Positions 1 to 50,668 of a DNA stretch of 50,668 bases are shown here, piece by piece. Position 1 is the first letter of the stretch, and each line of letters starts with the position of its first letter. Under the pieces are notes generated by a model, which saw only the letters and a program-made list of their open reading frames with translations, ran no database searches and was not told the origin of the DNA. The DNA is taken from NCBI GenBank assembly GCA_017615125.1, contig JAGAAS010000048.1, positions 1-50,668 of the forward strand, written 5' to 3'. The position numbers and the translations under genes are program-made. This DNA is from Bacteroidaceae bacterium. GTDB taxonomy: Bacteria; Bacteroidota; Bacteroidia; Bacteroidales; Bacteroidaceae.

Positions 1-65
1 AAATTATTATAATATATAATTAGCATATTCTCTCACTATCTCCAACTTCTGTATGCGTAACAAAA

Positions 66-121
66 GTTAGTTACGTTTGTTACGCTTTTGTTACGCTTTT
101 GTTACGCTTGTTACGCTTTTG
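66..121. repeat. short tandem repeat, GTTACGCTTTT unit
   Basis: About five imperfect copies of an 8-12 bp word, GTTACG(C)TTT(T), run head to tail in an AT-rich spacer. A related GTTACGTTACATGTAAC stretch occurs near 33.73 kb, so the word is shared between two repeat-rich loci. Confidence 0.75.
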
Positions 122-187
122 ATGTAAAAAGTTGTCAACCGATTCAGGAACGCCTTTTATGCTACTATCAAAACGTAACTCTCTCTG

Positions 188-500
188 CAGATTTTTGCTA
201 GGAGAAAAAAGATTTTTTCCTTCTTCATCTCGCCGTATGAAGAAGGGAAAAAATATTATTCCTTGAGCATATTTCTATGCTCTTTCTCTGTGAATTCTTC
301 TTCCTCTGTTGCGACTCACTAACCGAGAGAGCAGCGAGAGCCATCAAACTTGCTTGAATGGCCGAGTCGTGAACGAGGAAGACGAAAGTCACAGATCGTG
401 CAAGCACTGCTCTGGCTTCACAGCTCCAGAGGTTCGCTACTCGGGATTATTAGAAGCAAGTTTCGTTCTTCTCTCGCTGCTCCATCGGTTCTCGAAAATC
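188..500. repeat. composite dispersed palindromic repeat, locus 1
   Basis: The locus begins with a GATTTTTGCTAGGAGAAAAA block that is shared with the locus at 33.93 kb. It continues with a TTCTTCAT-CTCGCCGT-ATGAAGAA palindrome (about 221-245) and a hairpin GAGCATA-TTTC-TATGCTC (265-282). It then carries the core module twice: inverted at about 322-382 and direct at about 437-493. The core is ACTCGG, a variable hairpin, then CTCGCTGCTCC-TCGGTTC. No coding capacity is evident. Homologous copies lie at 7.5, 22.8 and 33.9 kb. Confidence 0.75.
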
Positions 501-666
501 ATTACTTCATTCCTTGAAAAAATGACTCGAAAAACACGTAATTTTTTTCTTTCGCAACGATGTGTATGTCAGTATGTTACAAGGATGCTTGAAAAAATAA
601 CGTGCAATAACATGCCGTAACCGTATATAACAGTCTCGGGGCAGAGAAGATGTCGTAACTTTGAAG

Positions 667-692
667 CGTCTAAAGGGTTAGACGCTTCTACA
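667..692. other. 11-bp perfect stem-loop
   Basis: GAAGCGTCTAA, a four-base AGGG loop, then TTAGACGCTTC form a perfect stem. No T-run follows on either strand. It may be part of a terminator or small RNA, but no neighbouring gene needs it. A TAACTTTG box (a match to the Bacteroidota -7 motif) sits just upstream at about 657-664, so a short transcript starting here cannot be excluded. Confidence 0.4.
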
Positions 693-939
693 TCTGTCAC
701 TCAGCATGCAAAGCCAGCTTTCCATTGCCTTCGCTGCTCCAGATGTTGTCTGTGTCTAAGGAAAGGAAGAGAAGGCCTCCGTCGTGGCGCCCGAGGGTGA
801 ATTTCGATTCCGACAGGCGATGCGTTCTTTTTATTGCTTTACATATAAACTCTGCTACGTGCAGCCGTCAGCCCTGAAAATCCTCTCCCCACGGAGCAGC
901 CGTCATCCCTGCAGTTTCATCTCCCCTCTTGTCGGTGTT

Positions 940-1695
940 TTAGGGTTTCTTCTTCTTCTTCTTCTTGTTTTTGATGAACTCTTTGCGGGCTTTCTCGTAC
1001 TGCTTCTGGAACTCGGGCTCGGCCATGACGCGGGCGAAGGTGATGCTGCCGGCGATGCGGCCCATGTCGACGTCGCTCTGGTAGTGGAAGCCGACGATGA
1101 CGCGGCTCTGCCCGAGCTCGTAGGCGACCTTCATGATCTGCTCGGTGTACTCGGGGGCGAGGGTGACGAGGGTGAGGCCGGTGAGCCAGGAGGCGTGGGT
1201 GTGGCCCGAGGGGTAGCTGGTGTAGTCGGTGGGGCTCTCATGCTCGGGCACGCCCGAGGGTTCCTTGTACTGCTGGTAGGGGCGCACGCGCTGGAAGTGG
1301 AGCTTGGCGCTGGCGCCTGCCTGCTGCTCGGTGAGGTGGAGGCGCGAGAAGAGGCGGTAGAGCTCGGGGTAGGCCTGCGGCGTGAGGGGGATGCCGATGG
1401 CCTCGCCGTAGCGCTGCATGAAGTAGGCGGCGCAGATGTAGGCGTCGTCTACGGCCTGACGCCCGCGCTCGGTGTCGCGCATGGAGAGTCCCCACTGGTA
1501 CTGGGCCCAGTCGTAGTAGAAGAGGGGATCGACGAGCGTGGGGGGCGCGGGGAGGACGTTCTCGAGGTGAGGTGCCTCGGCACGGGTGTAGAAGGGCTGG
1601 AATGACTCTTGGGTGACGTCGTCGCCGGCGAGGGCGGGGGCGGTGCTCAGCACGACGAGGAGCAGCGCGAGGGGGAGGGATAGCAGTTTCTTCAT
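940..1695 (-). CDS. secreted class A acid phosphatase (PAP2 family)
   Basis: This is a 251-residue secreted phosphatase. Residues 1-23 form a signal peptide ending ALA, so the enzyme should act in the periplasm on phosphomonoesters or lipid phosphates. All three signature motifs of the vanadium-haloperoxidase-like fold are present in order: K131-x6-R138-P139, PSGH at 162-165, and S197-R198-x5-H204-x3-D208. The length fits PhoN-type class A nonspecific acid phosphatases. The C-terminus ends in a run of lysines encoded by a CTT microsatellite at about 949-967, probably a recent expansion past the folded domain. It is the last gene of a minus-strand operon, 9 bp after the glycosyltransferase. 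Substrate is not deducible; PhoN-like or lipid-phosphate phosphatase are both possible. Confidence 0.9.
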   Translation of the reverse strand: MKKLLSLPLALLLVVLSTAPALAGDDVTQESFQPFYTRAEAPHLENVLPAPPTLVDPLFYYDWAQYQWGLSMRDTERGRQAVDDAYICAAYFMQRYGEAIGIPLTPQAYPELYRLFSRLHLTEQQAGASAKLHFQRVRPYQQYKEPSGVPEHESPTDYTSYPSGHTHASWLTGLTLVTLAPEYTEQIMKVAYELGQSRVIVGFHYQSDVDMGRIAGSITFARVMAEPEFQKQYEKARKEFIKNKKKKKKKP

Positions 1696-1704
1696 AGGGA
1701 CATG

Positions 1705-2766
1705 TCAGAGGTTAGTGAGCTGGGTGTAGGTATCCTGTTTGCGGATGTGGTAGCGCCAGAGCAGGGAGAAGGGTGTGCGTCCCGGTGCCTGCATGGAGGC
1801 GTTGCCGGCAGCGGCAGCCGCGTGGAGGTTATCGTGCCGCGAGGGGAGGAAGGAGGGCTTCATCCGGCGGAAGTCGCGGCGCGCGCGGAACACGGCGAGG
1901 AAGTTCTTGGGCTCTCCCTTGAGGAGGAAGACGAAGGCGGCGACGACGTCGAGGATGCTCCTCGTGAGGAGCACGCGCCGCAGCTCGGCGTCGGGGAGGT
2001 TCTTATAGAGCATGAGGAGGTTGTTGCGGAAGTTGAGGTACGTCTTGCGTGGGCTGCCGGCAGCCAGCGAGGCTCCTCCGACGTGGAAGACGGTGCTCTC
2101 GGTGACGCAGGCGACCTCCCGTCGGCGGCAGCAGAGGCGCCAGCAGAGGTCGACCTCCTCCATGTGGGCGAAGAAACGCCCGTCGAGGCCTCCCGCCTCG
2201 CGGTAGTCGCGGAGGCGTATGAGCAGGCAGGCGCCCGTAGCCCAGAGGAGCCCCGAGGAGGTGGCGTACTGCCCGCGGTCGGTCTCGACGGTGCTGAACA
2301 CCCTGCCGCGACAGAAGGGGTAGCCGTAGCGGTCGAGGTATCCTCCGCAGGCGCCGGCGTACTCGAAGCGCTCGGGCTCCTTCCAGCTCATGAGGCGGGG
2401 CTGGCAGGCAGCCACCTCGGGGTGGGCATCCATGTAGGCCACCAGGCGCTCGAGCCAACGGGGCGTGACCTCGACATCGTCGTTGAGCAGCACGACATAC
2501 TCCGCCTCGACGTGCTCGAGGGCTTTGTTGTAGCCTTCGGCGAAGCCCCAGTTCTGCCCGAGAGGCAGGAAGCGCAGGCGTTGCGGGTACTGGGCGGCGA
2601 GGGTGTTGACGTAGGCCTCGGAGCTGTCGGTGGAGCCGTTGTCGGCGACGACGACTTCGACTTCGCCCATCCCCTCGGGGAGGGTGCTGTGCTGCACGAC
2701 GGCGGGGAGGAACTGCCGGAGGAGGTGCTGGGCGTTCCAGTTGAGGATGACGACGGAGACTTTCAT
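1705..2766 (-). CDS. GT2-family glycosyltransferase
   Basis: This 353-residue cytoplasmic glycosyltransferase of family 2 (GT-A fold) probably adds a sugar to a cell-surface glycan such as O-antigen, exopolysaccharide or a rhamnose-type side chain. The N-terminal strand MKVSVVILNWN is typical. ADNGSTD at 41-47 binds nucleotide, LNDDV at 94-98 carries the DxD-like metal site, and EEVDLCWR supplies the ED-type catalytic base region in the middle of the protein. The C-terminal third is basic with a short hydrophobic stretch (DVVAAFVFLL) that may touch the membrane. It lies 27 bp downstream of mtaB and 9 bp upstream of the phosphatase gene, so the three are probably co-transcribed. Donor and acceptor cannot be read from the sequence. 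Confidence 0.9.
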   Translation of the reverse strand: MKVSVVILNWNAQHLLRQFLPAVVQHSTLPEGMGEVEVVVADNGSTDSSEAYVNTLAAQYPQRLRFLPLGQNWGFAEGYNKALEHVEAEYVVLLNDDVEVTPRWLERLVAYMDAHPEVAACQPRLMSWKEPERFEYAGACGGYLDRYGYPFCRGRVFSTVETDRGQYATSSGLLWATGACLLIRLRDYREAGGLDGRFFAHMEEVDLCWRLCCRRREVACVTESTVFHVGGASLAAGSPRKTYLNFRNNLLMLYKNLPDAELRRVLLTRSILDVVAAFVFLLKGEPKNFLAVFRARRDFRRMKPSFLPSRHDNLHAAAAAGNASMQAPGRTPFSLLWRYHIRKQDTYTQLTNL

Positions 2767-2793
2767 GTGTGCGGTGCGGGGGTGTTGAAGAGG

Positions 2794-4149
2794 TTAAACG
2801 GGTGTGGCGAGGAGTGCGGAGCCGTCGGCATTGAAGGCGTCGAGGCGCACGGGGAGGAGGGTGTTCTCGTGGAGCGTGCGGGCGTCGGCGTCCACCTCCA
2901 CGCGTATGTAGTTGGGCGTGAACCCGTGGAAGGGCATGCCCGGCTTGGGATGCTCGAGCAGGACGACGGCCTCGGTGCCGATGTGGCGCTGGTAGAAGGC
3001 GTGCGTCTTCTCGTCGGAGAGGGCGAGCAGGCGCTGGCTGCGGAGGTGCTTGTCGTCGGCGGAGACGGCGCCCTCGATCTTCAGGGCGCTGGTGCCCGGG
3101 CGCTCGGAGTAGCTGAAGACGTGGAGCTGGGTGATGTCGAGCCCCTCGAGGAAGCGGTAGGTCTCCTCGAAGCAGGGCTCCGTCTCTCCGCGCGTGCCGA
3201 CGATGACATCGACGCCGATGAAGGCATCGGGGAGGGCTTCCTTGATGAGGCGTATCTTGCGGGCGAAGAGGGCGGAGTCGTACCTGCGGCGCATGAGCCG
3301 GAGCACGGCATCGCTGCCCGACTGGAGGGGGATGTGGAAGTGAGGCATGAAGGCGCGCGAGCGGGCGACAAAGCGGATGATGTCGTCGGAGAGGAGGTCG
3401 GGCTCGAGGGAGGAGATGCGGTAGCGCTCTATTCCGTCAACGTCGTCGAGGGCGCGGATGAGGTCGAGGAAGGACTCGCCTGTGGACTTTCCGAAGTCGC
3501 CGATGTTGACACCCGTGATGACGATCTCCTTGCCGCCCTCGCGGGCCACCTGCTGTGCCTGTTCCACGAGGGAGGCAATGGTGCCGTTGCGGCTGCGCCC
3601 GCGGGCGTAGGGGATGGTGCAGTAGGAGCAGAAGTAGTCGCAGCCGTCCTGCACCTTGAGCCAGTAGCGGGTACGGTCGCCCTTCGAGCAGGAGGGGGAG
3701 AAGGTGCGTATGTCCTTCGACTTGCAGTGGACGACGGTAGCCCCAGCGGCGGGCTCGTCACCCTCGGCGGGGGAGGAGAGGCGGGCTACGATGCGGGGAA
3801 GGTACTCAAGGATGCGCCCCTTCTCGTTCTGCCCCAGCACGAGGTCGACGCCCGGGATGTGGGCCACCTCGTCGGGCTTGAGCTGCGCGTAGCAGCCGGT
3901 GACGATGACGAAGGCGCCGGGGTGGTTGCGTGTGAGGCGATGGATAGCCTGGCGCCCTTTTCGGTCGGCAACCTCGGTGACGGTGCAGGTGTTGATGACG
4001 ACGACGTCGGCCTGTTCGCCGCTGCGGGCGGTGCGGAAGCCTGCCTCCTTGAGGAGACGCCCGATGGTGGATGTCTCTGAGAAGTTCAGCTTGCATCCGA
4101 GCGTGAAGTAGGCAGCCTTCAGGTCGCTTTTCTGTGCACCTTCATTCAT
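2794..4149 (-). CDS. mtaB: tRNA (N6-threonylcarbamoyladenosine37-C2) methylthiotransferase
   Basis: This 451-residue radical-SAM enzyme converts t6A37 to ms2t6A37 in ANN-decoding tRNAs. The N-terminal UPF0004 domain has cysteines C19 (TLGCKLN), C55 (NTCTVT) and C86 (GCYAQ) for the auxiliary Fe-S cluster. The radical-SAM motif CDYFCSYC places C171, C175 and C178. A C-terminal TRAM-like region follows. The NTCTVTEVADRK N-terminal motif and the overall length fit MtaB better than MiaB or RimO. It heads the operon with the GT2 and phosphatase genes. The start ATG lies 30 bp downstream of a TACCTTTG -7 box, which supports the start chosen. Confidence 0.93.
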   Translation of the reverse strand: MNEGAQKSDLKAAYFTLGCKLNFSETSTIGRLLKEAGFRTARSGEQADVVVINTCTVTEVADRKGRQAIHRLTRNHPGAFVIVTGCYAQLKPDEVAHIPGVDLVLGQNEKGRILEYLPRIVARLSSPAEGDEPAAGATVVHCKSKDIRTFSPSCSKGDRTRYWLKVQDGCDYFCSYCTIPYARGRSRNGTIASLVEQAQQVAREGGKEIVITGVNIGDFGKSTGESFLDLIRALDDVDGIERYRISSLEPDLLSDDIIRFVARSRAFMPHFHIPLQSGSDAVLRLMRRRYDSALFARKIRLIKEALPDAFIGVDVIVGTRGETEPCFEETYRFLEGLDITQLHVFSYSERPGTSALKIEGAVSADDKHLRSQRLLALSDEKTHAFYQRHIGTEAVVLLEHPKPGMPFHGFTPNYIRVEVDADARTLHENTLLPVRLDAFNADGSALLATPV

Positions 4150-4178
4150 GTTGGTTTCCGAAATAGGGATAGCTGCTG

Positions 4179-4186
4179 CAAAGGTA
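4179..4186 (-). promoter_or_regulatory. -7 box of the mtaB operon
   Basis: On the minus strand this reads TACCTTTG, an exact match to the Bacteroidota TAnnTTTG box, 30 bp before the mtaB ATG. I do not see a clear TTTG at the expected distance upstream. Confidence 0.65.
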
Positions 4187-4432
4187 TGTTTTTTTCGCGA
4201 AAAAGAAGTGTTCGTTGCTATTTATCTGCAAAAACGTGCCGATTGGCCCTGTTTCGCACGCGAGGCGGGAGGCGGAGAGAGGGGCGCTGGGAAGTGGGAA
4301 AAACCGTCGTTGTTGCCACTCTGATAATGAAAAAGTTGCAGAATAGGCGGGGAAAAGAGCCATTTGCGGCAGAAAATGAGGGTTGAATTACAAAAAAATC
4401 ATAAAAAATGTATGTAACTAACAAAAAAGCAC

Positions 4433-4440
4433 TACCTTTG
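4433..4440 (+). promoter_or_regulatory. -7 box of the Cys-rich lipoprotein gene
   Basis: TACCTTTG matches the TAnnTTTG consensus 57 bp before the ATG. The upstream half-site is weak. The leader in between is AT-rich (ACCTTTAACTTAAAAAG), as is usual before well-expressed genes in this phylum. Confidence 0.7.
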
Positions 4441-4496
4441 CGCCCGATTTTGGAAAACCCAAGAAAGGAAATGTTTAACCTTTAACTTAAAAAGCA

Positions 4497-4715
4497 ATGA
4501 AGAAGGTATTTATGGCAATCGCATTGGTAGCATGTGTAGCTTTCGCTGCTTGCGGCAACAAGGCTGCTAAGGCTGAGGCTACCGTTGAGGAAGCTGCTCA
4601 GGAAGTTGTTGACTCCGCTGCTGCTTGCTGCAAGGCTGCTTGTGATTCTCTGGCTGCTTGCTGCGACTCTGTAGCTGCTTGCTGCGAGAAGGCCGCTGAG
4701 GCTGTAGCTGAATAA
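4497..4715 (+). CDS. small Ala/Cys-rich lipoprotein, function unknown
   Basis: A 72-residue lipoprotein. The signal peptide MKKVFMAIALVACVAFAAC ends in a lipobox (FAAC) with the acylated cysteine at 19. The mature part is a predicted amphipathic alanine-rich helix. It carries a 7-residue periodicity, AACCDSL / AACCDSV / AACCEKA, with seven cysteines mostly as adjacent pairs. An E/A-rich segment precedes it. Size and heptad pattern recall Lpp-like or Ala-zipper lipoproteins, but the repeated Cys-Cys pairs are unusual and could bind metal or form disulfides. The gene has its own consensus -7 box and a strong terminator, so it looks like a highly expressed single-gene unit. No named family is recognised. 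Confidence 0.85.
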   Translation: MKKVFMAIALVACVAFAACGNKAAKAEATVEEAAQEVVDSAAACCKAACDSLAACCDSVAACCEKAAEAVAE

Positions 4716-4771
4716 TCTGCAAAGACTATCCAGGCTGGAGAGTTCCAGCACACGCATTATTGCACAAAAGA

Positions 4772-4811
4772 AACGGAAGTGACGGGTTCGTCCCGGTCAC
4801 TTCCGTTCTTG
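4772..4811 (+). terminator. rho-independent terminator
   Basis: A 12-bp perfect outer stem (AACGGAAGTGAC with GTCACTTCCGTT) encloses a GGG-TTCGT-CCC inner stem and is followed by TCTTGTT. It ends the Cys-rich lipoprotein transcript. Confidence 0.9.
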
Positions 4812-4813
4812 TT

Positions 4814-4985
4814 ATGGGCCAAATGGGTTTAATGGGTTTAATGGGTTTAATGGGTTTAATGGGTTTAATGGGCCAAAGGCTAAAGGCTAAGGGCTAATAC
4901 GGCGACTGCATCGCCTACGATAACGATACGGTGCTTCGCACCTACGATAGCGATAGCAATAGCTAAGAATGATTAAACGATTAAA
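4814..4985. repeat. 9-bp tandem repeat and degenerate word repeats
   Basis: Five exact copies of AATGGGTTT (4822-4866) are flanked on both sides by ATGGGCCAA. Degenerate word runs follow: GGCTAAAGGCTAAGGGCTAA, then CGATAACGATA / CGATAGCGATAGC, then GATTAAACGATTAAACAG. No hairpin or coding sequence explains them. They fill the spacer before the convergent end of the acyl-CoA synthetase gene. Confidence 0.9.
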
Positions 4986-4988
4986 CAG

Positions 4989-6764
4989 TTAGCCTTGCAG
5001 CGCGTAGATTTTCTCTATCTGCTCGGCGTAGCGCTTCTTGAGGTTGGCGCGCTTGGGCTTGAGCGTCTGCGACAGGAGCTCGTTGCTCACGCTCCACTCG
5101 TCGAGGACATACACGGGGCGCTTGACAGCCTCGTAGTCGGCAAGCGTCTTGTTGACGTTGGCGACTTCGGCGTTGAGCAGCCGCAGGACCTCGGCGTCGC
5201 TGAGGACGTCGCCGCGCCCGACATCGTCCTTCCCCTGCTCCTTGAGCCAGCGGCGAAGGGTGTCGTAGTTGACGACGATGATGGCGGAGGCGAACTTCTC
5301 GTTCTCGCCCACGACGAAGGCGTTGCTGAAGTAGGGCACGCTGATGAGCTTCTTCTCGATGGCCTGCGGGGCGATGTACTTGCCGGAGGAGAGCTTGAAG
5401 ATCTCTTTCTTCCGGTCGGTGATCTTGAGGTACTTGCCGTCAACGAGGGCACCGATGTCGCCCGTGTGGAGCCATCCGTCGGGCTCGATGACGCGTGCCG
5501 TCTCTGCGGGGTCTTTATAGTAGCCCTTCATGACGTGAGGTCCGCGCACCATGATCTCTCCGTCGTCGGCAATCTTGAGCTCGGCGCCCTCGATGGGGGT
5601 GCCTGCCGTTCCCAGCTTGTTGATGCCGTCGCAGGGGTTGTTGACAGCTATCACGGGCGACGTCTCCGTCATCCCATAGCCCTCGAAGATGAACAGCTTG
5701 GCTGCGTTGAAGAGCTTCACGATGTGCGGGGCTATGGATGAGCCTCCGCTGACGATAATCATGGTGTGCCCTCCGATGGAGGCGCGCCACTTGCGGTAGA
5801 CGAGCTTGTCCCATAGCGCCAGCTGCAGGCGGTAGAAGAAGTTGGTGTTGTAGTTGTCGTAGTCGTTGCCGAAGACCCAGGCGTTGTGGTAGATCTTCCT
5901 CTTGAGCCCCTTCAGCTTGAACTCCTGGTTGTGGAACTTGTCATAGAACGTCTCCAGCACCCGCGGCACGGCGCAGAAGCCGTCGGCGTGACAGCTTGCC
6001 AAGTCGCGCTGGATGGTAGCGATGCTCTCGGCGTAGTAGATGCTGATGCCCAGCTCCTGGTATTCGTAGTTCATGGTGCGCTCGTAGCAGTGACAGAGGG
6101 GGAGGAAGCTGAGCATCTTCTGCTTATGGCTGTAGACCTGACGGATGGCGTGGCTGTGGGCATCGAAGGTGAGGTTGCGGGGGGTGAGCATGACGCCCTT
6201 CGGGAGGCCTGTGGTGCCCGACGTGTAAATGATGGTAGCGACGTCGTCGGGCGATACGGTAGCGATGTTCTCTTCGACTATAGAGCGGTACTTCTCGGCG
6301 TTCTTGCGTCCTGTGAGGCGCAGCTCGCTCATGCAGGGCATCACGGCGCTGCCGTCCATCAGGAAGACGTCGATGGGATGGTCGGCAGCCTCGATGTGCT
6401 TCTTCACCTTCTTGTAGAGGGCACTCGTCCCCACGAAGACAGCCTTCGCGTCGCTGTGGTTGAAGATGTACTCGAAGTCGTGCCCGCTGAGCGTGGGGTA
6501 GATGGGAACGTAGATCAGGCGTGCCAGCGTGCATCCCATATCGAGGAAGTTCCATTCGGGGCGGTTGGAGGTGATGGAGATGATCTTGTCCCCTGGGCTG
6601 TAGCCCTTAGCCAGAAGGCCGTATGCTGTCTCGTAGGAGGCGGTGATGTAGTCGTCGACGCTGTATTTCGTCCACACCCCTCCTTTGCTGATAGCGATGA
6701 TGTCTTTCTTGGGGAAGTTTTCTTTCAGGTTCTTCAGATAGTCGAAAGTTCTGGTAACTATCAT
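4989..6764 (-). CDS. long-chain fatty acid--CoA ligase (AMP-forming)
   Basis: This 591-residue adenylate-forming enzyme activates long-chain fatty acids to acyl-CoA through an acyl-AMP intermediate, at the cytoplasmic face of the membrane. The phosphate-binding loop TSGTTGLPKG lies near residues 185-194. The adenine-binding motif GYGMTETSP is near 358-366, GWLHTGDIG carries the conserved Asp, and the hinge/lysine region LKITDRKKEIFKLSSGKY follows. Length and motifs match the FadD15/FAA1-like subgroup common in Bacteroidales. It is the last gene after purL and the chromate-transporter pair, with a 103-bp gap, so it may have its own promoter. The exact chain-length preference is not visible. 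Confidence 0.93.
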   Translation of the reverse strand: MIVTRTFDYLKNLKENFPKKDIIAISKGGVWTKYSVDDYITASYETAYGLLAKGYSPGDKIISITSNRPEWNFLDMGCTLARLIYVPIYPTLSGHDFEYIFNHSDAKAVFVGTSALYKKVKKHIEAADHPIDVFLMDGSAVMPCMSELRLTGRKNAEKYRSIVEENIATVSPDDVATIIYTSGTTGLPKGVMLTPRNLTFDAHSHAIRQVYSHKQKMLSFLPLCHCYERTMNYEYQELGISIYYAESIATIQRDLASCHADGFCAVPRVLETFYDKFHNQEFKLKGLKRKIYHNAWVFGNDYDNYNTNFFYRLQLALWDKLVYRKWRASIGGHTMIIVSGGSSIAPHIVKLFNAAKLFIFEGYGMTETSPVIAVNNPCDGINKLGTAGTPIEGAELKIADDGEIMVRGPHVMKGYYKDPAETARVIEPDGWLHTGDIGALVDGKYLKITDRKKEIFKLSSGKYIAPQAIEKKLISVPYFSNAFVVGENEKFASAIIVVNYDTLRRWLKEQGKDDVGRGDVLSDAEVLRLLNAEVANVNKTLADYEAVKRPVYVLDEWSVSNELLSQTLKPKRANLKKRYAEQIEKIYALQG

Positions 6765-6867
6765 ATTGAGTTAGATTTTTAGTCGAAACTATATCGGTTA
6801 GCGTGATAGGAGGCTTCTTTTTTACGTATATCTGGCAAAGGTCTGGCTTTTCTTTTTAAAATGCAAA

Positions 6868-7455
6868 TTATATGGGCATAAATCCGTAAAAAAGCCCTCC
6901 GGCGACGCCGCAGATGACAAGAACGTAGATGGGGTTTATCTTCCATCGGTTGATGGCGAAGAAGGCGAAGAGGAAGACGAGGATGCTGTAGGCGAACGGT
7001 ATGGGCGTCTCCTTCGGGCTGCCGAAGTTCTCCTTGTTCATGAGGATGAGCGCTGCCGAAGCCAGGAGGCCGATGATGAGTGGGCGCAGGATGGAGAACA
7101 CCGCCTTCACCGAGGGGTGCTCGCGGTACTTCATGAGGAACTTGCTGATGATGAACATGAGGATGAACGACGGGAGCAGCTGGCTTCCCGTAGCAAGCAA
7201 TGAGCCCACTACGCCCCACGCGGGGCTGAGGCCCTCGTTGACAACTGCGGTGTAGCCCACGAACGTTGCGGCGTTGATGCCGATAGGTCCCGGCGTCATC
7301 TGGCTGATGGCAATGATGTCGGTGAACTCCGACGACGACATCCACAGGTGCTTGACTACCACTTCGTCCTGGATGAGCGACAGCATGGCGTAGCCCCCTC
7401 CGAAGCCGAAGAGGCCTATCTTGAAGAAGGTAAGGAAGAGCTGCAGGAATATCAT
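6868..7455 (-). CDS. chromate transporter family protein, second half-subunit
   Basis: A 195-residue membrane protein of the CHR (ChrA) family, short single-domain form, which normally works with a partner half. It has the family N-terminal motif FLTFFKIGLFGFGGGYAML and the PGPIGINAATFVGY motif (about 59-72), with about five to six hydrophobic segments. Its ATG overlaps the stop of the upstream half by ATGA (7452-7455), so translation is coupled. Known members export chromate, but for paired short forms in gut and oral anaerobes the natural substrate is not established. The name should be read as family membership only. Confidence 0.88.
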   Translation of the reverse strand: MIFLQLFLTFFKIGLFGFGGGYAMLSLIQDEVVVKHLWMSSSEFTDIIAISQMTPGPIGINAATFVGYTAVVNEGLSPAWGVVGSLLATGSQLLPSFILMFIISKFLMKYREHPSVKAVFSILRPLIIGLLASAALILMNKENFGSPKETPIPFAYSILVFLFAFFAINRWKINPIYVLVICGVAGGLFYGFMPI

Positions 7456-8348
7456 GCGTCACCTCCTTCCTCTTTTTCCTCTACTTCTTTTTCTTTCTTC
7501 TCCTCGCCGTATTCTTTCTTCATCTCGCGAGATTCCTTCTCCAAAATATTAGCTTCTTTGAGCAAAAATACTTTTGCTCTTCCTCTTTCGCGACTCGGCA
7601 AAGTCTGAGCAAGCGCTGCTTTGCTCTCGCTGCTCCCTCGGTTCTTCATCTCGCGAGATTCCTTCTCCAAAATATTTTTTCCCTTCTCGATGTCTTTTTC
7701 TTCTTTGAGCATCTCGCTAGCTTCCCTTTTCTCAACGAAGTATTTGGCGATGCCTCCGGCTATTCCCGCAGCTATCACCCACACGGGAGAAATCCCGAGG
7801 AACGAAATCAGTATCATGGAGAGGATAGGAATCCACACCGTCTTCCACGTGATTCCTGCCGACTTCGAGAGCTTGAAGATGGGGCCCATGATGAGTGCTG
7901 CCACAGCAGGGCGGATGCCTTTGAAGACGTTCTCAACAACTCTGTTGCTTCGGAACTGCTGGAAGAACAAGGCTATAGCAAGAATGATGATGATGCTGGG
8001 GAGCACGGTGCCTGCCGCACAGGCGAAGCTGCCCCTTTTGCCTGCGAGCTTGTAGCCGATGGCGATAGCAAAGTTGGCAGCGAAGACACCTGGTGCCGAT
8101 TGCGAGACAACCATCAAGTCGAGGAACTCCTCCCGCGTGAGCCAACGAAGGCGGTCTACCATATCGCGCTCGATGATGGGTATCATGACAGCCCCTCCGC
8201 CGATGGTGAACAGCCCAATCTTGAAGAACGTAAGAAACGCTTTTCCGCAGGAGAAGGGTACGGGAGCGATAGCTTCGGGGTGCTGGGCGTCGGTTTGCAA
8301 AGCGCGTATGTTTAGGTTAATCCTGTTTCTTGCACCACAGGAAGGCAT
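7452..8348 (-). CDS. chromate transporter family protein, first half-subunit with repeat-derived tail
   Basis: The partner half of the ChrA-type pair. FLTFFKIGLFTIGGGAVMIPIIE (two positions short of the other half's motif) and SAPGVFAANFAIAIGY mark the family, followed by several transmembrane segments to about residue 215. After that the protein is abnormal: about 85 residues rich in Lys, Glu, Arg and Ser, containing EKESREMK twice. They are encoded by a copy of the dispersed repeat (about 7478-7690) and stay in frame to the ATGA overlap with the next gene. The start is uncertain. The ATG at 8348 overlaps the purL end by 32 bp; a TTG at 8300 would avoid this and give a more usual N-terminus. 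The gene lies directly after purL. Confidence 0.85.
   Translation of the reverse strand: MPSCGARNRINLNIRALQTDAQHPEAIAPVPFSCGKAFLTFFKIGLFTIGGGAVMIPIIERDMVDRLRWLTREEFLDLMVVSQSAPGVFAANFAIAIGYKLAGKRGSFACAAGTVLPSIIIILAIALFFQQFRSNRVVENVFKGIRPAVAALIMGPIFKLSKSAGITWKTVWIPILSMILISFLGISPVWVIAAGIAGGIAKYFVEKREASEMLKEEKDIEKGKNILEKESREMKNRGSSESKAALAQTLPSRERGRAKVFLLKEANILEKESREMKKEYGEEKKEKEVEEKEEGGDA
7478..7690. repeat. dispersed palindromic repeat inside a chromate-transporter gene
   Basis: This copy contains the ATCTCGCGAGAT palindrome twice (about 7520-7531 and 7649-7660). Between them lie a hairpin GAGCAAAA-ATAC-TTTTGCTC (7560-7579) and the core module ACTCGG...TCGCTGCTCC-TCGGTTC with stem GAGCAA/TTGCTC (7607-7626). 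It is open in the transporter frame on the minus strand and forms that protein's C-terminal tail. Confidence 0.8.
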
Positions 8349-11300
8349 TGCGGAATGCTTCCATCCAGGGTGTTATCTCGTCGGAGAGTTTTCTGTCGGC
8401 AGGGTAATAGCCGCACTGCCAGGGGAAGATGCAACGCTCGGGATGCGGCATCATGGCCACGTGCCTTCCGTCAGCGCTGGCGATGCCTGCGATGTCGTAA
8501 TCAGAGCCGTTAGGATTAGCGGGATAGCCGTGATAGGCATACTTGGCAACTACGTGATAGCGGCTTTCTTCCTTAGGCAACGCGAAACGTCCCTCCCCGT
8601 GTGCTACCCATACGCCGAGATCGGTGTTTCGTAACGAACCGAACATGACGCTGCTGTTCTCGGGGATGTGCACTCCCAGGAACGAGGACTCGAACTTGTG
8701 GGAGGTATTGTGCTCCATCTTCCCTATCTCGGCTGGTTTGCAGGAACGGTCGAGGAGTCCCATCTCCATCATCAGCTGGCATCCGTTGCAGATGCCGAGG
8801 GAGAGGGTGTCGCTGCGTGAGTAGTAACGGTCGAGCGTCTCCTTCGCTTTCGGGTTATAGAGGAAGGCTCCTGCCCATCCTTTGGCAGAGCCCAGCACGT
8901 CGCTGTTGGAGAATCCTCCGCAGAAGACAATCATGCGTATGTCGTCGAGCGTCTCGCGCCCGCTGATGAGGTCTGTCATCGTGACGTCCTTCACGTCGAA
9001 GCCTGCCAGCCACAGGGAGTAGGCCATCTCCCTCTCGCCGTTGGTGCCCTTCTCGCGGATGATGGCTGCCTTGATGCCCGAGGGCTTCCTCCTCTCGGGA
9101 TGAAGTCCGTATTGTGCGAGCTTGCCGGAGAACGAGGGAGCGAAGTGCATGCGTAGGGGCTGCTTCCCGAGGTTCTCGTGACGGCTTTCGGCGCATCCGT
9201 TAAAGCTCTGCTTTCGGTCGAGCAGGTAGGATGTGTTGAACCAAAGCTCACGCATCTCATCGATGTCGATGCTCTCCTCAAACGTGCCCTTACGGATGCG
9301 GATGGAACGTTCCTTGCAGGGAACGCCGATGTAGACATATCCGATGCCGGCTTCGTCGAGCCACTCCTTGAAGGTGCCTTCGTGTTTGTTTGCCACTTGG
9401 ACGACAACGCCCGGGTTCTCGGCAAACAGGATTTTCACGATGTCGTCGTCGACAAAGTTGTTGAGGTTTATCTTCAGTCCGCCCTTGGTGTTGGCAAAGC
9501 ACATCTCCAGCAGTGTGACGATAAGTCCTCCTGCCGAGATGTCGTGCCCGGCAAGGATAATCCCTTTCGCTACGCACTCCTGCACAATGTTGAAGGCGTC
9601 GCGGAAGTATTCGGGGTTGGTAACCGTAGGCACGTCCGAGCCAACCTTTCCTCTGCTCTGGGCAAAGGCGCTGCCTCCCAGGCGAAGGCTGTCAAAGGAG
9701 AAGTCGATGTGGTAGAGGGCGCTCTTGGGCTCGTCGGCAAGCACGGGGCTCACTACCTTGCGTACGTCGGACACTTCGCCTCCAGCCGAGACGATGACAG
9801 TGCCGGGAGACACCACTTTCTGCCCGTCGGGGTACTTCTGGCTCATCGATAGGGAGTCTTTTCCTGTGGGCACGTTGATGCCTAGGGCGCAGCAGAAGTC
9901 GGAGAGGGCCTTCACGGCAGAGTAAAGGCGTGCATCCTCGCCCTTCTGTGAGCGGCAGGGCCACATCCAGTTGGCGCTGAGGCTTACGCTGTCGAGGCCT
10001 TCCGTGAGAGGAGCCCAGACGATATTTGTCAAACTCTCCGCAACGGAGAGCACCGAGCCGGCAGCAGGGTCTGCCAAGCCTGCCTGGGAGCATGCCCGAG
10101 GGCGGTAGCAATACCGCTCTTTCCTCTATAGTCAAGCGCTACTACGCCGCAGTCGCTAAGCGGCAGCTGCAGCTCTCCCTGACATTGCTGACGGGCTATC
10201 TTGCCTGTTACCGAACGGTCGACCTTATTGGTAAGCCAGTCTTTGCAGGCGACAGCTTCCAGCTGAAGGACGGGAGCAAGGCATTCTGCCAGCGAGGGAG
10301 CGAGGGGAGAGGGGTAGGTGACGTCGTCGTAGCGGCGCTCTACCGTCTCGTCCACCATTACCGTCTTGGGCGAGTGCCCGAACATCTGGCTGACATCCAA
10401 GTCGAAAGGCTTGACGCCGTCGCCCTGCTCGAAGGCGAAGTGTGCATCGCCCGTTGTTTCGCCCACAACGTACATCGGAGCCCTTTCACGCTCGGCAATG
10501 CGGCGTACGTGCTCCAGATGCTCTTCCAGAATGAGGAGCCCCATGCGTTCCTGGCTCTCGTTGGCAATGATTTCCTTTGCCGAGAGGGTAGGGTCGCCGA
10601 TAGGCAGCTTTGTCATATCGATATGTCCTCCGCATTCCTCCACCAGCTCGCTGAGGCAGTTCACATGTCCTGCTGAGCCGTGATCGTGGATGGAAACGAT
10701 GGGGTTCACGTCTTCTTCGCAAAGGGCGCGCACCACGTTGTAGGCACGCTTCTGCATTTCGGCGTTGGCGCGCTGCACGGCATTCAGCTCGATGCCCGAG
10801 GAGTAGCGTCCCGTATCTACCGACGAAACGGAGCCTCCGCCCAGTCCGATGCGGTAGTTGTCGCCTCCCAGCACCACTATTTTCTCTCCCTTCTCGGGAG
10901 TTCCTTTCAGGCAGTCGCGCTTGGTTCCGTAGCCCACGCCTCCTGCCAGCATGATGACTTTGTCGTAGCCGTAGAGCGTATCGTCCTTTTGTTCCTGATG
11001 CTCGAAGGTAAGCACCGAGCCGCAGATGAGAGGCTGCCCGAACTTGTTGCCGAAGTCGCTGGCGCCGTTCGATGCCTTGATGAGAATCTGCTCGGGAGTC
11101 TGATAGAGCCAAGGGCGAGGGGGAATGCCGGTTCCTTCTTTCTCGAGAAGATTTTTTTCTTTCTTCATCTCGCCGTTTTCTTTCTTCATACGGCGAGATT
11201 CCTTCTCCATAATTTTTTCTTCCTCTTCGGCGATTCGCGGGTAGCTTGTCATGTAGACAGCTGTGCCTGCGATGGGCCACGAGCCTTTTCCTCCGCCCAT

Positions 11301-12116
11301 TCTGTCGCGAATCTCGCCTCCCGTTCCCGTGCTTGCGCCGTTGAAGGGTTCTACGGTTGTGGGGAAGTTGTGCGTCTCGGCTTTCAGCGAGATAACGGTG
11401 TGGATATCTTTGATAATGAAGAAGTCGCTGGTGCTGTGGTCGGCAGGCGCAAACTGCTCTACCGTAGGCCCGTCGGCAAAGGCGACGTTGTCCTTGTAGG
11501 CAGAGATGATTTTGTGTGGGTTCTCCCGCGTCGTCTTCTTTATCATGCTGAAGAGCGACGACTCCATCTCCTTGCCGTCGATGATGAACGTGCCTCCGAA
11601 GATCTTGTGGCGACAGTGCTCGGAGTTGATCTGTGCAAAGCCGAACACCTCCGAGTCGGTAAGCTTGCGTCCCAGCTGCTGCTCGACGTTCTTCAGGTAG
11701 CCGATCTCCTCGGGCGAGAGGGCAAGCCCTTCCTGCTCATTGTAGGAGTCAAGGTCTTCGACGAAGATGATGGGCTGCGGCTTGATGTCGACAGTGAAAA
11801 TCTGCTGATTCAGCCCCTTGTACATACGCTGGAGCATGGGGTCGATGTCGGCATCCTCGCTCTCGACGGGGAAGTACTCCTCAATGCGCGTGATGCCCGA
11901 GATGCCCATGTTCTGGGTAATCTCTACGGCGTTGGTGCTCCAGGGGGTTATCATCTCGCGGCGCGGGCCTGCGAAGAAGCCTTCCACCGAAGGCGAGTCG
12001 AGAGATTTGGCATCATCGAAGAGCCAGCAGAGTTTGCCGATGGTGCTCTCATCGGGCTGGTTGGTACACTCGGCAGCTATTATCGACTGGTTTTTAGAAC
12101 GGAAGAACAGTATCAT
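8317..12116 (-). CDS. purL: phosphoribosylformylglycinamidine synthase, frameshifted in this sequence
   Basis: A large single-chain FGAR amidotransferase (step 4 of purine synthesis), about 1,265 residues once the frame is restored. The synthase part shows INSEHCRHKIF, GTGGEIRDRMGGGKGS and SVSLSANWMWPC. The C-terminal glutaminase has the nucleophile in GICNGCQ and the His/Glu pair in PHPER. The gene reads in two overlapping frames: 12116 to 10029, then 10077 to 8317. The switch is at about 10076-10083, where GHAPRQA should continue LADPAAGS but one base (a T in a short T-run) is missing. It is either a sequencing error or a real disabling mutation. A repeat at about 11135-11225 adds roughly 30 in-frame residues (EKESRRMKKE...). 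The start ATG gives the normal N-terminus. Confidence 0.93.
11135..11225. repeat. dispersed palindromic repeat inserted in frame in purL
   Basis: On the plus strand this reads TTTTTTTCTTTCTTCATCTC, then CTTTCTTCATACGGCGAGAT, then TTCCTTCTCC. A 31-base stretch (11176-11206) is identical to 17602-17632 in an intergenic spacer. In purL it encodes a Lys/Glu-rich segment between YPRIAEEE and PWLYQTPEQ. Confidence 0.85.
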
Positions 12117-12228
12117 CGTTGTGCGCAGTTAGAATTCTGCGCGAAGATACAGCTTTCCTCTCATTCCGCCAAATAAAAATCCGATAAGAAAGGAGAAAAA
12201 GTTTGATTGCCTCCTTGCGCCTTGTGGG

Positions 12229-12714
12229 TTATCTCCTTGCCGATTTCCGCGAAAGCAGAACGATGAAAACGAGACAGACAAAAGCTGTGAGAGCCAGGTA
12301 TCCGCAGGAGAGGGGCAAAGGCATATCGGGAGGCGTGTCGTCCATCCCCGAAAGGGCCAGGTCGAGAAAAGGATGATAGCTGCCGATAAGCAGAAGGATG
12401 GGAAAGACGATGATCCAAGGACGAAATCCTGCGTCGCGCAGCCTTCTCACGCATACTGCAAGAGAGGGAGGAATGCTGAAAAGGAGGAAGGCAAGAATCA
12501 GCATTTGGCTTATCCAGACAACGACATTCATTGCTTTTGCGTAGTTTGTCTTATGTTGGATTAAAAGAAGAAGGCAGGTTGCCGTCAACAGCAATATGAA
12601 ACTGCAGACGACAAACAAAACCCAATGCCAGAACTCGCTCCGGCTGGCTTTCCCCTTGAAGCAGAAATACCTGTGAATGCTTTTTCGGATGTTGCCCCAG
12701 AATGTTTCCATCAT
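12229..12714 (-). CDS. DUF805 family inner-membrane protein
   Basis: A 161-residue membrane protein. The N-terminus (FKGKASRSEFWHWVLF) and the internal PPSLAVCVRRLRDAGFRPW are hallmarks of DUF805 (YhaH-like) proteins. These have four or so hydrophobic helices and no known biochemical role. The C-terminus is short and basic. It starts 46 bp after the HTH-DUF4153 gene and is followed 112 bp later by purL, so it is most likely co-transcribed with the former. Two adjacent ATGs (12714 and 12711) could serve as start. Confidence 0.85.
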   Translation of the reverse strand: MMETFWGNIRKSIHRYFCFKGKASRSEFWHWVLFVVCSFILLLTATCLLLLIQHKTNYAKAMNVVVWISQMLILAFLLFSIPPSLAVCVRRLRDAGFRPWIIVFPILLLIGSYHPFLDLALSGMDDTPPDMPLPLSCGYLALTAFVCLVFIVLLSRKSARR

Positions 12715-12760
12715 GTTGACTTTTTTCGTAAGAATACTGAATAGGAAGGCTCGGAATCGC

Positions 12761-14848
12761 CTATTTGCTGAAAACGTAGCCCTGTATAGTGCTCGGAGAT
12801 GGGAGGATAGAATCTTGTCGAAGTTTGATGAAGAAATACTTCACTACGAAAACACGTGTAGAGTCAGCGCTGTAGAAACGGGGATAATCTTCGCCATATC
12901 GAGCCGACTTCAGCGTTTCCATATCGATGAAGATTTGTTTGGCTTCGGGGCTATCTTTTACGTCGTTTATCCAGAAACCGTCTCGTTCGGTGCTTCCCAG
13001 CTCCTCGCTCCAAACATTACGTTTCAAAACCTTCGTGTACCCTTCGGGAATGTCGACGGGAAGAATGTCGTTGCTCTGCAACATGATGGTTTGCTCTTCT
13101 TCGGTTTGCGAAACAGCATCGTTGGCTTCGGCAGTAGGAATGTATGAAAGGTAGCTTATGGCGTCTGGAGCGAGAATGTCTTCCACAGCCTTGGCGTCTG
13201 TCTTCTTGAAAAAGCGAACCTCATTCACAATGTTGCGTTTCAAGTCTTCGTCCTCAATGGTTCCTATCCATTCTCTTGCGGCATTTTCGTCAAGGGGAAA
13301 CGAGGAAGGCAACGAGCCTTCTGTTAGCTTGAAAAAGGCTTTTCGACGCATCTGGAGGCTCATATTTGTAAAGTTCACAGGCAGCACCGACGTCAGCAGG
13401 AATGCGGCAGCAAACGATGTGACAATCCAGCGAATGCGTTTCGCCTTGCCGAGAAACAATCCCGCGCAGACGGCGTAGCACCACAGGTTGAATAGCAGCA
13501 AGTAGAGTCGGAGGGGAGTCACGCCGTAGTCGCTGAGCCTGCGCAACGTGCCGACAGTCATCAACAGCAGCAGGGGTAGAATCAATAGCGGCAGCCAGCG
13601 GACAATCCATCGCTCGTAGGGCTTCCCCTCGCCGCTGCGCATAAGGGGGTAGAGCCCCATCTCAACAACTACGCACCCTATCATCAGCGTCGAGACAAGC
13701 CAGGCAACGCCCCCGTCCGGCAGCTCCCAGCGGAAGAGGATGCGGAAGCCGTACACGTATAATACAATAAGGTATAGCGCCAGCAGCGGAACAAACAGGT
13801 AGCGGATGACAAAGAGGAGGAACTTGGAGATAAAGGCTACGCCCGAATGCTTTTCCTCCCCTTCGGGGATGCGGGCAAGGAAGAGCAGCAAAGGCGTCGT
13901 CAGTATGCCCAGGATGGCTATCGTCGCGAGGCAGTTCTCGCTAACCTTGATGCCGAAAAGCATGTCGAGCGAGCTGATAAGCAGCGTCAACCCGGCAGTA
14001 AGGATGCCGCCCGTCAGGAAGCTGATGCCCAGCCACAGGATAGTGCGCCACGTGAAGTTCCACGCGGGAAGGTCGTCTTTGTCGCGGAAAAACGGCAGGA
14101 AGAAGAAGGCAACAATCAGCGCTACAACTATCGACGCTTGCATCATCCAAAAGGCAATCGTCAGATCGTTCTCGCTGTGCTTGTAGACATAGATGCCGTT
14201 GAGGGCAAGCAGGACGAGTGCTATCGCTGTCACCCACAGGCAGACGCTTTTCTTCTTCACCTCCTCGCCCCAGAGTTTCAATGTGGTAGCGACGACAACA
14301 CCCAGCGAAAGGCTGTAGGCAACGGAGGCGAAAATGCGGGCGTTATCGTTGTCGAGGTTTCCCCAGAGCATCCAGAGAAGGCAGATAGTGAGCAGCGTCA
14401 GGAAGAAAATCGACAGGGGAAAGCGTCGGAACACGTTTTGCATCGTGTCTTTCACGAACAGCGTCTTCAGCAGACGTGCCCCCGGGCGCTCCTCCCAGAC
14501 GGCATCCATCACCTCGCGCGGCAGCTTGCTCTTCAGCCGATGCTTGCGCACGCGGATAGCCTCCTCCGACACCGTGAGGCAGTCGCTGCACGTCTTCGCC
14601 TTGCATTGGAGAGCCGAGAGCAGGCACAGTTCGATGTCTTCGTCGGTAAGCGTGGGGTATGTCTCGCGCAGATAGCTCTCCATCGCGGAGAGTTGGCTGT
14701 GGGCCTCCGCGAGCACCTTCTCGCGCTCGTCGGCTGCGAGGGCGACGCCGTTCTTGTGACTCTGGATAATCTGTGCGGCTTCCGTCTGCCGGAAGGCTTT
14801 CCGCCCTTCGCGGACGGTTTCTTTCAGTTGCTGGGGAGTAGTGTTCAT
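12761..14848 (-). CDS. membrane protein: N-terminal HTH-like domain fused to DUF4153
   Basis: A 695-residue protein. Residues 1-115 are soluble: a charged helix, then an acidic segment (LTDEDIELCLLSAL, 67-80) and a putative helix-turn-helix ending EEAIRVRKHRLKSKLPREV (95-113). About ten to twelve transmembrane helices follow from about residue 143, with the DUF4153-type motif DYGVTPLRLYLLLFNLW. A soluble C-terminal part of about 150 residues comes last. The HTH tail closely resembles the C-terminus of the TPR regulator at 48.4 kb. A membrane-tethered transcription factor is an inference. I use the ATG at 14848, because a -7-like TTATTTTG (14873-14880) lies just upstream and would overlap the alternative TTG start at 14875. 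Confidence 0.82.
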   Translation of the reverse strand: MNTTPQQLKETVREGRKAFRQTEAAQIIQSHKNGVALAADEREKVLAEAHSQLSAMESYLRETYPTLTDEDIELCLLSALQCKAKTCSDCLTVSEEAIRVRKHRLKSKLPREVMDAVWEERPGARLLKTLFVKDTMQNVFRRFPLSIFFLTLLTICLLWMLWGNLDNDNARIFASVAYSLSLGVVVATTLKLWGEEVKKKSVCLWVTAIALVLLALNGIYVYKHSENDLTIAFWMMQASIVVALIVAFFFLPFFRDKDDLPAWNFTWRTILWLGISFLTGGILTAGLTLLISSLDMLFGIKVSENCLATIAILGILTTPLLLFLARIPEGEEKHSGVAFISKFLLFVIRYLFVPLLALYLIVLYVYGFRILFRWELPDGGVAWLVSTLMIGCVVVEMGLYPLMRSGEGKPYERWIVRWLPLLILPLLLLMTVGTLRRLSDYGVTPLRLYLLLFNLWCYAVCAGLFLGKAKRIRWIVTSFAAAFLLTSVLPVNFTNMSLQMRRKAFFKLTEGSLPSSFPLDENAAREWIGTIEDEDLKRNIVNEVRFFKKTDAKAVEDILAPDAISYLSYIPTAEANDAVSQTEEEQTIMLQSNDILPVDIPEGYTKVLKRNVWSEELGSTERDGFWINDVKDSPEAKQIFIDMETLKSARYGEDYPRFYSADSTRVFVVKYFFIKLRQDSILPSPSTIQGYVFSK

Positions 14849-14872
14849 CTCTGTTTTCCGAAATTTGCTCGA

Positions 14873-14880
14873 CAAAATAA
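14873..14880 (-). promoter_or_regulatory. -7-like box before the HTH-DUF4153 gene
   Basis: On the minus strand TTATTTTG lies 24 bp before the ATG at 14848, with TTTG (rc of CAAA, about 14892-14895) roughly 12-18 bp further upstream. It departs from TAnnTTTG at one position, so support is moderate. Its position argues against the TTG start at 14875. Confidence 0.45.
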
Positions 14881-14944
14881 CGGACTTCGCGCCAAAGAAA
14901 CAAGAAAAACGCGTTACAAATTCGTTACAACTCTTCGTCGGGCC

Positions 14945-15115
14945 CTCCTTTTCCTCCCGTCCCGCTTCTTTGCCTTCCGTTTCCTTTTTCGAAGAAATCG
15001 CGTGTTTTGGAGAAACTTTTTGTTTATACCTTCACGAAGGAACACGTTAGCCTTCACGAAGGAGAAGTTAAGACATCACGAAGGAACACGTGTGCCTTCG
15101 TGAAGGTATAAACAA
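14945..15115. repeat. dispersed repeat family 2, copy 1 (with 19-bp inverted ends)
   Basis: About 110 bp (TCCCGCTTCTTTG... to ...CTTTTTGTTTATACC) are nearly identical to 24.99-25.08 kb. It ends in CCTTCACGAAGGAACACG tandem units. GTTTATACCTTCACGAAGG (15022-15040) and its exact reverse complement (about 15094-15112) bound the tandem part, giving a 19-bp perfect inverted repeat. It lies in the divergent spacer between the DUF4153 and pyrophosphatase genes. Confidence 0.85.
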
Positions 15116-15220
15116 CTTGGAGAAGGAAAAACCGTTTCTTGTCTTACGAATGAAAGAGCCGGAGAGCTTTTTCTCGCTCGAAGGAAAACGAAGGGCGAAG
15201 CCTAACTTTTCCATGAAAAG

Positions 15221-15251
15221 TTGTTTGGAATGGAAAAAAGCCGTAATTTTG
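15221..15251 (+). promoter_or_regulatory. promoter of the pyrophosphatase gene
   Basis: TTG (15221-15223), 20 bp, TAATTTTG (15244-15251) fit the Bacteroidota -33/-7 pattern. The ATG follows 32 bp after the -7 box. Confidence 0.7.
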
Positions 15252-15283
15252 GCGCCTACGATAATTAACTAACGAAAAAAGTC

Positions 15284-17470
15284 ATGCAGAACATTCCTTT
15301 ATTTTTCTGGCTTGTGCCCGTAGCGTCGGTTGTTGCGCTGGGAATGGCGTGGTACTTCTTCCGCTCGATGATGAGAGCCGACGAGGGCACGCCGCGAATG
15401 CGCGAGATTGCGGGGCACGTGCGCCGCGGGGCGATGGCCTATCTGCGACAGCAGTACAAGGTGGTGCTCATCGTCTTCGTTGTGCTCGCACTCGTGTTTG
15501 CCTTCATGGCCTACGTGCTTCACATGCAGAACACGTGGGTGCCCTTCGCCTTCCTCACGGGAGGCTTCTTCTCGGGCTTGGCGGGCTTCTTCGGCATGAA
15601 GACGGCAACCTACGCGTCGGCCCGCACAGCGAATGCTGCGCGCAAGAGCCTCGACGGCGGGCTGCGCATAGCCTTCCGCTCGGGCGCCGTAATGGGGCTG
15701 ACGGTAGTGGGCCTCGGCCTGCTCGACATCGCCCTCTGGTTCCTCATATTGAATAGGTTCGATCACGGGGGCCTTGTCTCCATCACTACGACGATGCTTA
15801 CCTTCGGTATGGGAGCTTCCACGCAGGCGCTCTTCGCGCGTGTGGGCGGAGGCATCTATACGAAAGCTGCCGACGTGGGAGCCGATATCGTGGGGAAAGT
15901 GGAGGCAGACATCCCCGAGGACGACCCGCGCAACCCGGCGACGATTGCCGACAACGTGGGCGACAACGTAGGAGATGTGGCTGGAATGGGTGCCGACCTC
16001 TACGAGAGCTATTGCGGCTCCATCCTCTCGACAGCCGCTCTGGGCGCTACGGCTTTCGCCCTTACGCCCGACATGCAGCTGAAGGCCGTTGTGACTCCTA
16101 TGCTCATTGCGGCAGTAGGCGTCTTCCTGAGTATTCTCGGCATCTATCTCGTGCGCACGAAAGAAGGCGCTACAATGAAAAACCTGCTCCATTCGCTCAG
16201 CTTAGGGACAAATGTGGCTGCATTCCTCATTGCTGTAGCAACGTTCGGCATTCTCTACCTTCTGAAGATTGACAACTGGCTTGGGCTTTCGTTCTCCGTC
16301 ATAACAGGCCTTGCTGCGGGCGTTGTCATCGGGAAGTCCACAGAGTATTATACGTCGCATTCCTATAAGCCCACGCAGAAGATCTCTGAGGCAGGCCTGA
16401 CGGGCTCGGCAACGGTGATCATCAAGGGAATAGGCACGGGAATGATAAGCACGTGCATCCCGGTGGTGACAATCGGCGTAGCTATCTTTCTAAGCTATCT
16501 CTGCGCCAACGGCTTCAACGGCGAGATGAGCGCTGAGGCCCTGTCAAAGGGCCTTTACGGCATCGGCATCGCGGCGGTAGGAATGCTCTCGACGCTGGGA
16601 ATAACGCTTGCTACCGATGCTTACGGGCCTATTGCCGACAACGCAGGAGGAAATGCCGAGATGAGTAATCTGGGCGAGGAGGTGCGACATCGTACTGATG
16701 CCCTCGATGCGCTCGGCAACACGACAGCAGCTACCGGCAAGGGCTTCGCAATCGGCAGCGCCGCGCTTACGGCTTTGGCGCTTCTGGCTTCGTACATCGA
16801 GGAGGTGAAGATTGCTATGGAGCGCGCAGGAATGACGCTCACGAACCTCAAGGGCGACATCATCTCCGCTTCGCAAGCAACCATTCCAGACTTCATGAAC
16901 TACTTCCAGGTGAACCTGATGAACCCGCGCGTCTTGGTAGGCGCCTTCATCGGGGCTATGGCTGCCTTCCTGTTCTGCGGATTGACGATGGAAGCAGTAG
17001 GGCGCGCTGCGCAAAAGATGGTAGCTGAGGTGCGCAGGCAGTTCCGCGAAATCAAAGGTATCCTCGACGGAACGGGTACGCCTGACTACGGCTCATGTGT
17101 GGAAATCTCCACTCGCGCAGCACAGCACGAGATGATTTTCCCCTCGCTGCTGGCTATCGCCATCCCTATCATCGTAGGCATCGTGCTTGGCGTCGCAGGC
17201 GTGCTGGGACTGCTCGTGGGCGGCTTGGCAGGAGGCTTCACGCTGGCTGTCTTTATGGCTAACGCCGGAGGAGCGTGGGACAACGCCAAGAAAATGGTGG
17301 AGGAAGGGAACTTTGGTGGAAAGGGCTCCTTTGCTCACAAGGCAACTATCGTGGGCGATACCGTAGGCGACCCCTTTAAGGATACCAGCGGGCCCTCGCT
17401 CAATATCCTCATCAAGCTGATGTCGATGGTGAGCATCGTAATGGCTGGCCTTACCATCTTTTTCCTCTAA
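15284..17470 (+). CDS. hppA: membrane-bound ion-pumping pyrophosphatase
   Basis: A 728-residue integral membrane pump that couples PPi hydrolysis to Na+ and/or H+ export. About sixteen transmembrane helices are visible. The PPi-binding motifs are intact: VGADIVGKVEADIPEDDPRN (near 200), DNVGDNVGDVAGMGADLYES, GPIADNAGGNAEM (near 448) and GDTVGDPFKDTSGPSLN (near 690). The sequence GNTTAATGKG has Ala and Gly where K+-independent pumps carry Lys and Thr, so by the established rule this is the K+-dependent class. Members of that class in Bacteroidales are Na+ or dual Na+/H+ pumps, but ion choice is inferred. It has its own promoter and terminator. Confidence 0.95.
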   Translation: MQNIPLFFWLVPVASVVALGMAWYFFRSMMRADEGTPRMREIAGHVRRGAMAYLRQQYKVVLIVFVVLALVFAFMAYVLHMQNTWVPFAFLTGGFFSGLAGFFGMKTATYASARTANAARKSLDGGLRIAFRSGAVMGLTVVGLGLLDIALWFLILNRFDHGGLVSITTTMLTFGMGASTQALFARVGGGIYTKAADVGADIVGKVEADIPEDDPRNPATIADNVGDNVGDVAGMGADLYESYCGSILSTAALGATAFALTPDMQLKAVVTPMLIAAVGVFLSILGIYLVRTKEGATMKNLLHSLSLGTNVAAFLIAVATFGILYLLKIDNWLGLSFSVITGLAAGVVIGKSTEYYTSHSYKPTQKISEAGLTGSATVIIKGIGTGMISTCIPVVTIGVAIFLSYLCANGFNGEMSAEALSKGLYGIGIAAVGMLSTLGITLATDAYGPIADNAGGNAEMSNLGEEVRHRTDALDALGNTTAATGKGFAIGSAALTALALLASYIEEVKIAMERAGMTLTNLKGDIISASQATIPDFMNYFQVNLMNPRVLVGAFIGAMAAFLFCGLTMEAVGRAAQKMVAEVRRQFREIKGILDGTGTPDYGSCVEISTRAAQHEMIFPSLLAIAIPIIVGIVLGVAGVLGLLVGGLAGGFTLAVFMANAGGAWDNAKKMVEEGNFGGKGSFAHKATIVGDTVGDPFKDTSGPSLNILIKLMSMVSIVMAGLTIFFL

Positions 17471-17483
17471 CCGCTATCTTTTG

Positions 17484-17527
17484 AAAAGGAGAGGGCAAGC
17501 CTGCGTGACTCGCCCTCTTTCCTTTTT
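17484..17527 (+). terminator. rho-independent terminator after hppA
   Basis: AAAGGAGAGGGC pairs with GCCCTCTTTCCTTT around a 15-base loop and runs into a T-tract. It starts 14 bp after the hppA stop. Confidence 0.85.
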
Positions 17528-17574
17528 AAAAATAGGAGGGCACAGAGTCGAAAAAAGAGGCACTCTTTTCCCCG

Positions 17575-17660
17575 TTTTATTTTTCTTTCTTCATACGGAT
17601 TTTTTCTTTCTTCATACGGCGAGATTCCTTCTTGAAAAAATTTTTTTCTTTCTTCATAAT
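17575..17660. repeat. dispersed palindromic repeat, short form
   Basis: TTTTTCTTTCTTCATACGG occurs in two tandem copies, the second followed by CGAGATTCCTTCTTG, then TTTTTTTCTTTCTTCATAAT. It lacks the long core module. It shares 31 identical bases with the copy inside purL. Confidence 0.85.
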
Positions 17661-17777
17661 TTTTTCTCGGGCTGTGAAAAAAACACGAGGAGAAAGGAGG
17701 CTTGAAGAGGAGTCGGAAAAGGGCTTGGATTTTTTCAAAAAAGATGGCGCGTGACGAAAGAAAAAAGGAAGAGAATT

Positions 17778-17807
17778 TTTGTTTTCGGCGAAAAAGAGGT
17801 ATCTTAG
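17778..17807 (+). promoter_or_regulatory. promoter of the guanylyltransferase gene
   Basis: TTTG (17778-17781), 18 bp, TATCTTAG (17800-17807). One mismatch in the -7 box. It precedes the ATG at 17830 by 22 bp and rules out the upstream TTG at 17779 as start. Confidence 0.6.
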
Positions 17808-17829
17808 CGGCGTGAAATCTAATAAGACT

Positions 17830-18894
17830 ATGGGAACGACGGATAATCATGTGGTAATCATGGCGGGAGGCATCGGAAGCCGCTTCTGGCCCATGAGCAC
17901 GAAGGACAAGCCGAAGCAGTTCATCGACGTGCTGGGCTGCGGGCGAACGCTCATCCAGCTAACGGCTGACAGGTTCAAGGACATCTGTCCTGTGGAGAAC
18001 GTATGGGTAGTGACTTCGGAGAAATATGCCGATCTCGTACACGAGCAGCTGCCCGAAATCCCCTTGGACAACATCCTCCGTGAGCCCTGCCGCAGGAATA
18101 CGGCACCGTGCATAGCCTACGTGAGCTGGAAGATAAAGATGCGCAATCCACAGGCAAACATGGTGGTGACGCCGAGCGATCATGTGGTGATGGACGTGAA
18201 GGAGTTTCAGCGCGTCGTCAGGCTGGCGCTGGCGTTTACTGCCGGGAGCGATGCCGTCGTGACGCTCGGCATGAAGCCCACACGCCCCGAGACGGGTTAC
18301 GGATATATCCAGGCCGACTTGCGGAATGCCGCCGTCTCGAACAAGGAGATCTTCCGCGTCGACTCCTTCAAGGAGAAACCCGACATCGAGCGCGCGCGCG
18401 AATACATAAAGATGAACAACTACTTCTGGAATGCCGGCATCTTCGTCTGGAACGTGAGCACCATCGTCAACGCCTTCCGCATCTACGCCCCAGAGGTGGG
18501 GCAGCCCTTCGAGGATATCCAACGCGTGTACTATACGCCCCAGGAGCAGGAGACAGTCAACAAAGTCTTCCCCCAGTGCCCCAACATCTCGGTGGACTAT
18601 GCCATCATGGAGAAGGCGGACGAGATTTTTGTCTTCCCTGCCTCCTTCGGATGGAGCGACCTGGGCACGTGGGGCTCGCTGCACCAGCAGCTCGAGAAAG
18701 ACCTCAGCAGCAACGTCGCCATAGGGCCCGACGTCATCCTCTACGAGAGCCGCAACTGCATCGTGCATACCGTAGGGGAGAAGAAAGTGGTAATCATCGG
18801 GCTCGACGGATACATCGTAGCTGAGGAAGGAGGACAGCTCCTCGTGTGCAAAATGAGCGACGAACAGCGCATCAAAGAGTTCTCTGAGGGCTGA
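17830..18894 (+). CDS. manC: mannose-1-phosphate guanylyltransferase
   Basis: This 354-residue cytoplasmic enzyme makes GDP-mannose from mannose-1-phosphate and GTP, feeding fucose, rhamnose-type or mannose-containing surface glycans. The N-terminal signature MAGGIGSRFWPMST, then KPKQF, is the nucleotidyltransferase loop with its catalytic Arg and Lys. PSDH and the FxEKP-like FKEKPD motif follow, and WNAGIFVW is also typical. It is the short form with no phosphomannose isomerase domain fused. The C-terminal left-handed helix repeats (NCIVHTVGEKKVVIIGLDGY) are present. It stands alone, with an AT-rich 257-bp spacer after it. Confidence 0.92.
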   Translation: MGTTDNHVVIMAGGIGSRFWPMSTKDKPKQFIDVLGCGRTLIQLTADRFKDICPVENVWVVTSEKYADLVHEQLPEIPLDNILREPCRRNTAPCIAYVSWKIKMRNPQANMVVTPSDHVVMDVKEFQRVVRLALAFTAGSDAVVTLGMKPTRPETGYGYIQADLRNAAVSNKEIFRVDSFKEKPDIERAREYIKMNNYFWNAGIFVWNVSTIVNAFRIYAPEVGQPFEDIQRVYYTPQEQETVNKVFPQCPNISVDYAIMEKADEIFVFPASFGWSDLGTWGSLHQQLEKDLSSNVAIGPDVILYESRNCIVHTVGEKKVVIIGLDGYIVAEEGGQLLVCKMSDEQRIKEFSEG

Positions 18895-19070
18895 AATGTC
18901 ATTTTTTCGGATTTGTGATTAAACTTTATGGGTTGATACAGTCTAATAGTAAAGGAAAAACAAAACTTCAGGAGAGAAGCTAAAAACCTTATTGACAGAG
19001 TTGTAACATAAGCTGGGGAAAATTCCCCAAAGAAATAGGAATTTTAATTTTAACAAATAGGAAAATTAAA

Positions 19071-19101
19071 TTTGCAGCGTGGGTTTCTCTACATACCTTT
19101 G
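19071..19101 (+). promoter_or_regulatory. consensus promoter of the Ser-rich repeat protein gene
   Basis: TTTG (19071-19074), exactly 19 bp, TACCTTTG (19094-19101): a full match to the Bacteroidota housekeeping promoter. The ATG is 50 bp downstream after an AT-rich leader. Confidence 0.88.
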
Positions 19102-19151
19102 CTACGAACAAAAGAAGAAACAGAGTATTAACCTTTAAAAAAAGAAGCGTT

Positions 19152-20552
19152 ATGAAAAAGATCAGAATTGCCTTAATGACGTTGGCTTTGGCAACCATCA
19201 GCATGAGCGCCTATGCACGCCTCAGTGATTCGGAAATCCGCAGAGAAGCACGCTTCCTGAGTGACCGCATGCGCTACGAGTTAAGACTTAGTCGTGCTCA
19301 GTTCGAGGACGTTTTCGAAATCAACTATGACTACCTCTGGAATGTCAACGAGATTATCGACGACGTAATGTTCGGCTACGACGATGCAGTCGACTACTAC
19401 TACTATCTGCTCGACGTACGTAACGACGACCTCCGCTACGTTCTCCGTCGCAGCCAGTATAGAAGATTCCTCAGAATAGAGTATTTCTATCGTCCTATCT
19501 ATAATGCAGGCAGCTACTGGGCCTTCCGCATCTACAGGTACTACAACAACCGTACGTACTTCTACTACGGAGCACCCTCTATCTTCCATACCTATATGGG
19601 ACTGCACTATCGTACTCACTTCCACTTAGGGTTCTATCGTGACCGCTATCACTTCGCTCACTACAAGAAGCACGACTTCCACTGCTGGAAAGCAGGAGGC
19701 TACGGCAACAACTATGGTGACGGATGGGTAGGCAACGGACACATGGCCAATAAGAATTGGAATAACAAAGCGAACTATGAAAATAGTCGCCGCGACAATA
19801 ACAATGTTGACATCGCTAACAGCTCCATCAGCAGCCGTGCAGGCTCGAGCTCAGCCGCCAGCCGTGCTAACAACACTCGCAGCGCAGCATCGAACTCCGC
19901 AAGCCGCTCTGGAAGCTCCAGCAGCAACGTAAGCTCCAGCCGCTCTGGCAATAGCTCAAGCAATTCCAGCAGCCGCTCCGGCAATACGGATGTTAGCAGC
20001 TCTCGCTCTGGCAATGCCAATACCAACAGCCGCTCTGGCAGCAGCAACGTAAGCTCCTCCAGCCGCTCTGGCAACAGCTCAAGCTCTTCTAGCAGCCGTT
20101 CTGGCAGCAGCAACGTAAGCTCTTCCAGCCGCTCTGGCAATAGCTCCAGCAGCTCCAGCAGCCGTTCTGGCAGCAGCAACGTAAGCTCCTCCAGCCGCTC
20201 TGGCAACAGCTCTAGCTCTTCCAGTAGTCGTTCTGGCAGCAGCAACGTAAGCTCCTCCAGCCGCTCTAGCAATAGCTCCAGCAGCTCCAGCAGCCGTTCT
20301 GGCAGCAGCAACGTAAGCTCTTCCAGTCGCTCTGGCAACAGCTCAAGCAGCTCCAACAATCGCTCAGGTAGCAGCAACGTAAGCTCCTCCAGCCGCTCTG
20401 GCAACAGCTCTAGCTCTTCCAGCAGTCGCTCAGGTAGCAGCAACGTCAGCAGCTCACGCTCATCAGGCTCAAGTTCATCTTCGAGCAGCCGTTCGTCCAG
20501 CTCAAGCTCAAGTTCCTCACGCGGAGGTTCCTCCTCGGGCTCACGTCGGTAA
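19152..20552 (+). CDS. secreted Tyr-rich protein with long Ser/Arg/Gly repeat tail
   Basis: A 466-residue secreted protein of unknown function. Residues 1-22 are a signal peptide ending AYA. Residues 23-170 form a domain rich in Tyr, Arg, Asp and Phe, with predicted helices then aromatic segments (FYRPIYNAGSYWAFRIYRYY). A His/Tyr/Trp/Gly-rich linker follows to about 225. The rest is almost only Ser, Arg, Gly and Asn. Residues 294-425 are six copies of a 22-residue unit (RSGSSNVSSSS + RSGNSSSSSSS) and part of a seventh. The repeat could be a flexible, glycosylated or surface-exposed stalk; this is inference. A full consensus promoter precedes it, and the next gene begins 45 bp on. The repeats should make its length variable between strains. 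Confidence 0.85.
   Translation: MKKIRIALMTLALATISMSAYARLSDSEIRREARFLSDRMRYELRLSRAQFEDVFEINYDYLWNVNEIIDDVMFGYDDAVDYYYYLLDVRNDDLRYVLRRSQYRRFLRIEYFYRPIYNAGSYWAFRIYRYYNNRTYFYYGAPSIFHTYMGLHYRTHFHLGFYRDRYHFAHYKKHDFHCWKAGGYGNNYGDGWVGNGHMANKNWNNKANYENSRRDNNNVDIANSSISSRAGSSSAASRANNTRSAASNSASRSGSSSSNVSSSRSGNSSSNSSSRSGNTDVSSSRSGNANTNSRSGSSNVSSSSRSGNSSSSSSSRSGSSNVSSSSRSGNSSSSSSSRSGSSNVSSSSRSGNSSSSSSSRSGSSNVSSSSRSSNSSSSSSSRSGSSNVSSSSRSGNSSSSSNNRSGSSNVSSSSRSGNSSSSSSSRSGSSNVSSSRSSGSSSSSSSRSSSSSSSSSRGGSSSGSRR
20031..20460 (+). repeat. 66-bp in-frame tandem repeat
   Basis: Six full units of 66 bp and a partial seventh lie inside the Ser-rich gene. Each begins CG(C/T)TC(T/A)GGCAGCAGCAACGT or a close variant. 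Third-position differences between units show that they are not freshly copied, although the sequence is still suited to slippage and recombination. Confidence 0.9.
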
Positions 20553-20597
20553 CAAATAAAAATAGGAAGGTAATAAAAAAAGATCTGTCCATACTAC

Positions 20598-22763
20598 TTG
20601 AATAGACTATTTACCATCATCCTCTTCATAGCAGCCATCGGCACGGCATCAGCCCGAGCCGATGGCTCTCCTGTTGAAGGCGTCATCACCTCGGAGTTCG
20701 TCGAGGAACCGGTGATGATGCATCAGCTCATGCAGATGCTTGCCGATTTCATGCACTATGCGATAGCAGACTTTGAGCCTTGCGAAGAACCCAACTCGAT
20801 GGGCGATGCTCAGGGATGCTTCAGGGGAGAGGACACGCGCGCAGCCAACGAAAGGGGCGTCCGCCCGAATGCTGACATTTCGATGGTTTGCGCTTTCTTG
20901 TGCAAATATGGTTTGGAGGCAGGGGTTGAACTGCCTCAGGGCATCACGTGGGAGGATGTGCGGCGAATGGCGCGCGAATCTTTGGTGTTTGCCTATTCAA
21001 CCCACAAGGCAAACCGCCTAACACCGTGTGTGGGAGGACGTTACTGGGGCTCCACAAGCGCAAACGACAGCCAATGGGAGAGTTCCCTCTGGGCAATGTC
21101 GGTAGCCTTCTCTGCCTGGCTGCAGCGCGAGTCGCTTTCTTCGGCACAATGGGAGTGCATCTATCGGCTGTTGCGCGCGGAATGTAATTATGAGCTGGAA
21201 CGCGATATTCCCACAGGTTTCGTCGGAGATACGAAAGCTGAGGAGAACGGATGGGAGACGAATGTGCTTGCATGCGCTTTGGGGCTCTTTCCCGACGATC
21301 CGCTGGCTTCCCAATGGTTCCAGCGCCTACGGGAATTTGCAATCAACTGCTATTCCCATTCGTCGGATGGGGAAAGCAGGCAGGTGATAGACGAAGACAT
21401 CGACAACACAACAGTTGCAGATCTGTATCGGGGAGCAAACCTCTACGATGACTATACGCTTCAAAACCACAACTATTTCCACACATCCTATCAGAATGTC
21501 GTGATGCAGGAGCTGGGCGAGAGCATCGTTGCGCTGCAGCTCTTTCAGCAGGATAGGGGAGAGAAGCCTCGTTGGCACACGAAGGCTCTGCTGCATCATC
21601 AGCAGGAGGTAATGGACAGCGTGCTCTGCTATCTGGCGCTGGCTGACGGAGAGCTGGCGATGCCCAACGGAAACGACTGGAGCCTGTTCCTTTACGATCA
21701 GCTGCCATCCTATTCGACAGCAGCCTGTTTCCTGCGGCATCCCGATGCCCTGATGCTCGAAAATATGGCTTGCAAATACATCGCAGCGCGGCAGCAGACG
21801 ACAGCCGAAGGTTCGTGGCTCTTGCATGCGGATGTAGGAGCTCGGCGTATGGGCGTGCAGGCACATCGGGTGATGATGACCTGGCTCATGCATCATTTGG
21901 CATCAACGGCTGACGTGCGCCCTACCCAATGGAGCCAGTTCCGAAAGGAGCATTCCAAAGCAAGATGGTTTGCAACGCAGAAGATTGTGCGTGCCTACAC
22001 ACCGAAGCGCTTCAGCTGCTTCTCGTGGAGCGAGGGCTTGCGCAGCTATACGGGATATCTCACGTCGGATACTCCCGACAGGAACAAGATTATCGTCCCC
22101 TATCGCGCCTTTGGCTCCGGCAACCTGCTCGGCTGGTACGAGGTGGAAGGATGCCGCACGGATGTGCGCCCGAAGGGAGATCCGCGCGTGACACTTGACG
22201 GAGACGCCTGGCTCCTTGAGGGAACGTGGCTTGCCAACGAAGGAGCCCTCACGCGGCGTTTCTTCGTCTATTCCACACCAGACGATGCGTTAGTTGTAGG
22301 CGAGGAAGTGACTGCTAACAAAGATGTTACCATCCGGGCAACAAAGGGAGGCGCTTTGGCTATCAGCCTTGATCCCTTCCTGAAAGAGGAGCGCGACGTG
22401 CTGAGTAAGGCAAACTGGACAAACGTGGATGGACAAGTGGCTGTGATTGCTTTTTCGCAGAATAGCAGGCCTTTACCCGTAATGGCGGATACGACGTTGG
22501 ACAATTCCATTCGTACCGCAAAGCTGTATGCCTTCTACTCCGATGTGCCCCGCAAAGTAAGCAAGGGAGAGGTAGTCGACAGACGTGTTGCTGTGTACTA
22601 CACGCAGCTTTCTGCAAGGGAGACGAAAAAATATTGTCGGAAAATGCGGAAGAAGATGAAGAAAAACGTACTTTTGCAGCCGTTCGATGTTTTTGACGGA
22701 AGAGATGTCTATCGATTGCATTGGACCGACGAGGGAGTCGAGATAAAGAAACTCCGTCGTTGA
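20598..22763 (+). CDS. secreted protein of unknown function, TTG start
   Basis: A 721-residue secreted protein I cannot assign to a family. The signal peptide NRLFTIILFIAAIGTASARA begins directly at a TTG codon. Two in-frame stops at 20571-20576 exclude an upstream start, and the next Met is past the signal. Residues 30-450 are helix-rich with many Trp, His and Tyr residues (YWGSTSANDSQWESSLWAM, YQNVVMQELGESIVALQLF, MPNGNDWSLFLYD). Residues 460-700 look like beta-sheet (DAWLLEGTWLANEGALTRRFFVYS). This helical-toroid-plus-sandwich outline recalls polysaccharide lyases of the PL8/heparinase type, but I see no definite catalytic motif. It follows the Ser-rich gene by 45 bp and is probably in its transcript. 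Confidence 0.75.
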   Translation: MNRLFTIILFIAAIGTASARADGSPVEGVITSEFVEEPVMMHQLMQMLADFMHYAIADFEPCEEPNSMGDAQGCFRGEDTRAANERGVRPNADISMVCAFLCKYGLEAGVELPQGITWEDVRRMARESLVFAYSTHKANRLTPCVGGRYWGSTSANDSQWESSLWAMSVAFSAWLQRESLSSAQWECIYRLLRAECNYELERDIPTGFVGDTKAEENGWETNVLACALGLFPDDPLASQWFQRLREFAINCYSHSSDGESRQVIDEDIDNTTVADLYRGANLYDDYTLQNHNYFHTSYQNVVMQELGESIVALQLFQQDRGEKPRWHTKALLHHQQEVMDSVLCYLALADGELAMPNGNDWSLFLYDQLPSYSTAACFLRHPDALMLENMACKYIAARQQTTAEGSWLLHADVGARRMGVQAHRVMMTWLMHHLASTADVRPTQWSQFRKEHSKARWFATQKIVRAYTPKRFSCFSWSEGLRSYTGYLTSDTPDRNKIIVPYRAFGSGNLLGWYEVEGCRTDVRPKGDPRVTLDGDAWLLEGTWLANEGALTRRFFVYSTPDDALVVGEEVTANKDVTIRATKGGALAISLDPFLKEERDVLSKANWTNVDGQVAVIAFSQNSRPLPVMADTTLDNSIRTAKLYAFYSDVPRKVSKGEVVDRRVAVYYTQLSARETKKYCRKMRKKMKKNVLLQPFDVFDGRDVYRLHWTDEGVEIKKLRR

Positions 22764-22784
22764 AGAAAGGATATCGGAATATGG

Positions 22785-22950
22785 AAAAGGAATAAAAAAT
22801 CTTCGAGAACCGATGGAGTAGCGAGAGCAACGTAGAGCTTGCTCAGACTTTGCCGAGTCACGACAGAGGAAGAGCAAAAGCAATTTTGCTCAAGGAATCT
22901 CGCGAGATGTAGAAAGAAAAAATCCGTATTCCTTCTCGAAAAATCGGGAT
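22785..22950. repeat. dispersed palindromic repeat, long form (inverted)
   Basis: On the minus strand this copy has ATCTCGCGAGAT and a hairpin GAGCAAAA/TTTTGCTC (22872-22891). Its core module ACTCGG...CTCGCTACTCC-TCGGTTC has stem GAGCAA/TTGCTC (22825-22844). It matches the copy at 7.5 kb closely but lies wholly in the 225-bp spacer before dsbD. Confidence 0.85.
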
Positions 22951-22988
22951 GCTTTTTCGAAACAACAATATGTAGCAAATAACGAACG

Positions 22989-24929
22989 ATGAAGAAAAAA
23001 CTCATACTGATAAGTCTGGCTGTCGCAGCGGTGCTCCTCGTGCGCCCGATGCTGGCAAGTGCGCAGATACTTGAGCCCGTAAAATGTGTGCCCTCGCTTG
23101 TTAAGACCGACGACAGCAATGCCGAGCTGCGCTTCGCAACCACTATCGACGACGGCTGGCACGTTTACTCCTACGGCTTGGGAAACAGCGGGCCCATAGA
23201 GGCTACTGTCGTCTTCGACAAGCTGAAAGGGGCGGAGGCTGGGAAGCTGACGCACGTCTCGGGCGCGGAAGAGGAGCAGTACGACGAGATGTTCGGTATG
23301 GTGCTGCGCTTCTTCGAGCATGAGGTGACGTTTGCTGTCCCTCTGACGATAACTGCCGACGACTATGCCGTCTCGGGACATCTTCAGTACGGAGCCTGCA
23401 ACAATCAGAATTGCCTTCCTCCGACGAACGTGCCGTTTGAATTCGGCGCGACAGATACAGCTGGCGACGAAACGGGAATAACGACAACGGAAGGGGGGCT
23501 GACGCAGCTTCCTCCCACGTGGGCTCCCGTGCACGACGAAGCTATCCGCGAGGATGCTTCACCCAAGGATGCCAGCTTGTGGAAAATCTTCCTCTCGGGT
23601 ATCGTAGCGGGGCTTATCGCGTTGGTTACCCCCTGCGTGTGGCCCATCATCCCGATGACGGTGAGCTTCTTCCTCAAGCGCAGCGAGTCGAAGCGCAAAG
23701 GTCGTCGCGACGCGTATATCTACGGCGCCTCTATCGTTGTCATCTACGTGCTGCTGGGGCTTATCATCACCCTTCTCTTCGGTGCCAGCGCCCTTAACAA
23801 GCTGTCGACGGCAGCCGTTCCCAACTTGTTCTTCTTTGCCTTGTTGGTTGTGTTCGGGCTCTCGTTCCTGGGTGCCTTTGAGATAACCCTTCCGTCGAAA
23901 TGGTCTACCTCCATCGATGCAAAGTCGGAGAAGACAGGAGGCCTCTTCGGCATCTTCCTGATGGCATTCACGCTGGCGTTGGTTTCCTTTTCGTGCACGG
24001 GCCCCATCATCGGGTTCCTGCTGGTAGAGGTTTCCACGCTGGGGAACATTCTCGGCCCGTTGGTAGGAATGCTTGGCTTCGCTATCGCTTTGGCGCTGCC
24101 GTTCACCCTTTTCGCCATCTTCCCCGCCTGGCTCAAGTCGACGCCGCGTTCAGGAGGCTGGATGAATACGGTGAAGGTGGTGCTTGCCTTCATTGAGCTT
24201 GCCTTCTCGCTGAAGTTCCTCTCGGTTGCCGACTTGGCGTATGGGTGGGGCATCCTCAGCCGTCCTACCTTCTTGTGCTTGTGGATTGTGCTGGCAGCTC
24301 TCCTCGGGTGCTATCTCTTGGGCTGGATACGCTTCCCGCACGACGAGCCGAAGACGCACACAAGCATCCCGGCATTCCTGCTGGCTCTCGTGTCGTTTGC
24401 CTTTGCCCTCTATATGGTGCCGGGCCTCTGGGGCGCTCCCTGCAAGGCTGTCAGCGCCTTCGCGCCTCCTATGAGCACGCAGGACTTCAACCTTGCCGAC
24501 AATACCGTTCACGCGCAGTTCGACGATTTTGATCAGGGCATGCAGTTTGCTCGTCAGCACAACAAGCCCGTAATGATTGACTTCAGCGGATACGGCTGCG
24601 TCAACTGCCGCAAGATGGAGCAGAGCGTGCTCTCCGACGAACGTGTCGCTTCGGTTGTCAACAACGACTACGTCCTTATCACCCTTATCGTCGACGACAA
24701 GACGGCGCTTCCCGAGCCGATGTATGTGACGGAAAACGGGAAGCAAGTCAAGCTGTCGTCGGTGGGCGACAAGTGGAGCTTCCTGCAGCGCTATAAGTTC
24801 GGCGCTAACGCCCAGCCTTTCTATGTGTTGCTCGACGGCGAAGGAAACTCCCTCGCAGGTTCCCGCTCTTACGACGAGGATGTGCCAGCCTTCCTGGAGT
24901 TCCTCAACAAAGGACTAGAAAAGTATTAG
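22989..24929 (+). CDS. dsbD: thiol:disulfide interchange protein DsbD
   Basis: A 646-residue inner-membrane reductant conduit that passes electrons from cytoplasmic thioredoxin to periplasmic thiol proteins, including cytochrome c maturation partners. The signal peptide is at 1-26. The N-terminal periplasmic domain has a Cys pair in ACNNQNC (near 137-142). The membrane domain spans about 200-490 with GLIALVTPCVWPIIPMTV and FSCTGPIIGF carrying the redox cysteines. The C-terminal thioredoxin domain has GCVNC near residue 537. All three modules are intact. Electron supply for c-type heme attachment may link it to the di-heme protein and CcsBA at 37.8-42.0 kb, which is inference. A terminator follows. 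Confidence 0.95.
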   Translation: MKKKLILISLAVAAVLLVRPMLASAQILEPVKCVPSLVKTDDSNAELRFATTIDDGWHVYSYGLGNSGPIEATVVFDKLKGAEAGKLTHVSGAEEEQYDEMFGMVLRFFEHEVTFAVPLTITADDYAVSGHLQYGACNNQNCLPPTNVPFEFGATDTAGDETGITTTEGGLTQLPPTWAPVHDEAIREDASPKDASLWKIFLSGIVAGLIALVTPCVWPIIPMTVSFFLKRSESKRKGRRDAYIYGASIVVIYVLLGLIITLLFGASALNKLSTAAVPNLFFFALLVVFGLSFLGAFEITLPSKWSTSIDAKSEKTGGLFGIFLMAFTLALVSFSCTGPIIGFLLVEVSTLGNILGPLVGMLGFAIALALPFTLFAIFPAWLKSTPRSGGWMNTVKVVLAFIELAFSLKFLSVADLAYGWGILSRPTFLCLWIVLAALLGCYLLGWIRFPHDEPKTHTSIPAFLLALVSFAFALYMVPGLWGAPCKAVSAFAPPMSTQDFNLADNTVHAQFDDFDQGMQFARQHNKPVMIDFSGYGCVNCRKMEQSVLSDERVASVVNNDYVLITLIVDDKTALPEPMYVTENGKQVKLSSVGDKWSFLQRYKFGANAQPFYVLLDGEGNSLAGSRSYDEDVPAFLEFLNKGLEKY

Positions 24930-24959
24930 TAGAAGCCCTATCGTTTCGAGAAAATAAAG

Positions 24960-24996
24960 AATGCCGGCAGCAAAGAAACTGTCGGCATTCCTTTTT
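24960..24996 (+). terminator. rho-independent terminator after dsbD
   Basis: AATGCCGGCAG pairs with CTGTCGGCATT around an 8-base loop and is followed by CCTTTTT. It starts 30 bp after the dsbD stop. Confidence 0.88.
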
Positions 24997-25160
24997 CTCC
25001 CTTCCCGCTTCTTTGTCTTTCGTTTCCTTTTGCGAAGGAATCGCGTGTTTTGGAGAAACTTTTTGTTTATACCTTCACGAAGGAACACGTTCGCCTTCAC
25101 GAAGGAACACGTTCGCCTTCATGAAGGAACACGTGAACCTTCACGATGGCACAAACAATT
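24996..25160. repeat. dispersed repeat family 2, copy 2 (22-bp tandem units)
   Basis: About 80 bp nearly identical to the copy at 14.95-15.03 kb lead into three 22-bp units starting CCTTCACGAAGG and ending ACACGTTCG or a variant, then a partial fourth (CCTTCACGATGG). Each unit core is a near-palindrome. The closing inverted arm (CACGATGGCACAAAC) is degraded compared with copy 1. It sits between the convergent ends of dsbD and the beta-barrel gene. Confidence 0.85.
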
Positions 25161-25310
25161 TCGCCAAAGAAAAAATCCCGAAAGTCCTGCCAACAAGGCA
25201 AAAAGAAGCAGATTTGGCAATGAGAGCCAAATCCGCACAAAAAAAAGAAAGGAAAACAGGGCTTACTTTATCAGCACTTTTTCGTCGTTGTGGATAAGGT
25301 TTTGCCCCAG

Positions 25311-25937
25311 TTAGAACAGATAGGATACTCCTACATGGGGGAAAGTACGGTTGTAGTGGTTGTAGTACTTCGATCGGCGTCTGATTATTCCATAGTCGTA
25401 GCCGAGAGTAAATCGGACAGTATTTGAAAAGTCGAAAGAAACGCCTCCACCAATCATTAAAAAAAGTCTTTGGTAGCCGGTAGGGACGCCATTGTAGCCG
25501 CCCCAGCCGCCATAGTAGGCATATAAGTCTGTTGTTTCGTATTTGATTTCATTGTATATGAGATTCTTTTCTATTTCTAGTAAAGACATGCCATAGCTTA
25601 GAGTCGGTCCCGCAAAAAAATTCACACGCGTATTTTGCGATATGTCAGCGCTATAGAAAAAGTTACAGGGAACGCCCACGTATTGTGCAACAATCATATC
25701 AAGAGAGTTAAGCTTTCTATTCTTTGCTGAACAAGAGTAGTATAGACCTGGCGCAACACCAAAGTTTTTGGCAATAGGGACGTTGTAGTCAAAACCTAAA
25801 TAGACACCGTTGAGGTCCAAAGGGGGATAATAGCAATTAGGGCGCATATAACCGATGCCAACACTACCTTTTTTTTCCTGCGCAAAAGCAGACGTCATGC
25901 AAAGCAAGCAAACAAATAGTAAAAATGTCTTTTTCAT
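25311..25937 (-). CDS. outer-membrane beta-barrel protein
   Basis: A 208-residue protein with a signal peptide (1-19, ending AFA). The mature part is a run of alternating hydrophobic/polar strands with glycine and aromatic residues (GSVGIGYMRP, GVYLGFDYNV, VNFFAGPTLSYGM, VRFTLGYDYGIIRR). It ends in Phe (GVSYLF), the usual outer-membrane insertion signal. This fits an eight-stranded PorT/OmpW-like barrel. The coding sequence is clearly more AT-rich than its neighbours. It lies downstream of trmD on the same strand but 410 bp away. Function is unknown. Confidence 0.8.
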   Translation of the reverse strand: MKKTFLLFVCLLCMTSAFAQEKKGSVGIGYMRPNCYYPPLDLNGVYLGFDYNVPIAKNFGVAPGLYYSCSAKNRKLNSLDMIVAQYVGVPCNFFYSADISQNTRVNFFAGPTLSYGMSLLEIEKNLIYNEIKYETTDLYAYYGGWGGYNGVPTGYQRLFLMIGGGVSFDFSNTVRFTLGYDYGIIRRRSKYYNHYNRTFPHVGVSYLF

Positions 25938-26347
25938 AATAGTTAATTTTTCCTGCCCCAGTTCTTAGGCTATTTATATTAAGGAAAGCGCGGAACTGAA
26001 TGCCGATTCTACTGCTGAGGTGTCTGGAAAAACCCGCTAAACAAAAAAGAACAAACAGCCCGCGCCAGATATGGCGCAGAACCGTTATGTCATTCTTGTT
26101 TAGGCTTGAAAAGTTTTCCAGACTTTCAACAGTAAGAATGAAGCACAACGCTTCTACATTATTTAATCAAATAGGGACTTCCGCATGAAATCCGAGGACA
26201 AAGAAAAGAAGGAAAATCTGAATCTGCAACTTTTTTTGGAAAAAACTTACAGACCTTTGGCTGACAGGCAATAACTGATAGCTCTCTATGAATGAAGGAG
26301 GGGATTCTCTTGCTAAACGCACAGATTGAATTCGTGATGCTCTCTCC
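25938..26347. other. 410-bp spacer between the beta-barrel gene and trmD
   Basis: AT-rich and without a credible reading frame. A small hairpin GCGCC-AGATAT-GGCGC occurs at 26063-26078 without a T-tract. The promoter of the minus-strand beta-barrel gene should lie here, but I see no exact TAnnTTTG box. Part of it may be remnant sequence. Confidence 0.5.
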
Positions 26348-27025
26348 TTATTCTTTCAGCAAGTCGGGACGGAGCTTTTTGGTGCGTTCGATTTGCTGGT
26401 TCAGTTCCCAGTCGCGAATGAGGGCTTCGTTTCCTGAGAGCAGGATGTCGGGAACACGCCATCCGTTGTATTCTGCTGGGCGTGTGTAGACAGGATGGTC
26501 GAGGAGCCCGTCTTGGAAGGAGTCGTCGAGTGCCGACTGCTCATCGTTGAGCACGCCGGGAATAATGCGCACCACAGCGTCGGCAATAGCTGCTGCTGCA
26601 ATCTCACCTCCTGTGAGCACGTAGTCGCCGATGCTTATTTCTTTGGTGATGAGATGCTCGCGGATGCGGTAGTCGATGCCCTTGAAATGCCCGCAGAGAA
26701 TGATGAGGTTGCCGCAAAGGCTTAGCTTGTTGGCCATCTGCTGGTTGAACCTCTCCCCGTCGGGCGAGGTGAAGATTACCTCATCGTACGCGCGCTGGCT
26801 CTTCAGCTCGCTGATGACTCGGTCGATGGGCTCTATCTTCATCACCATTCCTGCGCTTCCCCCGAAGGGATAGTCGTCGGTCTTGTGATGCTTGTCTGTC
26901 GTGTAGTCGCGTATGTTGTGGATGACGACTTCCGCCAGCCCTTTCTTTTTGGCGCGCGCCATGATGGAGCAGTTGAAGAAGCCCTCTATCATCTCGGGAA
27001 GAACGGTTAAGATATCTATTCTCAT
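26348..27025 (-). CDS. trmD: tRNA (guanine37-N1)-methyltransferase
   Basis: A 225-residue SPOUT-class methyltransferase that makes m1G37 in tRNAs reading CNN codons and for tRNA-Pro, preventing +1 slippage. [17 protein letters not shown] is the conserved N-terminus. [14 protein letters not shown] and the knot motifs [14 protein letters not shown] and [13 protein letters not shown] bind SAM, and the C-terminal domain carries [13 protein letters not shown]. The frame extends upstream to 27142, but that part overlaps the promoter region and has no family similarity. The adjacent ATG at 27028 is an alternative start. It diverges from ligA. Confidence 0.95.
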
Positions 27026-27046
27026 CATTTTATTCGTATCTTGATG

Positions 27047-27054
27047 CAAAGGTA
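27047..27054 (-). promoter_or_regulatory. -7 box of trmD
   Basis: TACCTTTG on the minus strand, 22 bp before the trmD ATG. It lies 13 bp from the ligA -7 box on the other strand, so the two divergent promoters overlap. Confidence 0.7.
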
Positions 27055-27067
27055 GAAAAAGTTTTTT

Positions 27068-27075
27068 TATTTTTG
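27068..27075 (+). promoter_or_regulatory. -7 box of ligA
   Basis: TATTTTTG fits TAnnTTTG. Transcription would begin around 27080, so the ligA message has almost no leader before the ATG at 27083 and could instead use the ATG at 27092. Confidence 0.5.
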
Positions 27076-27082
27076 TGCGAAA

Positions 27083-29137
27083 ATGGCAACTATGACAGCA
27101 AAAGAACAAATAGAGAGTCTCCGGGAAGAGCTGAACCGGCATAATTACAACTATTATGTCCTGAATAGCCCGACGATTTCGGATTATGAGTTTGACACGA
27201 AGATGCGCTTGCTCCAGGACTTGGAGAAAGCGAATCCCGACTTGTTCGACCCCAACTCCCCGACGCAGAGGGTAGGGAGCGACTTAACCAATACCTTCGT
27301 TTCGGTGACGCATGCACGCCCCATGCTGTCGTTGGCCAACACCTACAGCCAGGCAGAGGTGGAGGACTTCTACCGCCGAGTGGCGCAGGGATTGCAGGGA
27401 GAGCCGTTTGAGATTTGCTGTGAGCTGAAGTTCGACGGGCTCTCCATCTCGCTCATCTATCACGAAGGGCGTCTCGTGCGTGCTGTCACGCGAGGCGACG
27501 GCGTGCAGGGCGACGATGTGACTGCCAACGTGCGCACCATCCAGAGCGTTCCTCTGGTGCTGATGCCAGGCTTGAACTGGCCTTCCGACTTTGAGATAAG
27601 GGGCGAGATCTTGCTTCCCTGGACTTCGTTCGAGCGGCTCAACAAAGAGCGCGAGGCAGCCGAGGAACCTCTCTTCGCCAATCCCCGCAATGCAGCAAGC
27701 GGCACGCTCAAGCTGCAGAACTCCGCTGAGGTAGCGCGACGAGGACTCGATGCGTACCTTTATTATCTGCTGTGCGACGATTTGCCTGCTGACGGGCACT
27801 ACGAGAACCTGCAGCTGGCTCGCAAGTGGGGATTCAAGATCTCCGAGTCGATGCGGAAATGTCAGACGCTGGAGCAGGTGATGGAGTTCATCAACTACTG
27901 GGATGTGGAGCGCAAGAACCTTCCCGTAGCTACCGACGGCGTCGTCTTAAAGGTTAATTCTGTGTCGCAGCAGGAGCGTCTGGGCTACACGGCAAAGGTT
28001 CCCCGCTGGGCTATCGCCTATAAGTTCAAGGCCGAGCAGGCCCTCACAAGGCTTGCAAGCGTGTCGTTCCAGGTAGGGCGGCAGGGGACGGTGACGCCTG
28101 TTGCCAACTTCGATGCTGTTCAGCTGAGCGGCACGATGGTGCGCCGGGCTACGCTCCACAATGCCGACTTCGTAGAGAAGCTCGATCTGCATATCGGCGA
28201 TATGGTGTATGTGGAGAAGGGCGGAGAAATCATCCCGAAGATAACGGCAGTCGATACCGACAGCCGCGATGCCTCGCTGGGCGAGAAGGTGCAGATGGTA
28301 ACGCGCTGCCCCGAGTGCGGCACGCCGCTCGTGCGCGAGGAGGGCGAGGCTGCCTGGTACTGTCCCAACGATACCACATGTCCTCCGCAGGTTAAGGGAC
28401 GCATCGAGCACTTCGTGAGCCGCAAGGCGATGAATATCGACGGCTTGGGAGGCGAGACGATAGACCTCCTCTACAATGCCCGTCTCATCCGTGACGTCGC
28501 CGACCTCTATCAGCTGCGCGCTGCCGACATCTGCCGCCTGGAGCGCATGGGGCAGAAGTCAGCTGCCAACATCGTGCACGGTATCGAGGACTCCAAGAAG
28601 GTGCCCTTCGAGCGAGTGCTGTTTGCTATCGGCATCCGTTTCGTGGGCGAGACTACCGCCAAGATGCTCGCTCGCGCCTTCGGGAGCATGGATGCCTTGT
28701 CTTCCGCGACGATGGAGCAGCTGGTGCAGGTCGACGAGATAGGCGAGAAGATAGCCGCGAGCGTCATCCGTTTCTTCGGCAACGAAGTCAACCGAATGCT
28801 CGTTGAGCGTCTGCGTGCTGTGGGGCTGCAGTTTGAGGTGCAGGACAAGCAGCAGGAGACAGGCTCCGACGCCCTGAAGGGGAAGTCCATCGTCATCAGC
28901 GGCGTCTTCAAGCATCACTCGCGCGACGAGTACAAAGCCCTCATCGAGCAGCACGGAGGCATCAACGTGTCGTCCATCTCAGCCAAGACGTCGTTTGTCT
29001 TTGCGGGAGAGAACATGGGTCCTGCGAAGCTCGAGAAAGCGCGCCAGCTCGGCATCCCCATCGTCGGCGAGACGGAGTTCTTGCAGATGATAGGCGAGCC
29101 CATCCCCCAGTCGGGCGAGCTGCTGCTGCTTTTCTAA
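27083..29137 (+). CDS. ligA: NAD-dependent DNA ligase
   Basis: A 684-residue replicative ligase that seals nicks with NAD+. It has an N-terminal Ia domain ([19 protein letters not shown]), the adenylation domain with catalytic K116 in [10 protein letters not shown], and the OB fold. A four-Cys zinc finger follows (CPECG ... [10 protein letters not shown], about 411-435). HhH motifs and a C-terminal BRCT domain (about 600-680) complete it. Length is normal. It is followed by dapA after 94 bp, which has its own -7 box. The ATG at 27092 is an alternative start. Confidence 0.96.
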
Positions 29138-29199
29138 GCAAAGAACGCGAAAGCGAGGAAACTTTTTCGCATAATGTGCGGAATGTCGAAGTTTTGTAC

Positions 29200-29207
29200 T
29201 ACCTTTG
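29200..29207 (+). promoter_or_regulatory. -7 box of dapA
   Basis: TACCTTTG, 24 bp before the ATG at 29232. It overlaps the TTG at 29205 that would otherwise extend the frame, so the ATG is the start. Confidence 0.7.
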
Positions 29208-29231
29208 TCGCATGTTTTTAGGATAATAGCT

Positions 29232-30128
29232 ATGAAAGATCCTCTCAATATAGGCATCAAGGGCTCAGGGACAGCATTTGTAACCCCCTTCACCGACGAC
29301 GGGAAGGTGGACGTAGAGTCGTGTCAGCGTGTGATGAACGACTCGCTCGAGGCAGGCATCAACTTCATGTGCGTGCTGGGCACCACGTCGGAGGTTCCCA
29401 CGCTCTCGCCCGCCGAGCAGAAGCAGGTGCGCGACATCGCCGTGAAGGTGAACAAGGGACGCCGCCCCATCCTCCTAGGCTATGGGGGCAACTGTACGGC
29501 CGATATCATCGAGCGCATGCGTCACGACTCGTTCGAGGGCATCGATGCGCTGCTGATCATCACTCCGTATTACAACAAACCCTCTCAGGAGGGCCTCTAC
29601 CAGCACTTCCGCGCGCTCGCTGAGGCGTCGCCCCGTCCTATCGTACTCTACAATGTTCCCGGACGTACTGGCGTGAATATGACTGCCGAGACAACGCTGC
29701 GCCTTGCGCGCGACTGCCACAACATCATCGGCATCAAGGAGGCATCGGGTAAGATGGATCAGGTGCAGGAAATCATCAAGAAACGTCCCGAAGGCTTCCG
29801 CGTTCTCTCCGGCGACGATAAGTTCAGCTGCGAGATTATGGAGATGGGCGGCGACGGTGTCATCTCGGTGGTAGCCAACGCCTGGCCTGCTGAGACGGCA
29901 GCGATGACGAAGGCTGCACTCAGCGGCGACGTGAAGAAGGCCGAGCAGATCGACAAGCACATGAAGCCCATCTACGCCCCGCTCTTTGCCGAAGGCAACC
30001 CGTCGGGCGTGAAGGCAGCCCTCAGCCTGAAGGGACGCTGCAAGAACAATCTCCGTCTGCCGCTCGTGCCCGTTTCCGACAAGCTGATGCGCGAGATAAA
30101 GACGGTCATCACCGACGACGGATTATAA
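29232..30128 (+). CDS. dapA: 4-hydroxy-tetrahydrodipicolinate synthase
   Basis: This 298-residue cytoplasmic aldolase condenses pyruvate with aspartate semialdehyde, the first step toward diaminopimelate and lysine. The (beta/alpha)8 barrel shows GTTSEVPTLS (50-59), catalytic Y140 in YNVPGRTG and Schiff-base K169 in GIKEASG. The ddh gene at 46.9 kb encodes a later single-step enzyme of the same pathway. The gene is followed by a degenerate-repeat spacer and a terminator. Confidence 0.96.
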   Translation: MKDPLNIGIKGSGTAFVTPFTDDGKVDVESCQRVMNDSLEAGINFMCVLGTTSEVPTLSPAEQKQVRDIAVKVNKGRRPILLGYGGNCTADIIERMRHDSFEGIDALLIITPYYNKPSQEGLYQHFRALAEASPRPIVLYNVPGRTGVNMTAETTLRLARDCHNIIGIKEASGKMDQVQEIIKKRPEGFRVLSGDDKFSCEIMEMGGDGVISVVANAWPAETAAMTKAALSGDVKKAEQIDKHMKPIYAPLFAEGNPSGVKAALSLKGRCKNNLRLPLVPVSDKLMREIKTVITDDGL

Positions 30129-30427
30129 GAGTTAACGAGTCAACAAGACAACTAGTCAACCGACGAACAAAGCAAGAGCAGAGCTAAGCTGGCTTAAGCT
30201 ATGCCTTGCACGGAGGAGGGAAAGCATTGCAAAACAATGATTAACAAGTCAACAAGTCAATAAGCCTGCGAGCATAGACAACAAATTAAGCGAGCCCTGA
30301 AAGGCTCGCTTTTGTCATTTCAGCATCCCATGTTGTTGCGGGAGACGCTGCTTGCGGAACATCCGTCACATTGGGTTCTGCTCCGTAGGCGAGAGGGGTA
30401 GGGTGGCTTCCGCAGGGAAGTCCGTGC
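30129..30427. other. spacer with degenerate word repeats and a terminator
   Basis: Short runs of GTCAACAAG-like words (30135-30160 and 30241-30262) precede a clear terminator at 30288-30316. The remaining 110 bp before the convergent DUF1573 gene holds nothing I can identify. Confidence 0.7.
30288..30316 (+). terminator. rho-independent terminator downstream of dapA
   Basis: AAGCGAGCC, CTGAAA loop, GGCTCGCTT, then TTGTC: a 9-bp perfect stem. It lies 160 bp after the dapA stop. With A-runs on the left it could also serve the convergent minus-strand transcript. Confidence 0.85.
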
Positions 30428-30826
30428 TTACTCTATCTTCCCGTCGCCTGCCACCATCTCGCCCTCGATGTAGATGCGTACGGGCGTGTTTTTGGCATTC
30501 GAGTGCACGGTGATGCTCTTCTTGAACGTGCCGGGACGTTTCGTCTTGCCGTTGTACGTCACGTTGATCTCGCCCATGAACCCCGGGGGGATAGGCTCCT
30601 GCGTAAATTCAGGCACGGTGCATCCGCACGAGCTGGCAGCCTGATGTACGACGAGCGTCTCGTCGCCCGTGTTCTTGAAAAGGAACGTGTACGACACCAC
30701 GCAGGTGTCCTGCGCTACGGTGCCGAAGTTATGCGTCTTGTGCTGGAACGTCATTTCCGGGCCCTTCTGGGCCATTGCAGCACCCGTGAGCAGCGTCAGG
30801 GCAAGCAGCAAAAAGAATTTTTTCAT
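30428..30826 (-). CDS. DUF1573 domain secreted protein
   Basis: A 132-residue protein with a signal peptide (1-20, ending AMA) and a single DUF1573 domain. The family hallmarks are clear: HNFGTVAQD, FKNTGDETLVV and SSCGCTVPE, followed by the beta-strands of an Ig-like ASH/MSP-type fold. Such proteins are very common in Bacteroidota envelopes, usually as periplasmic or lipid-linked modules; the biochemical role is unknown. The frame begins at an ATG at 30832, but the second ATG at 30826 gives the usual MKK signal start. A near-consensus TACCTTCG box lies at 30860-30867. Confidence 0.88.
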   Translation of the reverse strand: MKKFFLLLALTLLTGAAMAQKGPEMTFQHKTHNFGTVAQDTCVVSYTFLFKNTGDETLVVHQAASSCGCTVPEFTQEPIPPGFMGEINVTYNGKTKRPGTFKKSITVHSNAKNTPVRIYIEGEMVAGDGKIE

Positions 30827-30917
30827 TGTCATTTTCCGACTTGTTCGTTTATTTCTCGGCGAAGGTAGAACAAAAAATCCTTATAAACAAGAAATTCCGT
30901 TCTGTTTTAACCATTTT

Positions 30918-33530
30918 TTAATAGCTCGTGCCCTCGGAGGCGACTGCGAGGCGGCAGTCGTGCGTTCCCGCAGCGAGCACTGTTCCGTCGGCGAGCGTGG
31001 CCTCCGTGCCGTTGGGTATCTCCACATGCACATCGATGCTGTCGGCATCCGCCTCGCTACGTTTCCAGTTCACGAGGATGGTGCCGTAGGGTGTCTCGCG
31101 CGTCACGCGCACCCAGCTCACGCCCTTCGGCGCCTGCGGAGCGATGCGTGCCGTCCTGTAGCCCGGCGACGTGGCGATGATGCCTCCCAGCGCCTGGTAG
31201 AACCAGCTGTCGGCACCGTTGAAGCAGTTGTGGAGGAAGCTCAGCGGGTTGTCCCAGTCCTCCCACGTGCCCGTGCCCCCGTGCCGCATCATGTCGAGGT
31301 AGCCCGGGTAGCTGTCGTGCTTCAGCAGCGTGTACAGGAAGTCGGCCTGCCCGTTGAGTGTGGCCCACTCGGTGAGCACGGGGATGCCCACGAGCCCTAC
31401 ACCCAGCTGGGTGGTGCCCTGCGTGAGCTTCTGCGTGACGGCAGCGACATACTCTTGGGGCACCGCGTTCACCAGCAGCGGGTAGGCCAGGTCTATCTGG
31501 TACCCTGCGGCGTAGGTGCTGTCCTCGGGGTGGAAGAACGTCGCGTGGATGGCGTCGTTGAGGGCGCGCCTCCGGCGGGCGAACTCCTGCTCGTCGTCCT
31601 GCCGCTTCAGGTGGCGTGCTATCTGCTCCAGCTCGGCGTAGCTCTGGCTCAGGGCGCAGTTGTTGATGAGGGTGAGGCTCTCGTCGTTGAACACGTCGGT
31701 GCCCCTGGGTGCCAGCCAGTCGCCCAGGTACCAGATGCGATGCTGCGTGTCGGGCCACTTCTGCAGCAGCCCCTCGCGCGTGTGGGCGTCCACGTAGCGC
31801 AGCCACAGCTTCATCGTCGCGTAGCAGCGCTCCAGCAGGCGGTCGTCGCCGAAGCTCCACCACGTCCTCCAAGGTGCCTGCACCACGAACGAGCACCAGT
31901 ACGGTCCTCCTCCTGCGGGGTAGGGGTTGGGAGCGGTGTGCGGCACGCTGCCGTCGGGCTGGATGGCGTCGTTCCACGCTGTCAGCCAGTTGACGTACAT
32001 CGGAGCCACGTCGAAGTTGTTCTGCAGCGAGAGCGTCGACGCGTTGCCGTCGCCCCCGTAGCCCAAGCGCTCACGTCCGATGCAGTCCACCATGTAGCCG
32101 CCGAACGCCAGGTTCTCCATCGTGTACGCCAGCAGGTGGTGGATGCTGTTCAGGTCGTCGTCCGAGCAGCGGAACGTCCCCGTGGGCTTGGCGTCGTAGC
32201 CTATCCGTCGCACCTGGATGTCCTTCCTGTCGGGCTTCGTGGGGAGGTTGTTGAGGATGATGTAGCGGAAGGGACGGTGGTCGAAGCGGTTGCTGAACGT
32301 GTCGCCCTGCGCGTTGCCCGAGGCCACGAACACATCGTTGCCCTGCACGTACACGGGCGAGTCGTCAGCGTTGAGCACCTCGGCATACGTGGCGCTCACC
32401 TCGTGTCCAGCGGCGAGGGCGGGGAGGTGTATGTCCGTCATGCCGTTGACGATGCGTCCGATGTCCACCAGCCACCTGTCGCCCGCCAGCCTCTCCACGC
32501 TCACGGGCGTCAGCACCTCCTTGCACACCGTCAGCCGGCACATCTGCGGCGTGGCGACGAGCCCTATCGAATCCTGCGCGACGGTCTCCACCCGTGTCCA
32601 CGAGCGTCCCTTCAGCCCCTCGGCCGAGAGGTCTGTGGGCACGATGCGTGCGTCGATGCGCTCGCTGCCGAAGGAGCGTGCCCTCCACGTGTCGTGATCC
32701 TCGTAGCCGCCCTCGGTGCCCATCCACGAGCCGTCGGTGCAGAGCAGCGGCTCCGTCGTGGTGCCCCGCACGATGTCCAGGTCGGCACGCACGGCGGCAC
32801 CGTTGTAGCGCGCCTGGAACGTATCCTTCTTGTACCACCCCGATGCTATCCACAGCACCAGCGTATTCTCCCCCTTGCGCAGCAGGGGCGCTATATCGTA
32901 GGTGACGATGAGCGAGCGTTTGTCCATCTGCGTGACGGCAGGCGTCAGCACCGCGTCCGTCACCCGTTGCCCGTTGACGTACACCTCGTGGTAGCCCAGC
33001 GAGTTCACGTGCAGCAGTGCCGCATCCATGCCCTTCGTCTTCACTTTGAACGAGCGGCTCAGCACCACGCTCTTCTCCTGTCCCCATCCCATGCCGATGA
33101 ACTGCCCGCGCATAGCGTCGGGCTCGATGATGCCTACGCCGAAGCGCTGCGTCGCCGTCCATCTGCCCGCGTGCGTGCTGTCGTACAGGCGCACACGCCA
33201 GTAGTAGAGCGTGCGGGGCACCAGCGGCCTGCCCCCGTAGGGTATCATCACGCACTCGTCGCTGCGCACCGTGCCCGAAGCCCACACGTCAGCCGCGCCC
33301 TCCTCGAGGCGCTGCCGGCTGCTGGCAACCTCTATCTCGTAAGCCTTCTGGCTGTCGCCCAGCACCTTCCAGCTGAAGTGAGGTATCCCGTTGTCGATGC
33401 CCAGTGGGCTGTCGAGCCCCTCCACGCGCAGGTCGGAGGCCACGATGTCGGCCCTCGCCACACCCGTTGTGACGAGCACGACGATCAAGAACACAAGTCG
33501 CTGAAATAGATGGAATATCTTCATTCTCAT
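30918..33530 (-). CDS. alpha-L-rhamnosidase, GH78
   Basis: An 870-residue secreted glycosidase that removes terminal alpha-L-rhamnose from plant or bacterial glycans. The signal peptide (1-27) is followed by an N-terminal Ig-like domain (ADIVASDLRVEGLDSPLGID), two beta-sandwich domains (VLHVNSLGYHEVYVNGQRV type motif near 190-215) and the (alpha/alpha)6 catalytic domain. The motif DCIGRERLGYGGD near residues 478-490 is the GH78 acidic motif (usually DCPxRxERxGWxGD), and the C-terminal beta-sandwich follows HNCFNGADSWFYQALGGI. No SusC/D pair is present here, so it is an isolated gene rather than part of a full utilisation locus. A full consensus promoter lies 60 bp upstream. Confidence 0.93.
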   Translation of the reverse strand: MRMKIFHLFQRLVFLIVVLVTTGVARADIVASDLRVEGLDSPLGIDNGIPHFSWKVLGDSQKAYEIEVASSRQRLEEGAADVWASGTVRSDECVMIPYGGRPLVPRTLYYWRVRLYDSTHAGRWTATQRFGVGIIEPDAMRGQFIGMGWGQEKSVVLSRSFKVKTKGMDAALLHVNSLGYHEVYVNGQRVTDAVLTPAVTQMDKRSLIVTYDIAPLLRKGENTLVLWIASGWYKKDTFQARYNGAAVRADLDIVRGTTTEPLLCTDGSWMGTEGGYEDHDTWRARSFGSERIDARIVPTDLSAEGLKGRSWTRVETVAQDSIGLVATPQMCRLTVCKEVLTPVSVERLAGDRWLVDIGRIVNGMTDIHLPALAAGHEVSATYAEVLNADDSPVYVQGNDVFVASGNAQGDTFSNRFDHRPFRYIILNNLPTKPDRKDIQVRRIGYDAKPTGTFRCSDDDLNSIHHLLAYTMENLAFGGYMVDCIGRERLGYGGDGNASTLSLQNNFDVAPMYVNWLTAWNDAIQPDGSVPHTAPNPYPAGGGPYWCSFVVQAPWRTWWSFGDDRLLERCYATMKLWLRYVDAHTREGLLQKWPDTQHRIWYLGDWLAPRGTDVFNDESLTLINNCALSQSYAELEQIARHLKRQDDEQEFARRRRALNDAIHATFFHPEDSTYAAGYQIDLAYPLLVNAVPQEYVAAVTQKLTQGTTQLGVGLVGIPVLTEWATLNGQADFLYTLLKHDSYPGYLDMMRHGGTGTWEDWDNPLSFLHNCFNGADSWFYQALGGIIATSPGYRTARIAPQAPKGVSWVRVTRETPYGTILVNWKRSEADADSIDVHVEIPNGTEATLADGTVLAAGTHDCRLAVASEGTSY

Positions 33531-33592
33531 GGTTATAATGGTTTATCTGTTTTCTGTATCGTAAGCCCGAAAGCTTATCATCATTTACCTTA

Positions 33593-33623
33593 CAAAGATA
33601 CGAATAAGCGAGAGAAAAACAAA
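33593..33623 (-). promoter_or_regulatory. consensus promoter of the rhamnosidase gene
   Basis: On the minus strand TTTG (33623-33620), exactly 19 bp, TATCTTTG (33600-33593). It precedes the ATG by about 62 bp. Confidence 0.88.
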
Positions 33624-33727
33624 ATAAATTCATTTTTTTTCCCCAAGCGAAAGAATCTTAAACCGCAGAATAAAGATAGCGGTTTTTAAAAAAAACAAAG
33701 GAGAAGGACGTTTTTTTCGCGTTTGTT

Positions 33728-33880
33728 ACGTTACATGTAACGTGTAACAGTTACATCTATTTTTTTGTCTTTTCCTGATTTTGGTTGACAGTTTTTTTGC
33801 TTTTTCCTGAAACGGTTGACATCTTTCCTGAAAAGGTTGTCATTTTCCTGGAAAGGTTGACAACGGGGAAACTGGTTGCG
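33728..33880. repeat. palindrome and degenerate TTTCCTGAAAAGGTTGACA repeats
   Basis: A perfect 16-bp palindrome ACGTTACATGTAACGT (33728-33743) is followed by four to five degenerate 21-27-bp copies of a TTTCCTGAAAAGGTTGACA word up to about 33865. One inverted copy of the word also occurs at about 133-150, beside locus 1 of the dispersed palindromic family. Confidence 0.75.
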
Positions 33881-33930
33881 GCAAAGTTATTGATTGATCT
33901 GTGCCTTTTCCTGATATTGGCTTTCTTTTC

Positions 33931-34115
33931 CTCCTCATCTGATTTTGCTAGGAGAAAAAAGATTTTTTCTCTGAACTTTGTTCTTAGAACGTCACGACTC
34001 GGGATAATTCAAGCTGCTTGATTCTCCTTTCGCTGCTCCGTTCTTTCTACATCTCGCCGTATGAAGAAAGAAAAAATATTTTTCCCTTCTCCATATTTGT
34101 AGAAGGGAAAAAGGA
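33931..34115. repeat. dispersed palindromic repeat, long form, locus at 34 kb
   Basis: It starts with the same GATTTTGCTAGGAGAAAAAA block as locus 1, then has ACTCGG, a hairpin TCAAG-CTG-CTTGA (34009-34021), TCGCTGCTCC-GTTC and CATCTCGCCGTATGAAGAAAG. A second hairpin of TTTTTCCCTTCT and AGAAGGGAAAAA arms (34079-34112) ends it. The 34114-34201 stretch that follows is degenerate word repeat up to the next gene. Confidence 0.8.
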
Positions 34116-34201
34116 CCAAAAGGTCATGCTCTGCTGGACAAAGGCGACTCTTAACTCTAGACTTTGAACTATTAACTGCCAACGGACGAACGGCTGCGCT
34201 G

Positions 34202-34693
34202 CTACTCGGTGTAGGTGAAGATGAACCAGTCGGGGGCGTTCCAGGTGAGGTAGCCGAGGGCGCAGATGAGGGCGACGGCGACGAGCAGCCATATCCACCA
34301 GGTCTTGCGCACCCAGGCGACTCGGCTCATCCGCTCGCCCCAGATGAGAGCCAGAACCATCACGGTGGTGTAGATGATGATGTCGAGGATGAGGACGGAG
34401 TGATGGAAGAAGGGCCAGTAGCAGAAGAACAGGGCAATCTGCGCCAGCATGGCGGGGATGGCGACGAGGATAGGGCCTCCGAACGCGCGCACGTCGCGGT
34501 GACGGACGCTGAGGTAGAGGGCAAGGAGCAGCAGGGGGTAGAAGACCATCTTCATGTGCTCCCAGACACATTCGTTCACGGGGAAGATGTTGCCCATCCA
34601 ATGGGTGAACCCGGGCAGGTGGCACACGAAGTGCATGCATGTCCCGATGACTGTCAGCAGGACAATAACAATGATGCGTTCGGTCTTTTTCAT
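34202..34693 (-). CDS. DUF6512-like small membrane protein
   Basis: A 163-residue protein with five hydrophobic helices. The segment FPVNECVWEHMKMVFYPLLL resembles the NEsvWEHlK motif of DUF6512 proteins, whose function is unknown. The frame opens at 34762, but the ATG at 34693 (MKKTERIIVIVLL) gives a sensible first membrane helix and lies 34 bp after a TATCTTTG box on the minus strand (34727-34734). It is separated from the rhamnosidase by the repeat locus. Confidence 0.78.
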   Translation of the reverse strand: MKKTERIIVIVLLTVIGTCMHFVCHLPGFTHWMGNIFPVNECVWEHMKMVFYPLLLLALYLSVRHRDVRAFGGPILVAIPAMLAQIALFFCYWPFFHHSVLILDIIIYTTVMVLALIWGERMSRVAWVRKTWWIWLLVAVALICALGYLTWNAPDWFIFTYTE

Positions 34694-34726
34694 AGGATAA
34701 ATGTTAGTTTGATTCTTTTTCGGATG

Positions 34727-34734
34727 CAAAGATA
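34727..34734 (-). promoter_or_regulatory. -7 box of the DUF6512-like gene
   Basis: TATCTTTG on the minus strand. No TTTG at the expected 19-20 bp. It sets the start at the ATG at 34693 rather than 34762. Confidence 0.6.
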
Positions 34735-34909
34735 GATTATCTAAAATGCAACTTGGTTGCAAAAACGGGGGGCAAAGGGTTAACTGTTGAACTGTGGAAC
34801 TGTGAAATTGAGTGAAGAGTTAAGAGTGTAGAGTGTAGAGTTGAAAAAGATGAGTTGTCCTTCAATAGAAACGCACATCGGAGAGGTGAAAAATACCAAT
34901 TTTTGGGTA

Positions 34910-34940
34910 TTGCGGAACGTGCGAGAGGGGAGTAATTTTG
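34910..34940 (+). promoter_or_regulatory. promoter of the porin-imelysin-cytochrome genes
   Basis: TTG (34910-34912), 20 bp, TAATTTTG (34933-34940). It places the transcription start inside the long open frame and so supports the start at 34961 or 34967. Just upstream (34780-34855) lies a degenerate word repeat of the GTGTAGAGT / TTGAACTGTGGAACTG type. Confidence 0.7.
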
Positions 34941-34960
34941 CATCGAATTTCAATGAGAAT

Positions 34961-36274
34961 ATGCGTATGAAAAAGATGTACCTTCTTTTGGCGTTGATGT
35001 CCGGGCTTTTTGTGCCGCAGGGCATCTCTGCTCAAGAGCCTGCAGACGAGGGCTCGATGAGTCGTTCCGAGAATTCGCGCTTGAGCGTGGGCGGATATGG
35101 CGAGGCAGCCTTCTCGCGTCGTTTCTACAGCGACAATCAGTATCGCTACAAGAACTGGAGCCAGTATGCCAATGACCCCAGCAACGGGCAGTTCGACATT
35201 CCGCATGCCGTGCTGTATCTGGGTTATGACTTCGGAAGCGGATGGACGTTTGGAACGGAGATAGAGTTTGAGCATACCGGCACGGGTGTGGCTACGGAGA
35301 TAGAGGCCGACGAGGGCGGCGAGTACGAAAAAGAGGTGGAAAAGGGCGGCGAGGTAGCTCTGGAGCAGTGGTGGCTGAACAAGCGACTGGCATCGTGGGC
35401 CAACATCCGCGTGGGGCACATCATTGTGCCTGTGGGATTGAACAACGCGCACCACGAGCCCCTCAACTTCTTCACCGTCTATCGCCCCGAGGGAGAGAAT
35501 ACCATCCTCCCGAGCACTTGGCACGACACGGGCGTGAGCCTGTGGGGTGCGAGCGGAGATTTCCGCTATGAGCTACTGATGGTGGCAGGACTCAACGCCT
35601 TACAGTACAGCCGCGACGGCTGGATACACAACGGCGCAGGAAGCGCTTTCGAGTTCAAGCCTGCCAACAAGTACGGCTACGCCTTCCGCCTCGACAACTA
35701 CTCCGTCAGAGGGTTGCGGATGGCTGTCAGCGGGTACTACGGACAGGGAATGCACAACAACTATCCCAATGAGATGGAGGGCGCAGGCAAGATGTACAGC
35801 AGCGTGAAGGCTCACACCGCTGTGGGATGCTTCGACTTCACCTACAAGGGGTTCGGCTGGATAGCCCGCGGGCAGGCCGACTACGGCTACGTGTCGGATA
35901 CACCGCTGCTGAACATCGTGAAGGCAAACATGCAGAAGCACTCCAATGCCAACGTTTCGAAGGTGGGCCGTAATGCAGTTGCCGCAGGCCTGGAGGCGGG
36001 CTACGACGTGCTCCGGCTGGCGGAAGGTGCGCACGCGAAGGGCAAGCAGCTTTATGTGTTTGGGCGTTACGAGTACTACAACTCGTACATTCCCGAGGAG
36101 ACGCAGACGAAGTATGAGTACACAGGGCGCCACGTGATGACGGCGGGCATCAACTACATGCCCATGCCGCAGATTGTGGTGAAGGCCGAGTGCAGCTACC
36201 GCAACCTGAAGGAGCCCTACAACGACGAGCCGAGCATCAACGTCGGCGTAGCCTATCAGGGGTTCTTCCGTTGA
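34961..36274 (+). CDS. outer-membrane porin-like protein
   Basis: A 437-residue outer-membrane barrel. After a signal peptide (MRMKKMYLLLALMSGLFVPQGISAQ) the protein has many amphipathic strands: VGGYGEAAFSRR, HAVLYLGYDFGSGWTFGTEIEFEHT, ANIRVGHIIVPVGLNNAH. It ends in aromatic GVAYQGFFR. The layout fits 14-18-stranded porins of the OprO/OprP or porin O/P type. The ARLGHIIVPVGL-like strand and HEPLNFFTVYRPEGENTILPSTWHDTG loop are typical of these. It is the first gene of a run with imelysin and a di-heme protein, which suggests it passes a metal-containing or redox-active substrate. That is inference from context. The ATG at 34967 is an alternative start. Confidence 0.85.
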   Translation: MRMKKMYLLLALMSGLFVPQGISAQEPADEGSMSRSENSRLSVGGYGEAAFSRRFYSDNQYRYKNWSQYANDPSNGQFDIPHAVLYLGYDFGSGWTFGTEIEFEHTGTGVATEIEADEGGEYEKEVEKGGEVALEQWWLNKRLASWANIRVGHIIVPVGLNNAHHEPLNFFTVYRPEGENTILPSTWHDTGVSLWGASGDFRYELLMVAGLNALQYSRDGWIHNGAGSAFEFKPANKYGYAFRLDNYSVRGLRMAVSGYYGQGMHNNYPNEMEGAGKMYSSVKAHTAVGCFDFTYKGFGWIARGQADYGYVSDTPLLNIVKANMQKHSNANVSKVGRNAVAAGLEAGYDVLRLAEGAHAKGKQLYVFGRYEYYNSYIPEETQTKYEYTGRHVMTAGINYMPMPQIVVKAECSYRNLKEPYNDEPSINVGVAYQGFFR

Positions 36275-36295
36275 CGAATACCTACAAATGGGTAT

Positions 36296-36345
36296 ATAAT
36301 CAGATGGTCAGATAATCAAATAATCAGGTGATCGGATAATAGGAC
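36296..36345. repeat. degenerate ATAATCAG word repeat
   Basis: About six imperfect copies of a (N)GATAATCA word fill the spacer between the porin and imelysin genes. No hairpin or T-tract, so it does not look like a terminator. Confidence 0.7.
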
Positions 36346-36386
36346 AAAACAACAACTTTATGTGTACAACTAAAATAATAAGAAAG

Positions 36387-37730
36387 ATGAAAAAGATTTT
36401 TAGAATGGTTCTTGCAGGTGTTGTTGTGGCTATGGGCCTGACAGCATGCAATGAAGACAACAACGAAGATGTGAAGAAACTCGTGGAGGAGCAGAACGCA
36501 GCCATCGAGTCGTTGACGAAGGTGTACCTTGATAAGGTGGTCTATCCGACGTACAGCGACCTTGCCACAGCTGCTACCACGTTGTATGAGCAGATAGCTG
36601 CGCTGAATGCGAAGCTGAAGAGCGGAACAGCCGTTACCGACAAGGAAGTGTCGGACATCTGCGAGTCGTATAAGGAGGCACGCAAGTATTGGGAGCAGTC
36701 GGAGGCTTTCCTCTACGGAGCTGCATCCGATTTCAATATCGACCCTCACATCGACACGTGGCCCCTTGCTATCGAGACGCTGCGCGAGATACTGGTCAAC
36801 GATGAGCAGATGAGCCGGCTCGACGATGCCGACCCCTCGAAGGCAATCGAGTATGCCCGCACCACCCTCTCGGAAGACGGGCAACTGGGCTTTCACGGAT
36901 TGGAGTTCATCTTCTTCCGCGACGGAAAGTCCCGCTCGAGTACCTACTTCAACAGCAACGGCACGGAGAAGTACGAAAACTACTTCGTGGGCTACGACGT
37001 GAAAGCTCACACGGAGGTTATCTACGCCAAAGCTGTTGCCGGTGACCTGCGCGATAAGTGCTACCAGCTGGAGGTTGCCTGGGAGGGAGCAACGGCTCCT
37101 GCGGCACATAAGGCCCGCGTGGAGGCCTGCAAGGAGAGCTTCGGCGACGACTACGGCGTGACAACAAAGACGGGACTGAGCTACGGCGAGGACTTGCTGG
37201 CAGCTTCCACACCGAAGAGCTCGCTTGCATCCTCTTCGTGGAAGAAGGTGATGGAGACTATCTTCATTAGTGGCTGCTCGAACATCTGCGGAGAAGTCGC
37301 CGACCAGAAGATGGGGCAGGCCTATCGCGCCAGCACCAGCTCGACGGTTACCTATCACGAGGGAGAAGACGGTGAGGACGAGGCTGACGACCCCAACTAC
37401 ATCGAGTCGCCCTATAGCTATAATTCGTTCGCCGATTTCTACGACAACATAATGAGCATTCAGAACAGCCTCTACGGCAACATAGAAGCAGCTGCTGGAG
37501 GATACGAGACAAGTTCGGTAATGGCGTATCTGGTGAAGTACAATAAGAGTCAGGCCGATGAACTGCAAGGTAAGCTCACGGCTGCCCTGAAAGCGCTGAA
37601 GGCCTGTCTCGACAGCGGGACTCCCTTCGTCAAGAATCCCGGCTCTTCTCTGGTTGGCACCGCCATCGATGCCGTTGGAGAACTGGATACAGCCTTGAAC
37701 GAAGCATCGAACTGGGTGCTGAAAAACTGA
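36387..37730 (+). CDS. imelysin family lipoprotein (IrpA-like)
   Basis: A 447-residue lipoprotein. The signal MKKIFRMVLAGVVVAMGLTAC ends in a lipobox with Cys21. The mature part is helical, with the family GxHxxE motif as GFHGLE near residue 168 and two repeats of a helical bundle. Imelysin proteins are iron-regulated envelope proteins that take part in iron or heme uptake; the peptidase activity claimed for early members is doubtful. It follows the porin by 112 bp and precedes the di-heme oxidoreductase by 39 bp. The same pair (imelysin with thiol oxidoreductase-like protein) is known next to each other in Pseudomonas and other bacteria. An earlier ATG at 36360 gives a longer, less likely signal. 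Confidence 0.9.
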   Translation: MKKIFRMVLAGVVVAMGLTACNEDNNEDVKKLVEEQNAAIESLTKVYLDKVVYPTYSDLATAATTLYEQIAALNAKLKSGTAVTDKEVSDICESYKEARKYWEQSEAFLYGAASDFNIDPHIDTWPLAIETLREILVNDEQMSRLDDADPSKAIEYARTTLSEDGQLGFHGLEFIFFRDGKSRSSTYFNSNGTEKYENYFVGYDVKAHTEVIYAKAVAGDLRDKCYQLEVAWEGATAPAAHKARVEACKESFGDDYGVTTKTGLSYGEDLLAASTPKSSLASSSWKKVMETIFISGCSNICGEVADQKMGQAYRASTSSTVTYHEGEDGEDEADDPNYIESPYSYNSFADFYDNIMSIQNSLYGNIEAAAGGYETSSVMAYLVKYNKSQADELQGKLTAALKALKACLDSGTPFVKNPGSSLVGTAIDAVGELDTALNEASNWVLKN

Positions 37731-37769
37731 CGAAGCATCAGCGATGATTATTTCGATAACGCATAAATC

Positions 37770-39518
37770 ATGAACCTTTCTATTCTCAATAATATGAATA
37801 TCGCCAAAAATTCAAGAACCCTTTTAGCCGGAGCCATTATGCTCGGTGTGCTCGTAGGCTGTCAGGACGATGAGCCGTATCTCCCTAGTACCAGCGGGGA
37901 AGCCGACTACAAATATGTGGGGCAGGAAGTGCTAGGCTTCGATGCCTCGGAGTGGTATCCAGGAGGAGAGCTGGGAACGACGGATAACACGGGCAGCACC
38001 AGCTATCAGGATGAGACGCCGGCAATAGAGCAGGCAGACCTGATAAATGCTTTCAAGCACGGAGAACTTCTCTTCGAGCATAACTTCACACCTAACTCAT
38101 TGACAAAGGACTTCAGTGGGCTGGGTCCTGCCTACGTGCGCCAGTCGTGCATAGCCTGCCATCCTGGCTATGGACACGGCAGACGGGTGTCGTCGTACAA
38201 AACAGATCTGTTGGGCAACGGCTACCTGCTTGTCGTCTATCATCCAGTTGACGGAATGAACAGCGATGACGGCCCTTACATTTCGGAGGTGACGGGTATG
38301 CCTCAGACGGGAGCCGTGAAGCCCTTCCTTCCTCCTGTCGATGAGAATGGTATAGATCTTCGTTGGCTCACCCTCACGGGCACGATGCCTTCGGGCCTCT
38401 CGGCAACTGAGTTTCCCGATGGGGAGAAGTATGAGCTTATCTATCCCGAGATAAGCATTTCCTCCAGTGCCTTCAATACCAATCCTGTTCCGACGAACTA
38501 TACCGTGCGTCTGGAATCGACCATCGGACTGTATGGTACGGGCTTGCTCGACGCTATTCCGCAGGATAGTTTGAAGGCGGAGTACATGCGCCAGGCTGCC
38601 AGCGCCAAAGCACGCGGAGCGGTTGTGAGCGACGTGCTGAATCCCAACTTCTGGGATGCAGATGCCAACGACTGGGCTTCTTCTGCCTGGTACACGCTGG
38701 CCGACGGAACGAAGCGTATCAAGCGTTTCACTTATGCGATGACGCGCGCCTCGCTGCAGGATGGTGCTGGCGCCAATGCCATTTGGAACATCCCCAATGT
38801 GAGCCGCAGCGACAGGCATTTCCTCTATACGACAACAGCGTGGGCTACGGCCATGAGCGAGAATCCCGGCGTGATAGCAGCTATCAAAGCCGATCCTGCG
38901 TCGCCTTATTACAACGACGGGACCGACGAAGGCATTGCCGCTGCTGTGAAGGCTCTGCTGGACCCGAAGACTGATCAGTTCAACAACGACTATCACAATT
39001 TCGAGCCCGAGATGACTGATGAGAACTTCTGGCAGTATATGGTGTGGCATAGAGGCCTCGCCGTGCCCCGTGCGCGTGATTTGAATGATGCTGTAGTTCA
39101 GAGGGGGAAGAAGGTGTTCAACGAGATTGGGTGTGCTACCTGTCATCGTGCCAAATGGACAACGGGTAAGGATGACTACTGGGCTCCCTCGATGATTGCA
39201 ACAGCAAACTTATCAATGCCTACTTATCCCAACCAGACTATTTATCCCTATACCGACATGCTGCAGCACCGCTTGTATATGAAGAATGGTATTCACGGCT
39301 CGTGGTGTCGCACTACTCCCCTTTGGGGACGAGGGCTTTCGTACTTGAACACGGGTGCGGAGGACCGCATGCACGACTGCCGCGCACGCAACGAAGTTGA
39401 AGCCATCATGTGGCACGCCTATAGCGAGAAAAGTGATGCGCTGTGGTCGATACGGCAGTTCTATAATCTCTCGAAGGAAGATCGTGATGCTGTCGTGAAG
39501 TTTTTGAGATCCATCTAG
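37770..39518 (+). CDS. di-heme c-type oxidoreductase lipoprotein (DUF1111, thiol oxidoreductase-like)
   Basis: A 582-residue lipoprotein with lipobox VLVGC (Cys about 31). Two c-type heme-binding motifs, CIACH near 127 and CATCH near 454, and the family C-terminal motif RTTPLWGRGLSYLNTGAEDRMHDCRA identify the DUF1111 di-heme oxidoreductase family. Relatives are annotated as thiol oxidoreductases or putative iron-reducing partners of imelysin; the true reaction is not established. Hemes would be attached outside the membrane, which needs the CcsBA synthase encoded next and reduced cysteines (DsbD at 23 kb). The ATG at 37794 is an alternative start with a shorter signal. Confidence 0.92.
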   Translation: MNLSILNNMNIAKNSRTLLAGAIMLGVLVGCQDDEPYLPSTSGEADYKYVGQEVLGFDASEWYPGGELGTTDNTGSTSYQDETPAIEQADLINAFKHGELLFEHNFTPNSLTKDFSGLGPAYVRQSCIACHPGYGHGRRVSSYKTDLLGNGYLLVVYHPVDGMNSDDGPYISEVTGMPQTGAVKPFLPPVDENGIDLRWLTLTGTMPSGLSATEFPDGEKYELIYPEISISSSAFNTNPVPTNYTVRLESTIGLYGTGLLDAIPQDSLKAEYMRQAASAKARGAVVSDVLNPNFWDADANDWASSAWYTLADGTKRIKRFTYAMTRASLQDGAGANAIWNIPNVSRSDRHFLYTTTAWATAMSENPGVIAAIKADPASPYYNDGTDEGIAAAVKALLDPKTDQFNNDYHNFEPEMTDENFWQYMVWHRGLAVPRARDLNDAVVQRGKKVFNEIGCATCHRAKWTTGKDDYWAPSMIATANLSMPTYPNQTIYPYTDMLQHRLYMKNGIHGSWCRTTPLWGRGLSYLNTGAEDRMHDCRARNEVEAIMWHAYSEKSDALWSIRQFYNLSKEDRDAVVKFLRSI

Positions 39519-39525
39519 ACTCATC

Positions 39526-39570
39526 GGCTCAGGCTCCGTGAAAGCGAAGCCTGGGCCAATGTGATTTTTG
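39526..39570 (+). terminator. possible terminator after the di-heme gene
   Basis: GGCTCAGGCT pairs with AGCCTGGGCC around a 12-base loop, followed by AATGTGATTTTTGG. The T-run is short and displaced, so support is moderate. Confidence 0.5.
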
Positions 39571-39639
39571 GATTTCGGATTCGGGGATTTTTGAAATATC
39601 CATCAAAAAAAGTGGGGAAATAGTATGGTGGAACGGAGA

Positions 39640-39720
39640 AAAATGAGTACCTTTAACGACATTCGTCGTTTTAGATAGGGGTCGCCTCGGAAATACTCAA
39701 ATAAATTTGGTATTTCGCTC
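39640..39720. promoter_or_regulatory. hairpin and imperfect palindrome before ccsBA
   Basis: AACGAC-ATTC-GTCGTT forms a small hairpin (39656-39671). It is followed by an imperfect palindrome of arms CCTCGGAAATACTCAAAT and ATTTGGTATTTCGCTCGG around AA (39685-39722). The right arm contains the -33 TTTG of the ccsBA promoter, so a dimeric protein binding here would control it. Confidence 0.5.
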
Positions 39721-39737
39721 GGCTCACCCTATCTTTG
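39706..39737 (+). promoter_or_regulatory. consensus promoter of ccsBA
   Basis: TTTG (39706-39709), 20 bp, TATCTTTG (39730-39737). Transcription would start near 39744, so the GTG at 39742 cannot be the start and the ATG at 39754 is used. Confidence 0.85.
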
Positions 39738-39753
39738 TAGTGTGAAAAAGGAA

Positions 39754-42048
39754 ATGAAAACTCTCTCTCCCAAGGGACGTAGCTTGCTGTCTGTTGTCGC
39801 CGCGGTCTATGTCTGTCTGCTGGTGTGCATGGCGGGGGCTACAGTCATCGGAAAGGTGGAGGGCTCGGCGGCTTCGCAACGCATCTACGGCGCGTGGTGG
39901 TTCACGGTGTTGTGGGGCGTGCTGGCGGCTGCGGGCATCGGCTACATGCTGGCACGCCGCGTGCGGAGGGCGCTGACGTGGGTGCTGCATGCCTCTCTTG
40001 TCATCATCTTGTTAGGCGCACTTCTTACTCATTTGACGGCACGGCGCGGCATCGTCCACCTGCGCGTGGGCGAAACGACTGAGAGGTTTTACTCGGCCAA
40101 CAAGCAGGGGCTCTACACGGCACACCCGCTGGGCTTCGTGCTGACGCTCGACGACTTTGACATCGACTACCACGAGGGCACGCGCGCCGCTGCCGACTAT
40201 GTGTCGCGGGTGACGATCGACGACGGGAGGTCGTCGCGCTCGGAGGTGGTGTCGATGAACCATATCATCTCCTTCCACGCGCGGAGGCTTTACCAGGCGA
40301 GCTACGACGAGGACGGCGGGGGCTCTACTTTCGTCGTGAACGCAGACCCGTGGGGCATCCCCGTGACGTATGCGGGCTACGGGCTGCTGTTCGTGTCGCT
40401 GCTGTGGATGCTCGTCGACCCGAAGGGCGACTGGCGCCGACTGCTGCGACATCCTGCCCTGAAGAGGGGCGCGCTGACGGTGGCCCTGCTGTTGACAGCA
40501 GTCGGAGCGGGCTGGGGAAGGACGGCAGCAGAGGAGGGGCCACATGCGTTGCCCGACTCGTGTGCCCGCAGGCTGGCGCGGCTGAACATCGTGTATATCG
40601 AGCGCGTGTGCCCGCTGGAGACGTTCGCCATCGACTTCACGAAGAAGCTCTACGGCAAAGAGCACTACGGCGACTACTCGGCCGTGCAGGTATTGAGCGG
40701 GTTCCTTTTCTGGAGTAACGAATGGATGGCGGAGCCCGTGCTGAAGATAAAGAAGAAGGACCTTCGCGCAAAGATGCAGCTGGATAAGTATGCTAGCGTG
40801 CGCGCGTTCCTCGACGCGCAGAATGTGGAATATCGCCTTCGGGAAATGGTAGAGGAGTACTGGCGCGGCAGCCGCGACGAGCTGCACAAGCAGGCAGCGG
40901 AAATCGACGATAGAATTGCACTCGTGATGGAAGTGTGCGAGAAGGTGCCCTTGCGGTTGTTTCCCTTCACGCAGCATGGGGTGACGGAGTGGTACTCGCC
41001 TGCCGACTCGCTTCCAGCGGAGATGACGGCCGAGCAGCAGGAGTACGTGCGGCAGATCCTCTCGGTGGTGCAGAGCTATGCGAAGGAGGAAAACTATGCA
41101 CGTGTGAACGAGACGTTAGACCTTCTTTATAAGTATCAGCAGCGGTTTGGTGGTATGTCGCTTCCCAGTCAAGAGCGTACGAATGCAGAGATGCTTTACA
41201 ATCGCATCCCCTTCGTGAAGCTATTGTTCATGCTCTGCCTGGGGGTGGGACTAGTGACGTTCTTTATGGAAGTGCACCGCCTGACGCGCAGGCAAGAGGA
41301 GACAGAACAGAAGGGCAGAGGAATGTTGCGTGGGGTGCTCGTGGGCGTGATGGCGCTTGCTTTTGCTGCGCTCACGCTGTGCTTGGCGCTGAGGTGGATA
41401 GCGAAGGGCTCGGTGCCGATGTCGAACGGCTACGAGACGATGGTGCTGATGGCGTGGCTGGTGATGCTCGTGTCGCTCGTCGCCTGCAGGCGTTTCGGCA
41501 TTGCGCTCACCTTCGGGTTCCTGCTGTCGGGCTTCTTCCTCTTGGTGGCGAACCTCTCGAATATGGACCCGCAGATAAGCCACGTGATGCCTGTGCTGCG
41601 CTCGCCGCTGCTGAGCATCCACGTGTCGATGATGATGGTGTCGTACGCGCTGCTGTCAATGACGTTCATCTGCGCGCTGACGGCTGTCGTCGTGCGGCTC
41701 GCCTACCGTCTGCGTGGGCAGCAGGAGCTGTGGCAGGAGCCCGTCGAGGCGCTGGCTGTCCTGTCGCGCATCTTCCTCTATCCCGCAATGACGGCGCTCG
41801 GAATGGGCATCTTCATCGGCGCCATCTGGGCCAACGTGTCGTGGGGTAACTACTGGAGCTGGGACCCGAAGGAGACGTGGGCGCTCATCACCTTCCTGAT
41901 CTACGCCGCTGTGCTTCATCCCTCGTCGTTGCCCGCGCTGAGGAAGCCGATGACGTATCATGTGTTCATGCTGCTGGCGTTCCTAAGCATCGTGATGACC
42001 TACTTCGGGGTGAACTACATCCTGGGCGGCATGCACAGCTACGCATAG
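39754..42048 (+). CDS. ccsBA: fused ResB-CcsA cytochrome c biogenesis protein
   Basis: A 764-residue System II cytochrome c synthase that moves heme to the outer face and attaches it to CxxCH motifs. Residues 1-300 are ResB/CcsB-like with four membrane helices and a large periplasmic domain. From about 490 on there are eight or so helices ending in the CcsA heme-binding WWD motif WGNYWSWDPKETWA (near 700). Conserved His residues flank it. As a fused CcsBA it can act alone. It follows the di-heme protein gene by 235 bp with its own promoter; its natural client here is that di-heme protein (inference). Confidence 0.93.
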   Translation: MKTLSPKGRSLLSVVAAVYVCLLVCMAGATVIGKVEGSAASQRIYGAWWFTVLWGVLAAAGIGYMLARRVRRALTWVLHASLVIILLGALLTHLTARRGIVHLRVGETTERFYSANKQGLYTAHPLGFVLTLDDFDIDYHEGTRAAADYVSRVTIDDGRSSRSEVVSMNHIISFHARRLYQASYDEDGGGSTFVVNADPWGIPVTYAGYGLLFVSLLWMLVDPKGDWRRLLRHPALKRGALTVALLLTAVGAGWGRTAAEEGPHALPDSCARRLARLNIVYIERVCPLETFAIDFTKKLYGKEHYGDYSAVQVLSGFLFWSNEWMAEPVLKIKKKDLRAKMQLDKYASVRAFLDAQNVEYRLREMVEEYWRGSRDELHKQAAEIDDRIALVMEVCEKVPLRLFPFTQHGVTEWYSPADSLPAEMTAEQQEYVRQILSVVQSYAKEENYARVNETLDLLYKYQQRFGGMSLPSQERTNAEMLYNRIPFVKLLFMLCLGVGLVTFFMEVHRLTRRQEETEQKGRGMLRGVLVGVMALAFAALTLCLALRWIAKGSVPMSNGYETMVLMAWLVMLVSLVACRRFGIALTFGFLLSGFFLLVANLSNMDPQISHVMPVLRSPLLSIHVSMMMVSYALLSMTFICALTAVVVRLAYRLRGQQELWQEPVEALAVLSRIFLYPAMTALGMGIFIGAIWANVSWGNYWSWDPKETWALITFLIYAAVLHPSSLPALRKPMTYHVFMLLAFLSIVMTYFGVNYILGGMHSYA

Positions 42049-42103
42049 GGGAGGGAAGACATAAATGACGAGGCGGGGACGCACTTTTTCTTCGTCTTGC
42101 TTT

Positions 42104-42131
42104 CAAGAAAGCTGCAGGAACCGTATCTTTG
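42104..42131 (+). promoter_or_regulatory. promoter of crcB/fluC
   Basis: TATCTTTG at 42124-42131 matches TAnnTTTG, with a TTTC about 19 bp upstream at 42101-42104. The ATG at 42160 is 28 bp downstream. Confidence 0.6.
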
Positions 42132-42159
42132 CAGCAGGAAAACGAAAGATTGTTTGTCT

Positions 42160-42540
42160 ATGATTTCGGACATAGTGAAAAATATCGTGGCAGTAGGCAC
42201 GGGGAGTTTCTTCGGCGGGATAGCCCGGTATCTTGTCTCGTTGGCAATGAAGGGGTCTGCGAAGGGCTTTCCTTGGGGGACGCTGACGGTAAACCTGCTC
42301 GGGTGCTTCCTGATAGGCTTGCTCTGGGGCGCCTTCAGCAGGCTGTCGGGCGAGGGGTGCCATTGGGCTCTGTTGCTGACAGTGGGCTTCTGCGGCGGGT
42401 TCACGACCTTCTCCACGTTCTCGAAGGAGGCGCTGTTGCTGATGCAAGGAGGAAACGTGTGGGGAGGCATCGCGTATGTGGCCGTGAGCGTGATAGTGGG
42501 TATCGCCTTAGTGGTGGCGGGATACTTCCTCGTGCGCTGA
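42160..42540 (+). CDS. crcB: fluoride ion channel CrcB/FluC
   Basis: A 126-residue, four-helix membrane protein that exports fluoride as an antiparallel dimer. GGIARYLVS, GTLTVNLLGCFLIG and GFCGGFTTFSTFSKE are the family motifs, including the Phe/Thr track of the pore. The reading frame extends upstream to 42097, but this crosses the promoter. No fluoride riboswitch is recognisable upstream. The FKBP lipoprotein gene begins 52 bp later. Confidence 0.92.
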   Translation: MISDIVKNIVAVGTGSFFGGIARYLVSLAMKGSAKGFPWGTLTVNLLGCFLIGLLWGAFSRLSGEGCHWALLLTVGFCGGFTTFSTFSKEALLLMQGGNVWGGIAYVAVSVIVGIALVVAGYFLVR

Positions 42541-42592
42541 TTGCTTGTCTCGCGGAATGTGTTTTTTGAAAATGTTTTAATGAATCGCTCGT

Positions 42593-43099
42593 ATGAATAA
42601 GTTTATGATTGTGGCTGGCGCGTTGATGGCAGGGGTGCTCCTGCTTGCCGGCTGTATCGGAAAGAATGACAAGAAGCCCGTTTCGTCTGCCGCTGACGAA
42701 GTGTCGGCCAACAAAGCTGCTGGCGAGGCTTTCATGGCGCAGATAGCCGGCGAGGAGGGCGTGGGACGTACCGCCAGCGGGCTCTGCTACCGCGTGATAG
42801 AGGAGGGCAAGGGTGAGGTGCCCACCCTCGAAGATAAGGTGATAGTGCACTATCGCGGCACCCTCATCGACGGTACAGTATTCGACAGCAGCTACGACAG
42901 GGGGACGCCCACCGTCTTCGGCGTGGGCGACGTCATCCCCGGATGGACGGAGGCGCTGTGCATGATGCCCGTCGACTCGAAGTGGATGCTTTACATCCCT
43001 CAGCAGCTCGCCTACGGCAGCCAGCGCGTGGGAAACGCCATCCTGCCCTATTCGGCAATGATATTCGAGGTGGAACTGTTGGGTATTGTAAAAGAATAG
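42593..43099 (+). CDS. FKBP-type peptidyl-prolyl isomerase lipoprotein
   Basis: A 168-residue lipoprotein: signal with lipobox LLAGC (Cys about 21), a Ser/Lys/Ala linker to about 50, then one FKBP domain. DKVIVHYRGTLIDGTVFDSSY, PGWTEALCMMPVDSKW and YIPQQLAYG are the FKBP core; Tyr, Phe, Asp and Trp of the pocket are kept. It probably assists folding of envelope proteins at the membrane. It follows crcB by 52 bp. Confidence 0.92.
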   Translation: MNKFMIVAGALMAGVLLLAGCIGKNDKKPVSSAADEVSANKAAGEAFMAQIAGEEGVGRTASGLCYRVIEEGKGEVPTLEDKVIVHYRGTLIDGTVFDSSYDRGTPTVFGVGDVIPGWTEALCMMPVDSKWMLYIPQQLAYGSQRVGNAILPYSAMIFEVELLGIVKE

Positions 43100-43162
43100 C
43101 TCATCTGCGTTAAGAATATTTTAATTTGCAACTCCGATGTGCACGTTTTCGTCAAATATGCG

Positions 43163-43170
43163 TACTTTTG
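43163..43170 (+). promoter_or_regulatory. -7 box of the LolA-like gene
   Basis: TACTTTTG, 20 bp before the ATG, fits TAnnTTTG. No good TTTG at 19-20 bp. Confidence 0.6.
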
Positions 43171-43190
43171 CAAAAAACTAAATATAATAG

Positions 43191-43835
43191 ATGAAAACGA
43201 TAACCCGACTTTGGCTTGTCTTGCCAATCATGATACTGATGCCCAGCTTCGGTGGCGTCATCCAAGCACAAGAACCACAGGAGATTGTGAGCCGCATGGA
43301 GCAGCTCCTCGACTCAAGAAAAGCGGAAGGGATGGTGATGGAAATCACTATGAGTGTGCCCGTCGTGGGCTCCACGACAATGAAAGTATCCACGCTGGGC
43401 GAGAAGAGCAAGACCGAAGTTCGAGTGAACGAACGAGAGGTTACCAGCTGGAGTGACAAGAAGACCGTCTGGTCCTACGAAGCGAAGGCCGACGAGCTGG
43501 TAATACGTGACGGAGCCGCTGGGACAGATGGGAAAACCGACTTCCTCCAGTCGTTGACCGACACGCACACGTTTCAGCTGAAGGGTTCCACAGCAGAAGC
43601 CTGGTGCATAGAGTGCAAAAGGCTCAAATCGGTGAAAGACAAGGATATCCCTCGCCAGCTTACCCTCTGGGTAGATAGGAAAACATACATGCCGCTGTCG
43701 GTGAAGACATCTCTTTCGGGCGTAAAGATGACGATAGAGAACATCTCCTTCGGCTGCAGCGAGGAAGAGGTGAGCTTCGACCCGGCGCGGTTTGAGGGCG
43801 TGAAGTATCTGGACCTTCGCAAGCAGAGCGAATGA
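43191..43835 (+). CDS. LolA-like periplasmic lipoprotein carrier
   Basis: A 214-residue secreted protein with signal peptide 1-26 (ending IQA). The fold pattern matches LolA/LppX-type incomplete barrels: EIVSRMEQLLDSRKAEGMVMEITMSV, strands with alternating residues, and LWVDRKTYMPLSVKTSLSGVKMTIENISFG near the end. It may carry lipoproteins or lipids across the periplasm. Its stop overlaps the next ATG (ATGA, 43832-43835), so the two proteins are probably made together. Confidence 0.8.
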   Translation: MKTITRLWLVLPIMILMPSFGGVIQAQEPQEIVSRMEQLLDSRKAEGMVMEITMSVPVVGSTTMKVSTLGEKSKTEVRVNEREVTSWSDKKTVWSYEAKADELVIRDGAAGTDGKTDFLQSLTDTHTFQLKGSTAEAWCIECKRLKSVKDKDIPRQLTLWVDRKTYMPLSVKTSLSGVKMTIENISFGCSEEEVSFDPARFEGVKYLDLRKQSE

Positions 43836-44527
43836 GAGGACTGCGGGGCATAGGCGTGCTGATGATGATGTGGGCAACGGCTGCGCTGTCGCAGACCTTC
43901 CCGCTGGAGAGGACAACCTTCCCGCTTCATGCGTGGGTGCCCGTCGACAGGGAGCTGCACTGGGAGCCGACAACACAGGTGAAGAAGGCATGCGCACCCA
44001 TCCTCTGTGACGTCAACGCCCTTCAGCTGGAAGCTGCCACACAGTTCGGCCTCGTGGAGCGCCTGCAGACGCGCGACGCAGCGGAAGCCGTTACGTCGAA
44101 CCTCGTGCTCATCGAGAACAACCCCCACTACCGCGTTGACACGCTGACGTATTCGATTCCCTACCTCACGGCTCACGCTGCCAAGCTGGTTGACGACATC
44201 GCGGTGAAGTTTTCCCGGCGCGTGCAGCAGAAGGGGCTGGGGCACTACCGCCTGATAGTCACCTCGGTGCTGCGAACGGTGGAGGATGTGCTGAACCTGC
44301 GCGCCTCGGGCAACAGGAATGCGGTGCTGAACTCGACGCATTGCTACGCGACAACGTTCGACATCTCCTACGAGCGCTTCTTCCGCGTAGGCTGGTTTGC
44401 CGATGCCGACCCGGAGACGCTCACCAAGATACTTGTCGACGTAGTGCAGGACTTCCGCGAGAGAGGGGAGTGCTACGCCATCTTTGAACGTCGCGAATCG
44501 TGCGTGCATGTGACGGTACGATACTGA
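43832..44527 (+). CDS. secreted DUF5715/M15-like protein
   Basis: A 231-residue secreted protein (signal to about residue 20, ending ALS). The core resembles DUF5715 proteins and the metallo-peptidase M15 fold: RLIVTSVLRTVEDVLNLRASG, then STHCYATTFDISY (about 167-179) with the H and D at the spacing of the SxHxxGxAxD zinc site, and HVTVRY at the C-terminus (CVHV near 225). This suggests a zinc-dependent peptidoglycan peptidase, but the second ligand pair is not definite and the glycine of the motif is replaced. It is translationally coupled to the LolA-like gene. Confidence 0.7.
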   Translation: MRGLRGIGVLMMMWATAALSQTFPLERTTFPLHAWVPVDRELHWEPTTQVKKACAPILCDVNALQLEAATQFGLVERLQTRDAAEAVTSNLVLIENNPHYRVDTLTYSIPYLTAHAAKLVDDIAVKFSRRVQQKGLGHYRLIVTSVLRTVEDVLNLRASGNRNAVLNSTHCYATTFDISYERFFRVGWFADADPETLTKILVDVVQDFRERGECYAIFERRESCVHVTVRY

Positions 44528-44555
44528 AGCCAATTGGAAGTGTGTTTAACTGATA

Positions 44556-44640
44556 CTGATTTTTTCTTTCTTCAAAAAAGTTTTTTCTTTCTTCATACGG
44601 CGAGATTCTTTCTTCATAATTTTTTATTCCTTCTCGAAAA
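44556..44640. repeat. dispersed palindromic repeat, short form, abutting a start codon
   Basis: GATTTTTTCTTTCTTC, then TTTTTTCTTTCTTCATACGG, CGAGATTCTTTCTTCATAAT, then TTTTTTATTCCTTCTCGAAA. The last bases touch the thioesterase ATG at 44641, so the repeat supplies the whole upstream sequence of that gene. Confidence 0.85.
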
Positions 44641-45051
44641 ATGAAAACGATGAAACCATACATCCACAGAGTTAACTACTACGAAACAGACCGCATGCAA
44701 GTGACGCACCATTCGAACTATATCCGCTTCATGGAAGAGGCGCGCATCGACTTCATGGAGCGTGCCGGTATGGGTTACGAGAAAATGGAGGCCGAGGGTG
44801 TCGTCTCGCCCGTGATGGCTGTCACATGTGACTTCCGCAAGCCTACCACCTTCCCCGACGAGATAGAGATAGAGGTGCGCGCAGCCGAACTGTCGCGGCT
44901 GAAGCTGCGGATGGCCTACACCATGAGGGTAGGGGGCGAGCTGGTGTGCACCGCTACCAGCCTTCATTGCTTTCTCCGCAACGGGCGTCCGATAAGCCTT
45001 GAGGAGGAGTTTCCCGAATTCTACCAACTCCTGAAGGAATCGATGGAGTGA
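44641..45051 (+). CDS. acyl-CoA thioesterase, 4HBT/YbgC-like
   Basis: A 136-residue hotdog-fold thioesterase. RVNYYETDRMQVTHHSNYIRFMEEARI has the YbgC-type Asp in the YETD motif (near 17) and the HHSNY catalytic region. The substrate chain length is unknown. An in-frame ATG at 44650 is an alternative start that would leave a slightly longer leader. The gene begins directly at the edge of a dispersed repeat, and no -7 box is seen, so its expression must come from the repeat or from read-through. Confidence 0.88.
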   Translation: MKTMKPYIHRVNYYETDRMQVTHHSNYIRFMEEARIDFMERAGMGYEKMEAEGVVSPVMAVTCDFRKPTTFPDEIEIEVRAAELSRLKLRMAYTMRVGGELVCTATSLHCFLRNGRPISLEEEFPEFYQLLKESME

Positions 45052-45076
45052 GTGAAGAAAAAAATGCAGCATTTGC

Positions 45077-45107
45077 TTTGAGACAGAAGGGATAAGAAGT
45101 AATTTTG
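45077..45107 (+). promoter_or_regulatory. consensus promoter of the carboxylesterase lipoprotein gene
   Basis: TTTG (45077-45080), exactly 19 bp, TAATTTTG (45100-45107), 31 bp before the ATG at 45139. Confidence 0.85.
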
Positions 45108-45138
45108 CCCGAAATTCGCTGAAACAATCGTGACGAAG

Positions 45139-46800
45139 ATGAAAATGAAGAAGTACGTTTGGATAGTGCTCACCGTGTTGGCGATAGCTGTCGCTTTCGT
45201 TTCGTGCAAGTCGTGCAAGTCGGCAAAGCGCAACAAGCCCGTTGTCCCCGAAGTGGTAACCCCTGCGGAGAAGGAGAGCGAGAAGGAGATTATGGAGGAG
45301 TTGTCGTGGCTCCTGATACAGCCGGGACGTTACTACAGCGTAGCGCTTGACGGCAGGAGAGGATATGTGATGATTGACAAGTCGGAGCATACTCACATCG
45401 CTGGGCATTTCTATGAAGATACCGGGGAGGCGTGGGCAGAGCCGCGCTCCTTTACTGCCGAGCTGAAGAAACGCTTTGTGAACGTCACGACAGGCGACGA
45501 GACACGCAAGATTCCCACCAAGGACCTGAAGCGAAGCCTCTCCATCGAGCCCTATGAGGCTCCCGCGTACGAGGCTGTTGACGACCCGCGCTACAGGAAG
45601 CCTACATACGAGGTGAAGGTCACGCAGGACGTCAAGTACGGCACCGCCGACGGCTACTGGACAAACATCTCCGGATTCGAGGATAAGAGCTACACGCGGG
45701 TGGTGCTGGAGGGCTTCCGCAAGAGCATCTCGAAGCGCGAGCTCGACTTGCTGCTCGACCTCTATCAGCCTATCGGCGCGCCTGAGGGGAAGAAGCCGCT
45801 CATCATGTTCATTCACGGAGGCGCGTTCTATGTGGGCGATAGGCAGAGCGCGCCTATGGTAGGCTGGTGCCGCTACTTCACCTCGCTGGGATACGTCTGT
45901 GCCAGCATCGATTACCGCATCGGGTTCCTCCCCTCCAAGGACGACATCGAGCGGGCAGGATATATGGCGTTGCAGGATGCACACGCCGCTATGCGTTTCC
46001 TCGTCTCCAAAGCCGACGAGTACGACATCGATACCGACGAGATCTATGTGGCAGGCACCAGCGCAGGCAGCATCACGGCGCTGAATCTCGCCTTCATGCG
46101 CAACGACAGCCGCCCGCAGTCGTCCTACGGCAAGAAGGCAGGACTCATCAAGACGGAGCGCAGCACCGACCTGGGAAACATAGAGACTTCGGGCAACGAG
46201 TTGCGCAACAAGTTCACCATCCGCGCTGTGGCAAACATGTGGGGGGCGGTGAACAACGTCGATATTCTGAAGAACAGCGACACCGACATCATCTCCTTCC
46301 ACGGAGATGCCGACCAGCTTGTGCCCTACGATCACGGCTACCCCTTCGAGGACATCAAGAACAACCTGGGCGAGAAGCTCTTCAACGAGATGTACGGCTC
46401 GGTGCAGATAGACAAAAAGGCACGTCAGCTGGGGCTCCGCAGCAAGTTCTACGGCTTTCACGGCGAGCCGCACGCCTTCCACGTGAACAAGGACCAGTCG
46501 GTCAACAACTACTATTATCTCATCAGGGATTCCATCAGCTCGTTCTTCTATCAGGAGATGGTGCCTCACGAGGCAACCATCGTGCCCGACAAGCGCGACG
46601 ATCAGCGCTTCGTCATTGCCGACACGGATGTGGATCATGTTTCGTGGCGGGCGGAAGGTGGATTCATCATTGAAACGGGGCGTAACGTGGCTCGCGTGCT
46701 CTGGCGTACCGATGAGACGAATCATCGCCTGTTTGCTTCGGGCACCTATCGCAACGGCTTGGGCTACAAGACGAGCAGGGAGGTGATGAAGCCGTACTAG
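45139..46800 (+). CDS. carboxylesterase/lipase-like lipoprotein
   Basis: A 553-residue lipoprotein, an alpha/beta hydrolase of the carboxylesterase type B or acetyl-esterase group. The lipobox AFVSC puts the acylated Cys near 23 (signal MKMKKYVWIVLTVLAIAVAFVSC). After a roughly 150-residue N-terminal part the catalytic domain shows the oxyanion motif HGGAF (near 226), nucleophile Ser in GTSAGS (near 308), an Asp in HGDADQLVPYDHG (near 388) and a His in HGEPHAFH (near 445). A C-terminal extension follows. The GTG at 45130 is not used here because the ATG at 45139 gives the normal lipoprotein signal; 45145 is also possible. Its substrate is unknown. Confidence 0.88.
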   Translation: MKMKKYVWIVLTVLAIAVAFVSCKSCKSAKRNKPVVPEVVTPAEKESEKEIMEELSWLLIQPGRYYSVALDGRRGYVMIDKSEHTHIAGHFYEDTGEAWAEPRSFTAELKKRFVNVTTGDETRKIPTKDLKRSLSIEPYEAPAYEAVDDPRYRKPTYEVKVTQDVKYGTADGYWTNISGFEDKSYTRVVLEGFRKSISKRELDLLLDLYQPIGAPEGKKPLIMFIHGGAFYVGDRQSAPMVGWCRYFTSLGYVCASIDYRIGFLPSKDDIERAGYMALQDAHAAMRFLVSKADEYDIDTDEIYVAGTSAGSITALNLAFMRNDSRPQSSYGKKAGLIKTERSTDLGNIETSGNELRNKFTIRAVANMWGAVNNVDILKNSDTDIISFHGDADQLVPYDHGYPFEDIKNNLGEKLFNEMYGSVQIDKKARQLGLRSKFYGFHGEPHAFHVNKDQSVNNYYYLIRDSISSFFYQEMVPHEATIVPDKRDDQRFVIADTDVDHVSWRAEGGFIIETGRNVARVLWRTDETNHRLFASGTYRNGLGYKTSREVMKPY

Positions 46801-46909
46801 CTTCACGCAGCAAGGACATCAGAGAGCTTATGTGAGTGCTTATCCGTTTTGTTAGCTATATAAGGAAGATTCGTTTTTAGGAACAGTTCAATCATAAATA
46901 TAAACTAGA

Positions 46910-47809
46910 ATGAAAAAGATCAGAGCCGCCGTCGTTGGATACGGCAACATCGGGAAGTATGCATTACAGGCGCTTGAGGCAGCCGAAGATTTTGAAGTGG
47001 CAGGCATCGTGCGCCGCAAGGGGGCCGAAGATAAGCCGGCAGAGTTGAAGGACTACACCGTAGTGAAGAGTATTCGCGAACTGCACGACGTGGACGTCGC
47101 CATCCTGGCTACTCCAACGCGTCAGGTGGAGGCTTACGCTTTGGAGTGCTTGGCAGCAGGCATAAACACGGTGGACAGCTTCGACATCCACACGCAGATT
47201 GTGGATCTGCGACGTGTGCTTGGTGAGGCTGCGCGCCGTGCAGGACGTGTGTCGGTGATCAGCGCAGGATGGGACCCAGGCAGCGACAGCATCGTGCGCG
47301 CCCTTATGCAGGCTATCGCGCCGAAGGGAGTGACGTACACGAATTTCGGCCCGGGACGCAGCATGGGACATTCGGTTGCCGTGCGTGCGATACCAGGTGT
47401 GCGCGACGCGCTCTCCGTAACGATTCCGTTGGGAACGGGCATTCATCGTCGTATGGTGTACGTGGAGCTGGAGCCCGGCGCAGATTTCCCGACAGTAGCT
47501 GCTGCTGTGAAAGCCGATCCTTACTTCGTGAACGATGAGACGCACGTCATGCAGGTTGACGACGTGGATGCGCTCAACGATGTGGGGCACGGCGTCAATC
47601 TCGTGCGCAAGGGTGTGAGCGGAGCTACGCACAATCAGCTGTTTGAGTTCAACATGAAGATCAACAATCCTGCGCTCACGGGGCAAGTGCTCGTGTGTGT
47701 GGCGCGTGCTGCTGTGAAGATGCAGCCAGGAGCCTACACGATGATAGAGATTCCTGTTATCAATATGCTGCCAGGCGACAGGGAAGAGAATATCCGTCAC
47801 CTCGTGTAA
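46910..47809 (+). CDS. ddh: meso-diaminopimelate dehydrogenase
   Basis: A 299-residue NADPH-dependent enzyme that makes meso-diaminopimelate directly from tetrahydrodipicolinate, ammonia and NADPH. The N-terminal Rossmann loop is VVGYGNIGKYAL. SAGWDPGSDS, GPGRSMGHSVAVRAIPGV and HRRMVYVELEPG are family hallmarks. It is the one-step alternative to the succinylase or acetylase branches and works with DapA (29.2 kb). A 110-bp spacer precedes it, with no clear -7 box. Confidence 0.94.
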   Translation: MKKIRAAVVGYGNIGKYALQALEAAEDFEVAGIVRRKGAEDKPAELKDYTVVKSIRELHDVDVAILATPTRQVEAYALECLAAGINTVDSFDIHTQIVDLRRVLGEAARRAGRVSVISAGWDPGSDSIVRALMQAIAPKGVTYTNFGPGRSMGHSVAVRAIPGVRDALSVTIPLGTGIHRRMVYVELEPGADFPTVAAAVKADPYFVNDETHVMQVDDVDALNDVGHGVNLVRKGVSGATHNQLFEFNMKINNPALTGQVLVCVARAAVKMQPGAYTMIEIPVINMLPGDREENIRHLV

Positions 47810-47835
47810 GATACCTTCCTGCTCAAAGACAATAA

Positions 47836-47865
47836 GAAGCGCATCCTTCATACAGGGTGCGCTTC
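47836..47865 (+). terminator. weak terminator-like hairpin after ddh
   Basis: GAAGCGCATCC pairs with GGGTGCGCTTC around an 8-base loop, 26 bp after the ddh stop. No T-run follows, so it may not terminate alone. Confidence 0.5.
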
Positions 47866-48403
47866 GTGTATAGAAGTAGAGAAGATGGGGAAGCTCGCTT
47901 GCAGCTAGCTTCACTCTGACAGCACGGACAGGAGCACCGAGTGTCTCCGGCCTTCTGGGAAGAGTTTTTCTGGTTTTTTGTTGAAAGTCTCGCTATCGTT
48001 ATCGCTATCGCCATCGTCTCATTCGATAAATTCGGGTAATTCGTGGTTTTTTTCCGAGGCGCCGCCTGCTTGTAACCGAAGATTCAAATTACTTTGCAGC
48101 GTAATTTGTGCAATAACGGAGAATCTTTCGTCATTACATGCTTGTCTTTTTTGAACCGCGAAAAGACGCATGGGACTTTTATAAGCGACGCATGCATCGT
48201 TTATAAGCGACGCATGCGTCGTTTGAATTTTTCTTTGCGGTAAAAGCTTAGTTCCTAACGAATAAGACGTGTTTTGCTTGAGACGGGAAGTGATTTCTTC
48301 TTTTTTATAAGTGTTTCCTTCTTTTTGGAAATGTGAAGTGCTGCTTACAGGCGGAAAGGACAGGAAAAAATATGCGTTTCTTTCTTTTTTCCCAAAAAGT
48401 CTC
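47866..48403. other. 540-bp spacer with palindromic tandem units
   Basis: No credible gene. It holds a degenerate ATCGCTATCG run (about 47993-48018) and a nested hairpin CAAATTAC-TTTGCAGC-GTAATTTG (about 48087-48110) inside GAAGATTC/GAATCTTTC arms. Two 22-bp tandem units (48178-48199 and 48200-48221) follow, built around CGACGCATGC(G/A)TCG. The rest is AT-rich leader. Confidence 0.7.
48178..48221. repeat. 22-bp palindromic tandem repeat
   Basis: Two units of TTTATAAGCGACGCATGC(A/G)TCG lie head to tail. The second contains the perfect palindrome CGACGCATGCGTCG; the first is one base off. A third partial AAAGACGCATG lies at 48161-48171. Together they resemble binding sites for a dimeric regulator of the next gene. 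Confidence 0.75.
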
Positions 48404-48411
48404 TATCTTTG
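48404..48411 (+). promoter_or_regulatory. -7 box of the TPR-HTH regulator gene
   Basis: TATCTTTG, 27 bp before the ATG, with TTTC about 19 bp upstream (48381-48384). Confidence 0.7.
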
Positions 48412-48437
48412 TGACAACATAAACAAGGCGCTTAGAT

Positions 48438-50240
48438 ATGAAATGTAATAAAATTGCCCATTTCATCGGGAAAAACCGCAAATATGTTTACCCCAAGATT
48501 CAAAGTCCCTTCTTTTGGAAGGGATTTAGGGTAGGCTTCTGTCCTCCGTCTTCTTTCCAATGTCTTCCGTCTTCTTTCCTCCGTCCTTTGTCCTCCCTCC
48601 TCTGTCTTCTGTCCATCGTCTTTCTCTTTTCTTGTGCCAAGTCTCCCGTGCGCCAGCAACTGGCGCGAGCCGAGCTGGTGATGGAGACGGACAGCCGTGC
48701 AGCTTCTGTCGTGCTCGACAGCATCGACTCCTCCGCCCTTCGCGGCGAGGAGGCTGCGCTCTACGCCATCCTGCGCACGCAGACAGATTATAAGAATTAC
48801 AAGCCTCTCACATCCGACTCCCTCGCCAGCATTGCCACCCTTTATTATGGCATCCCTCACCGCAAGGATTACCATGCGGCTATGGCGTGGTACACGTTAG
48901 GGTGTGTTTATAAAGAGACCAAAGACGACATCAACGGTACCGCCGCCTTTCTGAAGGCAAAAAGCCTCTTCCCCGACACGCTCATCCGCTATTACGCCCT
49001 CAGCGAGCAGAATCTCGCCCTCCATTACATGAACCGCTCCATGAATCGCGAGGCTATCCATGAGCTGCAATCTGCCAAGCAGAATCTTATACGTCTTGGC
49101 GACAGCACCACCGTCGCCTTCATGGACTATAAGCTTGGGCAATGCAGACTGTATTTGCATGATCATTTTTCAGCAAAGAGCTATTTTGAAGCCGCCATCA
49201 GTAATCCTTATGCAAAGAATAGCAGTGTTAGTGAATCTTATTATGAATTAGCGAAAGTAGAAACTTACGATCTACACGACTATGCCAAAGCAAACCAGTA
49301 TCTCGATTATAATATTTCCCATTCTGTAAGTCGTAAACAGTCTGGAACATACAGTTTGAAGGCCTTCGTTTTCCAAGAGCAGGGATTTCTTGACTCTGCC
49401 TGGCATTACTACAACCGTTCCCTTTCCTGCACTCCCAACCTCGCCTCCTTTGCCTATGATTACTTGCAGATGGCAAGTCTTGCCCCCCTGCTGGGAAAGA
49501 CTGACTCTATAGGCTACTATGTTCAGATGCACGACAAGTACGTAGACTCTCTCTATTTCGTGAATAATCAGCAGGCTATTCGGCAGGTGACGAACGATCA
49601 TCGAGTAGAGATGGAACAACAACGAATGGAAGAACAGCATCGCCGCCTCATCCTCCTTGTTTCTGCACTCTGCTTGGTTTTAGGTTTACTTCTGCTTGCA
49701 CTTTTCACCTATCTAAGATACTTGAACAAAAAGAAAAAACTGGAAATCCAAGATGCTATCCGACAAGGCAATGTGGAAGCGATGAATCTGTCAACGCTAT
49801 CCGAGGAAGAAACGAACGAAGAAGAAAGCAAGGAACATGACATTATCAAGCATGAGAATGTTGCAAACACAGATGCATACATCCGTTTGTTCCTTTTGGG
49901 CAAGAAGCTACTTGATCCGAAGGCTGTAGACAATCTGAGAAAGCTGAGTGTTTTTGTCAAAGGTGAGGAGGCAAATAAGGTTCGTGAGGATTATCTGAAT
50001 GCCCTTGACCATGCCTTTGTAGAACTGATGATGATGTTGAAACTGGCAGCTCCCTCCATCAACAAGATGGAGTTGGTATACATCATCAGCTGTATGTTAG
50101 GACTTGACGACAAGCAAATACGAATAATTCAAGATTCCAGCGAATCTGCCTATCGTACTCGAAAAACACGACTGAAAAACAAACTTCCAAGAGAATTAAC
50201 CGAAAAACTTCTTTCTTTTGGAAAGGATATAAAAGAGTAA
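48438..50240 (+). CDS. TPR / transmembrane / C-terminal HTH regulator (DUF6377-like)
   Basis: A 600-residue membrane-tethered putative regulator typical of Bacteroidales. Residues 1-66 are an atypically long pre-sequence ending in a lipobox-like LFSC (near 66). TPR-like helix pairs run from about 75 to 390 (YYALSEQNLALHYMNRSMNREAIHEL, YYELAKVETYDLHDYAKANQYLD). A membrane helix is near 403-424 (LILLVSALCLVLGLLLLALF), followed by a charged linker. The C-terminal domain ends in a helix-turn-helix (AYRTRKTRLKNKLPREL, about 575-590). The signal region is encoded by a CTTCCGTC-type microsatellite. The C-terminal HTH is like the N-terminal HTH of the DUF4153 protein at 12.8-14.8 kb. It has a -7 box and a strong terminator. 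Confidence 0.88.
   Translation: MKCNKIAHFIGKNRKYVYPKIQSPFFWKGFRVGFCPPSSFQCLPSSFLRPLSSLLCLLSIVFLFSCAKSPVRQQLARAELVMETDSRAASVVLDSIDSSALRGEEAALYAILRTQTDYKNYKPLTSDSLASIATLYYGIPHRKDYHAAMAWYTLGCVYKETKDDINGTAAFLKAKSLFPDTLIRYYALSEQNLALHYMNRSMNREAIHELQSAKQNLIRLGDSTTVAFMDYKLGQCRLYLHDHFSAKSYFEAAISNPYAKNSSVSESYYELAKVETYDLHDYAKANQYLDYNISHSVSRKQSGTYSLKAFVFQEQGFLDSAWHYYNRSLSCTPNLASFAYDYLQMASLAPLLGKTDSIGYYVQMHDKYVDSLYFVNNQQAIRQVTNDHRVEMEQQRMEEQHRRLILLVSALCLVLGLLLLALFTYLRYLNKKKKLEIQDAIRQGNVEAMNLSTLSEEETNEEESKEHDIIKHENVANTDAYIRLFLLGKKLLDPKAVDNLRKLSVFVKGEEANKVREDYLNALDHAFVELMMMLKLAAPSINKMELVYIISCMLGLDDKQIRIIQDSSESAYRTRKTRLKNKLPRELTEKLLSFGKDIKE
48540..48632. repeat. CTTCCGTC-type microsatellite within the regulator's signal region
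   Basis: Degenerate runs of TCCTCCGTCTTC / TTCCGTCTTCTTTCC words code for a Ser/Pro/Leu/Phe-rich stretch ahead of the lipobox-like sequence of the TPR-HTH protein. It matches the style of the degenerate word repeats in several spacers of this window. Confidence 0.7.
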
Positions 50241-50255
50241 TATCCAATTACATAC

Positions 50256-50287
50256 AAAAAGCGTTACAAATTTGTAACGCTTTTTTT
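50256..50287. terminator. perfect 15-bp palindromic terminator
   Basis: AAAAAGCGTTACAAA is followed directly by its reverse complement TTTGTAACGCTTTTT and more T. It can end transcription on both strands and closes the regulator gene. Confidence 0.9.
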
Positions 50288-50341
50288 CATGCGTTGCAGA
50301 AATTTAACGCCTTTTCTTTGATTTCTTCGTTTTTTTTCGTA

Positions 50342-50349
50342 TATCTTTG
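50342..50349 (+). promoter_or_regulatory. upstream -7-like box TATCTTTG
   Basis: A TATCTTTG 126 bp before the last gene, with a second one at 50443. A 17-codon frame (50379-50432) starts between them. It may mark an upstream start site for a short transcript. Confidence 0.4.
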
Positions 50350-50421
50350 TCTCGTCAACAATTAAAAATGAGAAAAAAATGAGAAATTTTTTCTTTGGAA
50401 AGTCCATTCAGCCCCCCTATA

Positions 50422-50450
50422 TTTGCCCCTAGAAAAACGAAATATCTTTG
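50422..50450 (+). promoter_or_regulatory. promoter of the gene running off the right end
   Basis: TTTG (50422-50425), 17 bp, TATCTTTG (50443-50450), 17 bp before the ATG. The spacing is slightly short. Confidence 0.6.
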
Positions 50451-50467
50451 ACTAACACATATTCATT

Positions 50468-50668
50468 ATGAAAAAGTTATTTTTCCTCTTTATATTTTTC
50501 CCTTTGTTGGGTATCTGCCAGACATCCAGCCCTTACTCGGAACATTATATGTGTGAGGACGAAGTGAACGGTTTTTATTGTGACTTGTACTTCGTCGGGA
50601 ATGAATACTGTCTTGTGTTGACACATTTCAATGAAGAAATTGATGCTCCGATGGGTATCCTCTTGTCC
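50468..50668 (+). CDS. secreted protein of unknown function, partial
   Basis: The first 67 codons of a gene cut by the window edge. MKKLFFLFIFFPLLGICQTS looks like a signal peptide ending near GICQ, either a Sec signal or a weak lipobox (LGIC). The mature start SSPYSEHYMCEDEVNGFYC has paired cysteines. Nothing more can be said about its family. Confidence 0.75.
   Translation, partial: MKKLFFLFIFFPLLGICQTSSPYSEHYMCEDEVNGFYCDLYFVGNEYCLVLTHFNEEIDAPMGILLS

Follow-up and report, generated by a model that had tools for sequence, protein, structure and literature searches.

The question raised by this locus is how a core purine enzyme came to carry, within its coding sequence, a Lys/Glu-rich peptide whose DNA recurs elsewhere in the same genome. 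The window (the whole stretch of DNA analysed, 50,668 nt, from the Bacteroidaceae genome here called G000) contains the insert on the minus strand of purL at about 11127-11222, where translation and a comparison of same-genus loops delimit an in-frame repeat array encoding EEKIMEKESRRMKKENGEMKKEKNLLEKEGTG. The entire loop between the YMT and WLYQTP motifs, which starts after AGTAVYMT, comprises 45 residues (SYPRIAEEEEKIMEKESRRMKKENGEMKKEKNLLEKEGTGIPPRP). In an alignment with a solved PurL chain, the insert lies within an unaligned stretch, with matched blocks ending and starting at query residues 299 and 340, and its site is the length-variable loop after SYPR. A sequence-only reading of the window had proposed that a dispersed, Lys/Glu-rich repeat sits in this loop of purL, keeping the frame and free of stops. 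Our analyses bear this out, and the loop does vary in length among relatives.

To describe this variation, the best 80 of 593 PurL relatives were kept, 79 of which had a readable loop. A length of 19 residues was the commonest (40 of 79); the loop had at most 24 residues in 55 relatives and at least 26 in the other 24. Within the genus, 13 other genomes were readable, including the sister genome G015, and five further ones were unreadable. All 12 readable genomes besides G015 have a loop of 16-19 residues; the sequence-only reading had put the lengths, between YPRIAEEE and PWLYQTPEQ, at about 40 residues against about 15. The loop of G015, in turn, has 38 residues and contains a degenerate copy, MEKKSCGMKKEDGAAKKE, the only trace of the segment in the same-genus genomes read. 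The PurL insert is therefore not brand new, and together with the short loops of the 12 other genomes this degenerate copy indicates that it arrived before the split of G000 and G015, or twice. Short Lys/Glu-rich loops resembling SYPRNKEEQEEIPARP are present in four same-genus genomes, and given these, an insertion is not easily distinguished from a local expansion combined with conversion.

By ORF and sister comparison, purL occupies 8317-12116 on the minus strand as two ORFs (10029-12116 and 8317-10077). Its frame changes once, at about 10083-10086, where the gene of G015 is continuous (1259 aa). Of the roughly eight clear orthologues that were compared across the syntenic region of G000 and G015, only purL shows such a break, which is either real or an assembly error, the assemblies being drafts (G000 is 87% complete). 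The enzyme, which had been described as intact on both sides of the insert, is intact beside it and interrupted about 1 kb downstream, so that expression of the full decorated PurL in G000 is uncertain.

The link between purL and the rest of the genome is a 31-base block, TTTTCTTTCTTCATACGGCGAGATTCCTTCT, which is exactly identical in the purL copy (11176-11206) and in an intergenic copy (17602-17632), as had been claimed for a repeat at 17.6 kb. With up to 3 mismatches, a 20-base core had six matches in the window and none in 100 dinucleotide shuffles. Genome-wide, the 26-base core TTTTCTTTCTTCATACGGCGAGATTC, also at up to 3 mismatches, occurred at 194 places in G000 (reversed pattern, 0) and had 26 matches in the sister G015 and none in 17 other same-genus genomes. 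A 24-base core at up to 2 mismatches was found in only two of 399 genomes of the family, G000 (180) and G015 (16). The match between purL and the dispersed copies thus holds and is strong, and on this identity the insert is assigned as one copy of a dispersed repeat family of G000. No Rfam family matched the window at gathering scores, and a known RNA family was rejected as the identity of the repeat. Carriage by phages was also rejected, as viral contigs contained no exact 21-base match to the repeat, and a plasmid-record search with purL, which yielded only five distant records, was set aside. Among the matches listed in a text search, no title or abstract dealt with this family or with in-frame dispersed repeats in Bacteroidota.

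The anatomy of the family was surveyed in 1,064,270 bases of G000 (35%), on contigs picked among those with core matches, so that the density is not a random estimate; contig C33 joined the survey after a Lys/Glu peptide search. An array was defined as at least two 11-nt modules whose spacing fits a 21-nt lattice. By this rule there were 109 arrays in the sample and none in the reversed sequence, and of the 448 pairs of modules lying no more than 130 nt apart, 433 fell on the lattice. The unit, or brick, measures 21 nt and consists of an oriented, purine-rich 11-nt module (TGAAGAAAGAA, TCGAGAAGGAA and variants) and a 10-nt linker; in many bricks the linker is palindromic or combines the halves of two palindromes. 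The purL array has four strict modules on this lattice (11136-11209). When module matching was relaxed to allow up to 2 mismatches, 485 units were counted in the 109 elements, with 2 to 7 in each and 4 the commonest number, and in 68 of the elements modules of mixed orientation occurred with the lattice still kept. In the first 77 arrays, TCTCGCCGTA was among the commonest linkers, together with A/T runs (AAAAATTTTT, for example) and TCTCGCGAGA, a perfect palindrome, and the mean palindromy of 267 linkers was 0.54 versus 0.37 for shuffled ones. Compared with dinucleotide shuffles, the arrays folded only slightly better (median z -1.0; z below -2 in 37% of 106) and formed nothing beyond short stems.

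The ends of the elements are fuzzy, and the comparison of their flanks with shuffled pairs is to be read with this in mind. Direct repeats of at least 5 bases flanked 54 of 108 elements (49.7 in shuffled pairs), those of exactly 5 bases being slightly commoner (40 of 108 versus 30.6), and for inverted repeats of at least 5 bases the figure was 50 of 108 (48.6 in shuffled pairs). Terminal repeats were consequently discarded as a feature of the family, not being clearly above shuffled pairs in these 108 elements, and target duplication is at most a possible feature, as the direct repeats do not clearly exceed shuffled pairs either. Movement driven by RAYT was rejected as well: Y1_Tnp (PF01797), the sole transposase family searched, had no match in the 87%-complete assembly of G000, and the control had matches in 5 of 14 genomes.

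Besides purL, arrays are spread over the window. The intergenic copy named by the sequence-only reading spans 17578-17662 on the minus strand, and another intergenic array, at 196-277, has modules in both orientations. The repeat and module search also placed arrays at the end of an ORF without a Pfam hit (array 34041-34101; ORF 34047-34640) and, on the minus strand, over the end of the ORF at 44614-46806 (array 44560-44642). A chromate transporter on the minus strand (ORF 7452-8348) ends in a C-terminal tail formed by in-frame arrays (7452-7711), which are missing in the sister G015. A composite intergenic copy at 22784-22937, outside the strict array rule, has the same longer block as this tail, inverted; the two versions of the block (7551-7645 and 22806-22900) measure 95 nt, are 88% alike and lie between bricks. 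In the tail, the block is flanked by modules at 7533 and 7659, a distance of 126 nt or six bricks. Repeats of other kinds were also observed in the window: a 33/66-nt tandem repeat (19919-20522) within the ORF at 19152-20552 (466 aa, against 385 aa in the sister), and a further repeat, roughly 190 nt long and with inverted arms, the two copies of which (14941-15131 and 24984-25174) share 84% identity.

Most of the arrays surveyed are intergenic: 86 of 109 lay outside ORFs of at least 140 aa, although such ORFs make up 89% of the sample. The remaining 23 overlap ORFs, several of them at gene ends or on doubtful ORFs, and several of these overlaps are probably spurious ORFs lying over intergenic arrays, two long ones having no Pfam hit. 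The first 36 arrays comprised 18 between tandem, 6 between divergent and 5 between convergent genes, 6 within ORFs and 1 at an edge. Compared with 161 tandem, 31 divergent and 30 convergent gene pairs, this reveals no bias, and orientation-specific placement was rejected.

The search for the repeat within other genes was nevertheless positive, and in G000 the clear in-frame cases are purL, a polysaccharide deacetylase, a fused oxidoreductase and the tail of the chromate transporter. The deacetylase (PF01522) is a net 147 nt longer in G000 than in G015; about 100 of these nucleotides are recognisable bricks and the remainder is merely Lys/Glu-rich. This segment is absent from all 13 aligned relatives (13 of 18 other genomes had a match). 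In the fused oxidoreductase, which has DHODB iron-sulfur, Fer4_20 and Pyr_redox_2 domains and which we take to resemble glutamate-synthase small subunits, the array lies in an interdomain linker. A linker stretch of 108 aa in G000 and of 110 aa in G015 compares with 77-89 aa in all 11 other same-genus relatives read, from which the repeat family is absent. The linker of G015 also contains modules of this family, but they run the other way and read as NIPSPEKIIPSSSREICSPKNDICSPKS, so this linker has either received the element on two occasions or seen it inverted in situ, and the 21-nt lattice explains why the frame was kept under either course. The oxidoreductase linkers of three further loci (L335, L338 and L339), such as DNSQLTNDNSEFKIQNSELTP, look like another in-frame repeat, which we regard as a candidate. 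An amidase linker is less surely an in-frame copy: it contains a brick-like segment in G000 and a different Lys/Glu-rich stretch in G015, and it is variable in all 13 relatives aligned.

Judging from the ORFs alone, copies at N-termini seem to supply a signal-peptide start together with a charged region. Candidates with a start codon and charged region are L208:2096-2200 and L210:2086-2190, and further N-terminal copies were noted in a GDSL-lipase ORF (contig C91) and a SusD ORF (contig C40). With respect to reading frame, the Lys/Glu frame was stop-free in 38 of the first 77 arrays, and the five other frames were open in 13 to 69. The purL, chromate transporter and oxidoreductase copies of G000 all read the Lys/Glu frame, and the oxidoreductase copy of G015 reads an antisense frame. 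A frame bias toward Lys/Glu was rejected, since three genes make too small a sample and the copy in G015 is antisense; this count leaves out the amidase and deacetylase copies and several at termini, because a Lys/Glu peptide search had led to them.

The PurL loop also houses unrelated dispersed repeats in other Bacteroidales, clearly in three genomes and weakly in one. In genome G043 (locus L098), the loop contains AATTCAC-type heptamers that occur at 105 places in the genome, overlapping places within tandem runs being counted separately. The loops of L085 (genome G041) and L076 (genome G042) have a common central block with different flanking repeats; at up to 2 mismatches, the block occurs at 24 places in G041 and 9 in G042, with none in the control. 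The loop pattern of L064 (genome G044) is weak, with 31 places against 16 for its reversed control. None of the loop patterns of L098, L085/L076 and L064 occurs in G000. Of the 24 loops of at least 26 aa, 22 were checked for copies near their own gene, and matches were obtained in three (L076, L085 and L098), those of L098 being a second place in the same purL; the other 19 had no copies within their own locus. The genome-wide repeat count covers only a minority of the long loops. Nine 38-aa loops of the NGVAP type were rejected as repeats, since they represent one conserved type, give no repeat evidence and look like one old insert. As separate observations, one heptamer repeat is present twice in frame in two different loops of the same PurL (L098:8001-10040), and the PurL of L076 (8001-10127) has three extra segments in three different loops, the centre of the middle one being common to the L085 repeat.

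Direct observations are the dispersion of the repeat, its lattice, its intergenic bias, the inserts that keep the frame and the lack of these in relatives. The best explanation as a whole, which we consider likely, is a lineage-restricted, high-copy and apparently non-coding family that was amplified in the lineage of G000 and G015 and whose copies in genes are tolerated. Such a selfish or neutral repeat would reside between genes, and genic copies would persist only if they are in frame, stop-free and situated in a variable loop, a domain linker or a terminus; the PurL peptide would then be tolerated rather than useful. Slippage at the palindromic linkers, or a switch of template there, may let the arrays grow, flip and spread with no classical transposase. 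This route is suggested because flips stay on the lattice, and classical transposition is unsupported because no terminal repeat, clear target duplication or Y1 transposase (the only family searched) was found. A more specific version, which we offer tentatively and hold to be possible rather than probable, is that the repeat is selfish and frame-safe: since 21 nt equal seven codons and two helical turns and the linkers are near-palindromic, bricks could be gained, removed or inverted with the frame preserved. The repeat would thereby serve as a portable linker, one that repeatedly inserts into the same permissive loops in core enzymes, beside the unrelated families that use the PurL loop elsewhere.

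Alternatively, the brick array may be the body of a MITE, a non-autonomous element mobilized by a transposase in trans. The high copy number, the palindromic parts, the mostly intergenic position and the element-free sites in G015 would suit a MITE, but its length would not be expected to range from 2 to 7 units without common terminal inverted repeats, and neither clear target duplications (108 elements, with fuzzy ends) nor a match to Y1_Tnp, the one transposase family searched, were obtained; we regard it as rather unlikely. A similarly low probability is given to a candidate phased protein-binding site, nucleoid or regulatory, the lattice of which would be kept by selection on DNA binding and the genic copies of which would be accidents. 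The 21-bp period of two helical turns, kept in phase whatever the brick orientation, and the A/T-tract linkers are consistent with protein binding, whereas the first 36 arrays had no gene-orientation bias and the core is absent from 397 of 399 genomes of the family, which would be odd for the site of a core regulator. Finally, the PurL loop might be a locally expanded low-complexity segment selected for protein function, with its likeness to the intergenic repeats due to chance or conversion. The four same-genus genomes with short Lys/Glu-rich loops fit local expansion, as does the fact that the clear internal copies in G000 are all in the same Lys/Glu frame. Against it stand the 31-base identity to an intergenic copy, the lattice, the same DNA in unrelated genes and the quite different repeats in the same loop of other genomes, and we find it very improbable. 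We retain the tolerated, lineage-restricted repeat as the preferred reading.

The palindromic elements known from Rickettsia (RPEs), to which the sequence-only reading had likened the insert, are each one long palindrome that folds as a stable hairpin. They are described as short dispersed palindromic repeats lying in frame in unrelated, likely still functional genes (PMC10969869, PMC3733652), about 150 bp long, with nearly half of the first-reported ones within ORFs (PMC10969869). The G000 repeat works like them in that it lies in frame at tolerated sites of purL, the deacetylase, the oxidoreductase and the chromate transporter tail (more weakly in the amidase). This part of the parallel stands, but the repeat lacks two defining features of RPEs: its arrays are mostly outside ORFs (86 of 109) instead of nearly half within them, and its 21-nt brick forms short stems (median z -1.0) and no long hairpin. 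Its host, moreover, belongs to Bacteroidales, and the comparison with RPEs rests on their descriptions.

Within Bacteroidales, the available descriptions point to partial counterparts. The BrickBuilt MITE of Porphyromonas gingivalis (PMC4596501) is likewise a dispersed tandem minisatellite at many places in one species; however, it is reported to have a 23-nt unit, inverted leader and tail ends, 19 copies in one strain and an always intergenic position, whereas the G000 repeat has a 21-nt lattice and in-gene copies. PINSR of the Prevotella intermedia group, a 188-bp intergenic repeat with 177 and 184 copies in two strains, is also lineage-specific and lacks terminal inverted repeats, but the description consulted includes no 21-nt lattice or in-frame copies (PMC4755523). 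Among more widespread systems, the GTAG/CGTC REPs are short, palindromic and mostly intergenic, with some inside ORFs in several species, and CGTC repeats occur in Bacteroidetes too (PMC3733652); compared with REPs as described there, the G000 repeat has another unit, and its genome has no Y1_Tnp match. PARCEL similarly consists of palindromic DNA encoding amphipathic repeats, but its 25-residue motif is reported to form tandem arrays in ORFs that have no assigned function (PMC2996958), unlike the short inserts in core enzymes of G000.

According to the accounts consulted, repeats in ORFs were already known; the emphasis there is on Rickettsia, but several other species are also named in which REPs and MITEs lie in genes. 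What is new here is the repeat family, with copies in core enzymes of a Bacteroidales genome and with relatives that display the state without the insert. The presence of different dispersed repeats in one PurL loop across genomes constitutes a natural experiment on how protein loops are gained, and the 21-nt lattice, preserved through flips, is a concrete and testable clue to how such repeats grow.
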